Below are positions 1 to 32,579 of a DNA stretch of 32,579 nucleotides, in pieces. The DNA lies in contig CALDNT010000055.1 of NCBI GenBank assembly GCA_937915145.1, forward strand, positions 1-32,579. The letters run 5' to 3'. The notes beneath the pieces were generated by a model, which was not told the DNA's origin, did not search any database, and worked only from the letters and a program-made list of their open reading frames with translations. Made by a program: the position numbers and the translations under genes. The stretch's first letter is position 1. The number at the start of each line of letters is the position of its first letter. This stretch comes from an uncultured Reyranella sp. GTDB lineage: Bacteria; Pseudomonadota; Alphaproteobacteria; Reyranellales; Reyranellaceae.

Positions 1-753
1 GGTGATCGCCTTGCCCGCCGGCGAACACAGCGCGGTCACGACGGCGGCGACATGGTGCGCGCCGATCTTCATTGCGCGTTCCTTGTAGGTTTTCTGTGCC
101 TCGTTGGCGGGCTGGATGATGTCCGTCACGCGGGTGCGCGCGAAGGGCGCAATGGCATTGGCCGTGATCTGCGCCCGCGCCAGATCCATGGCGGCGACGC
201 GGGTGAGGCCGAGCAAGCCGGCCTTGGCGCTGGCGTAGGCCGCCTGGCCGAGATTTCCGTAGAGCCCGGCCGAGGAGACGATGTTGACGATGCGGCCCCA
301 ATCGTAACCGTCTTTGCCGCCGCGGCCCGACTTGGACTGGTCGCGCATGACGCCCGACGCGGCATTGATCAGATAGAACGCGGCCGAGAGATTGGTGCGG
401 ATCACCGCATCCCAATCGCCAGGATCGGCGCGGAAGACGAAAGCGTCGCGCAGGATGGCGGCATTGTTCACGACGATGTCAATGCCGCCGAAATTCTTCA
501 CCGCCAGATCGACGAGTTGCTTGGCAACTCCGGGCGAGGCGACGCTCTCGCTGAAGGCGACGGCGCCATCGCCCAATGCCTTCGCCGTGTCGCGCGCCAC
601 GTTGGGGTCACCGCCTTCGCCTGCGATCGAGGCGCCGTTGTCGGCGACGATGACGTTTGCGCCTTCGGCCACGAGCGCTTCGGCGATGGCGCGGCCGATG
701 CCGCGGCCGGCGCCGGTGACGATCGCCACCCGTCCCTCGAGAAGGCCCGTCAT
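1..753 (-). CDS. SDR-family NAD(P)-dependent oxidoreductase (C-terminus cut by window edge)
   Basis: A classical short-chain dehydrogenase/reductase, expected to reduce a carbonyl or oxidise a hydroxyl group with NAD(P) in the cytoplasm. The 251 visible codons show the cofactor motif TGAGRGIG at residues 13-20, NNAA at 96-99, the catalytic Ser at 160/161, and YASAK giving Tyr173 and Lys177. An extra glycine-rich loop (about residues 138-150) precedes the Ser strand. The reading frame is still open at base 1, so the C-terminus lies outside the window. The ATG overlaps the stop of the upstream reductase by four bases (ATGA), which implies translational coupling. Substrate is not identifiable; the pairing with a ferredoxin-type reductase suggests a catabolic step acting on an oxygenated intermediate (inference). 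Confidence 0.92.
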   Translation of the reverse strand, partial: MTGLLEGRVAIVTGAGRGIGRAIAEALVAEGANVIVADNGASIAGEGGDPNVARDTAKALGDGAVAFSESVASPGVAKQLVDLAVKNFGGIDIVVNNAAILRDAFVFRADPGDWDAVIRTNLSAAFYLINAASGVMRDQSKSGRGGKDGYDWGRIVNIVSSAGLYGNLGQAAYASAKAGLLGLTRVAAMDLARAQITANAIAPFARTRVTDIIQPANEAQKTYKERAMKIGAHHVAAVVTALCSPAGKAIT

Positions 754-1787
754 AATTCCGCTCCCGTCTTCCTGTTGGCGCTGGCCATCTCCGCCGCCGT
801 GTAAAAGGCGTCGGCGTGGATATCGATCCGCCGCATGCCCCGGTGCTCGAACAGTTGCGTCGCGGCTTCGACCATGACCGGCGGTCCGGCGAGATAGGCT
901 TTGCAGCCGTCGACCTCGTCGAAGTCGGCAGCCACCGCCTCGTGAACCAGTCCACAGCGGTGGGTCATGCCGTCGCCATCGCTCAACACCGGAATGAAGT
1001 GGAGGTTCTTGTGCTTGGCCGTCAGAGCGGTGAAGTGATCGTGTAGGTAAAGGTCGCGTTCGCTACGGACCCCGAAGTAGCAATAGATATGCTGTGGCAG
1101 GTTCTTCTGCAGGGCGCGTTCGACGATCGCCTTGATCGGCGCCATGCCCGATCCACCGGCTACCGCGATGATCGGACCGCGGTGGGCTTCCCTGAGATGC
1201 GCGACGCCAAACGGTCCCTCGACCCGCACCCTGTCACCCACCTTGAGCCGTTCGGCGACATGGAGGCTGGTGGCGCCGCCTGCGGTGCGGCGAATGTGGA
1301 ACTCCAGGATCGGGTCGCCTGGCAGGTTGGCCATCGAATAGTCGCGCGGCGGACAGCCGTCGAAGGTGACGGAGGCGAACTGGCCGGCGGAGAAATCGAA
1401 AGGGCCGCCCGAAACGATTTCCAGGCGCACGCGCTTGATGTCGTGCGTGGCGTCGTCGAGTCCGACCACATTGCAGGCGAGCACGCGGCGGGGATGGACG
1501 ATCAGGTCATCCTCCTCGAGCCAGGCGACCTCGCATTCCCCCCAGGGCACGGCGCGGCATGCCAGGATCAGGCCACGCTCTTTCTCCTCGTCGGAGAGCG
1601 CGAACTCGGAATAGCCTTCCATCATCACCTCGCCATTGGCCAGATGTGACTTGCAGGCGCCGCAGTTGCCGGACTGGCAGCCGAACGGATAGGAGATGCC
1701 GGCGTCGAGAGCCGCCTCCAGGATGGTGGCGCCGGTCGGCACGTCGATGGTGCGGTCGGCTTGGGAGATGCGGACTTTGAAGCTCAT
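750..1787 (-). CDS. 2Fe-2S/FAD/NAD oxidoreductase (oxygenase electron-transfer component type)
   Basis: A 345-residue single-chain reductase that passes electrons from NAD(P)H through FAD to a 2Fe-2S centre. Residues 1-90 form a plant-type ferredoxin domain with Cys37, Cys42, Cys45 and Cys77. A ferredoxin-reductase module follows, with the FAD motif RDYS at 148-151 and the nicotinamide-binding GGSGMAP at 211-217. This domain order matches phenol/toluene monooxygenase reductases and the proteins often labelled CDP-6-deoxy-glucoseen reductase. No oxygenase subunit is visible nearby, so the electron acceptor is unknown. I chose the ATG at 1787 because the ferredoxin fold starts there; an in-frame ATG 13 codons upstream would run through the palindrome next to the MarR gene. 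It is the first visible gene of a pair with the SDR gene. Confidence 0.9.
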   Translation of the reverse strand: MSFKVRISQADRTIDVPTGATILEAALDAGISYPFGCQSGNCGACKSHLANGEVMMEGYSEFALSDEEKERGLILACRAVPWGECEVAWLEEDDLIVHPRRVLACNVVGLDDATHDIKRVRLEIVSGGPFDFSAGQFASVTFDGCPPRDYSMANLPGDPILEFHIRRTAGGATSLHVAERLKVGDRVRVEGPFGVAHLREAHRGPIIAVAGGSGMAPIKAIVERALQKNLPQHIYCYFGVRSERDLYLHDHFTALTAKHKNLHFIPVLSDGDGMTHRCGLVHEAVAADFDEVDGCKAYLAGPPVMVEAATQLFEHRGMRRIDIHADAFYTAAEMASANRKTGAEL

Positions 1788-1807
1788 CGGGAAATATCGG
1801 CGATAAT

Positions 1808-1826
1808 TTGTTTGATCCCCAAACAA
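1808..1826. promoter_or_regulatory. Probable MarR operator (inverted repeat)
   Basis: Perfect inverted repeat TTGTTTG-ATCCC-CAAACAA, 7-bp arms around a 5-bp spacer, in the 60-bp gap between the divergent reductase and MarR genes. MarR proteins commonly bind this kind of A/T-rich palindrome between themselves and a divergent target. A GATAAT hexamer at 1802-1807 just ahead could be the -10 of the MarR gene, so binding would repress it. The function is inferred from position. Confidence 0.65.
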
Positions 1827-1847
1827 TCTCCGTTTACCACTCGCGAC

Positions 1848-2336
1848 ATGGGTCGTCTACCCGCCAAGACTGCCTCTCCGGGCCTCGCCACGAAATTGGA
1901 TCGCGGCGTGTTGCCGACGTTGCTGGGCTATGTTCTGCGCCGCGCCCAGTCGGCGGTGTTTGCCAATTTCGCCTCCACCTTCGCGACTGCGGGTGCCGCT
2001 TTGACACCCGGAGAGTTCGGCCTGATGGTCCTCGTGGAACGCAACATCGGCCTCAGCCAGATGGCGCTGGCACGGGCGCTGGGTATCGATCGTTCGACCC
2101 TGGTGCCGATTCTCGATCGTCTGCAGGCGCGTGGCCTGCTGGTGCGGCGGCATTCGCCTACCGATGGACGTACCCATGCGTTGGCGCTGACACCGTCAGG
2201 GGGCAAGGCGCTTGCTCGTTTCACCCGTCTGGTCGGGGCACACGAAAAGCGCATAGCGTCCAGTCTTTCGACCGCCGAAATTCGCACACTCATACGATTG
2301 TTGGAAAAGGTGCGGGCCGACGCGCGTTCTGTATAG
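1848..2336 (+). CDS. MarR-family transcriptional regulator
   Basis: A 162-residue winged-helix DNA-binding protein, expected to act as a dimer and to release DNA when it binds a phenolic or other small ligand. A helical dimerisation segment (about 20-65) precedes the recognition module at about 69-117, with LSQMALARALGIDRSTL as helix-turn-helix and SPTDGRT as the wing with the family's Asp and Arg. A C-terminal helix completes the dimer interface. The ATG at 1848 is preferred over a longer frame that would run back across the palindrome and into the reductase gene. It diverges from the reductase/SDR pair, which is its likely target, and lies 25 bp ahead of a thioesterase gene that may be co-transcribed. 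The ligand is unknown. Confidence 0.9.
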   Translation: MGRLPAKTASPGLATKLDRGVLPTLLGYVLRRAQSAVFANFASTFATAGAALTPGEFGLMVLVERNIGLSQMALARALGIDRSTLVPILDRLQARGLLVRRHSPTDGRTHALALTPSGGKALARFTRLVGAHEKRIASSLSTAEIRTLIRLLEKVRADARSV

Positions 2337-2361
2337 TCCGGCCCGCGATGGCCCGTGCTCC

Positions 2362-2832
2362 ATGAATTCCGCTCATCCCGATTTCGGTCATATCGACGGT
2401 CAGTCGATGAACGACGCCGACATGGCGCGGTTGCTGCGGGCCAATTCGCCCGATCCGGTGAAGACGCTTCGCGGCGGGCTGATCGATGTTGATTCGGAAC
2501 GCGGCATCTGCCGGTTCCGGTTCGAGATCATAGCCGCCTTCTGTCATTCGAACGGTCGCATCTGCCAAGGCGGCTTCCTCACCGGTATGGTCGACACCGC
2601 GATGGCCCACGCGGCCATGGTAAAGGGCAAGCTGGCGGTGGCGGTGCCGACCCTCGAACTCAAGATCAGTTTCTTCGAAGCCATGGGGCCGGGCGTGGTG
2701 ATCGCCGAAGGCCGCGTAATGCGTTGGGGTAGCTCGGTCGGGTTCCTCGACGGCGACCTCAAGGACGAGAAGGGTCGCCTGATCGTTCATGCCACCTCGA
2801 CGATCAAGATCGTGCGCCCGAAGAAGACTTGA
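2362..2832 (+). CDS. PaaI-type hotdog-fold thioesterase
   Basis: A 156-residue single hotdog-domain protein expected to hydrolyse an acyl- or aryl-CoA thioester in the cytoplasm. The family signature is visible as CQGGFLTGMVDTA at residues 68-80, where the glycines precede the long helix and Asp78 takes the position of the PaaI catalytic acid. The remaining strands (EGRVMRWG, HATSTIKI) fit the fold. It follows the MarR gene by 25 bp on the same strand, so it may belong to the same CoA-linked catabolic regulon. Its last 29 bases overlap the end of the convergent PNPOx-like gene. Substrate cannot be read from the sequence. Confidence 0.87.
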   Translation: MNSAHPDFGHIDGQSMNDADMARLLRANSPDPVKTLRGGLIDVDSERGICRFRFEIIAAFCHSNGRICQGGFLTGMVDTAMAHAAMVKGKLAVAVPTLELKISFFEAMGPGVVIAEGRVMRWGSSVGFLDGDLKDEKGRLIVHATSTIKIVRPKKT

Positions 2833-3409
2833 GCCGTCCGACTTCGCTTTCCAGTTCCTTGATCCGCTGCGTGAGCTGATCGATGGCCGGCGCGATCTCG
2901 GCTTCGCTGTAGCGTTGCACGATGTGCTGGCGGCAGTTGATGTCCCACGCCTCGATCGTGAAGATGATCGCGCGCTCGGGTCGTGCCTTGTAAGCCGGGT
3001 CGACCAGCCGCTCCATCAATTCGAGATCGCCTTCGACCGCGCGCGCGCGGCCCCACAGCTTCAGCCGCTGTTGGGTCGCAAAATGCGGTACGAAGATGTG
3101 GGCGCGGTCGTTTTCCCTGAGATGTCCGAGCGAAATGTACTGCCGGTTACCGGCAAAATCGGCGAACGCGAGCATGTGGCTGCCGATCGGCTTGAGGAAA
3201 CCCGCAGGTCCGCCGCGGTGCTGGACATAGGGGCGCCCGTCGGCGCTCGCGGTCGCGAAAAAGAAGGTGTCGATGGCGGTGAGGAATTGCCGCAGATCCT
3301 CGGTAATCTCCGATTTCCAGTCGCGGCCCTCGAACGCAGCCCGCGACCCAAGACGGATCTGCTCGGCCTTGACGGCCGGCGAGAACAGCACGTCTTCGGG
3401 CCCCTTCAC
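2804..3409 (-). CDS. Pyridoxamine 5'-phosphate oxidase-fold (flavin-binding) protein
   Basis: A 201-residue protein of the PNPOx-like split-barrel family, which usually binds FMN or a related cofactor. Residues 45-75 contain the typical core (FFFATASADGRPYVQHRGG) and a further strand AFADFAGNRQYIS. The last ~30 residues are a charged heptad-like tail (QLTQRIKELESEV), probably a short coiled coil. The start is a GTG at 3409, preceded about seven bases upstream by a strong GGAGG site; no ATG fits. It lies 16 bp after the DUF815 ATPase and is probably co-transcribed with it. True pyridoxamine oxidase activity is unlikely for this subgroup; a flavin-dependent reductase or cofactor-binding role is equally possible. 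Confidence 0.85.
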   Translation of the reverse strand: MKGPEDVLFSPAVKAEQIRLGSRAAFEGRDWKSEITEDLRQFLTAIDTFFFATASADGRPYVQHRGGPAGFLKPIGSHMLAFADFAGNRQYISLGHLRENDRAHIFVPHFATQQRLKLWGRARAVEGDLELMERLVDPAYKARPERAIIFTIEAWDINCRQHIVQRYSEAEIAPAIDQLTQRIKELESEVGRLKSSSGARS

Positions 3410-3425
3410 CGCCGCTCCTCCAAAG

Positions 3426-4292
3426 TTAGTCCAGTTTCTTGCCGAGCTGGCCCGCCACTTCCTGGATGAACTGCCAGGCCACGCGGCCCGAGCGGGAGCC
3501 GCGCGTGACCGACCACTCGATCGCCTGCTTGCGCAATCCCTCGGCCGGAACGCTGAGCCTGTAGTGGGCGGCATAGCCCTCGATCATCGCAAAGAACGTG
3601 TCCTGATCGGCATTGTGGAAGCCCAGCCATAGTCCGAACCGGTCCGACAGCGAGACCTTTTCCTCGACCGCCTCCGATGGATTGATCGCCGTGGAGCGTT
3701 CGTTCTCGATCATGTCGCGCGGCATCAGATGGCGGCGATTGGAGGTGGCGTAAAAAACCACGTTCTCCGGCCGGCCCTCGATGCCGCCCTCGAGCACGGC
3801 TTTCAGCGACTTGTAGGCGGCGTCCTGGCCATCGAAGGAGAGGTCGTCGCAGAACACCAGAAAGCGGCGCGCCGAATCCCGGATCCGCGAGAGCAGAGAC
3901 GGCAGGGACGGGATGTCCTCGCGATGGATCTCGACCAGCGCCAGCGGCCCCGGTGGTCCGCCGAGCTCGCCGTTCACATGGGCATGGACGGCCTTGACGA
4001 TCGAGCTTTTGCCGGCACCGCGCGAGCCCCACAGCAGCGCGTTGTTTGCCGGCAGGCCCTTGGCGAACCGGCGTGTGTTCTCGAGCAGGGTCTCCTTCTG
4101 GCGGTCGATGCCCATCAGGAGGTCGAGATTGACCCGGTTCACCTTGGCTACGGCCTCGAGCCGGTGGCCGGCGGCGTGCCAGACATAGGCCTCGGCCGAG
4201 GAGATGTCGGCGCTGGGCGGGGCAGGCGGAGCCAGCCGGTCGAGCGCTTCGGCAATACGTGAAAGTGTCGCTTTAAGGTCTTGATCCATCAT
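3426..4292 (-). CDS. DUF815-family P-loop ATPase
   Basis: A 288-residue AAA-like ATPase of the DUF815 family (PF05673), whose cellular role is not established. The Walker A motif GSRGAGKSS is at residues 89-97 and Walker B FLVFCDDLSF at 144-153. A sensor-1-like YATSN follows at 181-185 and an Arg-rich segment (RDMIENERS) after it. An N-terminal helical region precedes the ATPase core. Two consecutive ATG codons (4290-4292 and 4287-4289) are possible starts; the longer is listed. It diverges from yajC with 113 bp between the start codons, and a PNPOx-like gene follows 16 bp downstream. Confidence 0.9.
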   Translation of the reverse strand: MMDQDLKATLSRIAEALDRLAPPAPPSADISSAEAYVWHAAGHRLEAVAKVNRVNLDLLMGIDRQKETLLENTRRFAKGLPANNALLWGSRGAGKSSIVKAVHAHVNGELGGPPGPLALVEIHREDIPSLPSLLSRIRDSARRFLVFCDDLSFDGQDAAYKSLKAVLEGGIEGRPENVVFYATSNRRHLMPRDMIENERSTAINPSEAVEEKVSLSDRFGLWLGFHNADQDTFFAMIEGYAAHYRLSVPAEGLRKQAIEWSVTRGSRSGRVAWQFIQEVAGQLGKKLD

Positions 4293-4337
4293 TGCCGGCC
4301 GCGAGAAAGGGGGCGACCTTATCGTCCCGCGCTTGCA

Positions 4338-4365
4338 TTGCAAAGCGGGCACGGGCCGCTATAGT
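4338..4365 (+). promoter_or_regulatory. Putative sigma-70-type promoter of the yajC-secDF operon
   Basis: TTGCAA at 4338-4343 and TATAGT at 4360-4365 are separated by 16 bp, in the gap between the divergent DUF815 gene and yajC. The predicted start near 4372 leaves a leader of about 34 bases containing an AGGAGC ribosome site at 4395-4400. This is the only good -35/-10 pair in the gap. It is seen by eye, not tested. Confidence 0.6.
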
Positions 4366-4405
4366 CCGCGCGCTTTTTCGACGGCCGGAAGATCAGGAGC
4401 AGAAG

Positions 4406-4828
4406 ATGTTAATTTCCCCAGCGTGGGCACAGGCGACGGGCGGCGGCAGCGGGGATTTCCTCGTCCAGTTGTTCCCCCTGATCCTCATCTTTGTCGTGTT
4501 CTATTTCCTGCTGATTCGCCCGCAGCAGGCCAAGGCTAAGGCCCAACGCGAGATGCTGTCCGGGGTCAAGCGCGGCGACCGTATCGTCACCGGCGGCGGC
4601 ATTATCGGCCTGGTCACCAAGGTGATCTCCGACAACGAGCTGCAGGTGGAACTTGCAGATGGCCTGCGGGTCCGAATCGTCAAGCAGACCATCACCGACA
4701 TTCTGACTCGCGGCGAATCGGTGCGCGGCGCCAAGGATTCCGACGAGGATGACAAGCCGATGCTGCCGCCCCCGCCTCCGGCGACGGAACGAAAGAGCCT
4801 GCTCGGCGGCCTGTTCGGCAGGAAATAG
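4406..4828 (+). CDS. yajC: Preprotein translocase subunit YajC
   Basis: YajC is the small single-span partner of SecD and SecF in the inner-membrane complex that assists Sec-dependent export. The 140-residue product begins with a short periplasmic stretch, then one transmembrane helix (about residues 18-39, rich in F, L, V) ending in the family signature LLIRPQQ. The cytoplasmic core contains GDRIVTGGGIIG, typical of YajC. The C-terminus carries an acidic patch and a run of six prolines, longer than in the E. coli protein (110 aa). The ATG is set by an AGGAGC site five bases upstream. It is followed 30 bp later by secD and is first in the operon. Confidence 0.96.
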   Translation: MLISPAWAQATGGGSGDFLVQLFPLILIFVVFYFLLIRPQQAKAKAQREMLSGVKRGDRIVTGGGIIGLVTKVISDNELQVELADGLRVRIVKQTITDILTRGESVRGAKDSDEDDKPMLPPPPPATERKSLLGGLFGRK

Positions 4829-4858
4829 CCGGATCGCGAAGAACTGAAGTAGGTCGGG

Positions 4859-6529
4859 ATGCTCAATCTTCCGCGCTGGCAGACCATCGTCATCATCGCC
4901 ATCACGGTGCTGTCGGGACTGTTCGCACTGCCCAATCTGCTGCCTGCCAGCGCTCTCGACGTGCTGCCGGGCTGGTACGCGCAAAGCCGGATCAATCTCG
5001 GCCTCGACCTGCGCGGCGGAGCCCATTTCCTGCTGGAAGTCGACCTGCGCAGCGTCCTGAACGAGCGTCTGACCAACCTCTCCGATTCGGTCCGAGCTGA
5101 CCTACGCAAGCAGCAGGTCGGCTTCAAGGACGTGAATGTCGAGGCCGGCCGCGCGGTGGTCGTCACGTTGCGCGACGAAGCGCAGCGCGCCAAGGCGATC
5201 GAGGGAATCCGCGCGCTCGATCCGTCGCTTGCGGTATCGGGAGCCGGCGACACGATCCGTATCGCCTATTCAGAGCAGGAGCTGTTCCGCCGGAAGCGGG
5301 AAGTGATCGATCAATCGATCGAGATCTTGCGCCGCCGCGTTGATGAGACCGGCACGATCGAGCCGACCATCGTACGCCAGGGCGACGAACGCATCCTGTT
5401 GCAGGTGCCGGGCATCAAGGACACTTCCGACCTCAAGCGCAAGATCAACCAGACCGCCAAGCTCGCGTTTCATCTCGTGAACGAGGACGTGGCGGCGGCC
5501 GGCCAGAACATTCCGGCGGCGCTGCCGCCCACCACCTACCTGGTGCCGACGCGCGAAGGCATGCAGGACCTGCGGCGCGCCAATCCCACTGCGTTCGAGG
5601 AAATCCAGAGCGCCAACCCGCGACTGACGCCGGAGCAGATCTGCCGGCGCTACCAGCCGCAGTGCCTGCCGGTGCTGAAGCGCGTGGTCGTTGGCGGCGA
5701 GGATCTCGATGACTCGAGGGCGACCTTCGAGCAACAGCAGGGCGGTCGCCCGATCATCAGTTTCACCTTCAACTCGGTGGGCGGCCGTGCCTTCTGCGCC
5801 GCCACGCGGGCCAACATCGGCAAGCGGTTGGCCATTCAGCTCGATGGCGAGATCATCAGCGCTCCGGTGGTGCAAAGCGCGATCTGCGGCGGTAGTGGCA
5901 TCATCACCGGCAGCTTCACCACGCAGCAGACCCAGGAGCAGGCGCTGTTGTTGCGGTCGGGCGCCCTGCCGGCGACACTCACCATCATCGAGGAGCGTAC
6001 CGTTGGCGCCGACCTCGGTGCAGATGCCATCCGGGCTGGCACCATCGCCGCTCTGCTCGGAACGGCGCTGGTCGCCGTCTTCATGCTGGTTGCCTATGGC
6101 CCGGTGTTCGGCGGTTTCGCCAACCTCGCCATGCTGGTCAATCTGCTCATGGTATTCGCCGGCATGTCGATCCTTGGCGCATCACTTACCCTGCCGGGCA
6201 TCGCCGGCCTGGTGTTGACGGTCGGCATGGCCGTCGATTCCAACGTGCTGATCTACGAGCGCGTGCGCGAGGAAAAGGCGCTCGGTCGCTCGGCATTCAG
6301 CTCCATCGCCACCGGCTATGAGCGCGCCATGTCGGCGATCATCGACGCCAACCTCACGACCCTGATCGCGGCTGTCCTGCTGTTCGGCTTCGGCTCGGGG
6401 CCGATCCGTGGTTTCGCAACCACGCTGTCCCTGGGCCTGCTGACGTCGATGTTCAGCTCGACGATCTTCACCCGCATGGTGCTCTCGGTTTGGGTGCGCT
6501 GGCGGCGTCCCACCGAACTTGTGATCTGA
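4859..6529 (+). CDS. secD: Protein translocase subunit SecD
   Basis: SecD is an RND-type membrane protein that, with SecF, uses the proton gradient to pull exported proteins through SecYEG. The 556-residue product has an N-terminal membrane helix (about 8-29), the conserved LGLDLRGG at 47-54, a large periplasmic P1 region, and five C-terminal membrane helices from about 390 onward, with the signature VDSNVLIYERVREE. The P1 region carries four cysteines (262, 269, 313, 343), an even number that could form disulfides outside the cytoplasm (inference). A GTCGGG stretch just before the ATG at 4859 is a modest ribosome site. The next gene, secF, begins 9 bp after the stop. Confidence 0.97.
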   Translation: MLNLPRWQTIVIIAITVLSGLFALPNLLPASALDVLPGWYAQSRINLGLDLRGGAHFLLEVDLRSVLNERLTNLSDSVRADLRKQQVGFKDVNVEAGRAVVVTLRDEAQRAKAIEGIRALDPSLAVSGAGDTIRIAYSEQELFRRKREVIDQSIEILRRRVDETGTIEPTIVRQGDERILLQVPGIKDTSDLKRKINQTAKLAFHLVNEDVAAAGQNIPAALPPTTYLVPTREGMQDLRRANPTAFEEIQSANPRLTPEQICRRYQPQCLPVLKRVVVGGEDLDDSRATFEQQQGGRPIISFTFNSVGGRAFCAATRANIGKRLAIQLDGEIISAPVVQSAICGGSGIITGSFTTQQTQEQALLLRSGALPATLTIIEERTVGADLGADAIRAGTIAALLGTALVAVFMLVAYGPVFGGFANLAMLVNLLMVFAGMSILGASLTLPGIAGLVLTVGMAVDSNVLIYERVREEKALGRSAFSSIATGYERAMSAIIDANLTTLIAAVLLFGFGSGPIRGFATTLSLGLLTSMFSSTIFTRMVLSVWVRWRRPTELVI

Positions 6530-6538
6530 GGCGCCGTC

Positions 6539-7714
6539 ATGTGGAAGCCCGTTCACCTGTTCGCGTTCAAGAAGAAGTTCGACTTCCTCGGTCAGCGCAA
6601 GGCGGCGCTCATCCTGTCAACGCTGATCAACGTCGTGTCCATCCTCGGCATGGTTTTCGTCGGGCTCAATTTCGGCATCGATTTCAGGGGAGGCATTGCC
6701 ATCCAGGCGCGTGCCAAGCAGGGCCCGGCCCAGCTTGATGCGTTGCGCGCCACGGTGGGAGCGCTTGGAGTCGGCGAAGTGGCTCTGCAGGAGTTCGGTG
6801 ACCCGAGTACCGTGCTGATCCGGGTTCAACGCCAGGACGGCGACGCGCGGTGCGTGGCCGGGGCGCAACGGGTGATGACCAATCGGGCAGGCGCCGGGTG
6901 GCAGGTCAAGCCGGGGCCGGCCGGTTCCGGTGACGTGGAGCTCACCGCGCCAGCGGCGCTCGATGGCGGCAGTTGGCGCGACGCGGTGAGCCGCATCGGG
7001 CTCACCCTCGTCGAACGCCAGTTGCCGCGCGGTGCGACGCCTACGACCAAGGTCGAGATGACGCCTGAGCAGCGCGCCGAATGGTGCCAGCAGGTGGCGA
7101 TCAAGCTGGTTGAGGACGCGATCGGCGCCAACTACGAGATTCGTGGTACCGAAGCGGTCGGCCCCAAGATCGGCGACGAGCTGATGCAGAGCGGCATCTG
7201 GGCGGTGCTCGCGACCATGGCGGCGATCGTGCTCTATGTCTGGTTCCGGTACGAATGGCAGTTCGGTGTCGGTGCCCTGATCGCCATGCTGCACGACGTG
7301 ATCTCGACGCTCGGTATCTTCGTGTTGCTGCAGCTGGATTTCAGCCTGACTGCGCTTGCCGCCGTGTTGACCATCGCCGGTTACTCGATCAACGACACGG
7401 TCGTGATCTTCGACCGCGTGCGCGAGAACATGCGGCGATACAAGAAGCTCAGCCTGGTCGATTTGCTCAACCTCAGCATCAACGAGACGCTGTCGCGCAC
7501 CTTGATGACCTCGGGCACGGTGTTCGTGGCGGTGTCGGCGCTGGTCCTGTTCGGCGGCCCGGTGCTCTACAGCTTCTCGGTTGCCATGCTGTGGGGCGTC
7601 ATCGTCGGCACCTACTCGTCGGTCTGGATTGCCTGCGCAGCTCTGGTCTATCTGAAACTGCGCCCCGACCAGCTGCGGCCGGCCGATGACGAGGCGGTCA
7701 AGGCCAAGGCGTGA
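6539..7714 (+). CDS. secF: Protein translocase subunit SecF
   Basis: SecF pairs with SecD to form the proton-driven export accessory pump. The 391-residue product has a first membrane helix at about 24-43, the signature GIDFRGG at 46-52, a periplasmic domain, and five more membrane helices from about 218, including the conserved INDTVVIFDRVREN. It is longer than many SecF proteins (about 300-325 residues); the extra length lies in the periplasmic domain at roughly 90-180, which also holds two cysteines (105 and 183). The final TGA overlaps the GTG start of the next gene by four bases, so the Mth938-like gene is translationally coupled to secF. Confidence 0.97.
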   Translation: MWKPVHLFAFKKKFDFLGQRKAALILSTLINVVSILGMVFVGLNFGIDFRGGIAIQARAKQGPAQLDALRATVGALGVGEVALQEFGDPSTVLIRVQRQDGDARCVAGAQRVMTNRAGAGWQVKPGPAGSGDVELTAPAALDGGSWRDAVSRIGLTLVERQLPRGATPTTKVEMTPEQRAEWCQQVAIKLVEDAIGANYEIRGTEAVGPKIGDELMQSGIWAVLATMAAIVLYVWFRYEWQFGVGALIAMLHDVISTLGIFVLLQLDFSLTALAAVLTIAGYSINDTVVIFDRVRENMRRYKKLSLVDLLNLSINETLSRTLMTSGTVFVAVSALVLFGGPVLYSFSVAMLWGVIVGTYSSVWIACAALVYLKLRPDQLRPADDEAVKAKA

Positions 7715-8130
7715 TCCCGCCGCGCCCCGGCACTGGCGGCGGGCCGCCCGGCGACAAGACCCTGCCGGCGCCGGACCCGGCTCAGGTCCAGGTCATCCGG
7801 AGCTACGGTCCCGGCCGGTTCCTGATCAGCGATCGCGAATGGCACTCCCCGGTGCTCGTGACTCCGACTGGCACCACCGCCTGGAACGTTACCCGCGCCG
7901 AGGACCTGTCGCTGGAGGGGCTTGCAACGCTGAAGGTAGCGCCGACACCGACCGAGCTCCTGGTGCTGGGCTGCGGCGCGCGCGCCATCTTCGTGCCGCC
8001 GGACCTTCGTGCGGTGCTGAAGGCCGCGGGCCTCGCGCTCGAAGTCGTCGACACCGGTTCGGCCTGCCGGATCTACAATGTCCTGCTGGCCGAGAGCCGG
8101 CGGGTAGCGGCGGCGCTGATTCCGCTGTAG
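7711..8130 (+). CDS. Mth938/DUF498-family protein (NDUFAF3-like)
   Basis: A 139-residue cytoplasmic protein of the Mth938-like family (PF04430), a compact alpha/beta fold. The family includes mitochondrial NDUFAF3, a complex I assembly factor. Recognisable segments are IRSYGPGRFLI (about 29-39), a strand-turn with WNV, the LLVLGCGAR loop (about 83-91) and the helix before STGSAC-type DTGSACRIYN. The start is a GTG overlapping the secF stop (GTGA). Linkage of this family to secD/secF is widespread in Alphaproteobacteria, and a role in membrane-protein assembly is suspected from that; the biochemical function in bacteria is not known. Confidence 0.9.
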   Translation: MIPPRPGTGGGPPGDKTLPAPDPAQVQVIRSYGPGRFLISDREWHSPVLVTPTGTTAWNVTRAEDLSLEGLATLKVAPTPTELLVLGCGARAIFVPPDLRAVLKAAGLALEVVDTGSACRIYNVLLAESRRVAAALIPL

Positions 8131-8139
8131 CCAACGGTC

Positions 8140-8754
8140 ATGTCGCTCGACCTTTATCTGGGTTTTGTGGCCGCTTGCGCCGTACTGATCGCGATCCCCG
8201 GTCCCAATGTGGCCCTGATCGTGGCCAACAGCGTCGCCCACGGCACGCGCTTCGGACTCCTGACCGTGGCCGGCACGAGCAGCGCTGAGGTGGTGCAACT
8301 TACCCTCACCGTGCTGGGTGCGTCGGCGGTGCTCAATTTCCTGGCCGCGAGCTTCGAGTGGTTGCGCTGGTTGGGGGTGGCGTATCTCGTGTGGCTGGGC
8401 ATCGCCGCGTGGCGGTCGCCCGCCGTCGATCTGACCCGAATTGTGCCGCAGGCCCGCTCCGCAAGGGTCATCTATGTGCGCGGCTTGCTGGTTGGCCTTA
8501 CCAATCCCAAGACCCTGCTGTTCTACGGCGCCTTCCTGCCGCTGTTCGTGACGCCGGGCCCGACTGCGCTGGAACAGCTCCTGCTTCTGGCCGTGACATT
8601 CCTCGCTGTCGCCGTCGTGCTCGACGGGGTGTGCGCCATCCTTGCCGGGCGTATGCGGGCGTTGCTTGGGATGTGCACGCGGCTGCGCAACAGGCTGACC
8701 GGCGGACTACTGATCGGTGCTGGCTTGGGTCTTGCCCTGTCCCGACGCCCTTGA
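8140..8754 (+). CDS. LysE/RhtB-family exporter
   Basis: A 204-residue inner-membrane transporter of the LysE/RhtB family, which exports amino acids or related compounds. The N-terminal helix carries the family motif IPGPNVALIV (about 19-28), followed by the small-residue segment VAHGTRFGLLTVAG. The central motif GLLVGLTNPKTLLFYGAFLPLF (partly, about 114-135) is also typical. Hydrophobicity predicts about five or six membrane helices. It starts nine bases after the Mth938 gene on the same strand but without a clear ribosome site, so it may be read through from the sec operon. Substrate is unknown. A second family member lies at 29673. Confidence 0.92.
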   Translation: MSLDLYLGFVAACAVLIAIPGPNVALIVANSVAHGTRFGLLTVAGTSSAEVVQLTLTVLGASAVLNFLAASFEWLRWLGVAYLVWLGIAAWRSPAVDLTRIVPQARSARVIYVRGLLVGLTNPKTLLFYGAFLPLFVTPGPTALEQLLLLAVTFLAVAVVLDGVCAILAGRMRALLGMCTRLRNRLTGGLLIGAGLGLALSRRP

Positions 8755-8771
8755 AAAGCGAGTGTGGACCA

Positions 8772-9155
8772 ATGCTCGATACTTTTCCCCTCATTGCTTT
8801 TGCGGCGACAGTCGATGGCGAGAGAGCATGCCAGTTCTATCGGCGGGTGCTGGGCCTGACGCTCGTATCGGAAGATGAGTATGCAATTGTATTTTGTGCG
8901 AACGGGCTCGAGCTGCGCTTGCAGAAGGTACAGCGTTTAGATCCACGGCCGCACACTGTGCTTGGGTGGAGCGTAACCGGCATCCACGAGGTTGTCGGGG
9001 ATCTGCAGGCGCGGGGTGTCGTGTTCGAACGGTACGGCTTTCTCGACCAGGATGGCGCGGGCGTGTGGACCGCGCCGTCCGGAGCCCGGGTCGCATGGTT
9101 CAATGATCCCGACGGGAATGTTCTTTCGTTGACCGAGGCGGCCGATTCGAAATGA
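8772..9155 (+). CDS. VOC (glyoxalase/bleomycin-resistance fold) protein
   Basis: A 127-residue single VOC domain. The opening LIAFAATVDGERACQFYRRV is the usual first beta strand and helix (residues 7-26); later WTAPSGARVAWFNDPDGNVL (about 98-117) matches the terminal VOC signature, with the family's metal-ligand position occupied by residues near the end of that strand. Such proteins range from metal-dependent lyases and dioxygenases to antibiotic-binding proteins; which applies here cannot be told. The ribosome site is weak. Codon use includes more A/T-rich codons than neighbours around 8875-8900, a mild hint of separate origin. It runs toward the convergent PuuD-like gene. Confidence 0.85.
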   Translation: MLDTFPLIAFAATVDGERACQFYRRVLGLTLVSEDEYAIVFCANGLELRLQKVQRLDPRPHTVLGWSVTGIHEVVGDLQARGVVFERYGFLDQDGAGVWTAPSGARVAWFNDPDGNVLSLTEAADSK

Positions 9156-9171
9156 GAAGCAGCAAAAGAAA

Positions 9172-9193
9172 ACGGGGCCCGCGAGGGCCCCGT
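9172..9193 (-). terminator. Rho-independent terminator for the PuuD-like gene
   Basis: A 9-bp GC-only-core stem (ACGGGGCCC / GGGCCCCGT) with a GCGA loop. Read on the minus strand it is followed by TTTTCTTTTG, a proper U-rich tail, 24 bp beyond the stop of the minus-strand gene. On the plus strand it has an A-rich run before it but no T run after, so it mainly serves the minus strand. Confidence 0.85.
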
Positions 9194-9216
9194 CTCAATC
9201 TCGGTAGATTTGGCGC

Positions 9217-9813
9217 TCAGACCGGCAGAAAACGGTACATCACCATGCAATAGAGCATGCCGATCGAGAACATGGTGTTGAAGCGGCTGGCGTAGAGCGC
9301 CGGCTTGGCGGCGGCGGCCTTCTCCTCGGCTGTCGCCTCAACGATGCCCAGGATCTTCTTCTGGTTCGGCCAGATGATGAACCAGACGTTGAATGCCATG
9401 ATCAGGCCCATCCACATGCCAGTGCCGATCATGATGAAGCCTGGACGAAACGTCAGCGCATCGACGATGTAGTTGTTCATCCATGCCACCAGCAGGCCGG
9501 TAACGACGGTGGCAAGGGCGGCCCAACGGAAATAGAAGAGGACGTTCGGCGCGATGAACTTGCTGATGGCCGCCCGATGCTCGACGGGCTGGATGGTTGG
9601 CATGGTCGGCACCTGAACGAAGTTGAGGTACCAAAGCAGGCCGATCCACATCACACCGCTGATCACATGCAGCCAGACCATGGCGGCTGTCGACCAAGCA
9701 TGGTCAATATGAGTCATCTGGCCGGTGACCAGACCGAACACGACCACGATGGCGATGAGCAACACGACCCCGGCGGCCACGGTACGCCCTGGCGATGTGA
9801 AGATGGCACCCAT
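9217..9813 (-). CDS. PuuD-like (urate oxidase N-terminal family) membrane protein
   Basis: A 198-residue integral membrane protein of the family named after the membrane part of urate hydroxylase PuuD (PF06181). Hydrophobic helices are visible at about 12-32, 44-64, 92-112, 122-147 and 178-196, with conserved histidine and tryptophan-rich stretches such as HVISGVMWIGLLWYLNF. The long PuuD enzymes carry a further C-terminal cytochrome c domain; this protein has none, so urate oxidation should not be assumed. Short stand-alone members are common in Alphaproteobacteria and have no assigned role. An AAGGGGA site lies before the ATG, and a strong terminator follows the stop. No purine-degradation gene is nearby. 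Confidence 0.8.
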   Translation of the reverse strand: MGAIFTSPGRTVAAGVVLLIAIVVVFGLVTGQMTHIDHAWSTAAMVWLHVISGVMWIGLLWYLNFVQVPTMPTIQPVEHRAAISKFIAPNVLFYFRWAALATVVTGLLVAWMNNYIVDALTFRPGFIMIGTGMWMGLIMAFNVWFIIWPNQKKILGIVEATAEEKAAAAKPALYASRFNTMFSIGMLYCMVMYRFLPV

Positions 9814-9919
9814 GAAGAATTCCCCTTATCTTGTTGATGGCATTGGCGAATCTATACGCACGCCAGTGTAAACTCCTGGCCGGCTGCGTTCAACGGTCGC
9901 AGATGAATGTTTATCCCCC

Positions 9920-10567
9920 ATGATCACGTCCTATGCCGCCCCTGAAGCGTCGCATCGTTATGTGCTCGATCTGGTACGTGGCGCCGACCGCGACCGGTTC
10001 CTGGCGGCTCTGTTCGCGGCCGAGCCCGCGCGCCGCGGCTTGTTGGCGTTGTTGGCCTTCGACCACGAACTTGCCCGGACCCGAACCGTGACCCGGGAGC
10101 CGATGCTGGCCCGTATCCGCCTCGAGTGGTGGCGGGAGGCGGTGGCCGAGGCGGTGGGAGCTGGAAAACCCCGCGAGCAACCCATCGTCGAGTCGCTGAG
10201 CGAAATATCGCGGCGGCATGGCCTGACTGCCGACCGGCTGACGGCGCTGATCGACGCCCGCGAGGAGGAGGTCGAGGGTCCGCTCGATGTCATGAAGGCG
10301 GGACATGCTCTGGCCGACCTGCAGCTTGACGTACTGGGCGTCCGCGGCGTCGCATCGCGCACCGCAGCGCGTGCCGTCGGCGCCGCCTGGTTGATGGGCC
10401 CGGGACCCGAGCGCGATGCGTTGCTCGCCGACGCGCGGGCGGGTCGGAGCGAGGTTGATCTTGTGGCCTTGCCGATCCTGCTGCCGGCGTTGACCCTTGG
10501 TCGCACGATGAGTCCATGGCGCAAGCCGCTCGCCTATTGGTGGGCAGCCCGGCGCGGGCGGTACTGA
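9920..10567 (+). CDS. Squalene/phytoene synthase-like protein (NDUFAF6-like, probably non-catalytic)
   Basis: A 215-residue all-helical protein of the squalene/phytoene synthase family. The best match is the segment RIRLEWWREAV (residues about 67-77) that marks the family. Real synthases need two Asp-rich DxxxD motifs to hold the prenyl diphosphate; here the first site reads DHELA and the second region (about 145-165) has no such motif, so catalysis is unlikely. This resembles mitochondrial NDUFAF6, a complex I assembly factor of the same fold. The gene lies three genes downstream of the Mth938 (NDUFAF3-like) gene. At its 3' end the small gene at 10573 follows after five bases. Confidence 0.82.
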   Translation: MITSYAAPEASHRYVLDLVRGADRDRFLAALFAAEPARRGLLALLAFDHELARTRTVTREPMLARIRLEWWREAVAEAVGAGKPREQPIVESLSEISRRHGLTADRLTALIDAREEEVEGPLDVMKAGHALADLQLDVLGVRGVASRTAARAVGAAWLMGPGPERDALLADARAGRSEVDLVALPILLPALTLGRTMSPWRKPLAYWWAARRGRY

Positions 10568-10572
10568 CCAGG

Positions 10573-10833
10573 ATGTCCAGGCGCATCGAACCATCGTGGC
10601 TCGTTTTCGACAGTATCGAGAATGATCGGCATGACCGGTGTATCGATCTGTTCCGGCGTCCCGACGGCAGTTTCGGGTTCGAGGAATTCCGTAGGGACGT
10701 CGAGGACGCTGGTGCGTGGACGCCGGTTGCCTACTATTCGCGATCCACCTATGTCTCGAACGAGGCGGCACTCGCCGCCGCGGTCGCGCGCGTGGTGTGG
10801 CTCGGTGAGGCAGTCGCGGCCCGTCGGAAATAA
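10573..10833 (+). CDS. Small conserved-looking hypothetical protein
   Basis: I do not recognise this 86-residue protein. It is rich in charged and aromatic residues, has no signal peptide or membrane helix, and contains FDSIENDRHDRCIDLFRRPD, FEEFRRD and YYSRSTYVSNEAALAAA, consistent with a small alpha/beta domain that ends in a helix. The ATG at 10573, with AGG immediately upstream, is chosen because a longer frame from 10516 would overlap the preceding gene by about 50 bases. It sits five bases after the synthase-like gene and its TAA is embedded in the ribosome site of the next gene, so it is transcribed with both. No function is assigned. Confidence 0.75.
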   Translation: MSRRIEPSWLVFDSIENDRHDRCIDLFRRPDGSFGFEEFRRDVEDAGAWTPVAYYSRSTYVSNEAALAAAVARVVWLGEAVAARRK

Positions 10834-10845
10834 GGAGGTGACAGC

Positions 10846-11730
10846 GTGGCGCGAGTCAAAGCCAACGGCATCGAGATCGAGTATGAGGCGGTCGGAAACA
10901 AGAATGATCCGGCACTGCTGCTGGTCATGGGGCTTGGCGCCCAGCTCACGATCTGGCCCGACCTGCTGTTCAAGGGCCTGGCCGACCGTGGGTTTCATGT
11001 CATCCGCTACGACAACCGGGACACCGGCCTGTCGAGCGATTTCGGCTCCTGGGGTCTGCCCAACATTCCGGCTGCTGTCATGAAGGCGATGAGGGGCGAG
11101 AGACCCGATGCGCCTTACGTCCTGAGCGACATGGCGGCCGATGCGATCGGTCTGCTCGATGTGTTGGGCATCGAGAGGGCGCATATGGTCGGCGCTTCGA
11201 TGGGCGGCATGATCGTGCAGATCGCGGCGGCACTATACGCGGCGCGGGCGCGCTCGATGGTGTCGATCTATTCGACCAGCGGCCGGCCGGGCCTGCCGCC
11301 GGGCAAGCCCGAGGCGCTGGCGATGCTGACGGCACAGCCGGAGGGGCCGGCGCGCGAGCAGCTCGTCAAGCACGGCATGAAGCTGCGCCAGACCATCGGC
11401 AGTCCTGGGTATCCGACACCGGAAGGTGAGCTGCGCGTCCTGGTCGAGAAGAACGTCGACCGCCGCTGGTATCCCGAGGGCGCGGCCCGGCACTATCTCT
11501 CGGTGATCGCATCGGGCGATCGGGTCGAGCTGCTGAAGACGGTCAAGGTGCCGACGCTCGTCATGCACGGCGAGGAAGACCCTCTGCTGCCGGTCGAGTG
11601 TGGCCGCGACGTCGCCAGGCTGGTGCCGGGCGCGCAACTCCAGACCATTCCCGGGTGGGGCCACGATTTCCCGCCGCAGCTGGTGCCCACCATCGTCGAC
11701 CGCATCGCGGCCTTCTGCGTCGCGGCCTGA
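10846..11730 (+). CDS. Alpha/beta-hydrolase fold enzyme
   Basis: A 294-residue serine hydrolase of the alpha/beta fold. The nucleophile elbow GASMG is at 116-120 (Ser118), the likely acid is Asp245 in GEEDPLLP, and the base is His273 in GWGHDF. The oxyanion strand VMGLGAQ (28-34) and YDNRDTG (55-61) are typical of the branch that includes ring-cleavage-product hydrolases and aclacinomycin methylesterase-like enzymes. The start is GTG at 10846, preceded by an almost ideal TAAGGAGGTGA site. It is the first gene of a set with an LLM oxidoreductase and two FAD monooxygenases, spaced 11, 1 and -4 bases, so it probably hydrolyses an intermediate of that pathway. Confidence 0.92.
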   Translation: MARVKANGIEIEYEAVGNKNDPALLLVMGLGAQLTIWPDLLFKGLADRGFHVIRYDNRDTGLSSDFGSWGLPNIPAAVMKAMRGERPDAPYVLSDMAADAIGLLDVLGIERAHMVGASMGGMIVQIAAALYAARARSMVSIYSTSGRPGLPPGKPEALAMLTAQPEGPAREQLVKHGMKLRQTIGSPGYPTPEGELRVLVEKNVDRRWYPEGAARHYLSVIASGDRVELLKTVKVPTLVMHGEEDPLLPVECGRDVARLVPGAQLQTIPGWGHDFPPQLVPTIVDRIAAFCVAA

Positions 11731-11741
11731 GAGGAAAGAGC

Positions 11742-12974
11742 ATGAAGTTCGGCATCTTCTACGAACACCAGTTGCCGCGGCCGTGGGAACCGAAGAGCGA
11801 ATATCGGCTCCTGCAGGACTCGCTGACGCAGATCGAACTGGCCGATGGGCTGGGCTACGACTATGCGTGGGAGGTCGAGCATCATTTCCTCGAGGAGTAC
11901 TCGCACTCCTCGGCGCCGGAGGTGTTCCTGGGCGCAGCCAGCCAGCGCACCAAGCGTATCCGCCTCGGCCACGGCGTCATTCAGCTCACCACCAACAACC
12001 CGCATCGCGTCGCCGAGAAGGTCGCGACCCTCGATCTGCTGTCGGGCGGACGCGTCGAACTCGGCATGGGCGAGGCGGCCGGGCCGGCCGAACTGCATCC
12101 GTTCGGCATCAAGGTCCGCGACAAGCGCGAGCGCTGGGAGGAGGCGGTGAAGGCCATCATCCCGATGTTCACCCGCGAGAGCTGGGAGTTCCACGGCGAG
12201 TATTACGATTTCCCGGCGCGCAACGTGGTTCCCAAGCCGTTCCAGAAGCCGCACCCGCCGCTGTGGGTCGCCTGTTCGAACATTGCCACCATCGGCAAGG
12301 CCGGCGAGTGGGGCATGGGGGCGCTGGGATTCACCTTCGTGACCCCCGAGGCGGCGCGTGCCTGGGTGCACAAGTATTACAACAACCTGCTCGACAACTC
12401 GAAGAAGCTCGCCGACTACCCGAGCAATCCCAACGTCGCGATGGTGTCGGGCTTCATGTGCGCCCCGACCGACGAGGAGGCCGAGGCCAAGGCCGCCGGC
12501 TGGACCTTCTTCATCTTCGCCCTCAGCTACTACGGCCGCAAAGGCGTCGATGCGCCGGGCACGTCGAACCTGTGGGACGAGTACCAGGCATGGCGCGGCG
12601 GCCCCGAGGAGAAGAAGGCGCTCGAATCGGGCCTGATCGGCTCGCCCGAAACCATTCGCCGCAAGCTGCGCCAGTTCCAGGCGAGCCGGGTCGATCAGGT
12701 GATCCTGCTCAACCAGGCCGGCAAGACCAGCCACCGGGACATCTGCTCCTCGCTCGAACTCTTCGCCAGCGAGGTCATGCCTGAATTCCACGCGGCCGAG
12801 GCCGAGCATGCGGTGTGGAAACAGAAGGTGCTTGATCGCGAGATCGTGCTCGAAGACCTCGATGTCGCGAAGTACGACATCTTCAGCCATCAGAACGAAC
12901 ACATCGTCCGGCTCACGCCCGAGCAACTGAAGCAGAAGATGGCGGAGAAGGAAGCGGCGGCGAAGCGCGCCTGA
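11742..12974 (+). CDS. LLM-class flavin-dependent oxidoreductase (luciferase-like monooxygenase)
   Basis: A 410-residue member of the bacterial luciferase-like family, which uses reduced FMN or F420 to oxygenate or oxidise substrates in the cytoplasm. The N-terminus KFGIFYEHQ and YAWEVEHHF (about 41-49) are family hallmarks, as are RIRLGHGVIQL (about 71-81) and the loop VELGMGEAAGPAE. The C-terminal ~60 residues extend past the barrel as charged helices ending in a Lys/Ala-rich tail, which is unusual. A GAGGAAAGAG ribosome site precedes the ATG. The next gene starts one base after the stop. If FMN-dependent it needs a separate flavin reductase; none lies in this cluster. Confidence 0.93.
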   Translation: MKFGIFYEHQLPRPWEPKSEYRLLQDSLTQIELADGLGYDYAWEVEHHFLEEYSHSSAPEVFLGAASQRTKRIRLGHGVIQLTTNNPHRVAEKVATLDLLSGGRVELGMGEAAGPAELHPFGIKVRDKRERWEEAVKAIIPMFTRESWEFHGEYYDFPARNVVPKPFQKPHPPLWVACSNIATIGKAGEWGMGALGFTFVTPEAARAWVHKYYNNLLDNSKKLADYPSNPNVAMVSGFMCAPTDEEAEAKAAGWTFFIFALSYYGRKGVDAPGTSNLWDEYQAWRGGPEEKKALESGLIGSPETIRRKLRQFQASRVDQVILLNQAGKTSHRDICSSLELFASEVMPEFHAAEAEHAVWKQKVLDREIVLEDLDVAKYDIFSHQNEHIVRLTPEQLKQKMAEKEAAAKRA

Positions 12975-12975
12975 C

Positions 12976-14532
12976 ATGAAGCACGTCCCCGTCCTGATCG
13001 CCGGCGGCGGACCGGTGGGCATGACGGTGGCGCGCACGCTTGCCTCGTTTGGCGTGCGCTGCCTGCTGGTCGAACGCAATCCCGCGACCACGCGACATCC
13101 GAAGATGGACATCACCAACGGCCGCTCGATGGAATTGTTTCGTCGACTGGGTGTGGCGGACAAGCTGCGTACTGTGGCCGTGCCGGAAGAGAACAACTTC
13201 GACATCTCCTGGATCACCTCGCTGGCCCGGGAGGCGGGGGGCCGCGAGCTGCATCGCTTCCGTTATCCCAGCGTCGCCGAGAAGCGTCTGGAAATCCGGC
13301 GCCGCAACGACGGTACCCAGCCGCGCGAGCCCGCCATGCGGGTGAGCCAGGTGATGATCGAGCCGGTGCTGCGCGACGCCATCGTCGATCATCCGCTGGT
13401 CGATGCGCGATGGGGCGTCGCGTTCGAGGATTTCGAGCAGGACGAGGCCGGCGTCACCGTCACTTTGCGAACCGTCGAGACCGGCGCCATCGAGACGGTG
13501 CGCTGCGATTATCTGGCCGGTTGCGACGGCGGGACGAGCGTCGTGCGCGACCGTCTCGGCGTCGCGCTCGAGGGCCGTGCTGCCGTCGCCCACCGCTTCA
13601 TGGTCCATTTCCGCTCCGACGCGCGCGACCTGCTGCAGGCTTTCGGCATTGCCTGGCACTACCAGAAGGCCACAGGCACCATCATCGCTCAGGACGACAA
13701 GGAAACCTGGACCCTGCAGACCAGGCTGCCGCCGGGCGCCGATCCCGCGTCGGTCGATCCGCACCGGCTGCTGGATGATTTCGCCGGCAAAAGCTTTCCG
13801 CGCGAAATCGTGGTCGCCAACCCGTGGTTTACGCACCTTCTGCTGGCCGAACGCTACCAGGGCGGCCGTGTCTTCCTCGCGGGCGACGCCGCGCACCAGT
13901 ACATCCCGACCGGCGGCTACGGCATGAACACGGGTATCGGCGATGCCGTCGATCTCGGCTGGAAACTCGCCGCCGCCATAAAAGGCTTTGCGACACCGGG
14001 CTTGCTCCAGTCCTACGAACGCGAGCGGCGGCCCGTGGGCTATCGCAACCGCATCGCCTCCGAACGCCACACCGGCGTGCGCCTGAAGGTTGCCGAACTC
14101 TACCAGAGCGAACGCGATCCCGAGGCGCTGGGCCGCGCTATTGCGGCGCTGGGCAATGCCGAGAACGAGAGCTGGGGCATCGAGTTCGGCTATCGCTACG
14201 ACGGCGTCGAGGGGGATCCCGTGGTCTACCAGCCCACCACGGCGCCAGGTGCGCGTCTGCCAAGCACCTTCCTGTCCGACGGCAGCGCGCTCTACGACCG
14301 GCTGGGTCCGTGGTTCACCCTGCTTCATTTCGGTGGCGCCGACCCCAGCGCCGTGATCGATGCTGCGCCGGCGCCGCTTGACGTCGTCTATCTCGACGAG
14401 CCGGCATTGGCCGCGATCTACGAGACGAAGCTGCTGCTGGTGCGGCCCGACACACACGTCGCATGGCGCGGCAATAGCTGCGCCGACGGCGCGGCGGTGT
14501 GGCGTGGCGTGCTCGACGGGAGACTGGCATGA
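12976..14532 (+). CDS. FAD-dependent monooxygenase (PheA/TfdB-type aromatic hydroxylase family)
   Basis: A 518-residue class A flavoprotein hydroxylase, using NAD(P)H and O2 to hydroxylate an aromatic or polyketide-like substrate. Residues 10-15 give the GGGPVG dinucleotide fold, the DG motif appears as GCDGGTSVVR (about 189-198), and GDAAH at 303-307 binds the FAD ribityl chain, followed by GGYGMNTGIGDA. The C-terminal ~130 residues fit the thioredoxin-like domain of the PheA/TfdB group. The ATG is one base after the LLM gene stop, and its TGA overlaps the next start (ATGA), so the three enzymes are almost certainly co-expressed. Substrate is unknown. Confidence 0.93.
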   Translation: MKHVPVLIAGGGPVGMTVARTLASFGVRCLLVERNPATTRHPKMDITNGRSMELFRRLGVADKLRTVAVPEENNFDISWITSLAREAGGRELHRFRYPSVAEKRLEIRRRNDGTQPREPAMRVSQVMIEPVLRDAIVDHPLVDARWGVAFEDFEQDEAGVTVTLRTVETGAIETVRCDYLAGCDGGTSVVRDRLGVALEGRAAVAHRFMVHFRSDARDLLQAFGIAWHYQKATGTIIAQDDKETWTLQTRLPPGADPASVDPHRLLDDFAGKSFPREIVVANPWFTHLLLAERYQGGRVFLAGDAAHQYIPTGGYGMNTGIGDAVDLGWKLAAAIKGFATPGLLQSYERERRPVGYRNRIASERHTGVRLKVAELYQSERDPEALGRAIAALGNAENESWGIEFGYRYDGVEGDPVVYQPTTAPGARLPSTFLSDGSALYDRLGPWFTLLHFGGADPSAVIDAAPAPLDVVYLDEPALAAIYETKLLLVRPDTHVAWRGNSCADGAAVWRGVLDGRLA

Positions 14533-15725
14533 AGATCGCCATCATTGGCGGCGGTATCGGCGGCCTTTCGGCCGCGCTGGCGTTGCTCGAAGCAGGCCTC
14601 GACGTCGAGGTCTACGAGCAGGCCCGGAGGTTCGGCGAGATCGGTGCCGGCATCCAGATCAGTCCCAACGCCTCGCGCCTGCTGCATCGTCTTGGTCTGA
14701 AGCCTGCAATGGACAAATGCGGCGTCCGCCCGCTTGCGGTCCACCAGAAGCGTTGGGACGATGGCCGCACGCTGCAGCGCGCACCGCTCGGCCCCGAGGT
14801 CGAGGCGCGGTTCGATGCTCCGTACTACCATTTCCACCGCGGCGATCTTGCCGCCCTGCTGGCCGACGCATTGCCGACGGAGCGGGCTCACGCCGACCAT
14901 CGCCTGGTCGGCGTGGAGGAGAAGGGCGAGCGCGTGATCGGGCGCTTCGACAATGGCCTTTCGATCGAGGCCGATCTGTTGATCGGCGCCGACGGCATCC
15001 ATTCCAGGGTGCGTGCGCTCACCTTCGGGCTCGAAAAGCCGCGCTTTACCGGCTGCGTGGCCTGGCGCGGCCTGGTGCCGGCCGAGCGCATCGCCCATCT
15101 CGACCTTGAGGTCGCGTCGCACAACTGGATGGGGCCGGGCGCCCACTGCGTTCACTACTGGGTTTCGGCCCGGCGTCTGATGAATGTGGTGTGCGTCGTG
15201 GAACACGGAACCTGGACGAACGAATCATGGACCGACAAGGGCGACGTCGCCGACGTCCTGGCGCGCTATGAGGGCTGGCATCCCACCGTGCGCGGCCTGA
15301 TCGCGGCGTTCCCCGAAACCTTCGTCTGGGCGCTGCACGATCGCGCGCCTTTGTCGGCATGGACCAAGGGCCGCGTCGCGCTGCTGGGCGATGCCTGCCA
15401 TCCCATGCTGCCGATGATGGCGCAGGGGGCCGCCCAGGCGATCGAGGACGGCGCTGCCGTGGCCTCGCTCCTGAAGGCGATGCCGGACGACGTGCCCGGG
15501 GCGCTGCGGTGCTACGAGGAGGTCCGCAAGCCGCGGGCGACGCGGCTGCAGGAAGCGAGTGCGGCCAACCGCATCCGATTCCATTTGCCCGACGGGCCCG
15601 AGCAGCAGGCACGTGACGCTGCGATGGCCAACGGAGGCGACCGCTCGCTCGATGCCATGGACTGGCTCTACGGGCACGACGCGGCCGGGCTCTCGCCACG
15701 TGGCGCCGGTGTGACGACGATATGA
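14529..15725 (+). CDS. FAD-dependent monooxygenase (salicylate / 3-hydroxybenzoate hydroxylase type)
   Basis: A 398-residue single-component flavin monooxygenase. The dinucleotide fold GGGIGG is at 7-12, the DG motif is IGADGIHSRVR (about 152-162), and GDACHPMLP lies at 287-295, the signature shared by salicylate 1-hydroxylase and 3-hydroxybenzoate 6-hydroxylase. It is expected to hydroxylate, and possibly decarboxylate, an aromatic acid with NAD(P)H and O2. The ATG overlaps the preceding stop by four bases. It ends the four-gene set; 46 bases later the ABC membrane-domain gene begins with its own strong ribosome site. Having two different flavin hydroxylases side by side suggests consecutive hydroxylations of one substrate. 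Confidence 0.93.
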   Translation: MKIAIIGGGIGGLSAALALLEAGLDVEVYEQARRFGEIGAGIQISPNASRLLHRLGLKPAMDKCGVRPLAVHQKRWDDGRTLQRAPLGPEVEARFDAPYYHFHRGDLAALLADALPTERAHADHRLVGVEEKGERVIGRFDNGLSIEADLLIGADGIHSRVRALTFGLEKPRFTGCVAWRGLVPAERIAHLDLEVASHNWMGPGAHCVHYWVSARRLMNVVCVVEHGTWTNESWTDKGDVADVLARYEGWHPTVRGLIAAFPETFVWALHDRAPLSAWTKGRVALLGDACHPMLPMMAQGAAQAIEDGAAVASLLKAMPDDVPGALRCYEEVRKPRATRLQEASAANRIRFHLPDGPEQQARDAAMANGGDRSLDAMDWLYGHDAAGLSPRGAGVTTI

Positions 15726-15771
15726 TCGATGTAGTCTGGCGCGTGCTGCAGCCAAGAGGAGGTTGACCACC

Positions 15772-16740
15772 GTGGCTTCACTGCTATCGCGGCTTTACAG
15801 GTCGGTGCTGCCCTCGGTGAGCGACTGGTCCGGCGGGCCCATGTCGACATCGCTTTATGGTTACGTCCTCAAGGTGAGCCGCAAGCAGCAGGTCCGCCTC
15901 GGCCTGCTGACGATGGTGCTCTTTCCCCTGGCGTCGGTGCCGCTCGAGCTCCAGCGGCAGATCGTCAATCACGCCGTGGTCGGCTCCGGCGTCGAACTGC
16001 TGTTGGCCTACGGCGGATTGTATCTCGCCGTCCTGCTGCTGCAGGGCGGCTTGAAGTTCGTGCGCGACATTTACATGTACAGGATCGCCGAGGGAGTCAC
16101 GCGTTTGCTGCGCAAGAAGTTCGTCCATCACGCGCCGCACGAAACCGGCATCGATGAAGGCACGACGCAGGCCATCATCTCGTCCGAGTCGGAGAAGGTC
16201 GGTGGTTTCGTCGCGGAAAGCATTTCTTTGCCGTTGCTGCAGACAGGCACCGTGCTCAGCATCGCGGCGTACATGCTGGTCATAGAACCCCTGATCGCGG
16301 TGGTCGCGATCGCCTTCCTCGTGCCGTCGGTGGTCATCGTCGGCCTGGCTCAGCCCATCCTCAACGGACTGTCCCGATCGAAGATTACGCTCGTGCGCTC
16401 GCTGGGCGAGTCGGTTCTCCGCGATGGTCGCGACGAAGCTGCCCAAGCTGCCGAACCCGATGCTCTCGTCGACCGCATCTATGGTCTGCGCCTTCGCTTC
16501 GCCAATCTCAAGAATGCAACCAAGGTGCTCAACCAGTTGATCACCGGTCTGGGTCTCCTGAGTATTCTGCTGGTCGGCGGATGGCTCGCCATTGAAGGTC
16601 GGACGGAGATCGGCATCATCGTGGCCTTCATGTCGGGGTATGAGCGCATGACCAACCCCGTCCGCGACCTGTTGAATTTCTATCGTCGTCTTTCGATGAT
16701 GCGCGTGCAGTACCGGCTGGTGGCTGACGCCTCCGGCTAG
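15772..16740 (+). CDS. ABC-exporter transmembrane domain without ATPase (possibly truncated)
   Basis: A 322-residue membrane protein matching only the transmembrane domain of ABC exporters. Membrane helices are visible at about 42-60, 75-93, 152-171, 175-193 and 263-285, joined by long cytoplasmic helices (FVRDIYMYRIAEGVTRLLRKKF) typical of these exporters. The chain stops at the point where the linker to the nucleotide-binding domain would start; no Walker A, signature or Walker B motif follows. Its TAG stop lies inside the left inverted repeat of the palindromic element that follows, so truncation by insertion is possible. The GTG at 15772 is chosen, nine bases after AGGAGG (15757-15762); an adjacent TTG at 15763 is too close and ATG at 15841 lacks a site. 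Confidence 0.8.
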   Translation: MASLLSRLYRSVLPSVSDWSGGPMSTSLYGYVLKVSRKQQVRLGLLTMVLFPLASVPLELQRQIVNHAVVGSGVELLLAYGGLYLAVLLLQGGLKFVRDIYMYRIAEGVTRLLRKKFVHHAPHETGIDEGTTQAIISSESEKVGGFVAESISLPLLQTGTVLSIAAYMLVIEPLIAVVAIAFLVPSVVIVGLAQPILNGLSRSKITLVRSLGESVLRDGRDEAAQAAEPDALVDRIYGLRLRFANLKNATKVLNQLITGLGLLSILLVGGWLAIEGRTEIGIIVAFMSGYERMTNPVRDLLNFYRRLSMMRVQYRLVADASG

Positions 16741-16931
16741 AGTCTTTCCGACAAGGATCGAATCGCTCAGGCCGGATGACGAACAGACCTCATGCTGAGG
16801 AGCGAGCGAAGCGAGCGTCTCGAAGCATCGGCAACAGTATGATTGTTCCGACCCTTCTCCCACCCTTCGAGACGGGCGCTGCGCGCCCTCCTCAGGGTGA
16901 GGTGAGTTTGTGTCGTTCGGAAAGACCCTAG
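16737..16931. repeat. MITE-like nested palindromic element
   Basis: A 195-bp stretch with ends that are inverted repeats: 16737-16751 and the complement of 16917-16931 match at 14 of 15 positions (core GTCTTTCCGA). Inside, a second imperfect inverted repeat of 38 bases pairs 16788-16825 with 16865-16902, rich in GAGGAG and GCGAGCG. Both tips read CTAG, compatible with a 4-bp target duplication of the kind made by IS5-related transposases (inference). No coding capacity is present. Similar CTGAGGAG/GTCTCGAAG repeats are widespread in rhizobial-type genomes, from memory. It separates the convergent ABC and MscS genes and could also act as a bidirectional terminator. Confidence 0.75.
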
Positions 16932-16971
16932 AGATCGCGTCGCGTGGTCGCCCACCGCGGCAATCCTGCGG

Positions 16972-18240
16972 TCACTCGCTCTTGTGCAGGAACACTTCGC
17001 GATGCGGATAGGGAATGCCGATCCCGTTCTGTTTCAGCGTGTCCCATACGGCAAGCATGGCCAGGCCCTTGACGTTCGTCACGCCTTGTTCGGGATCGTC
17101 GATCCAGAAGCGCAGCGAGAAGTTGAGAGACGATTCGCCGAATTCGATCAGGTGGCACACCGGACTGGGGTTCGCCATCACCCGCTCGATCTTGGCCACG
17201 GCCGCGGCGGTGAGGCGGCGGACCTCGTGCGGATCGCAACGGTAGGTGACGCCGAAGCGGATGTCCTGGCGAACGCGGCGGTCGGTATGCGACCAGTTGA
17301 CGACGCGCTCCGTGACGAATGTCTCGTTCGGGATCAGATACTCGGCGCCGTCGCGGGTGGCCACCGAGACGTAGCGCGCCTTCAGCGAATTGATCCAGCC
17401 GAAGGTCTCGCCGAGCTGGATGACGTCGCCCGGCTTGATCGAGCGGTCCATCAGGATAATGACGCCGCTCATCAGGTTGGAAGTGACTTTCTGGAGACTG
17501 AGCGCCAGACCGAGGCCGAAGGCGCCGGAGAAGACCGTAAGCACCGTCGGGTCGAAGCCGATGGCAGTGAGCGCGATGCCGACCGCGGCGACGATCATCG
17601 CCGCCTTGAAGAACTTGACCGCTAGCACCTGGGCGCTCGGCCTCAGAAGATCGTTCGACCGCAGTCGGGCCTCGAGGGCGGCCGCGGCTATCGACGTCGC
17701 CCATAGTACGGTGCCGAGGGCAGCGAGACCCTGCAACAGCGTCAGCAGCGAAAGCCTTCGGTCGCCGATACTCACGCCGACCCAGTCGAGGAGATCTCTC
17801 GCATCGTCCAGCCAGCCGACGATTGCCAGCGCGACGCCCACCCACAGCACCACTTCGACGACGCGGCTCAGGGAACGGTTGCGGATGGCGCGCGACAGGA
17901 TGCTGACCACCGCCCAGGCCGCCGCAAGTTCGGCGGCGATCACCAGGAAATAGCTGTGACTGGGCCACGTCACCTCGCGCATTATGCCGACGGCGATCCA
18001 CAGGGCCGTCGCCAGGAAGATCAGGCGCATGCGCCGCGACACGACGACCAGAAGCCGGAGAAGTTTCGGCTGGCCGGTGATCCGGCGCAGACGTTCCTCG
18101 ACCCTGGGCGAGAGCCAATGTGAGGCGACGAACGCCAGCGCCAGGCACAGTGCCAGGATCGCGGCCTGATAGAGAGTCCACTGGTCCGCCATGTTGACCA
18201 GGGTTTCCCGGAACGCGTGGATCCAGCTATCGACGTCCAT
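16972..18240 (-). CDS. MscS-family mechanosensitive channel
   Basis: A 422-residue small-conductance mechanosensitive channel homologue that opens under membrane tension to release solutes during osmotic downshock. Several N-terminal membrane helices (about 20-40, 70-90, 95-120, 127-145, 165-190, 208-228) precede the pore-lining helix FGLGLALSLQKVTSNLMSG (241-259). The beta domain follows with the family sequence GDVIQLGETFGWI (271-283), RDGAEYLIPN (296-305), and then the alpha/beta C-terminal domain. It has more N-terminal helices than E. coli MscS (286 aa), like other medium-length members. It is 72 bp downstream of the MDR gene on the same strand and ends next to the palindromic repeat. 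Confidence 0.95.
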   Translation of the reverse strand: MDVDSWIHAFRETLVNMADQWTLYQAAILALCLALAFVASHWLSPRVEERLRRITGQPKLLRLLVVVSRRMRLIFLATALWIAVGIMREVTWPSHSYFLVIAAELAAAWAVVSILSRAIRNRSLSRVVEVVLWVGVALAIVGWLDDARDLLDWVGVSIGDRRLSLLTLLQGLAALGTVLWATSIAAAALEARLRSNDLLRPSAQVLAVKFFKAAMIVAAVGIALTAIGFDPTVLTVFSGAFGLGLALSLQKVTSNLMSGVIILMDRSIKPGDVIQLGETFGWINSLKARYVSVATRDGAEYLIPNETFVTERVVNWSHTDRRVRQDIRFGVTYRCDPHEVRRLTAAAVAKIERVMANPSPVCHLIEFGESSLNFSLRFWIDDPEQGVTNVKGLAMLAVWDTLKQNGIGIPYPHREVFLHKSE

Positions 18241-18312
18241 GGCGGCTTGTTCTCTCGATGCGGGCCGAAGACAAGGAGCCTACGCCGCTTACGGCTGTCT
18301 GCCGCCTACTTT

Positions 18313-19458
18313 CTAACCGGCCTTGTTGGGATTGATCAGGAACTTCTCGCCTGTGGCGCGCTTGGCGTAGGCGGCGATGTTCTTGAGGTCCAGCACCTCG
18401 GGCAGCGACACCACCTTGGTGTAGTGGCTGGCAAACGTCGTCTTCAGCGAATTGACCACCCGCTCGCGCAGGCGCTGCTGGTCGGGGCGTCCGATCTTCT
18501 GCAGGAACGGCGTGAGCAGCCAGCCGCCGACGCCCCACGCCATGCCGTAGTTGCGGTTCAGCTCGACCGCGCCGGTGTTGAGGCTGCCGTAGATGTAGAC
18601 CTGCTTGTGCGTGGTCGAGCCATAGCGGCTGTATTCCTTGGCGGTCTTGTTGAGCGCGATTTCCATGCTGGTCAGGATCTGGCTGGCGAGCTTGCCGCCG
18701 CCGATGGCGTCGAAGGCGATGGTGGCGCCGGTCTCGACCAGCGCCTGCGTCAGGTCATCGGTGAAGCTCGCGGCGCTCGAATCGACAACATGCTTGGCGC
18801 CGATGCCCTTGAGCAATTTCGCCTGCTCCGGGCTGCGCACGATGTTCACCAGGCCGATGCCGTCCTCGTTGCAGATCCTGTTCAGCATCTGGCCGAGATT
18901 GGAAGCGGCCGCGGTATGGACCAGCGCCTTATGGCCCTCGCGCTTCATCGTTTCGGTCATGCCGAGTGCCGTCAGCGGGTTGACGAACCACGAGGCGCCT
19001 TCGGCCGCGGTCGTGCCGGCCGGGAGCGGCTGGCAGTCCCTGGCGTTCAGCAGACGATACTGCGCGTACATCGAGCCGCCGACCATCGACACCGTCTTGC
19101 CCATCAGCGCCTGCGCGGCTTCCGAGGAGCCGGCCTTCACCACCGTGCCGGCGCCCTCGTTGCCGACCGGCATCGATTCGCCCAATCGCGCCGAAAGGAA
19201 GGGCAGGGCAGTGGCTGGCACCTTGGCCGCGACCTTGATGCCATCGCCGCTGCCGCTCGCCTTGAAACTCGCCATGTCGGCCGGTCCCAGCAGCAGGCCG
19301 AGGTCGGACGGATTGATCGGCGTCGCCTCGACCCTGACCACGACCTGGTCCGGGCCGGGCTCGGCAATGTCCACCTTGGCCAGCGACAGTTCGAGGTCGC
19401 CACTCTTGCTGATCAGAGAGCGAAGCTGCAGTCCCGAAATCTTTTTGGCGTCGCTCAT
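18313..19458 (-). CDS. Zinc-independent MDR-superfamily reductase (quinone oxidoreductase-like)
   Basis: A 381-residue medium-chain dehydrogenase/reductase. The N-terminal GroES-like domain includes the VEATPINPSDLGLLLG segment (43-58), GNEGAG at 99-104, and a Rossmann domain with AAASNLGQ at 183-190 and ATIAFDAIGGGKLASQ. The zinc-ligand Cys/His pattern of alcohol dehydrogenases is not seen, so it is of the quinone reductase/enoyl reductase kind using NADPH. The usual dinucleotide motif GAAGGVG is replaced by AAASNLG, still compatible with NADPH binding. An ATG at 19458 begins a clear domain. It is divergent from the patatin gene with 133 bp between. Substrate unknown. Confidence 0.9.
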   Translation of the reverse strand: MSDAKKISGLQLRSLISKSGDLELSLAKVDIAEPGPDQVVVRVEATPINPSDLGLLLGPADMASFKASGSGDGIKVAAKVPATALPFLSARLGESMPVGNEGAGTVVKAGSSEAAQALMGKTVSMVGGSMYAQYRLLNARDCQPLPAGTTAAEGASWFVNPLTALGMTETMKREGHKALVHTAAASNLGQMLNRICNEDGIGLVNIVRSPEQAKLLKGIGAKHVVDSSAASFTDDLTQALVETGATIAFDAIGGGKLASQILTSMEIALNKTAKEYSRYGSTTHKQVYIYGSLNTGAVELNRNYGMAWGVGGWLLTPFLQKIGRPDQQRLRERVVNSLKTTFASHYTKVVSLPEVLDLKNIAAYAKRATGEKFLINPNKAG

Positions 19459-19591
19459 GCTCGCGCTCCCGCTGTTGGTAGGCAGAGCCGCTTATGCCAA
19501 GCACCACCGCGACGAACAAGCGCGTTTGACCCGGATCCGGTCGACGACGGATTCGTATCCATCGGCGCCGGGTCTTTGTATGATCCCGGCC

Positions 19592-20515
19592 ATGGCACAT
19601 CCCAGAATCGGCCTCGCGCTCGGCAGCGGCTCGGCGCGCGGCCTGTCGCACATCGGCGTCATCGATGCCTTGATGGAGGCCGGCATCGAGCCTGACGTCG
19701 TCTGCGGCACATCGATCGGCGCGCTGGTCGGTGCGGCTTACGTTGCCGGGCGGCTGGCGGAGTTGCGGCAATGGGCGGAGACGGCGACCTGGCGCCAGGT
19801 CGTCCGCCTGATGGATGTCCGACTGTCGGGAGGCGGGTTGATCGACGGCAAACAGGTCGTCGCTCTTCTGCGGCGTCTCGGCATCGAAGCGCCGATCGAG
19901 AGCTACGCCAAACGGTACGCGGCCGTCGCGACCGACCTCGCGAGCGGCCGCGAGGTCTGGCTGCAGACCGGGCCGATTCATGAGGCGGTACGCGCCTCGA
20001 TCGCGGTGCCGGGGATCGTCAGCCCTGCGCAGGTCGACGGCAAATGGCTGGTGGATGGCGGCCTTTCCAATCCGGTTCCGGTCTCGGTCTGCCGTGCCCT
20101 CGGCGCGGAAGTGATCATCGCCGTAAACCTCAACGGCGATCTGGTGGGGCGGCGCGTCGACAAGACCCAGAGCCTGCCCGCAGTGAGCGCTCCGTCGCGC
20201 GTTTCGAGCGAACTCTTCAGGCGGATTCTGAGCCAACTGCCGGGTGCGCGGCCCGAACAGGTGGCGCAGATCGCGCCCGACCCGCTGCCTCGCGGGGCGG
20301 CGGCGCCGGGCTATCTCGACGTCCTCGCCAACTCCCTCAATATCATGCAGGACCACATCACCCGCACCCGTCTTGCCGGCGAGCCGCCCCATGTGCTGCT
20401 TGTCCCGCGGCTGGGCAACATTGGCCTGATGGAGTTCACCCGGGCGCGCGAGGCGATCGCCGAAGGCCGCCACAGTGTTCAACACGCCCTGCCACTGCTG
20501 CGGCGCTACCTGTGA
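19592..20515 (+). CDS. Patatin-like phospholipase family protein (RssA-like)
   Basis: A 307-residue cytoplasmic or membrane-associated serine acyl hydrolase of the patatin family. The glycine-rich oxyanion loop GSGSARGL is at 11-18, the nucleophile motif GTSIG at 39-43 (Ser41), and the dyad Asp155 in VDGG; these are the three signatures of the family. An additional in-frame ATG at 19580 would add four residues (MIPA); neither start has a convincing ribosome site. The TATGAT at 19579-19584 overlaps the upstream ATG and no good -35 is present, so the promoter is not assigned. It runs away from the MDR gene; the TPR gene lies 123 bp downstream with its own ribosome site. Confidence 0.92.
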   Translation: MAHPRIGLALGSGSARGLSHIGVIDALMEAGIEPDVVCGTSIGALVGAAYVAGRLAELRQWAETATWRQVVRLMDVRLSGGGLIDGKQVVALLRRLGIEAPIESYAKRYAAVATDLASGREVWLQTGPIHEAVRASIAVPGIVSPAQVDGKWLVDGGLSNPVPVSVCRALGAEVIIAVNLNGDLVGRRVDKTQSLPAVSAPSRVSSELFRRILSQLPGARPEQVAQIAPDPLPRGAAAPGYLDVLANSLNIMQDHITRTRLAGEPPHVLLVPRLGNIGLMEFTRAREAIAEGRHSVQHALPLLRRYL

Positions 20516-20638
20516 GAACGGTGAAGATCTGTCCGTGGTGGCCGGCTTCGACATAGCGACGGCCGTGGGGGCCGTTGAAGCCGTCTTGGGTTCATGTGAA
20601 CTTGGACGCCGCTGTTCGTTCGACGAGAGGAGGATGAC

Positions 20639-22288
20639 ATGGCTTACTACGATCTCGGCGCCTACATCCGCGCCATCACGACCAAGTCTCCCGATACGCA
20701 GCTCTGGTTCGACCGCGGCCTCAACTGGCTGTTCGGGTTCAATCACGCGGAAGCCATCAAATGCTTCGGCAAGGCGCTGGAGACCGATCCCGGCTGCGCC
20801 ATGGCCCATTGGGGCATCGCCTATGCGGCGGGCCCCAACTACAACCTGCCCTGGCACCTCTACGACCCGGCCGGCAAGGCGCAGGCGCTGGCTGCCGCCT
20901 ATGACGCCATGCAAAACGCACTCAAGCACGCGAGCGGTGCCATGCCGGTCGAGCAGGCGCTGATCAACGCCCTGCCGGCGCGCTATCCGCAGCGCGATCC
21001 GATCGAGGACCAAACGGCCTGGGACCACGCCTTCACCGGCGAAATGCGCAAGGTCTTCGCCGAGTACAGCGACGATCTAGAAGTCCGCTGCGTCTTTGTC
21101 GACGCCATCATGGTCGAGACGCCTTGGAAGATGTGGGACCTCACGACCGGCGGCGTTGCCAAAGATGCCGGCACCGCCGAGGCGGTCGAACTGCTCGAGA
21201 ACGCCTTTCGCGACATGCCGGACGCCTGGACCCACCCGGGCCTGCTGCATCTCTATGTCCACCTGATGGAGATGTCGCCCTTCCCGCAGCGCGCGCTGCG
21301 CGCCGGCGACCAGCTGCGCGACCTGGTGCCCGATGCCGGCCACCTGATCCACATGCCGACCCACATCGACGTGCTGTGCGGCAACTACCGCGATGTCGTC
21401 GTCTACAATCAGAAGGCGGTTGCAGCCGACCGCAAGTTCCTGGCGCGCGAAGGGGCGATGAACGTCTATGCGCTCTACCGCACCCACAACCATCATTTCG
21501 TGATCTACGGCGCCATGTTCCTCGGCCAGTACACGCCGGCGCTCGAAGCGGCGCAGGAGATCATCGACACCACGCCCGAGGAACTGCTGCGCATTCCCTC
21601 GCCGCCCATGGCCGATTTCATCGAAGGCTACATCCCGATGAAGCAGCACGTGCTGGTGCGGTTCGGCAAGTGGCAGGAGATCATCGACCAGGAACTGCCC
21701 AAGGACCGCGCGCTCTACTGCTCGACGACGGCGATGATGCTTTACGCCAAGGGCGTCGCCCATTCGACCCTGGGCAACATCGCCGAAGCCGAGAAGGCGC
21801 GCGAGGCTTTTCGCGCGGCGGCGGCCAGGGTCCCCGATACGAGGCGTGTGCACAACAACACCATCGTCGACCTGCTTGCCATCGCCGAGCAGATGCTGAG
21901 CGGTGAGCTCGAATACCGTCGCGCCAATTACGACGTTGCGTTCCGCCACCTCAGGCGCGCGGTCGAGCTCGAGGATGCGCTGCCCTATGACGAGCCCTGG
22001 GGCTGGATGCAGCCCTCCCGCCATGCGCTGGGCGCGTTGCTGCTGGAGCAGGGCCACGCCGCGGAGGCCGAGGCCGTCTACCGCGCCGACCTCGGCTTCG
22101 ACGGCAAGCTGAGCCGCGCCTGCCAGCACCTGGAAAATGTCTGGAGCCTGCACGGCCTGCATGAGTGCCTGACGCGCCGCGGCGACAAAGTCGAGGCGCC
22201 GCTGATCAAGGCGCGTCTCGACCTCGCATCGGCGCGCGCCGAGGTGGTGGTGCGCGCCTCGTGCTTCTGCCGGCGACAGGCGGCGTGA
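20639..22288 (+). CDS. Large TPR-repeat protein of unknown function
   Basis: A 549-residue soluble protein made of helical pairs of the tetratricopeptide type. The first clear repeat is HAEAIKCFGKALETDPGCAMAHWG (partly, about 36-58); further repeats appear near 330-350, 388-410 and 445-485 (RHLRRAVELEDALPYDEPWGW). Between them lie long conserved stretches such as HLIHMPTHIDVLCGNY (about 236-251) and HNHHFVIYGAMFLGQY. The chain ends with SCFCRRQAA, two cysteines bracketing a phenylalanine. TPR proteins of this size scaffold protein complexes; no partner or enzyme activity can be assigned. The AGGAGG site is seven bases before the ATG. An imperfect palindrome (GTTCATGTGAAC, 20590-20601) lies upstream. 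Confidence 0.88.
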   Translation: MAYYDLGAYIRAITTKSPDTQLWFDRGLNWLFGFNHAEAIKCFGKALETDPGCAMAHWGIAYAAGPNYNLPWHLYDPAGKAQALAAAYDAMQNALKHASGAMPVEQALINALPARYPQRDPIEDQTAWDHAFTGEMRKVFAEYSDDLEVRCVFVDAIMVETPWKMWDLTTGGVAKDAGTAEAVELLENAFRDMPDAWTHPGLLHLYVHLMEMSPFPQRALRAGDQLRDLVPDAGHLIHMPTHIDVLCGNYRDVVVYNQKAVAADRKFLAREGAMNVYALYRTHNHHFVIYGAMFLGQYTPALEAAQEIIDTTPEELLRIPSPPMADFIEGYIPMKQHVLVRFGKWQEIIDQELPKDRALYCSTTAMMLYAKGVAHSTLGNIAEAEKAREAFRAAAARVPDTRRVHNNTIVDLLAIAEQMLSGELEYRRANYDVAFRHLRRAVELEDALPYDEPWGWMQPSRHALGALLLEQGHAAEAEAVYRADLGFDGKLSRACQHLENVWSLHGLHECLTRRGDKVEAPLIKARLDLASARAEVVVRASCFCRRQAA

Positions 22289-22296
22289 GGTTCATG

Positions 22297-22327
22297 TTCC
22301 TCTCCTCCTGGCGGGGGAGGGGAGGAA
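22297..22327. terminator. Convergent-gene hairpin (12-bp stem)
   Basis: Inverted repeat TTCCTCTCCTCC (22297-22308) and GGAGGGGAGGAA (22316-22327) around a 7-base loop, with one G-U pair. It lies between the stops of the TPR gene and the convergent GFA gene. There is no U-run on either strand, so termination strength is uncertain. Confidence 0.45.
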
Positions 22328-22339
22328 GAGCTGCCTGGG

Positions 22340-22768
22340 TCACTTGCGAAAGTGCGCCTCGTATTGCTCGACGAGCGGCGACAGGTCCGACCACGCGCGC
22401 TTCGAGCGCAGGAAGACGTGCCGTATCTTGTAGCGGTCGGCGCGGATCCATTCGGGGTCGTCGAATGCACCGGCCGGCAGGGTGCGTACGCCCGGCACTG
22501 CCTCCAGGGTGAAGCCGAGGTTGCTGCCGCACCTGGCGCAGAATTCCAGGTCGAGCCATCGGCCCGTTTCGTCGGAAACATGCCGGTAGCGCGTGACGGC
22601 CTGCCCGGTGATCTCGACCTCGTCGCTGTTGAAGACGACCTCGGTGCCGAAGGCCGTGCCGGTGCGGCGCTGGCACCAGGTGCAATGACAAATCGTGATG
22701 CGCGACGGCTCGGCGGTCGTCCTGAACCGCACGGCACCGCAGACGCAACCGCCGGTCCTCTCAGTCAT
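22340..22768 (-). CDS. GFA/CENP-V family zinc protein
   Basis: A 142-residue protein of the glutathione-dependent formaldehyde-activating (GFA) family. It has the complete set of seven conserved cysteines: Cys8 and Cys10 (GGCVCGAVRF), Cys27, Cys29 and Cys32 (CHCTWC), and Cys77 and Cys80 (FCARCG), which bind two zinc ions. Members have been proposed to add glutathione to small carbonyls such as formaldehyde; most have no proven substrate. The ATG overlaps the end of cobF by eight bases, so the two are co-transcribed although their roles do not connect obviously. The stop lies next to the 12-bp hairpin. Confidence 0.92.
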   Translation of the reverse strand: MTERTGGCVCGAVRFRTTAEPSRITICHCTWCQRRTGTAFGTEVVFNSDEVEITGQAVTRYRHVSDETGRWLDLEFCARCGSNLGFTLEAVPGVRTLPAGAFDDPEWIRADRYKIRHVFLRSKRAWSDLSPLVEQYEAHFRK

Positions 22769-23540
22769 CGTTCACCTTCCGGATCAGATACGTATCCATG
22801 ATCCAGCCGTTCCTCTGCCGCGCTTCGGCGCGGCGGCGGTGGATCTCTGAGGCCACATCTTTCAGCCTGCCCGAAATCAGGATCTCGTCGGGCGTCCCGA
22901 GATAGGCGCCCCAGTAGATTTCCATCTCGCCATGGAGCTGTGGGTCGGCGAAGCGCTCAAAAGTGTCCTCGCCGTCGAGCAGCACGACGGCGCTCGTGAT
23001 GCCGTCGGGAAATCCCTCGGCCAGCCTGCGCCCGGTGGTCAGCAGCACCGGCTCGGCGATGCGGTTGAGCGGGATCCTGTGGCGGGCAGCCAGCGCCTGC
23101 ACCGCGGTGATGCCGGGGATCACCTCGTAGTCGATCGCCTGCCGGCCGGTGGCGATGAGCGCGTCGATGTTCCGGATGGTGCTGTCGTAGAGCATGGGGT
23201 CGCCCCACACCAGAATGCCGGCGGTCTCGCCGTCCTTCATTTCGTCGGCGATCATCGCCGCGAACACCGCCTGCTTGGCTTCGTTCAACTCGTCGACCGA
23301 GGCGCGATAGTCGGCGGGCTTGAGGTCACGCGGCGGGCTGGGTGCCTCGACGAAGCGGTGCGGGCGGCCGGGCACGATATGGCGGCGGCAGATCTCCTCG
23401 CGCACGTCCCGCAGCTTTCCCTTGATGCGGCCCTTGTCCATCAGGAAGAACACGTCGACCTGGTTCAGGGCTTTTATGCCCTGCGCGGTAATGTAGTCCG
23501 GGTCGCCGGCGCCGATGCCGATGATGAGGATCTTCTTCAC
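22761..23540 (-). CDS. cobF: Precorrin-6A synthase (deacetylating), CobF
   Basis: CobF methylates precorrin-5 at C-1 with S-adenosylmethionine and releases the acetyl group in the aerobic (oxygen-dependent) vitamin B12 pathway. The 259-residue product shows the methylase N-terminal loop KKILIIGIGAGDPDYIT (residues 2-18), the SAM-binding segment ILVWGDPMLYD (about 107-117) and the VIPGITAVQALAAR helix (about 137-150) of tetrapyrrole methylases. The start is a GTG at 23540 with GGGGCAGG upstream; a longer frame reaches further but has no conserved sequence. No other cob gene is in the window. Its stop overlaps the GFA gene start. It diverges from the broken cupin gene. Confidence 0.93.
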   Translation of the reverse strand: MKKILIIGIGAGDPDYITAQGIKALNQVDVFFLMDKGRIKGKLRDVREEICRRHIVPGRPHRFVEAPSPPRDLKPADYRASVDELNEAKQAVFAAMIADEMKDGETAGILVWGDPMLYDSTIRNIDALIATGRQAIDYEVIPGITAVQALAARHRIPLNRIAEPVLLTTGRRLAEGFPDGITSAVVLLDGEDTFERFADPQLHGEMEIYWGAYLGTPDEILISGRLKDVASEIHRRRAEARQRNGWIMDTYLIRKVNDD

Positions 23541-23603
23541 TGCCTGCCCCGTTTTCGCGGCACAAAATTTGCACGGCCAATGGCATCTCTGCAGGAGGTT
23601 GCC

Positions 23604-23944
23604 ATGACTGTCGACACCCTTGCCAAGCCCCAAAGTGCCGCCACGGCGGCTGTGATCGCCACTGCCTTCTCGCATATCGCCGAAGGCGACACTAAATACA
23701 AATCGGGCGGATAGCGCGATTTCTTCCTCTATCGCGACCTCGGCGCCGCCGCCGCTACCAACGGCCAGGTTATCGCCCAGCTGGTGAAGGCGGGCGACTG
23801 TGTCCACAGCGGCCCGGCATCCGCCACTATCGCTTCGATTACTCGCCCGACATGGAATATCTCGAGATCGTGGGCCCGGCCGATTTCACCACGGTCGATG
23901 TCGAGGGTCGGTGCGCCATTCCGCCACCGACGCCCTGGAAATAG
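23604..23944 (+). pseudogene. Degenerate cupin-domain gene
   Basis: An intact AGGAGG site and ATG at 23604 start a 36-codon frame ending in an in-frame TAG. Reading straight on gives RDFFLYRDLG...VIAQLVKA, which I recall as the N-terminal half of a small alphaproteobacterial cupin protein. The text then jumps to GDCVH, and one lost base shifts the frame so that RPGIRHYRFDYSPDMEYLEIVGPADF appears in the +1 frame (part shown), ending in PTPWK and TAG at 23942. The central cupin barrel (about 40 residues that would carry the metal histidines) is missing. Three lesions, a nonsense codon, an internal deletion and a frameshift, show a dead gene. Confidence 0.72.
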
Positions 23945-23966
23945 CGTCGGTCCACCGAATAGAAAG

Positions 23967-23996
23967 TTGACACTTTAGCAGAATTTAGGCAATATT
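23967..23996 (+). promoter_or_regulatory. Promoter-like -35/-10 pair in a noncoding gap
   Basis: TTGACA at 23967-23972 (consensus -35) and AATATT at 23991-23996, 18 bp apart, in an A/T-rich stretch between the cupin remnant and the MATE gene. A second -10-like TATCAT follows at 24002-24007. No open reading frame starts downstream on this strand before the terminator at 24031. Confidence 0.45.
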
Positions 23997-24002
23997 TCCG
24001 AT

Positions 24003-24064
24003 ATCATCGCCGCGACGTGTGTAAAGCGCGGGCCGTCCGGTTACTCGCCCGGAGCGGCCTTTTT
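24003..24064 (+). ncRNA. Candidate short RNA between promoter and terminator
   Basis: If the promoter at 23967-23996 is used, the transcript would begin near 24003 and end at the terminator at 24064, about 60 nucleotides, with no coding sequence. The 5' half (about 28 bases) is unstructured to the eye and the 3' half is the terminator hairpin. I know no RNA family that matches. Alternatively the terminator is a relic of the dead cupin gene, 87 bases upstream. Confidence 0.3.
24031..24064 (+). terminator. Rho-independent terminator
   Basis: Stem GGCCGTCCGG (24031-24040) with CCGGAGCGGCC (24049-24059), one bulged G at 24054, loop TTACTCGC, then TTTTT at 24060-24064. This is a classic terminator, pointing away from the cupin remnant. 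Confidence 0.75.
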
Positions 24065-24082
24065 CGTGGCCGGGACAGCGCG

Positions 24083-24200
24083 AATTGTCAGACAGGCCCG
24101 CGATTCGCGCCGTCGTTGAAAAGAATCGTCCGGTTCAGGCCGGCCGCTGATTTGTGAATTTTCAGACAGACGGATCCTGGACAACTGGCGTCTGAAAATT
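24083..24200. repeat. Three copies of an AATTnTCAGAC motif
   Basis: AATTGTCAGACAG at 24083-24095 and AATTTTCAGACAG at 24157-24169 are direct repeats 74 bp apart differing at one base. GTCTGAAAATT at 24190-24200 is the exact inverted partner of the second copy (11-bp arms, 22-bp spacer), ending five bases before the MATE stop codon. They may be regulator sites or ends of a decayed mobile element; the sequence cannot decide. Confidence 0.5.
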
Positions 24201-24205
24201 GGCCT

Positions 24206-25558
24206 TCAGCCGGTCCACGCCCGGCGCGTGGTCGAGAAGGCCAGCACCAGCGAGAAGACCACGATGCCGGCGGCGACGCAGGCATAGAGGCCCGAGACAC
24301 CCCAGCCGAAAGTGTCGAGGGCGAGCAGGCTGCCGCCGGCGGCGATGGTGATGCGGGTGAGGTTGGCGCCGACCGGCCAGTACATCTCGCCGGTACCCTG
24401 CGAGGCGAAGTAGAGCGCCATGGCGAGGCCGAAGAAGCCGTACACGGGTCCGACGATGCTGAGGTAGTGCCGGCCCGAGGCGAGCGCGCCGGGATCGCTG
24501 GTGAACAGGCCGAGCCAGAGGTCGGGCCAGATCGCCACAACGAGGCCGATCGCGGTCGCCACGGCGCCGGCCATCAGCGCCCCGGTCCACGCCATGCGCC
24601 GGGCGCGGGCATATTGGCGGGCGCCGATGTTGGTGCCGACCAGCGCCGTCAGCGTGGCGCCGATGCCGAAGCTGATCGGGATCAGCATGTATTCCAGCCG
24701 GCTGCCGATGCCGTAGCCGGCGATGGCGGCGTCGCCCTGGCGGCCGATCAGGCCGGTGACGACCAGCACCGTGCCGTTGGTCAGCACGACCACGAGGCAG
24801 GCGATGGCGCCCACCTTCAGGATGTCGCTGAATGCCCGCCAGCGGAAACCGTCGACCGGCCAGCGCAGCCGCAGCGTGGCCCCGGCGCCGGTCAGCCGCG
24901 ACAGCATCCAGACCGCGGCGAAGGCGAAGGAGATGACCGCGGCCGCCGCCGGTCCGCGAATGCCGAGCGCCGGCAGGCCGAACCAGCCGAGCGTCAGCGC
25001 GCCGGTGAGAGGGATCTGCAGCGCCGCACTCGCCACCAGGGCATAGCCCGGAGTCTTCATGTCGCCGGTGCCGCGCAGTACCGAGGCCATGGAATTGGCC
25101 ACCCAGTGCACGACGCAGCCCAGGAACAGGATGGTGGCGAAGGCCTCGGCGCCGTCGAGTGCGCCGCCGCTGCCGCCCAGCGCGCCGAAGATCAGCCGGC
25201 CGAAGCCCACGAAGATGATCGCGAACAGGGCAGCCATGCCGAGCGCGATCACCAGCGCATGGGCCGCCGCCGCTTCCGCCGCCGCCTTGTTGCCCGAGCC
25301 CAGCGCGCGCGCCACCGAAGACGAGATGCCGCCACCCATGGCACCGGCCGACATCATGCCCAGCGTCATCTGGGCGGGAAACACCAGAGCGAGCGCTGCA
25401 AGATCGGTGGTGCTGCCGAGTCGGCCCACGAACCAGCCGTCGGAAATGCTGACCAGGCTCTGCATCGCCACGTTCAGCACGTTGGGAGCGGCGAGGGCGA
25501 GGATGGTGGGCACGATCGGCTCGGCCAGCATCATCTGCCGGCGTTCTGCGGGGGTCAT
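24206..25558 (-). CDS. MATE-family efflux transporter
   Basis: A 450-residue inner-membrane antiporter of the multidrug and toxin extrusion family, exporting organic cations or drugs against Na+ or H+. Twelve hydrophobic helices are apparent in two halves: the first begins with ILALAAPNVLNVAMQSLVSISD (part, about 18-39), the second near 230-260 after the central loop with RLTGAG. The segment VLRGTGDMKTP (about 159-169) is the typical MATE intracellular loop. The ATG at 25558 begins MTPAERRQ. It is 57 bp downstream of the acyl carrier protein gene on the same strand and may share its transcript. Substrate unknown. Confidence 0.93.
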   Translation of the reverse strand: MTPAERRQMMLAEPIVPTILALAAPNVLNVAMQSLVSISDGWFVGRLGSTTDLAALALVFPAQMTLGMMSAGAMGGGISSSVARALGSGNKAAAEAAAAHALVIALGMAALFAIIFVGFGRLIFGALGGSGGALDGAEAFATILFLGCVVHWVANSMASVLRGTGDMKTPGYALVASAALQIPLTGALTLGWFGLPALGIRGPAAAAVISFAFAAVWMLSRLTGAGATLRLRWPVDGFRWRAFSDILKVGAIACLVVVLTNGTVLVVTGLIGRQGDAAIAGYGIGSRLEYMLIPISFGIGATLTALVGTNIGARQYARARRMAWTGALMAGAVATAIGLVVAIWPDLWLGLFTSDPGALASGRHYLSIVGPVYGFFGLAMALYFASQGTGEMYWPVGANLTRITIAAGGSLLALDTFGWGVSGLYACVAAGIVVFSLVLAFSTTRRAWTG

Positions 25559-25615
25559 TGCAGACTTGTTAGCACGCAGCCCGCGGTGCGCTCGCGAACT
25601 TATCTCATGGCAGCA

Positions 25616-25900
25616 TCAACGCCGGGCGGCGAGCGCCACGACGGTTCCGGCCAACTGGTCGATCGTGTCGATCTCCGCCACGACGTTCATCGGGATAGCG
25701 ACGTCAAAGCGGTCTTCCAGCTCCATGATCACATCCATGATCGTGAGCGAGTCGATCGCCAGGCCCTTGGAGATCACGGTCTGTGGGGTGATCGTCATGC
25801 TGCCGACCTGGTAGGGCGCGAGAAGACGGAGGATTTCGCCCGTCACGTCGACCTGCAGCGCCGTATTGGTATTCGCGGTCAGTTCATATGTGCTCAGCAA
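25616..25900 (-). CDS. Acyl carrier protein (stand-alone)
   Basis: A 94-residue four-helix carrier protein. The phosphopantetheine site is Ser51 in LAIDSLTIMD (48-57), followed by the recognition helix VIMELEDRFDVAIP. It has an N-terminal extension of about 20 residues beyond an ordinary ACP (about 78 residues). I place the start at TTG 25900 because GGAGG (25906-25910) lies five bases upstream; the in-frame GTG at 25912 overlaps that ribosome site. No ketosynthase, adenylation enzyme or phosphopantetheinyl transferase is in the window, so its acyl partner is elsewhere; MATE export of a carrier-made product is speculative. It is not next to fabF/fabG, so it is unlikely to be the housekeeping ACP. 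Confidence 0.85.
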   Translation of the reverse strand: MLSTYELTANTNTALQVDVTGEILRLLAPYQVGSMTITPQTVISKGLAIDSLTIMDVIMELEDRFDVAIPMNVVAEIDTIDQLAGTVVALAARR

Positions 25901-26013
25901 GGTAACCTCCACCGGATGATGCCGCAGGCATCTGATCGGAGCGGTGGGGCCAAGTGAAATAACGATTGGTTACCTGGTGTTGCGACATATTTCGTAATGT
26001 TGCGCCGCTTGCC

Positions 26014-27372
26014 TCACTCAGCGGCAAGCGGTGCCGGCGACAGCCATCGATCGAAATCGCGCAGCGCCCGCGCGCTCATCGCCTGCTTGCGTTCCTTGCC
26101 CCTGAAGGCGCCCTCCATGGGCGGGAACAGGCCGAAGTTGACGTTCATCGGCTGGAAGGTGGTGGCGTCGGCACCGCCGGTGATGTGGCCGAGCAGGGCG
26201 CCCATCGCGGTGGTCGGCGGGGGCGCGGTCAGCGCGCGGCCTTGTCTCTCGGCCGCCGCAAAACGCCCGGTCATCAGGCCGATGGCAGCACTCTCGACAT
26301 AGCCCTCGCAGCCGGTGATCTGGCCGGCGAAGCGCAACCGCAGCATCGCCTTCAGCCGCAGCGTGGCATCGAGCAGGCGCGGGCTGTTGAGAAAGGTATT
26401 GCGATGCAGGCCACCGAGACGCGCGAACTCGGCACTCTGCAGACCGGGAATTGTGCGGAACAGGCGGACCTGCTCGGCATGCTTCAGCTTGGTCTGGAAG
26501 CCCACGATGTTCCACAGCGTGCCCAGCGCATTGTCCTGGCGGAGCTGTACGACCGCCCACGGCCGCGTGCCGGTGCGCGGATCGCGCAGGCCGACCGGCT
26601 TCATCGGGCCGAACCGCAGGGTCTGCGGGCCGCTCGCCGCGATCACCTCGATCGGCTGGCAGCCGTTGAAGTAGGGTGTGTTGTGTTCCCACTCCTTGAA
26701 CTCGGTCTTGTCGCCCGACAAGAGTCCCGCGACGAAGGCCTCGTACTCGGTCTTGTCGAGCGGGCAGTTGAGATAGTCGGCGCCGTCGCCGCCAGGTCCA
26801 CCCTTGTCGTAGCGCGACTGCTTCCAGGCAATCGACAGATCGATGCTGTCGTGATGGACGATCGGCGCGATGGCATCGAAGAAGGCGAGCTGGTCCTCGC
26901 CGGTGAGCTTGGCCAGGGCTTCAGCCAATGCCGGCGATGTCAGCGGGCCGGTGGCCACGATCACGCTGTCCCAGTCGTCTGGCGGCAGGCCCGCAACTTC
27001 GGCGCGCTCCAGTGTGACCAGCGAATGGGCAAGCAGCGCTTTCTGAACGGCGGCGGAGAAGCCGTGGCGATCGACCGCCAGCGCACCGCCGGCCGGCAGC
27101 TTGTGCGCGTCGGCCGCGCGCATGATCAGCGACCCGGCGCGGCGCATCTCCTCGTGCAGCAGGCCGACCGCATTGTTGGCGGCATCGTCGGAGCGGAACG
27201 AATTGGAGCACACGAGTTCGGCGAGATTGTCCGTGAGATGTGCCTCGGTACCGCGCACCGGCCGCATCTCGTGCAGCACCACGGGCACGCCGGACTCGGC
27301 GAGTTGCCACGCGGCCTCGCTGCCGGCGAGGCCGCCGCCCACGATGTGCACGTTCTTGATGCTTGACGTCAT
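26014..27372 (-). CDS. trmFO: Methylenetetrahydrofolate-tRNA-(uracil-5-)-methyltransferase TrmFO
   Basis: TrmFO forms 5-methyluridine at position 54 of tRNA, using methylene-tetrahydrofolate as carbon source and FAD/NAD(P)H as reductant. The 452-residue product has the FAD-binding GGGLAG at 12-17, the conserved EMRP...[19 protein letters not shown] region with Cys55, and YFNGCQPIE with Cys238; these two cysteines align by context with the catalytic pair of characterised TrmFO. The C-terminal motif GLFPPM and a lysine-rich helix close the protein. It is encoded alone on the minus strand; the RidA-like gene starts 47 bp away, divergent. Upstream of the stop a 101-bp gap separates it from the ACP start. 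Confidence 0.97.
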
Positions 27373-27419
27373 GCTCTCCGACCTGAAACCGTGCGCTTCC
27401 TTACATGGGAGGAAGCGTC

Positions 27420-27806
27420 ATGGCGATCAAGTTCCACAATCCGAAGACCGTGTCGTTCGCCGGCAAGTACAGCCTCGGCGCCGAAGTGCCGGAAGGCGCG
27501 CGAATGCTCTATGTCTCGGGACAGGTCGGCGTCGATGGGCGCGGCAAACTGCAGCCCACTTTCGAGAAGCAGGCGGCCCAGGTCTGGAAGAACATTGCCC
27601 AGGTGCTGAAGGCCGGCGGCATGAGCTACAGGAACATCGTCAAGGTCACGGTCTTCCTGACCGACAGCCGCTTCGTGGGTCCCTACCGCACGGTGCGCGA
27701 CAGGTTCATCAAGAACGCGCCCTATCCCGCCTCGACCCTGCTGGTCGTACAGGGCCTCGCCGATCCCGCCATGCTGGTCGAGGTCGAGGTGGTGGCGGCG
27801 AAGTGA
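27420..27806 (+). CDS. RidA/YjgF-family protein lacking the catalytic arginine
   Basis: A 128-residue RidA-like subunit, expected to form trimers. Canonical RidA hydrolyses reactive enamine/imine intermediates using an arginine in the PxRS motif before the last strand. Here that stretch reads PYPASTLLVVQ (about 101-111) and has Ser where Arg is expected, so imine deaminase activity is doubtful; it fits the Rid4-Rid7 type groups of uncertain role. The first strand and LYVSGQVGVDGRGKL (about 30-44) and IVKVTVFLTD are typical. The ATG at 27420 has GGGAGG upstream. The TGA overlaps the GTG of the sulfatase gene (GTGA), which makes the two translationally coupled. Confidence 0.87.
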   Translation: MAIKFHNPKTVSFAGKYSLGAEVPEGARMLYVSGQVGVDGRGKLQPTFEKQAAQVWKNIAQVLKAGGMSYRNIVKVTVFLTDSRFVGPYRTVRDRFIKNAPYPASTLLVVQGLADPAMLVEVEVVAAK

Positions 27807-29614
27807 GGAAGCCGCCCACGCCGCTGTTTCCCGACCCGCCGCCCAATACCTCCCGTCGCACGGCGATGGCCTCGGGGGCGGCGCTGCTTGGCACGACCGT
27901 GCTTGGCGGCCTGTCGGCCAACGCCCAGTCCGGAACCGTGTCCGGCGCAGCGCCGACTGCCGCCGGTGCCATGCCGTCGGGCTACAACATCCTGTTCGTG
28001 CTGGTCGATCAGGAGCATTTCTTTCCGAAATGGCCGTTTCCGGTGCCGGCCCGCGAGGCCATCAAAAAGAAGGCCATCATCTTCCTCAATCATCAGGCCG
28101 CATCCTGCGTGTGTTCGTCGGCGCGGTCGGTGATCTATACCGGCCAGCACATCCAGCACACGGGCATCGCCGACAATCTGAACTACATCTGGCAGCGCGA
28201 CCTCGCGACCGGCATCAAGACCGTCGGCCATCGCCTGACCGAACTCGGCTACCACGCCGCCTATCAGGGCAAGTGGCACCTGTCCGCCAATCTCGACCTG
28301 ACGGACAAGGCCATCGATGCGCCGTTGCGGGCGTATCGCGACACGATCGCGACCTACGGCTTCAAGGATTTCTTCGGGGTCGGCGACCTGATCGATGGCA
28401 CGCTGGGCGGTTACAGCTACGACGACACCACGCTGGCCTCGGCCATCACCTGGTTGCGAACGGAGGCCGAGACGCTGCGGACCAAGGGCCAGCCCTGGTA
28501 CCTCGCGGTGAACTTCGTCAATCCGCACGACGTGATGTATTTCGATTCCGACCTGCCGTCGGAAAACATCCAGGGCAAGGGTCCCGTGATACCGATCGCG
28601 CGGGCGCCCGACGATGAGATTTATCGCGCGACCTGGGACGACCATCCCCTGCCGGCCAGCCGCCACCAGCCGTTCGACGCGCCGGGCCGGCCCGTCGGCC
28701 AGAAGCTTTACCAGCAGGTGCTGGACCTGATGGTGGGCCAGTGGCCGGACGAGGATCGCCGCTGGCGCGCCTTGCGCGACTATTACTTCAACGCCATCCG
28801 CGACTGCGACCGCAAGGTCGAGGGGCTGCTCGAAGCCTTGCGCAACAACGGCATGGACAAGAACACCATCGTGATCTTCTCGGCCGATCACGGCGAACTG
28901 GGCGGTCATCACCAGATGCGCGGCAAGGGCACCACCGCCTACTGGCCGCAGAACCACCTTCCCTTGATGATCCATCATCCGGCGTTCGAGGGCGGCAAGG
29001 AATGCGAGGCCATCACTTCGCAGCTCGACCTCGTGCCGACGATCATCGGCCTGACGGGCCGGGACGCGGCTGCCCGGGCGCGGGCCGCCGAAGGCCTGGT
29101 GGGCCGCGACTTCTCGGCCTGGCTCGGCAAGCCGGCCGAGGCCGGCGCGCAGTCGGTCCGCCCCGCGTCGCTCTACAATTTCGACATGCTGTCCTACCAG
29201 GGCACGAAATGGGCGGCGATGACCATCGACACCCGGAGCTATCGCGCCAAGCCGCCGGAGAAGCAGCTGGCCGAACTGGCGAAGCATCCGCCCGACTTCG
29301 GCAACAGGACCGCGATCCGCAGCATCTGGGATGGCCGCTACCGCTTCTCGCGCTACTTCTCCCCGGTCCACTTCAACACGCCGCGGTCGCTGGAGGAGCT
29401 GTTCGCGATGAACGACGTCGAGGTCTACGATCGTCGCAACGATCCCGAGGAAGTGATCAATCTCGCCCTCGACCGCAAGCGCAACGGCGATCTCATCCTG
29501 GCCTTGAACCAGGAGACCAACCGACGCATCGCCGAGGAGGTCGGCGACGACAACGGCCGCTTCCTGCCGATCCGCGACGGCAAGTGGCACTTCCCGCCGC
29601 TCAGCGAGCGGTAG
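27803..29614 (+). CDS. Tat-exported sulfatase-family hydrolase with altered active-site motif
   Basis: A 603-residue periplasmic enzyme of the sulfatase/alkaline phosphatase superfamily, expected to cleave a sulfate, phosphate or phosphonate ester. The N-terminus is a twin-arginine signal: SRR at 17-19 then a hydrophobic stretch (MASGAALLGTTVLGGLSA) and a small-residue cleavage site near AQS. Metal ligands Asp69 (LVDQEH), and the pair Asp362-His363 (FSADHGE) are present, with GKWH (about 154) in place. The nucleophile motif is C104-S-S-A-R108; the usual formylglycine consensus is C/S-x-P/A-x-R. Ser106 replaces Pro/Ala, so Cys conversion by formylglycine-generating enzyme is uncertain. The GTG at 27803 overlaps the RidA stop. 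Substrate unknown. Confidence 0.88.
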   Translation: MRKPPTPLFPDPPPNTSRRTAMASGAALLGTTVLGGLSANAQSGTVSGAAPTAAGAMPSGYNILFVLVDQEHFFPKWPFPVPAREAIKKKAIIFLNHQAASCVCSSARSVIYTGQHIQHTGIADNLNYIWQRDLATGIKTVGHRLTELGYHAAYQGKWHLSANLDLTDKAIDAPLRAYRDTIATYGFKDFFGVGDLIDGTLGGYSYDDTTLASAITWLRTEAETLRTKGQPWYLAVNFVNPHDVMYFDSDLPSENIQGKGPVIPIARAPDDEIYRATWDDHPLPASRHQPFDAPGRPVGQKLYQQVLDLMVGQWPDEDRRWRALRDYYFNAIRDCDRKVEGLLEALRNNGMDKNTIVIFSADHGELGGHHQMRGKGTTAYWPQNHLPLMIHHPAFEGGKECEAITSQLDLVPTIIGLTGRDAAARARAAEGLVGRDFSAWLGKPAEAGAQSVRPASLYNFDMLSYQGTKWAAMTIDTRSYRAKPPEKQLAELAKHPPDFGNRTAIRSIWDGRYRFSRYFSPVHFNTPRSLEELFAMNDVEVYDRRNDPEEVINLALDRKRNGDLILALNQETNRRIAEEVGDDNGRFLPIRDGKWHFPPLSER

Positions 29615-29672
29615 CGACGTCGGCGACCATGGCCCGACAGTCGTCGATCGACAGAGGAGGGGTTTAGTTTCG

Positions 29673-30305
29673 ATGGAATACGCATTCGTTCTGATCGGCG
29701 TTTTCGCGATCTTCATTCCGGCACTCATCCTGCCGGGGCCGGATTTCGTGGCCGTCGTTCGCGCCTCCATGACCCATGGCACGCGCGCCGGTCTTCTCAC
29801 CACGCTCGGCGTGTCGATGGGGCTTTGCCTCTATGCCACGCTCAGCCTGCTCGGCCTGTCGGCCATCCTGGTGAAATACCAATGGCTGACCTGGGCCGTG
29901 CGCCTTCTGGGCGGTGGCTATCTGGTCTTCCTCGGCATCAGGCTGCTCCGGGCCAGGCCGGGAACGATCGAATTCGACCGCGCGAACCCACCTTCGCGGC
30001 ATCGCGCGATCCTGTTCGGCTTTCTCGTGACCCTCACCAATCCCAAGGCCATCGTTCTGTTCGCCAGCGTCTTTGCGACCGCCGTCACGGCGTCGACACC
30101 GCTTTGGTTGATGGGCGTGATGATCGCCCTGGTGACTGCGTCGTCGCTCGCCTGGTACTCCTGCGTCAGCGTCTTCATGTCGTCCGGCCCGGTGATGCGC
30201 CGTTTCCAGAACGCCAGGCACTGGATCGAGCGGGCGGCCGGCGTCTGCTTCATCGGCCTCGGCGGCAAGGTGCTGGCCGATGCCGGGCGGCCGGTCTCGC
30301 CCTGA
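29673..30305 (+). CDS. LysE/RhtB-family exporter
   Basis: A 210-residue inner-membrane amino-acid or metabolite exporter of the LysE family. The N-terminal helix has the hallmark LILPGPDFVAVVRASMTHGTRAG (part, about 18-38); GFLVTLTNPKAIVLFASVFA (about 111-130) is the second family motif. About six membrane helices are visible. It is 58 bp after the sulfatase gene on the same strand, with GAGGAGGGG before the ATG, and may export a product of that pathway (inference). It is not a close copy of the exporter at 8140. A pair of hairpins follows the stop. Confidence 0.92.
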   Translation: MEYAFVLIGVFAIFIPALILPGPDFVAVVRASMTHGTRAGLLTTLGVSMGLCLYATLSLLGLSAILVKYQWLTWAVRLLGGGYLVFLGIRLLRARPGTIEFDRANPPSRHRAILFGFLVTLTNPKAIVLFASVFATAVTASTPLWLMGVMIALVTASSLAWYSCVSVFMSSGPVMRRFQNARHWIERAAGVCFIGLGGKVLADAGRPVSP

Positions 30306-30306
30306 T

Positions 30307-30343
30307 CCGGGCAAGCCCGGCGGTGGCCGGTTGAGGCCACCGC
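30307..30343 (+). terminator. Two adjacent hairpins after the LysE gene
   Basis: CCGGGC-AA-GCCCGG (30307-30320) sits directly before GCGGTGGCC-GGTTGA-GGCCACCGC (30320-30343), a perfect 9-bp stem. There is no T run, so this may stabilise the mRNA end or weakly terminate rather than act as an intrinsic terminator. The next gene starts 38 bp further on. Confidence 0.45.
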
Positions 30344-30380
30344 ATCCGCGTGACATCCTGCCGGTCAGGGAGAAATCGAC

Positions 30381-31130
30381 ATGCCGTTCTACGAAAAAGG
30401 CCCCGTCCGCATCTATTACGAAGAGGCAGGGTCGGGCTTTCCTCTGCTGATCATTCCCGGCGGCGGATTGAACGCCACCATCCCGTCCTTCGCCGCTTCC
30501 GCGCCGTTCGATGCGATGGCCGAATTCAAGGATCAGTACCGCTGCATCACCATGGACCTGCGCAATGCCAACGGTGGCCAATCCTCAGGCCCGCTCGAGG
30601 TCGACCGGCCGTGGGATGCCTACACCGATGACCATATCGGTCTGATGGATCATCTCGGCATCGACAAGTTCCTTGTGATGGGCTTCTGCATCGGCGGCCC
30701 GTTCATCTGGAACCTGCTGAAGCGTGCGCCGGGGCGCGTCGTCGCGGCCGTGCTGGCGCAGCCCAGCGGATCGCGCCCCGAAATGCGCGACCTCTTCTAC
30801 ACCAATAACATGGCCGGTTGGGCCCCCGTACTCGTCGCCCGCCGACCCGATATCACGATGGCGATGGCCGATTCGTTTCTGGACCGGATGTATCGCGCCA
30901 ACGCCGACTTCGTGTTCACCGTGACGCGCGATTTCGTCCGCGCCTGCCGGACGCCCATCCTCGTGCTGCCGGACGATATTCCGGCGCATCCATACGCGAT
31001 CGCCATGGAGTCGGCGATGCTCGCGCCCAACGCGCAGGTGAGCCTCTATCCCTGGAAAGATCCCAAGGAACGAATTCCCCTGGCGGTGCGTCACGTGCGT
31101 ACGTTCCTCCGGGCGCATCGGCCGGCATAA
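30381..31130 (+). CDS. Alpha/beta hydrolase with cysteine nucleophile
   Basis: A 249-residue alpha/beta-hydrolase-fold protein. The nucleophile elbow is GFCIGG at 101-106, so Cys103 replaces the usual serine; dienelactone hydrolases also use Cys in GYCxGG. The oxyanion strand PGGGLN (26-31) and the acid region PDDIPAHPY (about 206-214) are visible, but no His in a GH-type motif near the C-terminus is obvious, so the triad is incomplete or rearranged. It may be an esterase/lactonase, or a non-catalytic fold member. A CAGGGAGAAAT ribosome site precedes the ATG. The nuclease gene starts nine bases after its stop. Confidence 0.88.
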   Translation: MPFYEKGPVRIYYEEAGSGFPLLIIPGGGLNATIPSFAASAPFDAMAEFKDQYRCITMDLRNANGGQSSGPLEVDRPWDAYTDDHIGLMDHLGIDKFLVMGFCIGGPFIWNLLKRAPGRVVAAVLAQPSGSRPEMRDLFYTNNMAGWAPVLVARRPDITMAMADSFLDRMYRANADFVFTVTRDFVRACRTPILVLPDDIPAHPYAIAMESAMLAPNAQVSLYPWKDPKERIPLAVRHVRTFLRAHRPA

Positions 31131-31139
31131 GGTAGGCGG

Positions 31140-31796
31140 ATGCCAAGGGCGCGCGCGGCGTTCCTCGTCCTGCTGGGCACACTTGCGATGTCCCCGATCT
31201 CCTGGGCCCAGGCGCCAAATTCACTGGGCTCGGGGAAGGCGCCGGTACCCAACGTGCGGGCGCCGTTGCCGCGGGCGGAGCCGCCTGCCGCGGCGACCGC
31301 GCCCGCTGGCAACGCGATGCTGTCCGGACCGTCCAGCTCCACGGAAGTCGAGCGACGGCTGCCGACCACGACAGCAACGGGACGTGTCGTCAACGGCGAC
31401 ACCATCAAGGTCGACGGCCGGACCATTCGCCTCTGGGGCATCGACGCGCCGGAACTCGTTCAGGCATGCGAGCGCGACGGCCGCAGCTATGCCTGCGGGC
31501 ACGAGGCGGCGGCCTATCTCCGCACGCTGCTTTCTTCGGTTACTGTCGCCGCGGCGCTCGAGGTCACCTGCGTGCCGCGCACAAACGACCGCTATGGCCG
31601 GCCGGTCGCCGTTTGTATGCTGGGCGACATGGACCTCGGGGCCGAGATGGTGCGTGCCGGCTGGGCTCTGGCGTTCACCCAGCATGGCCGTGACTACGCC
31701 CCGCAGGAAGACGAGGCCCGGCAAAGCCGGCGTGGGTTATGGGAGGGGACGTTCGAGGCGCCGTGGGAGTGGCGGGAACGGAAGCTCGGCGAGTAG
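31140..31796 (+). CDS. Secreted thermonuclease-family protein (SNase-like)
   Basis: A 218-residue exported nuclease-like protein of the staphylococcal nuclease fold. Residues 1-23 are a Sec signal peptide ending SWAQA, then a proline/alanine-rich low-complexity spacer (about 24-70). The OB-fold domain begins near 80: GDTIKVDGRTIRLWGIDAPE gives the family's Asp, Arg and Glu (partly shown), DRYGRPVAVC supplies the second Arg, and EMVRAGWALAF is the terminal motif. Cysteines at about 111, 119, 144 and 159 may form disulfides. It is probably periplasmic, cutting nucleic acids with Ca2+. It follows the Cys hydrolase on the same strand. Confidence 0.9.
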   Translation: MPRARAAFLVLLGTLAMSPISWAQAPNSLGSGKAPVPNVRAPLPRAEPPAAATAPAGNAMLSGPSSSTEVERRLPTTTATGRVVNGDTIKVDGRTIRLWGIDAPELVQACERDGRSYACGHEAAAYLRTLLSSVTVAAALEVTCVPRTNDRYGRPVAVCMLGDMDLGAEMVRAGWALAFTQHGRDYAPQEDEARQSRRGLWEGTFEAPWEWRERKLGE

Positions 31797-31802
31797 GGAC
31801 GC

Positions 31803-32579
31803 TTATTGCGTCTCCTCGAACAGCGTTCCACCCTCGCCGATGAAGCTCGCGAACGCGAACCAGTAGGCGTTGTGCGCCGGCAGGCGCGCCAATCGCCGGC
31901 CGTCGTCGGCGGTCAGCGCGTCCTCGTCGGCCCGCCAGCGCCGGCCGGTGTCGTCGAACAACGCGTCGGGGGCGGCGGCGCTGCCGTCGAGGCGGGAAGT
32001 GAAACGGACGGCGCCGCGGTCATAGGCCCGCGCCGTCTCGCCGCGGCCGTCGCCGATCACGACGATGGCGCGCGCGCCGATCGCATCGTTGAGGACGCGG
32101 CCCTTGCCGAACGCCTTGACCGGCCAGGCGCGCAGGCCTTCGGTGGCCCGCACGACGAAGACGATGTCCTTGGGCCTGAGCCGCGCGTCCGCCGTCCGGC
32201 TCGGAAACATCAGGCCGGGACTGCCGAAATAGTTGCCGTAGGGTCGGCCCGGCGCGTAGTCGCGCTGGTGGCCGGTGTCGAGCGCCAGCACACGCGTCGC
32301 GGGATGGCGCTGCTTCCAGTCCGACCACCGCGCCACCGCCAGTGGCCGCGTCTTGAGCACGATGCCTGAATCCACCAGCGGCCCGATCACCGGCCGGGCC
32401 GTGAAGTGGTTCCACAGCGAATGTGTCTGCCGGTCGTACATCAGCTTGTTCGACCGATAGAGCAGTCCCGACGAGCCGAACTCGAACGGCGCATCGCGCC
32501 CCGCGGCAGCGGTCTCGTAGAGCACGCCCGAACCGCACAGCGTGCAGTAGGCCAGTGCCACCGGCACGCCGCCGACCGT
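31803..32579 (-). CDS. DUF3179-family protein (N-terminus cut by window edge)
   Basis: The visible 258 codons match DUF3179, a family of exported bacterial proteins of unknown role. The hallmark VGGVPVALAYCTLCGSGVLY (about residues 2-21 of the visible part) contains the two conserved cysteines CxxC. Further conserved parts are LYRSNKLMYDRQTHSLWNHF and GRPYGNYFGSPGLMFPS (partly shown). The frame is open through base 32579, so the N-terminus, probably a signal peptide, is outside the window. Its stop lies six bases from the nuclease gene end, convergent, with no clear terminator. Function is unknown; CxxC may bind metal or form a disulfide. Confidence 0.88.
   Translation of the reverse strand, partial: TVGGVPVALAYCTLCGSGVLYETAAAGRDAPFEFGSSGLLYRSNKLMYDRQTHSLWNHFTARPVIGPLVDSGIVLKTRPLAVARWSDWKQRHPATRVLALDTGHQRDYAPGRPYGNYFGSPGLMFPSRTADARLRPKDIVFVVRATEGLRAWPVKAFGKGRVLNDAIGARAIVVIGDGRGETARAYDRGAVRFTSRLDGSAAAPDALFDDTGRRWRADEDALTADDGRRLARLPAHNAYWFAFASFIGEGGTLFEETQ

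Follow-up and report, generated by a model that had tools for sequence, protein, structure and literature searches.

An ATPase-free ABC-exporter transmembrane-domain protein of Reyranella is a whole member of a natural protein family

Results

A gene for an ABC transmembrane domain

The stretch of DNA analysed here (the window; 32,579 nucleotides from an uncultured Reyranella sp.) is the entire contig C55 of a 4.77-Mb genome in 317 contigs. Its forward strand carries, at 15772–16740, an open reading frame for a protein of 322 residues that starts with GTG and ends with a TAG stop at 16738–16740. A ribosome-binding-like AGGAGG (15757–15762, forward strand), read from the sequence with start candidates scored, lies 9 nt ahead of the GTG. 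The protein matches the Pfam model PF00664 (ABC_membrane) at 40.4 bits, with a cut-off of 28, and the Pfam search gave no match to ABC_tran or any ATPase model. In the AlphaFold model the final helix spans residues 280–321 and stops one residue short of the C-terminus, so the protein ends where the ATPase linker would begin. Open reading frame, PF00664 match and model thus bear out the original prediction that an ABC-exporter membrane domain stops here at the linker between the transmembrane domain (TMD) and the ATPase. Comparison of the gene with its counterpart on contig L053, described below, gave a dN of 0.0145, a dS of 0.197 and a ratio of 0.074, which indicates that the protein is under purifying selection. 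Given the reading frame, the PF00664 match, orthologues of similar length and this dN/dS of 0.074, we annotate 15772–16740 (forward strand) as a complete ATPase-free type IV ABC transmembrane-domain protein.

Two FAD monooxygenase genes lie on the 5′ side of the gene. On its 3′ side a convergent gene for an MscS/MscK-type mechanosensitive channel (16972–18240, reverse strand) was recognised by domain search and by the same gene order in L053, and an inverted-repeat element separates the two gene ends. The nearest named relatives of the transmembrane-domain gene are in records labelled Reyranella, Enhydrobacter, Rhodospirillales at that level only, or unclassified alphaproteobacterial MAGs (L053–L061). 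Further along the window, a reverse-strand frame of 361 residues (21077–22162) has no Pfam or NCBIfam match at E 0.001 and may not be a gene.

A MITE-like element at the stop codon

The element, together with its CTAG target copies (16737–16740 and 16928–16931), occupies 16737–16931 without assigned strand and has the ends GAGTCTTTCCGA and TCGGAAAGACCC; its arms, an empty site, tip counts and fold define it. It is 195 bp long, with CTAG at both tips, and the TAG stop of the gene lies inside one of the two. The arms (16737–16751 and 16917–16931) are 15 nt long and complementary at 14 of 15 positions (93%), and an inner palindrome of 47 nt (16779–16911, likewise unstranded) is 79% complementary. 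These values were recomputed and reproduce the original description of a TAG at 16738–16740 in the CTAG tip of a 195-bp element with 14/15 inverted ends.

Folded as RNA, the element has a z of −6.6, and none of 200 shuffles folded equally well. Of 76 genomes of the order, 30 contain the 15-bp tip CTAGRGTCTTTCCGA and none contains a reversed control pattern. Eight further tip pairs, 182–264 bp in length, were aligned with the window copy, and four more of 104–207 bp were found in L136, L139, L141 and L163 when one mismatch per tip was permitted. Fold score, tip counts and further tip pairs together argue that the element is more than chance. An Rfam search within 15600–17100 gave no match at E 1.

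The element resembles a MITE, with CTAG as its insertion target. It shares with MITEs its short length, its inverted tips, the duplicated CTAG and the presence of several copies in related genomes; it differs in that its copies, constant at the tips, have interiors of at least two unrelated palindromic kinds. In L166–L173 and L183 the interior palindromes look as if the constant tips had captured different repeats. A further candidate element in the window's own genome lies on C97; it is about 98 bp long and has two mismatches in its second tip. The same genome also gives 59 matches to the window copy, a number that includes the self-match and both-strand hits at one place; the majority of these matches are confined to about 16787–16903 (query positions 51–167) and lack the outer tips. 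No autonomous element with the same tips was seen in the stretches examined around tips. The CTAG target presumably resembles those of IS5- or IS630-like elements.

The insertion left the gene whole

A 6.4-kb contig of an uncultured Reyranella (L053) is syntenic with the window and encodes a protein 97% identical to that of the window. Its DNA aligns to the window on either side of the element (13795–16742 at 91.7% and 16928–20388 at 87.3%), and its junction is an empty site with one CTAG in place of the two in the window. When the window flanks are joined, they agree with this empty site at 87 of 99 positions. The L053 gene terminates with the same residues and stop as the window gene (ASG followed by TAG), and the channel gene follows directly, in the same order as in the window. 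We conclude that the stop codon was already part of the CTAG when the element inserted there; the stop lies inside the CTAG tip because the insertion target itself contains TAG. The duplicated target read from this comparison is TA or CTAG, both being compatible with it. Orthologues in two element-free genomes (G004 and G032; 78–79% identity) stop at the same alignment column as the window protein, and their DNA matches the window over the gene only, not over the element.

The original prediction had proposed a comparison with orthologues at the same locus, and this comparison yielded same-length orthologues in L053, G004 and G032, all free of the element. Its first reading, in which the insertion had removed an ATPase half, is ruled out by the empty site in L053 and by the common stop column of G004 and G032. 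That the element severed an ATPase domain and left a truncated exporter would fit the stop within the element tip and the end of the protein at the linker position, but it has become a negligible possibility in the face of the L053 empty site with the same protein end, the equal-length orthologues without the element, the similar length of 77 of 80 relatives (the best 80 of 186 loci) and the channel gene that directly follows in L053. We are therefore nearly certain that the gene is intact and that the insertion is silent.

A natural family without an ATPase

A scan of species genomes returned 186 loci encoding relatives. Family counts over 80 refer to the best 80 of these 186 loci, with near-copies included and with starts chosen by script. 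Among the best 80 are Reyranella, Enhydrobacter, Rhizobium, Roseobacter, Inquilinus, Microvirga, Oceanibacterium, Aurantimonas, Jiella, Phyllobacterium and betaproteobacterial MAGs. The open frames of 77 of them encode 306–356 residues and end 0–35 residues past the match. The three exceptions are L064, which has one in-frame stop near the start, L121, which has 395 residues and a match ending at residue 307, and L107. At L107 (7926–9305) a frame of 459 residues runs into an apparent c-type cytochrome with a CSSCH motif and represents a fusion or a lost stop.

For alignment we took 71 of the 80, dropping nine near-copies or odd lengths, and added the window protein, giving 72 members. PF00664 is matched by 69 of the 72 at E 0.01 and is the only Pfam family that any member hits at this threshold; PF00005 (ABC_tran) is found in 0/72. 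The gene is thus complete and belongs to a naturally ATPase-free family of ABC-exporter transmembrane domains. The second reading of the original prediction, a natural ATPase-free exporter, is supported by the lengths of the 77 relatives and by PF00664 as the sole Pfam match in the 72.

Nor was a consistently linked ATPase gene found. Within flanking sequence of at most 8 kb (shorter where a contig ends), ATPase motif sets occur at 17 of the 80 loci, at differing distances and of differing kinds as judged by eye. The first set of loci had such a motif set in only 3 of 21 neighbourhoods; the two locus sets overlap, L058 and L059 sharing their contigs with L030 and L029. With 3/21 and 17/80 loci and mixed kinds, a conserved ATPase neighbour was dropped as a rule.

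Several individual loci deserve mention. The own genome has a second family member (L036:6718–7776; G000:C313, reverse strand) that departs from the conserved C-terminus after GKLNDPWG in a frameshift-like manner, and G067:C21:49559–50480 contains a member in two overlapping frames (158 and 201 residues), probably through a frameshift. A record named Mycobacterium sp. KBS0706 (L076) carries a family gene 36% identical to that of the window. In its tail and neighbours this gene resembles those of the Inquilinus records L070, L074 and L077, so the record may be misnamed. Frames of SbmA_BacA type (533 and 390 residues) lie within about 5 kb of the family members at G016:C1:2799744–2800652 and G022:C1:4638734–4639663.

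A longer ATPase-bearing relative

The closest ATPase-bearing relatives found are alphaproteobacterial ABC proteins of about 905 residues, 16 of which were read; they score 145–217 bits against the family profile. Of three canonical exporters, two score 36 and 32 bits and the third falls below zero; YddA/SbmA-like proteins reach no more than 9 bits. The ~905-residue protein contains PF00664 and PF00005, with the ATPase domain matched in two stretches. It has in common with the family K95, E107, R114, E139, E141, R209 and K247; it differs in its ATPase domain, whose motifs are atypical where readable, and in docking loops that do not vary in length. In these relatives (L040:6630–9347 and L184–L198) a text pattern made Walker A readable in 5 of 16, as GxxSSGKD or GGSGSGKD, and in 9 of 16 a signature RL[PTS]A[TGA]Q in place of LSGGQ together with a Walker B ending in NE or SE.

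E59 and R305 are among the residues that set the family apart. E59 is invariant (72/72), its position being acidic in 2 of the 16 ~905-residue proteins. R305 is likewise invariant (72/72), whereas 15 of the 16 ~905-residue proteins have Q at this position and one has N. In a phylogenetic tree the ~905-residue family forms one clade (96/100), and three canonical exporters fall as long branches inside the short family, so that three changes are required. This tree could still accommodate a single origin.

Degenerate cytoplasmic loops

In the family, both of the loops from which ABC exporters build their coupling helices have become degenerate or shorter. In the window protein the joint alignment and the model place the degenerate first cytoplasmic loop region at residues 115–139 (16114–16188, forward strand) and the shortened second one at residues 209–247 (16396–16512, forward strand). 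Counted inclusively from R114 to E139, loop 1 has 23–39 residues (median 30) in the 72 members and 31 in all 16 ~905-residue proteins; loop 2, from R209 to K247 inclusive, has 32–53 residues (median 38) in the 72 members and 48 in all 16. From the ~905-residue proteins to the family, the frequency of the top residue drops from 0.79 to 0.33 in loop 1 and from 0.74 to 0.30 in loop 2, part of this fall being sampling, because the 16 relatives are a narrower sample than the 72 members and their conservation is inflated. Over TM3–TM4, between the loops, the change is from 0.74 to 0.63, i.e. these helices are still conserved, a comparison that corrects for sampling breadth only in part.

The AlphaFold model, computed as a monomer from 72 sequences (pLDDT 86, pTM 0.80), has six long helices, and its TM2–TM3 and TM4–TM5 connections contain no helix, i.e. 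the coupling helices are absent from it. Its loop at residues 121–128 is of low confidence, with a mean of 54 for the loop 1 block. At the N-terminus only a helix of residues 2–12 stands ahead of TM1 (28–53).

No Foldseek match to this model reached E 0.001; the best was ABCB6 at E 0.0017, and a SbmA chain ranked 26th at E 0.018. In VIA-align, chains of SUR1, a regulatory ABC protein, lead the rows (Z 17.6, rmsd 4.6, 301 aligned) and are tied with the transporter ABCC1 (Z 17.5, rmsd 4.1, 282 aligned). Probably as a result of modelling a monomer, the VIA-align rows extend over both halves of full transporters.

Neighbourhoods and low-oxygen sites

Many members lie in low-oxygen or stress gene neighbourhoods, as judged by gene context and binding-site statistics. 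The neighbour census covered 94 loci (7 of 101 dropped as duplicates) within 7 kb, with one representative of each neighbour cluster named by Pfam. The commonest neighbour is a mixed single-linkage cluster of signalling proteins with a GGDEF representative, at 33 of the 94 loci. It is followed by Usp (27), ABC-2 permeases (25), Crp/FNR regulators (23), P-type cation ATPases (21), zinc alcohol dehydrogenases (19), CBS-BON proteins (19), beta-CASP hydrolases (16) and Hsp20 (12), and a cluster read by eye as cytochrome c is a neighbour at 7. Usp domains number 12–16 per genome in four genomes of 4.8–5.8 Mb. Two annotated Rhizobium plasmids have similar neighbours, namely universal stress proteins, AdhP, a P-type ATPase, a CBS protein and a PAS protein.

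The anaerobox TTGAY-N4-RTCAA is the FixK/FnrN site (PMC7888657). In 95 loci totalling 1.41 Mb, after removal of 6 duplicates, it was counted 155 times, compared with 0–8 occurrences for each of 11 permuted half-sites in the same loci, and 47 of the 95 have at least one. Within −400 to +60 of the gene it is found at 15 of the 95 loci, compared with about 4.8 expected from its density in the same loci; in the corresponding control, the permuted half-site TGAT is found near the gene at 3 loci and the ten others at none. No anaerobox is present in the window or in nine other listed loci of its clade, several of these contigs being short, and anaerobox control of the window gene itself thus found no support in this DNA.

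Discussion

What is new here is the family, not the insertion. On the plasmid records listed its members are annotated as ‘ABC transporter transmembrane domain-containing protein’ or as ‘ABC transporter ATP-binding protein’, and the latter name misleads; records of R. phaseoli and R. leguminosarum carry members. Judged by title and abstract, no publication among those listed was recognised as dealing with this ATPase-free ABC membrane-domain family, and the term ‘ABC transporter’ does not occur in the main text of PMC7888657 and PMC4999443.

The protein probably works without any ATPase, and we favour the reading that the family is a second lineage in which transporters of type IV ABC fold do without one. 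It would most likely act as a homodimer of this fold, similar to SbmA/BacA, that alternates access without ATP and may be driven by an ion gradient or by a substrate gradient. Transport by the family, its direction, its energy source and its substrate are all points that we infer.

Three other explanations assign the protein a different role. As the main rival has it, it could be the ATPase-free half of a heterodimer with the ~905-residue ABC protein, encoded elsewhere, in which ATP would drive transport through one partner; we consider this unlikely. The ~905-residue family is the closest ATPase-bearing relative found (145–217 bits), and all 18 family-bearing genomes examined contain a long match to it (31–46% identity over at least 879 residues), which leaves room for a shared complex. 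However, the ~905-residue family also occurs in genomes in which no short member is listed (e.g. G009, G018, G035 and G082), so the co-occurrence says little. Both docking loops are degenerate, and the ATPase domain of the ~905-residue protein was matched, weakly, in 1 of 21 neighbourhoods (L029), about 5 kb off.

It is more doubtful still that a separate, unlinked ATPase subunit powers the protein, as in split ABC exporters. Split TMD and ATPase genes are reported in the YddA family (PMC13316013), but here no conserved ATPase neighbour was found in the flanks of the 21 and 80 loci and the coupling loops are degenerate. Equally improbable to us is that the protein is no transporter at all and that the fold serves it as a membrane sensor or scaffold. 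The mixed signalling-protein cluster that adjoins 33 of 94 loci and the SUR1 chains at the top of the VIA-align rows (Z 17.6) would suit such a role; yet SUR1 is tied with transporters (ABCC1, Z 17.5), and a shared fold is silent on function.

If the second-lineage reading holds, a wider and more tentative proposal can be made, to which we give rather less weight than to the reading itself: a loss of the ATP motor independent of that in SbmA may have produced a secondary transporter that spread in Alphaproteobacteria and was often wired into the low-oxygen response. Were this true, economy in ATP would be of benefit under low oxygen. A second lineage, with its closest ATPase-bearing relative in the same genomes, would also allow a test of which residues let an ABC fold run without ATP, and the family-specific E59 and R305 are candidates.

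In its membrane domain the window protein is homologous to well-known ABC exporters (TmrA, E 4e-10; Sav1866, 5e-10; TM288, 1e-8; MsbA, 2e-5). Unlike it, TmrAB, Sav1866, TM287/288 and MsbA all have ATPase domains; coupling helices are also present in these four systems.

The closer parallel is SbmA, the E. coli peptide importer, which has the type IV ABC fold with neither an ATPase nor coupling helices. SbmA-type transporters are reported to be proton-driven, and SbmA derives from a YddA-type ABC protein and forms a bridge between ATP-driven and gradient-driven transport (PMC13316013). With SbmA/BacA (SLiPT) the family shares the type IV ABC TMD fold and the lack of both ATPase and coupling helices, in the case of the family by model and alignment. 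Sequence relationships separate the two: PF05992 (SbmA_BacA) is matched by 0 of 72 members at E 0.01, and the closest relative is a different one, the family profile giving YddA/SbmA-like proteins at most 9 bits and the ~905-residue proteins 145–217. SbmA/BacA also have the helices TM0a and TM0b, whereas the window model has no TM0 helices. The family has conserved glutamates at E59, E107, E139 and E141, of which E59 is family-specific; they are at most candidates for equivalents of the SbmA glutamate ladder for proton coupling. The family thus matches SbmA/BacA-type transporters in kind, not in sequence.
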